Positions 1 to 9,391 of a stretch of DNA of 9,391 bases are shown piece after piece. Source of the stretch: Deltaproteobacteria bacterium (GTDB lineage Bacteria; Desulfobacterota; Syntrophia; Syntrophales; Smithellaceae); contig JAGVUJ010000368.1 of assembly GCA_019136325.1 (NCBI GenBank), positions 1 through 9,391 of the forward strand. Reading direction: 5' to 3'. The notes beneath the pieces were generated by a model that searched no databases, had not been told where the DNA came from, and was given only the letters and a program-made list of their open reading frames with translations. Numbering within the stretch: the stretch's first letter is position 1; every line of letters starts with the position of its first letter. The translations under genes were made by a program, and so were the position numbers.

Positions 1-781
1 TCAGCAGAACGGATTGATTGGAAACGGGAATTCCCGATTCCTGAAGCATTTGGCAGGCGCGTGCGGATTCCGGAGTAATCTCCGCCGGGTGATTAAATTG
101 GGTATTGAACCACAGAGGCCGATGGCGTTTGAGCATCCGGCAAAGGTCTTTCGTGATGCGCATGGGCAACACCACGGGTGCGCGGCTGCCGATGCGTAAA
201 ACGTCAACATGCGGAACAGCCCTTAACGACGACAGCATTTTTTCTAACGTGTTATCATCAAACATCAGCGGGTCGCCGCCGGAGATAATCACTTCCCGGA
301 TTTGCGGCGTTGCGGTGATATAGCGAATCATTGCATGAAAGCGGGCTTTCAGGCTTATCTGACGGGGTCGCGACCAGAAGCGTTTGCGGTTGCAATGACG
401 GCAATACGTGGCGCACGTTTCGGTCACGATAGCCAGACAACGGTCGGTATAGCGATGCACGAGTTTGGGCACCGGCATATGGGAATCCTCCCGGAGAGGA
501 TCTTCTTCCGCTTCCTTGAAACCTGATATTTCCCGCCCATCGGGGACGCATTGAGCGAAAATCGGATCATGCTGACTGCGGATCAGCGATAAATAATAAG
601 GAGTAATAGCCATCGGATATACGGCGTGAACCGCCTTGAACTCACCCTTGTTGATACCGGTTGCACCCAGTAAATTTTCGAGGCGGTCTATTGTGGTGAT
701 GCGGTTTTTGAATTGCCAGCGCCAGTCGCGCCAGTCTTTTGCCGATGCGTTCATATATGAAAGAATATTTTGCTTATCCAA
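1..781 (-). CDS. Lysine 2,3-aminomutase family radical SAM protein (KamA-like), C-terminus cut off by window edge
   Basis: The minus-strand frame is open from about 877 to the left edge and encodes a KamA-family radical SAM protein. Such enzymes use a 4Fe-4S cluster, S-adenosylmethionine and pyridoxal phosphate for 1,2-amino shifts such as L-lysine to beta-lysine; some relatives act on elongation factor P. Numbering from a TTG at 781, residues 123-130 read CATYCRHC, the CX3CX2C cluster motif. ISGGDPL, the SAM-binding GGDP loop, follows about 40 residues later, and GSRAPVV and NHPAEIT blocks are also typical. The N-terminal DWRDWRWQ segment matches the family's usual start. About 260 residues are visible; family members are about 340-420 long, so the part expected to hold the PLP lysine lies outside the window. 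The start is uncertain: TTG 781 has a GGAG six bases upstream, whereas the first ATG (752-754) has no clear ribosome site. The exact substrate cannot be told. Confidence 0.88.
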   Translation of the reverse strand, partial: MDKQNILSYMNASAKDWRDWRWQFKNRITTIDRLENLLGATGINKGEFKAVHAVYPMAITPYYLSLIRSQHDPIFAQCVPDGREISGFKEAEEDPLREDSHMPVPKLVHRYTDRCLAIVTETCATYCRHCNRKRFWSRPRQISLKARFHAMIRYITATPQIREVIISGGDPLMFDDNTLEKMLSSLRAVPHVDVLRIGSRAPVVLPMRITKDLCRMLKRHRPLWFNTQFNHPAEITPESARACQMLQESGIPVSNQSVLL

Positions 782-787
782 ATCCCA

Positions 788-791
788 CTCC
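788..791 (-). promoter_or_regulatory. Candidate ribosome binding site for the KamA-like gene
   Basis: On the minus strand GGAG lies six bases before the TTG codon at 781-779. The first in-frame ATG (754-752) is preceded by AT-rich sequence without a Shine-Dalgarno match. This makes the TTG the better-supported start, although the conserved protein homology begins only after the ATG. Confidence 0.4.
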
Positions 792-833
792 GCTTCTGAA
801 ATTTGGGTCTCACCAAGGCATGTCTCGTACCAC

Positions 834-862
834 AAAAATACCTGCTTGCAAAGCGAATCAAT
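834..862. repeat. 29-base direct repeat, copy 1
   Basis: This is an exact 29-base copy of 1006-1034. It starts AAAAATACCTGCTTGCAAAG and ends CGAATCAAT, and has a near-palindromic core, GCTTGCAAAGC. It lies inside the open frame upstream of the KamA-like gene. The two copies start 172 bases apart and sequence similarity stops outside them. Confidence 0.9.
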
Positions 863-872
863 AATGAGCCTT

Positions 873-882
873 GACTATAGTC
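873..882. repeat. 10-base perfect palindrome
   Basis: GACTATAGTC is its own reverse complement. It lies between the arms of the inverted repeat and holds the TAG (877-875 on the minus strand) that closes the reading frame upstream of the KamA-like gene. It could be a protein-binding site or chance. Confidence 0.35.
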
Positions 883-939
883 TTAGAGCGTAATGAGACC
901 CAAACTTCAGAAGTGAAACGCGCTGAAGCTTGTTGGTCG

Positions 940-975
940 AATTATCCAATCCCAATTTATTGGGACTGGAAATTA
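940..975. repeat. Hairpin-forming inverted repeat
   Basis: The core CCCAAT-TT-ATTGGG (951-964) is perfectly complementary. It extends outward through a single mismatch to CCA/TGG plus further A/T pairs, giving a stem of about 12 pairs. A second GC-rich element with CCCC and GGGG ends (977-997) follows directly. There is no T-run immediately after the stem on the plus strand, so it is not a typical intrinsic terminator. It lies between the two direct repeats. Confidence 0.55.
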
Positions 976-1005
976 TCCCCGTAGCGAAGCGGATGGGGTG
1001 GTTTA

Positions 1006-1034
1006 AAAAATACCTGCTTGCAAAGCGAATCAAT
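1006..1034. repeat. 29-base direct repeat, copy 2
   Basis: This is an exact match to 834-862. It lies about 55 bases upstream of the CDF transporter start. The 143 bases between the copies hold no gene. The pair could be a long target duplication around an inserted piece, or a recombination remnant. Confidence 0.9.
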
Positions 1035-1091
1035 GTAATTTAAAGAAAAAACAAAGGCATGTGAATTCAAACAAATATCAAAGGAGCTGAA

Positions 1092-2084
1092 GTGGCGGAT
1101 ATCCAGAAACGCAAGGAAAGAGTGGCCATGCTGTCGGTTGCGTCCAATTCCTTTCTTGTTTTGTTTAAAGTTGTCGTCGGCGTCGCCATCGGCTCTGTTT
1201 CAATCATCTCGGAAGCGATTCATTCCGGAGTGGATTTGCTGGCTGCGATGATCGCCATGTTTTCCGTGAAAACCTCCAGCGTTCCCGCCGATGAACATCA
1301 TCCCTTCGGCCACGGCAAAATAGAAAACATCTCCGGCTTTGTGGAAGCTCTGCTTATCTTCGCCGCTGCGTTTTGGATCATCTTTGAGGCGTTAAAGAAA
1401 CTCAATGCTCCTGAAGTCATGGAAAACGTCGGCTGGGGCGTCGGCGTCATGTTATTGTCTTCCATCATGAACTTTATGGTGTCGCAAAAACTTTTCCAGG
1501 TGGGCAAGGAAGCCGATTCCATTGCCCTGCAGGCTGATGCCTGGCACTTGCGCACGGATGTCTATACTTCCGCCGGTGTTATGACGGGGCTGGGAATCAT
1601 CTGGCTGGGACACAGATTTTTTCCCGATCCCAACATTCACTGGATAGATCCGGTGGCCGCAATTTTTGTCGCCGTTCTCATCATCCATGCTGCGTATGAG
1701 CTGACGGTGCATTCTCTCCGGGATTTGATAGATGTTAAACTGCCGCCGGAGGAAGAAAATTATATCCGCAACATCATTATCCACGAGCACACGATTTACG
1801 GCTTCCACCAGTTGCGGACACGCAAAGCCGGCCATATTCGTTTTGTGGAATTTCATATCAAGGTTGATCCGCAAATGACCGTGCATGATTCTCACAACAT
1901 TACCAGAGCATTGAAACAAAATATCAGAAAAAAGTTCGATGATTGCGTGATTACCATTCATATCGAGCCCTGTGATGGTGAATGCTCCGATATGTGTCAG
2001 GCCGGTTGCTTATTGTCGAAGGATAAAAGACCGGAAAGAAAGCAGAATCGGGCCGGAGCCGATCAGACATCATCATCAAAATGA
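1092..2084 (+). CDS. Cation diffusion facilitator (CDF) family divalent metal transporter
   Basis: This inner-membrane exporter would move a divalent metal ion, probably Zn or Cd, out of the cytoplasm by exchange with protons. The 330 residues contain six predicted membrane helices within about the first 205 residues. The metal site pairs are H44xxxD48 (HSGVD) in helix 2 and H152xxxD156 (HLRTD) in helix 5; by family rules an HD-HD site suggests Zn/Cd rather than Mn. HHPFGHGKIE (69-78) is the conserved loop after helix 2. The cytoplasmic domain, about 207-293, has the GFHQLRTR, VEFHIKVD and HIEP landmarks that bind metal and dimerise in FieF-like proteins. The tail is unusual: C294, C298, C302 and C306 form CX3CX3CX3C, followed by a charged end. 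The start is GTG, with AAGGAG at 1081-1086 five bases upstream. The gene converges on truA, its stop 11 bases from that of truA. The particular metal is not certain. Confidence 0.93.
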   Translation: MADIQKRKERVAMLSVASNSFLVLFKVVVGVAIGSVSIISEAIHSGVDLLAAMIAMFSVKTSSVPADEHHPFGHGKIENISGFVEALLIFAAAFWIIFEALKKLNAPEVMENVGWGVGVMLLSSIMNFMVSQKLFQVGKEADSIALQADAWHLRTDVYTSAGVMTGLGIIWLGHRFFPDPNIHWIDPVAAIFVAVLIIHAAYELTVHSLRDLIDVKLPPEEENYIRNIIIHEHTIYGFHQLRTRKAGHIRFVEFHIKVDPQMTVHDSHNITRALKQNIRKKFDDCVITIHIEPCDGECSDMCQAGCLLSKDKRPERKQNRAGADQTSSSK

Positions 2085-2095
2085 AAAGCCGCTGA

Positions 2096-2878
2096 TCATA
2101 ACAGGCTAAGCGGAGGAGTAATGGGCGGTAAGCCATCGCCTTTGTAAAGCACCTTTTCCAGAAAAAGGCCGGACGGCGGGGCGGTAAAGCGCGCCGGTAT
2201 TTCCGAGTAGGCTTTCAGCATTTTTTCGATGTCACGCTGGGTAAAGTTTCCACGGCCGGCCTCGACCGTCACACCCACGATGCGGCGTACCATTTTCCAC
2301 AGGAAATGAGAGCCGACGATGCGAATGATTATAAGATTGTCGAATTCCCTGAGCCACAGCCCTTCAAGATTGACCCTGGTCGACGAATCCCTGTCCATTC
2401 TTTTGTCGGCGAATGAGGCGAAATCGTGAAATCCCTGAAAAACATCCAGCGTGTGCTTCATTTTGCTGCAGTCGAGCTTATCCTTGACCCACCAGACATA
2501 GCGCTTGCCGAACGCCGTGCGTCGTCGGGAAATCAGATAAAGATAGCTGCGGCTGACCGCGTGATGACGGGCGTGGAAACGTGGCGGCGCGTTTTCCACC
2601 TTCAGGATATTGACGCTCGCCGGAAGGTTATCGTTGATGCCCATACGCAGAGAGTCGGGATTGACCTTCCGGGATGATTCCAGGTGAGCGGTTTGCGCCA
2701 GAGCGTGAACACCGGCATCGGTGCGGCCGGCTCCCTGGACTTCCACGGGTGAGTCCAGAAATTGCTGCGCGGCATGGATTAACGTTTCCTGAACACTGCG
2801 GGCGTTTTTCTGCGTTTGCCAGCCGTGATAATGGGTTCCGTCGTATTCGAGTACAATTTTATACTTATACAATGCCAT
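2096..2878 (-). CDS. truA: tRNA pseudouridine(38-40) synthase TruA
   Basis: TruA converts uridines 38, 39 and 40 of the anticodon stem-loop of many tRNAs to pseudouridine in the cytoplasm, helping reading-frame maintenance. The 260-residue length is normal for the family. The opening YKIVLEYDGTHYHGWQ is the standard TruA start, and GAGRTDAGVHA (49-59) holds the catalytic Asp54. HHAVSRSYLY and HFLWKMVRR are conserved blocks of the second half, and DFASFADK lies between them. The ATG at 2878 fits the conserved N-terminus, although the ribosome site is weak (a GAGG about 14 bases or more upstream). The gene follows the NlpC/P60 lipoprotein gene on the same strand after an 82-base gap, so the two may be cotranscribed. 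No hairpin terminator fits in the 11 bases before the convergent CDF gene. Confidence 0.97.
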   Translation of the reverse strand: MALYKYKIVLEYDGTHYHGWQTQKNARSVQETLIHAAQQFLDSPVEVQGAGRTDAGVHALAQTAHLESSRKVNPDSLRMGINDNLPASVNILKVENAPPRFHARHHAVSRSYLYLISRRRTAFGKRYVWWVKDKLDCSKMKHTLDVFQGFHDFASFADKRMDRDSSTRVNLEGLWLREFDNLIIIRIVGSHFLWKMVRRIVGVTVEAGRGNFTQRDIEKMLKAYSEIPARFTAPPSGLFLEKVLYKGDGLPPITPPLSLL

Positions 2879-2960
2879 TGTCCGAAGAGGCCTCGTTTTA
2901 TGAACAACACGTTTCGCAGGGCGTGCCTGAGAAGCCGTTCCGTCTTGTGGCGTTCATTTT

Positions 2961-4301
2961 TTATTTTGACGGCGTCAGTATGGTCATGGCGGCAATATGT
3001 TTTATTAATATGCCGTCGGTATCGATATCGCTTAATTCTTTGCCCGGGTACAGTGTTGTGATGGCCGCTTTGCCGATAATCTTACGGCCTTCCTGACCGT
3101 CGGCATCTATGGTTCTGACTCCCCACACATTATGGAAAATCAACGCCCGTCCGTTATATGCCCCAATGTAAAGCATGACATGTCCCCTGCGCCAGAGCAG
3201 ACTCAAATAAGGTATGCCTTGTTCCAGGATTATTTTTTCCTTTGCTTCCGGCTCAAGGTCCTTCAGGCTGATGTAGGTTCCTGTTTTTTTGACCTGATCT
3301 TCCGAGTGCCGGGGCAGCCAAAGGCCGAACGGAGCAAAAAAATCTCTCGTCATGGCCGAACAGTCCCGATTTCCGTAAAGCCCTCCCCACCCGTACGGTT
3401 CGTCGATCAGTTCATTGGCAATTTTGATCGCGTTGGCGTAAGTAAACGGCAGGGGCTTGATTTCTGTGATCTCACGGGAAACAAAGCCGTGTTTGATGAC
3501 CGCATGGTTATGTTCGTTTGCGGCAGCGATCAGTATTTCCAGAGTATCCGGCGAGGCGTTAACCAGCGGAAACATTTGCCCGATGGATGTTCTGAGGCCG
3601 AAAGTGCCGCTTGCGTCAAACACAGGGGTTTTGTCCCGAATGACGACAGCATACCGCCCGGCCTCCCATGTTTTTATAAAATCGTCATCAACGCGCGCGA
3701 AATCCTCGACGGGGACCCATCCGAAAGCGAAACTTGTTTCAATCAGTGCCCACGACTGGTCTTGACTCAGATGGCAGATCAACACCGGGGTATTGGCCGG
3801 TACCGAAGATATTTGCAGATTATCAAAAGGCCAGCCGTTGATGTCTCCGCCCGGTTTGTAAAAGTGAGGACCCTGCGTAGGCAGCATACGCAGATTCGTC
3901 GTTCTGGTGGTGATGGCCGGACGCAACGTATTGGGATAATGCTCCAGCGCAGCATTTTGCTGAAGTTTTTTCAGCCATGTGGCGGAATGCTTTTTCTTGT
4001 TCTCTCCGTAGCCGGGAGTCATGGCAAATTTTTCAAAGATAAAAGATACGCGTTCCGGCGATGCGTGAACCGGTTGGGGATTATGCCAGACCGCAAAGAA
4101 TATCTTATCATAATTTTCGTTCATGGTTGTTTGAACATCCCGGGGCAGAAATACCTTGTCCTGGGGAACGGCGGTCAGACGGGACGCATGATCCTGCGGT
4201 AAATCCGTGACATCCTTGATTTCCTGAAACGTATCGGGAGATTTCAAATAGCAGGAAACTAAAAAGAGAGTTAAAATAATAAAGATGTATTTTATTCTCA
4301 T
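2961..4301 (-). CDS. SH3 domain-containing NlpC/P60 family cell-wall hydrolase, predicted lipoprotein
   Basis: This is a predicted peptidoglycan endopeptidase that would cleave stem peptides in the periplasm. Residues 1-17 are a lipoprotein signal with lipobox LVSC, so Cys17 would be lipidated. The layout matches multi-domain NlpC/P60 enzymes with bacterial SH3 domains, such as the Desulfovibrio type. An N-terminal family-specific region spans about 40-125. A first SH3 domain spans about 128-200 (TTNLRMLPTQGPHF, then WALIETSFAFGWVP), and a second about 205-255. The papain-like catalytic domain spans about 285-395, with Cys314 (NRDCSAM), His374 (RGHVMLYIG) and His390 (FHNVWG) as the expected Cys-His-His triad; YGWGG (303-307) is also typical. 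The start ATG has GAGG eight bases upstream and a candidate promoter near 4331-4359. Substrate preference, for example for peptides starting with L-Ala-gamma-D-Glu, is family knowledge and is not shown here. Confidence 0.93.
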   Translation of the reverse strand: MRIKYIFIILTLFLVSCYLKSPDTFQEIKDVTDLPQDHASRLTAVPQDKVFLPRDVQTTMNENYDKIFFAVWHNPQPVHASPERVSFIFEKFAMTPGYGENKKKHSATWLKKLQQNAALEHYPNTLRPAITTRTTNLRMLPTQGPHFYKPGGDINGWPFDNLQISSVPANTPVLICHLSQDQSWALIETSFAFGWVPVEDFARVDDDFIKTWEAGRYAVVIRDKTPVFDASGTFGLRTSIGQMFPLVNASPDTLEILIAAANEHNHAVIKHGFVSREITEIKPLPFTYANAIKIANELIDEPYGWGGLYGNRDCSAMTRDFFAPFGLWLPRHSEDQVKKTGTYISLKDLEPEAKEKIILEQGIPYLSLLWRRGHVMLYIGAYNGRALIFHNVWGVRTIDADGQEGRKIIGKAAITTLYPGKELSDIDTDGILIKHIAAMTILTPSK

Positions 4302-4330
4302 CGCCAGGGCCTCAAATTTATTTTACCGGA

Positions 4331-4359
4331 TTTATAATCTTTTTTAGCCTTTTGAGCAA
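4331..4359 (-). promoter_or_regulatory. Candidate sigma70-type promoter for the NlpC/P60 lipoprotein gene
   Basis: On the minus strand TTGCTC (4359-4354) and TATAAA (4336-4331) are separated by exactly 17 bases. The -10 box matches the consensus at 5 of 6 positions and the -35 box at 3 of 6. It lies about 30 bases before the ATG at 4301, in AT-rich divergent intergenic DNA. Confidence 0.4.
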
Positions 4360-4360
4360 G

Positions 4361-4390
4361 TTGAAACGGGGAAAATATTTTCTGTATTTT
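4361..4390 (+). promoter_or_regulatory. Candidate sigma70-type promoter for pdaD
   Basis: TTGAAA (4361-4366, 5 of 6 matches) and TATTTT (4385-4390, 4 of 6) are 18 bases apart. They lie about 120 bases upstream of the pdaD start, leaving a leader of roughly 115 bases. The leader contains a CTGCT/AGCAG pair (4422-4426, 4446-4450) that could close a weak stem. I recognise no riboswitch in it. Confidence 0.3.
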
Positions 4391-4513
4391 ATAAATAAAT
4401 TATGGAATAAGCAATCGATCCCTGCTATAAGCGCAAAAGGTTTTCAGCAGAGAAAGCGAAGAGCTTAAAATTTCAATATTGTTTCTTTCACGGGAATAAG
4501 AAGGAGATGAAAA

Positions 4514-5062
4514 ATGGATAGTTTTGTGCCCAAAAAGATTTTTTTTACCAAAGGCGTAGGGACGCACAAAGATGAATTGCATTCCTTTGAGCGCGCTCTG
4601 CGGGATGCCGGAATAGAAAAATGCAATCTTGTGCAGGTTTCCAGCATTTTCCCGCCGCGCTGTAAAATGATCTCAAAGTCCCAGGGACTGAAAGAATTAA
4701 CGCCCGGGGCTATTACGTATTGCGTCATGAGCCGCTGTTGCACCAATGAACCCAAGAGGCTCATGGCGGCATCCGTCGGATGCGCCATTCCCGCCGATAA
4801 AGCATCCTACGGCTATATCAGCGAACATCATGCTTACGGTCAGAATGAGAAACAGGCGGGCGATTACGCTGAGGATCTTGCGGCGGCGATGCTGGCCTCC
4901 ACTCTGGGCATTGATTTTAATGTAGATGAAAGCTGGGACGAGAAAAAAGAAATTTTTAAAATCAGCGGCAAGATCGTTAGAACGCTGAATGTAACCCAAT
5001 CCACGATTTGTAAGGACAGCAAGTACACCACGGTTATTGCGGTGGCGGTCTTTGTTTTTTAA
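4514..5062 (+). CDS. pdaD: Pyruvoyl-dependent arginine decarboxylase (PvlArgDC)
   Basis: This cytoplasmic enzyme converts L-arginine to agmatine and CO2, the first step of the agmatine route to putrescine and spermidine. The proenzyme cleaves itself at a Ser-Ser bond, and the second serine becomes the catalytic pyruvoyl group. Here the site is S43-S44 in VQVSSIFPP, giving a small beta chain and an alpha chain. Other family landmarks are [16 protein letters not shown] (14-29), [13 protein letters not shown] (62-74) and ISEHHAYGQ (102-110), in which Glu104 is probably the proton-donating glutamate known in the archaeal enzyme. The 182-residue length is normal. AAGGAG (4501-4506) lies seven bases before the ATG. 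The hydrolase gene follows on the same strand after a short gap; no speE or speB homologue is in view, so the fate of agmatine cannot be read here. Confidence 0.95.
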
Positions 5063-5148
5063 AATTTTTTCTGGCGTGACATGCCGGTGGATGCGGTTCC
5101 CGAAGCGGTTATATCCCGGTGGCGCGCATGCTTTCATCGGATGAAGAC

Positions 5149-6033
5149 ATGAAAAAGGCACGATCCATAGACATACCCGACCTGAAGACCCATGATATCG
5201 GCGGAGCGCATTTACCTTATCTTTACTATGAAGGAGAAGCTCCACAGATTCTTTTTGCTCATGCCACCGGTTTTTTGCCCTGGCTCTGGCATCCGATCAT
5301 TGAAGATTTAACACCCCATAGGCAAGCGTGGGCGCCTTACATCTGCAATTACCGCGATTGCGATCCGGAAAGCGGCGGTCTGTCCTGGGATGTCATTGCG
5401 CGGGATCTGATCAGCTTTTGCAGTTCTCAAAATATCAGCGATAATCTGGTCGTCGGCCATTCGATGGGCGCCACAGTGCTCACGATTGCTTCGGCATTGT
5501 TCGGTCTGGAGCCTCGCGGAATGATCCTGATTGAACCGATTTTCCTGCCGGAAGAATTTTACGCGCTGGATATCAAACTCAAAGATCATCCTCTGGCGGC
5601 TCAATCCATCAAACGAAAGAACAGTTGGAAGGATGAAAATGCGGCGCTGGACTATCTAAAATCAAAATCGCTGTTTGAAGGCTGGGACGAACAGATGCTC
5701 CGGTTTTATCTTCAATACGGGATGGAAAAACAGGCCTCCGGCGATCTGAAACTGACCTGTGCGCCGAGAAATGAAGCGGCGCTTTTTATGGGCGGCAAAA
5801 GCACCAATCCCTGGCCCTTGCTGAACAAATTGACCTGTCCGGTCCTGATTCTGGAAGGCGGGAAAAGCTCCAACAGGGAATTTATTGATTTGCCCAAAGC
5901 GACATCCCTGTTCCAGGATGGAAGGTACCGGCTGATTGCTGATGCCGGTCACTTGATTCCCATGCAAAAACCCAAAGAAATTGCTCAAATCATCACATCC
6001 TTCATGGCGGAAGTGTTTTCGGGAAATCATTGA
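5149..6033 (+). CDS. Alpha/beta hydrolase fold protein
   Basis: This is a predicted soluble alpha/beta hydrolase of unknown substrate, 294 residues from ATG 5149. HATGFLPWLW (residues 38-47) is the oxyanion-hole strand and loop. VVGHSMG places the nucleophile at Ser105, and DAGHLIP places the catalytic His at 268. The strand expected to precede the acid reads PVLILEGGKSSN, and the usual Asp after it is replaced by Ser/Asn. The acid may therefore be the Glu in LEGG or lie elsewhere. There is no signal peptide. The start is not certain: GTG 5119 and ATG 5128 are in frame upstream. ATG 5149 gives the neater N-terminus, with GGA nearby, and overlaps by ATGA the stop of a 23-codon frame beginning at 5081. 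The gene lies 86 bases after pdaD and just before the mla promoter. Esterase, lipase and C-C hydrolase activities are all possible. Confidence 0.85.
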   Translation: MKKARSIDIPDLKTHDIGGAHLPYLYYEGEAPQILFAHATGFLPWLWHPIIEDLTPHRQAWAPYICNYRDCDPESGGLSWDVIARDLISFCSSQNISDNLVVGHSMGATVLTIASALFGLEPRGMILIEPIFLPEEFYALDIKLKDHPLAAQSIKRKNSWKDENAALDYLKSKSLFEGWDEQMLRFYLQYGMEKQASGDLKLTCAPRNEAALFMGGKSTNPWPLLNKLTCPVLILEGGKSSNREFIDLPKATSLFQDGRYRLIADAGHLIPMQKPKEIAQIITSFMAEVFSGNH

Positions 6034-6057
6034 CGGATTTCAATAAATGTGTAAAAT
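6030..6057 (+). promoter_or_regulatory. Candidate sigma70-type promoter of the mla operon
   Basis: TTGACG (6030-6035, 5 of 6 consensus) and TAAAAT (6052-6057, 5 of 6) are 16 bases apart. The -35 box overlaps the TGA stop codon of the alpha/beta hydrolase gene. Transcription would begin near 6064, leaving a short leader of about 40 bases before mlaE. It is the best promoter match in the window and suggests the mla genes can be expressed apart from the genes upstream. Confidence 0.55.
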
Positions 6058-6086
6058 TTCCAGCCGGGATATCCTTACAAGACTCC

Positions 6087-6093
6087 AAGGGGA
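6087..6093 (+). promoter_or_regulatory. Ribosome binding site deciding the mlaE start
   Basis: AAGGGGA lies nine bases before ATG 6103 but only three bases before the in-frame GTG at 6097. The spacing favours the ATG. Confidence 0.6.
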
Positions 6094-6102
6094 AACGTGT
6101 TA

Positions 6103-6948
6103 ATGTCTTTTGATGAAGGCAGACAAAAAAATTTCCAGAGTCCGAACAGTTTCTATCTGTTTGTTACAAGGCCGTTTGCGTTCACGGGAAGAACCGTTAT
6201 AAACTGGATTAACAGTATAGGGGCGGCCACTATTTTTCTGATTCTGGCTTTACTCAAAACCTTTCATCCCAAACAGTTTCAGAAGGTTATTCAGCAAATT
6301 TATTATATCGGGGCGCGCTCCACGACGATTATCATGCTGGTCAGTTTATTTACCGGCATGGTGCTGGGTTTGCAGTCGTATCACGCTCTGGTCCAGTTCG
6401 GTGCCCAAGGCTCTCTGGGCACGCTGGTGTCTCTTACTCTGATACGAGAATTGGGGCCGGTGCTTACCGCGATTATGATTACCGCCAGAGCCGGTTCAGC
6501 CATTACGGCCGAAATCGGCGTTCAGCGCATTTCCGAGCAGATCGACGCTCTGGAGACCATGCGTATCGATCCTTTTCGCTATCTGGTCACTCCGAGGATT
6601 ACCGCGGCGATTATCAGTTTTCCATTGCTGACCACCGTATTCGATCTCATCGGCATTATCGGCGGATATCTCAGCAGCGTGATGCTCATGGGTTTAAACG
6701 CAGGGGTCTATGCTCACAGCGTTCAAGCCTATGTCGATATGGAAGATCTGACCAACGGCTTTATCAAAGCCATCGTCTTTGCGGTGATCGTTGCCACGGT
6801 TTGCTGCTATCAGGGATATTTTGTGCACATGCGCGAGGACAGCAAAGGCGCCAAAGCAGTCGGTCTGGCGACAACGTCAGCCGTCGTTATTTCCTGCGTG
6901 TTGATTCTTGTTTCCGATTACGTGGTGACGTCCCTGTTGATGGTTTAA
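6103..6948 (+). CDS. mlaE: MlaE family lipid ABC transporter permease
   Basis: This is the inner-membrane permease of the Mla phospholipid transport complex, working as a dimer with MlaF below and an MlaD hexamer above. The protein has 281 residues from ATG 6103. The diagnostic MlaE block is at 115-139 (IRELGPVLTAIMITARAGSA, then TAEIG), followed by EQIDALETM (145-153), which couples to the ATPase. Several hydrophobic helices follow, including those near 165-190 and at the C-terminus. The roughly 30 residues before the first hydrophobic region are too short for the STAS domain found at the N-terminus of some homologues. mlaF begins three bases after the stop, which indicates tight translational coupling. 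Confidence 0.95.
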   Translation: MSFDEGRQKNFQSPNSFYLFVTRPFAFTGRTVINWINSIGAATIFLILALLKTFHPKQFQKVIQQIYYIGARSTTIIMLVSLFTGMVLGLQSYHALVQFGAQGSLGTLVSLTLIRELGPVLTAIMITARAGSAITAEIGVQRISEQIDALETMRIDPFRYLVTPRITAAIISFPLLTTVFDLIGIIGGYLSSVMLMGLNAGVYAHSVQAYVDMEDLTNGFIKAIVFAVIVATVCCYQGYFVHMREDSKGAKAVGLATTSAVVISCVLILVSDYVVTSLLMV

Positions 6949-6951
6949 AAT

Positions 6952-8196
6952 ATGAACACACCTCTCATTGAATTTAAGAATATCACCAAGCGATTCGGAG
7001 AGCAGACCGTTCTGGATCGGGTGAATTTAAAGATATACGAAGGAGAAGTTACCACCATTATCGGCCTGAGCGGTTCGGGCAAGAGTGTGTTGCTCAAACA
7101 CATTATTGGCTTGCTCAAACCCGACGAAGGAACAATTCTGCTGCGCGGCAAACCGATCCAGGACATGAAAAAAGCCGAACTGACCGAAGCCATGTCGAAA
7201 ATCAGCTACATGTTTCAAAGCAATGCATTGTTCGGGTCCATGACCGTTTACGAAAATATTGCGTTGCCGCTGCAGGAAAATACCAGCTTGAAGAAAAATG
7301 AAATACACAAACGGGTCATGGCCAGAATAGAACAGACCGAATTAACCGAAGCGGCGCGAAAGTATCCGTCGGAGTTGTCCGGAGGCATGCAGAAAAGAGC
7401 AGCGCTGGCGCGGGCGTTGATTACCGATCCCCATGTGGTTTTGTTTGACGAACCGACAACCGGCCAGGATCCTGTCCGGAAAAACGCGATTTTGAGCATG
7501 ATTGCCCAGTATCAGAAGAAATTCAATTTTACGGCGGTTATGGTCAGCCATGAGATTCCCGATGTTTATTTTATTTCCAACCGGATTCTCGCCCTGTATG
7601 ATAAAACCATTGTTTTTGAAGGGACACCGGAGGAACTGGGTAATTTTAATCATCCCTTCAACGACGAGGTCATCCGGAGCCTGGAAGGCTTGCAGAAAGA
7701 ATTGACCGGACTGTATTCCCGGCGGCAGTTTAAAGTTTTGCATCATACCCAGCTGCAAAGCAGAAAGACGGACGATGGTTATTGCATTCTGGTTATGAAC
7801 CTGTCGGACATGGATAAAATTTATTCTTACCTGGGATATGACAAAGCACAGGAAACGATTCACTCAATGGGTATTTACATTGATAAACATTTCGGCGCGA
7901 TCGGCGGCTTTTCCACCCGTCGTAAATCCAATGAGATCGTCACCGTTCTGCCGTTTTCCAATATGGAGGAAACACAAAACATTCTGAATGAGTTCATTGA
8001 AGATTTTCAAAAAGGGGAAATCAGTGATATATGGGTCGATGCTCAAAATCAGGCGCCTTCTCATCAGTGCATCGATTTTTCCATCAAGGTGGGCATGGCG
8101 GAAGGCAAACCTTTTGATGAAATAGAATCGGTTATTCATTTTGCAAAATCTCATCAAAAAGAAATCGGACGGCTCAGATGCGCCGTCAAGGAGTAA
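6952..8196 (+). CDS. mlaF: MlaF-type ABC ATPase fused to a degenerate GGDEF-like C-terminal domain
   Basis: This ATPase would drive phospholipid transport through MlaE. Residues 1-250 form a complete ABC domain: Walker A GLSGSGKS (38-45), Q-loop Gln89, signature LSGGMQKR (142-149), Walker B VVLFDEP (162-168) with catalytic Glu167, and switch His200. MlaF proteins normally end near residue 260-270, but this one has 414. Residues 251-414 follow the plan of a GGDEF domain. LTGLYSRRQF (251-260) matches its opening. VMNLSDMDKIYSYLGY (281-296) matches the metal-binding Asp and Gly-His region, with the first Asp now Asn283. TRRKSNEIVTVLP (322-334) matches the signature, with GGDEF now KSNEI. SIKVGMAEG (377-385) and IGRLR (405-409) match the end. 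It is probably not a working cyclase, and no RxxD inhibitory site is visible before the signature. There is no clear ribosome site, so translation is likely coupled to mlaE. Confidence 0.93.
   Translation: MNTPLIEFKNITKRFGEQTVLDRVNLKIYEGEVTTIIGLSGSGKSVLLKHIIGLLKPDEGTILLRGKPIQDMKKAELTEAMSKISYMFQSNALFGSMTVYENIALPLQENTSLKKNEIHKRVMARIEQTELTEAARKYPSELSGGMQKRAALARALITDPHVVLFDEPTTGQDPVRKNAILSMIAQYQKKFNFTAVMVSHEIPDVYFISNRILALYDKTIVFEGTPEELGNFNHPFNDEVIRSLEGLQKELTGLYSRRQFKVLHHTQLQSRKTDDGYCILVMNLSDMDKIYSYLGYDKAQETIHSMGIYIDKHFGAIGGFSTRRKSNEIVTVLPFSNMEETQNILNEFIEDFQKGEISDIWVDAQNQAPSHQCIDFSIKVGMAEGKPFDEIESVIHFAKSHQKEIGRLRCAVKE
7702..8193 (+). other. Degenerate GGDEF-like domain within mlaF
   Basis: This marks the extra C-terminal domain of the MlaF protein, residues 251-414. 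All the main GGDEF landmarks are present in the right order and spacing over about 164 residues, the usual domain size, while catalytic and metal-binding positions have changed. In the manual alignment the signature reads KSNEI and the two metal-site aspartates read Asn283 and Ser285. A role as a protein-interaction or nucleotide-sensing module on the transporter is inference. Confidence 0.78.
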
Positions 8197-8200
8197 ACCA

Positions 8201-8656
8201 ATGAAAAAATATGAGATAGAAACCATTGTCGGAATTTTTGTCTTTCTGGGACTTCTCTGTATCGGATACATGACCGTCAAACTCGGCAATGTGTCCTTTC
8301 TGGAAGACGATTCTTATCCGATTGAAGCCCGGTTTATGTCTGTGAACGGTTTGAGAATCGACAGTCCGGTAAAGATCATGGGCCTGGAAGTCGGAAAAGT
8401 GAAAAAAATAACCATGGATCAGGAGAACCAGAAGGCGGTGGTGAAACTCAAAATCAAAAAAGGCATCAAAATTTACGATGACGCCATTGCGTCTATTAAA
8501 ACGGAAGGTTTGATGGGGGATAAATTTATCAGTGTTGATCCGGGCGGCGGCGGGTCGCTGTTGGAGGCCAACGGGACGATCATCGAAACACAATCTCCGG
8601 TGGACATCGAGAGTCTGATCAGCAAATACGCTTTCGGAGATGTTAAAAAACAATAA
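8201..8656 (+). CDS. mlaD: MlaD family MCE-domain lipid transport protein
   Basis: This membrane-anchored substrate-binding subunit forms a hexameric ring in the periplasm that passes phospholipids between MlaE and MlaC. The protein has 151 residues from ATG 8201. AAGGAG (8188-8193), inside the last codons of mlaF, is seven bases upstream. A single transmembrane helix spans about 9-27. The MCE domain, about 39-115, shows VNGLRIDSPVKIMGLEVGKV (48-67) and KTEGLMGDKFISV, both characteristic. SPVDIESLISKYAFG near the C-terminus corresponds to the end helix of MlaD that lines the pore. It is a little shorter than the 183-residue E. coli protein, lacking the low-complexity tail. Confidence 0.95.
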   Translation: MKKYEIETIVGIFVFLGLLCIGYMTVKLGNVSFLEDDSYPIEARFMSVNGLRIDSPVKIMGLEVGKVKKITMDQENQKAVVKLKIKKGIKIYDDAIASIKTEGLMGDKFISVDPGGGGSLLEANGTIIETQSPVDIESLISKYAFGDVKKQ

Positions 8657-8685
8657 GGATATCTTAGGTTGAGGAGGATGAAGAA

Positions 8686-9282
8686 ATGAAAAAACACATT
8701 GCGGGATTATTCACCGTCCTGGTGATTTTGATATTTGCTTTTCCTGTTTACGCCGGCGCTCCGCTTGATTCCGTTAAGAAATGCGTCAGCGAGGTTATCG
8801 GGATCGTGGGTGATCCAAAGCTCAAGAGCGAGTCGGCCAAAGAGATTAAAAAAGAGAAACTCCGTGTCCTTTACAAACAGATGTTCGACGAGATCGAATT
8901 TTCCAAGCGCACCCTCACGCGCAACTGGAACAACTTTACGCCGGCGCAGCGCGAGGAATTTGTTAAGCTCTTTGAACAGGTGCTGGAAAAGGCCTATGGC
9001 GACAAAGTGCTGAGCTATACCAATGAAAAAGTCGATTTTTATAAAGAAACCATGCTTTCGGCAAATCAGGCGGAAGTGCAGAGCCGGATTATTACATCCT
9101 CCAAGGAAGTCCCCGTCTTTTACCGCGTGATTTTAAAAGACGGAAAATGGAAAGTGTATGATGTTGTGGTGGAAAATGTCAGCCTGGTTCAGAATTATCG
9201 CACGCAATTTAACGATATCCTGGCCAAGGATAAACCGGAGCAGTTGCTGGAGATTCTGAGAAAAAAGGTGAAGCAGCAATAG
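8686..9282 (+). CDS. mlaC: MlaC family periplasmic phospholipid-binding protein
   Basis: This soluble periplasmic carrier shuttles phospholipid between the inner-membrane MlaFED complex and the outer-membrane side. The protein has 198 residues. Residues 1-23 form a Sec signal peptide, MKK then a hydrophobic stretch ending VYA, with likely cleavage before GAPLDS. The mature part follows the MlaC (Ttg2D-like) plan: an N-terminal helical region, FSKRTLTRNWNNFTPAQREEFV around 66-87, and the beta-strand region FYRVILKDGKWKVYDVVVENVSLVQNYR, which is the family signature. GAGGAGG (8671-8677) lies eight bases upstream of the ATG, a strong ribosome site. mlaD ends 29 bases before the ATG. Confidence 0.95.
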   Translation: MKKHIAGLFTVLVILIFAFPVYAGAPLDSVKKCVSEVIGIVGDPKLKSESAKEIKKEKLRVLYKQMFDEIEFSKRTLTRNWNNFTPAQREEFVKLFEQVLEKAYGDKVLSYTNEKVDFYKETMLSANQAEVQSRIITSSKEVPVFYRVILKDGKWKVYDVVVENVSLVQNYRTQFNDILAKDKPEQLLEILRKKVKQQ

Positions 9283-9347
9283 AAAACAGGCGGATCCGTC
9301 GGTTGGAGCGTTCAATGTCCGCCGTAAATATTTCTATCGGGTGAACG

Positions 9348-9391
9348 ATGAAGACGTATCTTAATTTGTTCATGTCGCTGGTTTTTTTGAT
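9348..9391 (+). CDS. Start of a further exported protein, cut off by window edge (possibly MlaA)
   Basis: ATG 9348 opens a frame reading MKTYLNLFMSLVFL to the edge. A basic residue followed by a hydrophobic run suggests a signal peptide or lipoprotein signal. It lies 65 bases after mlaC in the same direction. mlaA (vacJ), the outer-membrane lipoprotein of the pathway, is a common neighbour here, but nothing visible proves it. The upstream GGGTGA is a poor ribosome site. Confidence 0.4.
   Translation, partial: MKTYLNLFMSLVFL

Follow-up and report, generated by a model that had tools for sequence, protein, structure and literature searches.

The window, by which we mean the whole analysed stretch of 9,391 nucleotides, carries mla genes in the order mlaE-mlaF-mlaD-mlaC, the operon setting expected of an MlaF. 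The product of its mlaF gene consists of an ABC ATPase which is continued by a domain with a degenerate GGDEF fold. The genes and the features of the fusion protein are as follows:

2-835, minus strand, radical SAM protein, ordinary neighbour
1092-2084, plus strand, cation efflux protein, ordinary neighbour
2096-2878, minus strand, tRNA pseudouridine synthase, ordinary neighbour
2961-4301, minus strand, SH3/NlpC-P60 protein, ordinary neighbour
6097-6948, plus strand, MlaE permease, 283 aa (PF02405, E 5.3e-79)
6952-8196, plus strand, MlaF-GGDEF fusion protein, 414 aa
6952-7686, plus strand, ABC ATPase domain, residues 1-245 (Walker A GLSGSGKS, signature LSGGM, Walker B LFDEPT, H200)
7687-8193, plus strand, degenerate GGDEF-fold domain, residues 246-414 (sequence profile, fold match)
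7798-7800, plus strand, N283, at the position that holds the first metal-binding Asp in diguanylate cyclases
7897-7908, plus strand, A-I-G-G, residues 316-319, at the position of the RxxD inhibitory (I-) site
7924-7938, plus strand, K-S-N-E-I, residues 325-329, in the GG(D/E)EF slot
8068-8070, plus strand, C373, conserved cysteine just ahead of strand 4
8179-8181, plus strand, C410, conserved cysteine past the last strand
8201-8656, plus strand, MlaD, an MCE protein (PF02470, E 5.7e-21; TIGR04430, 147.7 bits, cut-off 135)
8686-9282, plus strand, MlaC periplasmic lipid carrier (PF05494, E 2.2e-43)

The start codon of mlaD is likely the ATG at 8201, right behind the mlaF stop codon. No STAS family was found among the matches of MlaE at E ≤ 1, and an Rfam scan of the window gave no match at the gathering threshold. 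In 29 of 31 fusion loci, MlaE, the fusion, MlaD and MlaC adjoin one another; the remaining two, L009 without MlaE and L155 without MlaC, lie at a contig end. An alpha/beta hydrolase gene (5119-6033, plus strand) is located immediately upstream of mlaE. Since a relative occupies the same position in 8 of 13 named fusion loci, the hydrolase may be part of the mla operon. The gene two places 5' of mlaE (4514-5062, plus strand) encodes a pyruvoyl-dependent arginine decarboxylase (PF01862, E 5.1e-62).

The ATPase and its C-terminal domain

The ATPase domain has the Walker A and Walker B motifs, the LSGG(M) signature and the H-loop of MlaF proteins. The best NCBIfam match of the whole protein is MlaF (NF008809) with 201.8 bits, which is below the equivalog cut-off of 441, and we therefore assign it as an MlaF-type ATPase and not as an equivalog of the E. 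coli type. The short C-terminal extension of the E. coli style is absent, and the GGDEF fold stands in its place: the tail starts at the point matching residue 246 of E. coli MlaF, where the extension (247-269) begins.

The sequence-only reading had proposed that an MlaF ATPase is fused here to a degenerate GGDEF domain, and the ABC motifs, a sequence profile and a fold match have now confirmed this. Both a profile search (PF00990) and the comparison of the predicted structure of the tail with known folds assigned it to the GGDEF fold. The tail was modelled by itself because the structure search with the full-length model returned mostly ABC domains; with a pLDDT below 50 at residues 246-273 and a pTM of 0.53, that model is uninformative on the arrangement of tail and ATPase. 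Among NCBIfam families, the tail matches LapD best (E 1.1e-4, far under its cut-off). A PDB sequence search with the window tail alone gave no match, and the search with a tail profile gave GGDEF matches. The profile alignment has 69 rows, i.e. the window and 68 of 77 listed tails, seven having been left out for thinning and two (L148 and L149) as ordinary cyclases. In twelve other genomes, the profile found matches with scores typical of ordinary GGDEF domains. Chance resemblance to GGDEF is ruled out by the profile and fold matches, and an artefact of frame or assembly by the recurrence of the fusion across many genomes.

Decay of the catalytic and inhibitory sites

The signature slot holds 51 different sequences in the 69 tails, and GGDEF or GGEEF in none of them. 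The metal-binding Asp column, in which the window has Asn, is occupied by Thr in 61, Asp in 28 and Asn in 13 of the 107 proteins (among 121) that are at least 400 aa long, the 14 shorter ones being left out. In PleD-type enzymes, the positions occupied by Y291 and Q300 of the window make contact with GTP; the roles of these two columns and of the N283 column are taken by us to be those known from such enzymes. No active diguanylate cyclase was found among the fusions, as the signature is intact in 0/69 tails and in 0/44 tails of the group described below. The earlier argument against c-di-GMP synthesis, made from the changed signature and the lost Asp, is supported, and it is very unlikely, judging from these sequences, that the tail makes c-di-GMP.

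The RxxD I-site of receptors of the PopA/SgmT type is replaced in the window by A-I-G-G. It is absent from all 68 tails of the window's branch, and the single RxxD among the 69 rows belongs to L150. A search with L150 gave 59 matches, 45 of which (P0122-P0166) have an ABC domain; L150 and the 43 of these that are at least 390 residues long, two shorter ones being left out, are referred to here as the basal group. Of these 44 proteins, 39 have RxxD nine residues ahead of the signature slot and all 44 have its Asp, while the slot itself is mostly GLNKI-like. The named members come from Desulfobacterales, two Desulfonema species and Thermodesulfobacteriota. The suggestion that the tail may sense a nucleotide is weakened for the window, in which signature, metal-binding Asp and RxxD are all changed, but it is still plausible for the basal group. 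At one locus (L208, G288:C15:1-8500), a pair of MlaF-GGDEF genes, one of each group, is separated by about 3 kb on the minus strand (477-1829 and 4731-6062), and the RxxD-type copy has Glu for the Arg of the motif.

Conservation of the tail

C373 is kept in 48 of the 69 tails and in 103 of 107 close relatives. C410 is kept in 62 of 69, the others being one Tyr and six gaps, some of which are tails cut at the match end. R323 and Pro334 are invariant (69/69). On the strength of this conservation, C373, C410 and R323 are candidates for a new function. Family-specific motifs, e.g. GGFSTRR-NE-VTVLP, are strongly conserved in close relatives. The dN/dS ratios, from five comparisons with the window in which synonymous sites are near saturation, were 0.11-0.21 for the tail and 0.05-0.10 for the ABC part, and these values point to purifying selection acting on the tail. 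Members of about 428 residues (P0036, P0039, P0052 and P0114; loci L005 and L006) have some 14 extra residues near the tail start, which resemble a repeat of the adjacent LNHxQLxRR segment.

Distribution and descent of the fusion

The Smithella loci belong to Thermodesulfobacteriota (NCBI), as does locus L012, titled 'Proteobacteria bacterium', according to the grouping of the genome collection (G004). Tail matches (E ≤ 1e-12) were found in 92 of the 155 genomes of the class that includes G001, the genome of the Smithella locus L001; of the 93 places, 89 lie in frames of at least 358 residues. In a sample of the phylum, with four candidates scored per genome, 50 of 395 genomes had a match to the fusion that reached at least position 397 of 408, at 51 places, and three of the full-length matches contain one stop codon. 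The ABC part and the tail are on different contigs in G251 and G374 and in separate frames of one contig in G497. In the phylum of G538 (Massilia), 398 genomes were searched, again with four candidates scored per genome; 49 matched at E ≤ 1e-75, and no listed match went beyond position 249 of 408. The open frames of 749-824 aa that three genomes contain looked like MlaE-MlaF-GGDEF triple fusions; this was rejected, as the MlaE match belongs to a different reading frame.

In a first tree of ABC domains (65 rows), all 40 tail-bearing rows were on one side of a 100/100 branch, the bootstrap being not settled. The RxxD-bearing group is a set of early branches in this tree, not a clade, and the window's branch (95/74) arises from within them. 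To a second tree (50 rows), nine tailless or truncated MlaFs were added on account of their unusually high scores; six short ones and one truncated one fell inside the fusion clade, and L206 and L207 outside. The label 'fused' changes five times in this tree, and well-supported branches force at least three of these changes. A strict single gain without loss fits the first tree but is contradicted by the second. Loss of the tail is apparently tolerated, since seven of the nine added MlaFs are placed among the fusions. The simplest account of the trees would be one early fusion followed by several losses, and more than one gain of the tail is possible. In one MlaF of the fusion clade (L199, G155:C35:28000-34500, frame 2783-3655), the tail stops after about 40 residues; mlaD lies directly behind the shortened gene, mlaE, mlaD and mlaC still adjoin, and a search of all frames of at least 80 aa at this locus gave no tail match.

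STAS proteins in the vicinity of the fusion

No STAS protein was detected within 20 kb of the fusion (PF13466 at E ≤ 1e-4, PF01740 at E ≤ 1e-3) in any of 24 fusion-bearing genomes, which were hand-picked from the genomes with a tail match; STAS genes are present elsewhere in many of them. As a comparison, the first 20 listed genomes without a tail match were used, which gave 96 MlaE genes in 44 genomes altogether. A STAS match lay within 5 kb of MlaE in 0 of 24 cases beside the fusion vs 25 of the 72 others, a contrast with a Fisher p of 3e-4, which is a rough figure, as neither the MlaE genes nor the related genomes can be treated as independent. It may partly reflect different Mla subtypes. 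The remaining 47 of the 72 MlaE genes have neither a STAS match within 5 kb nor a fusion beside them, although STAS may be hidden in six of the 47, whose frames are 396-513 aa long. A STAS partner is thus not obligatory, as many tailless MlaFs also have no detected STAS neighbour, and the view of STAS and GGDEF as strict alternatives is not borne out by the same 47 genes.

Four fusion-bearing genomes (loci L164-L167, which were chosen because STAS matches adjoined them) have a second, paralogous Mla-type ABC system, in which a short MlaF adjoins a STAS-MlaE fusion. The accessory domain is there a STAS on the permease and in our fusion a GGDEF on the ATPase. No STAS was detected at a fifth short-MlaF locus, L168, or near the short MlaF of G004 at C272. 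In the 25 loci that were read, no tail match was found; the MlaFs shown there end within a few tens of residues past the ABC domain, except L170, which is cut by a contig end.

Discussion

Decayed GGDEF domains that serve as receptors and are attached to a protein of other function are present in PopA of Caulobacter, SgmT of Myxococcus and LapD, and the fusion resembles them in this respect; to our knowledge, none of the three is an ABC ATPase. The basal group is like PopA and SgmT in that its A-site is degenerate and its I-site kept (PMC3509222), whereas the I-site is absent from the window's branch. An ammonium transporter with a GGDEF domain (PDB 8qj3 and 8qpf), matched by the tail profile at residues 469-581 late in the chain (E 1.1e-8), is also a membrane transporter but of a different class. 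MetN and other ABC ATPases have a folded C-terminal domain past the ATPase domain, just as the fusion has. These domains have other folds than GGDEF, and the searches made turned up no ABC ATPase whose C-terminal regulatory domain has a GGDEF fold. Regulatory domains of this kind are reported to self-associate just below the ATPases (PMC7367683).

A further comparison is that with MlaF of the E. coli MlaFEDB complex (PDB 6xbd and 6xgy). It has an essential extension of about 25 residues (247-269) that wraps the other subunit, and it needs the STAS protein MlaB, in whose absence it is not retained on MlaED; when the extension is replaced by a GCN4 dimerisation domain, growth is restored substantially, not fully (PMC7367683). 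In the fusion, there is instead a GGDEF-fold domain of 169 residues and no STAS near it in 24 relatives. Since the tail starts at the very point of the extension and no STAS lies nearby in relatives, the GGDEF fold probably supplies dimerisation and assembly. We consider it about an even chance (probability roughly 0.5) that the tail replaces the MlaF extension and serves as a built-in module for dimerisation and assembly in an otherwise classical Mla transporter. This reading builds on the observed fold, conservation, motif loss, operon and lack of detected STAS near the fusion in 24 relatives; dimerisation, functional replacement and ancestral c-di-GMP sensing are what we infer from them.

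The short extension would have been replaced by a GGDEF-fold domain once or a few times within Thermodesulfobacteriota. The two tails of an ATPase pair would associate, keeping the ATPases joined to each other and attached to MlaE, and would do the job of both the C-terminal handshake of E. coli MlaF and the STAS protein MlaB. The module may first have responded to c-di-GMP, as the RxxD retained in the basal group suggests; a receptor stage is plausible because the RxxD-bearing group branches early. The window's lineage would then have kept the fold and lost the I-site, which would leave a module that is constitutive or responds to a different cue. The earlier idea that the tail may regulate the ATPase is likewise plausible.

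Other roles of the tail seem less probable. That it is at present a c-di-GMP-binding receptor would agree well with the basal group, where the I-site residues are kept with the signature decayed throughout and with the spacing of SgmT, R763HPD to G772 (PMC3509222). The A-I-G-G of the window and the loss of RxxD from its branch make such a receptor improbable here, and binding of c-di-GMP by another route is possible. Sensing of another ligand or of the redox state, e.g. through C373 and C410 or a basic patch around R323, would account for the conservation of these residues and of Pro334. It is somewhat less improbable than a c-di-GMP receptor but still unlikely, as R323, which lines up with the Arg that usually precedes GGDEF, may have a structural role, and C373 is missing in 21 of the 69 tails. 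The least probable reading is that of an evolutionary leftover without a present role. The decay of the catalytic and I-site motifs, the L199 gene with its remnant of about 40 residues among intact neighbours, the several close relatives without a tail, the separate frames in G497 and the three matches with a stop codon are consistent with it. A useless domain would, however, hardly be found in 92 of 155 genomes of a class and nearly always (89 of 93 places) in long frames, nor would a tail dN/dS of 0.11-0.21 and the strong conservation of motifs such as GGFSTRR-NE-VTVLP be expected.

The built-in assembly module may be extended to a more tentative, less probable scheme, in which the lipid pump is controlled inside its ATPase by a captured GGDEF domain, with c-di-GMP directly gating phospholipid transport through the retained I-site in the Desulfobacterales-type group and a ligand-free or cysteine-based switch replacing MlaB in Smithella and its relatives, the window included. 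If true, this would connect c-di-GMP signalling directly to the lipid balance of the outer membrane and would make a GGDEF fold a dimerisation switch of an ABC ATPase. The MlaFEDB paper names the regulation of the active MlaB level, and hence of Mla transport, as an open question (PMC7367683). The position of the fusion at the site of the E. coli assembly device suggests another way to hold or control the lipid pump, and in the fusion family nature has already run the experiment of swapping the handshake for one folded domain, with one group's tail still carrying a recognisable c-di-GMP motif.

The components of the fusion are already known. Their pairing as MlaF-GGDEF, or more widely as ABC ATPase-GGDEF, was described in none of the titles and abstract openings listed by the searches, a scope beyond which most subscription papers and bioRxiv lie. 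The sequence-only reading had called the pairing unusual; it noted neither that many genomes of one phylum have the fusion, nor the lack of a detected STAS near it in 24 of them, nor its start at the point of the E. coli extension. Sequence databases already contain MlaF-GGDEF proteins. Automatic annotation mislabels these ATPases: the MlaF-GGDEF protein of Desulfonema ishimotonii (P0143) bears the public label 'diguanylate cyclase' despite its degenerate signature.
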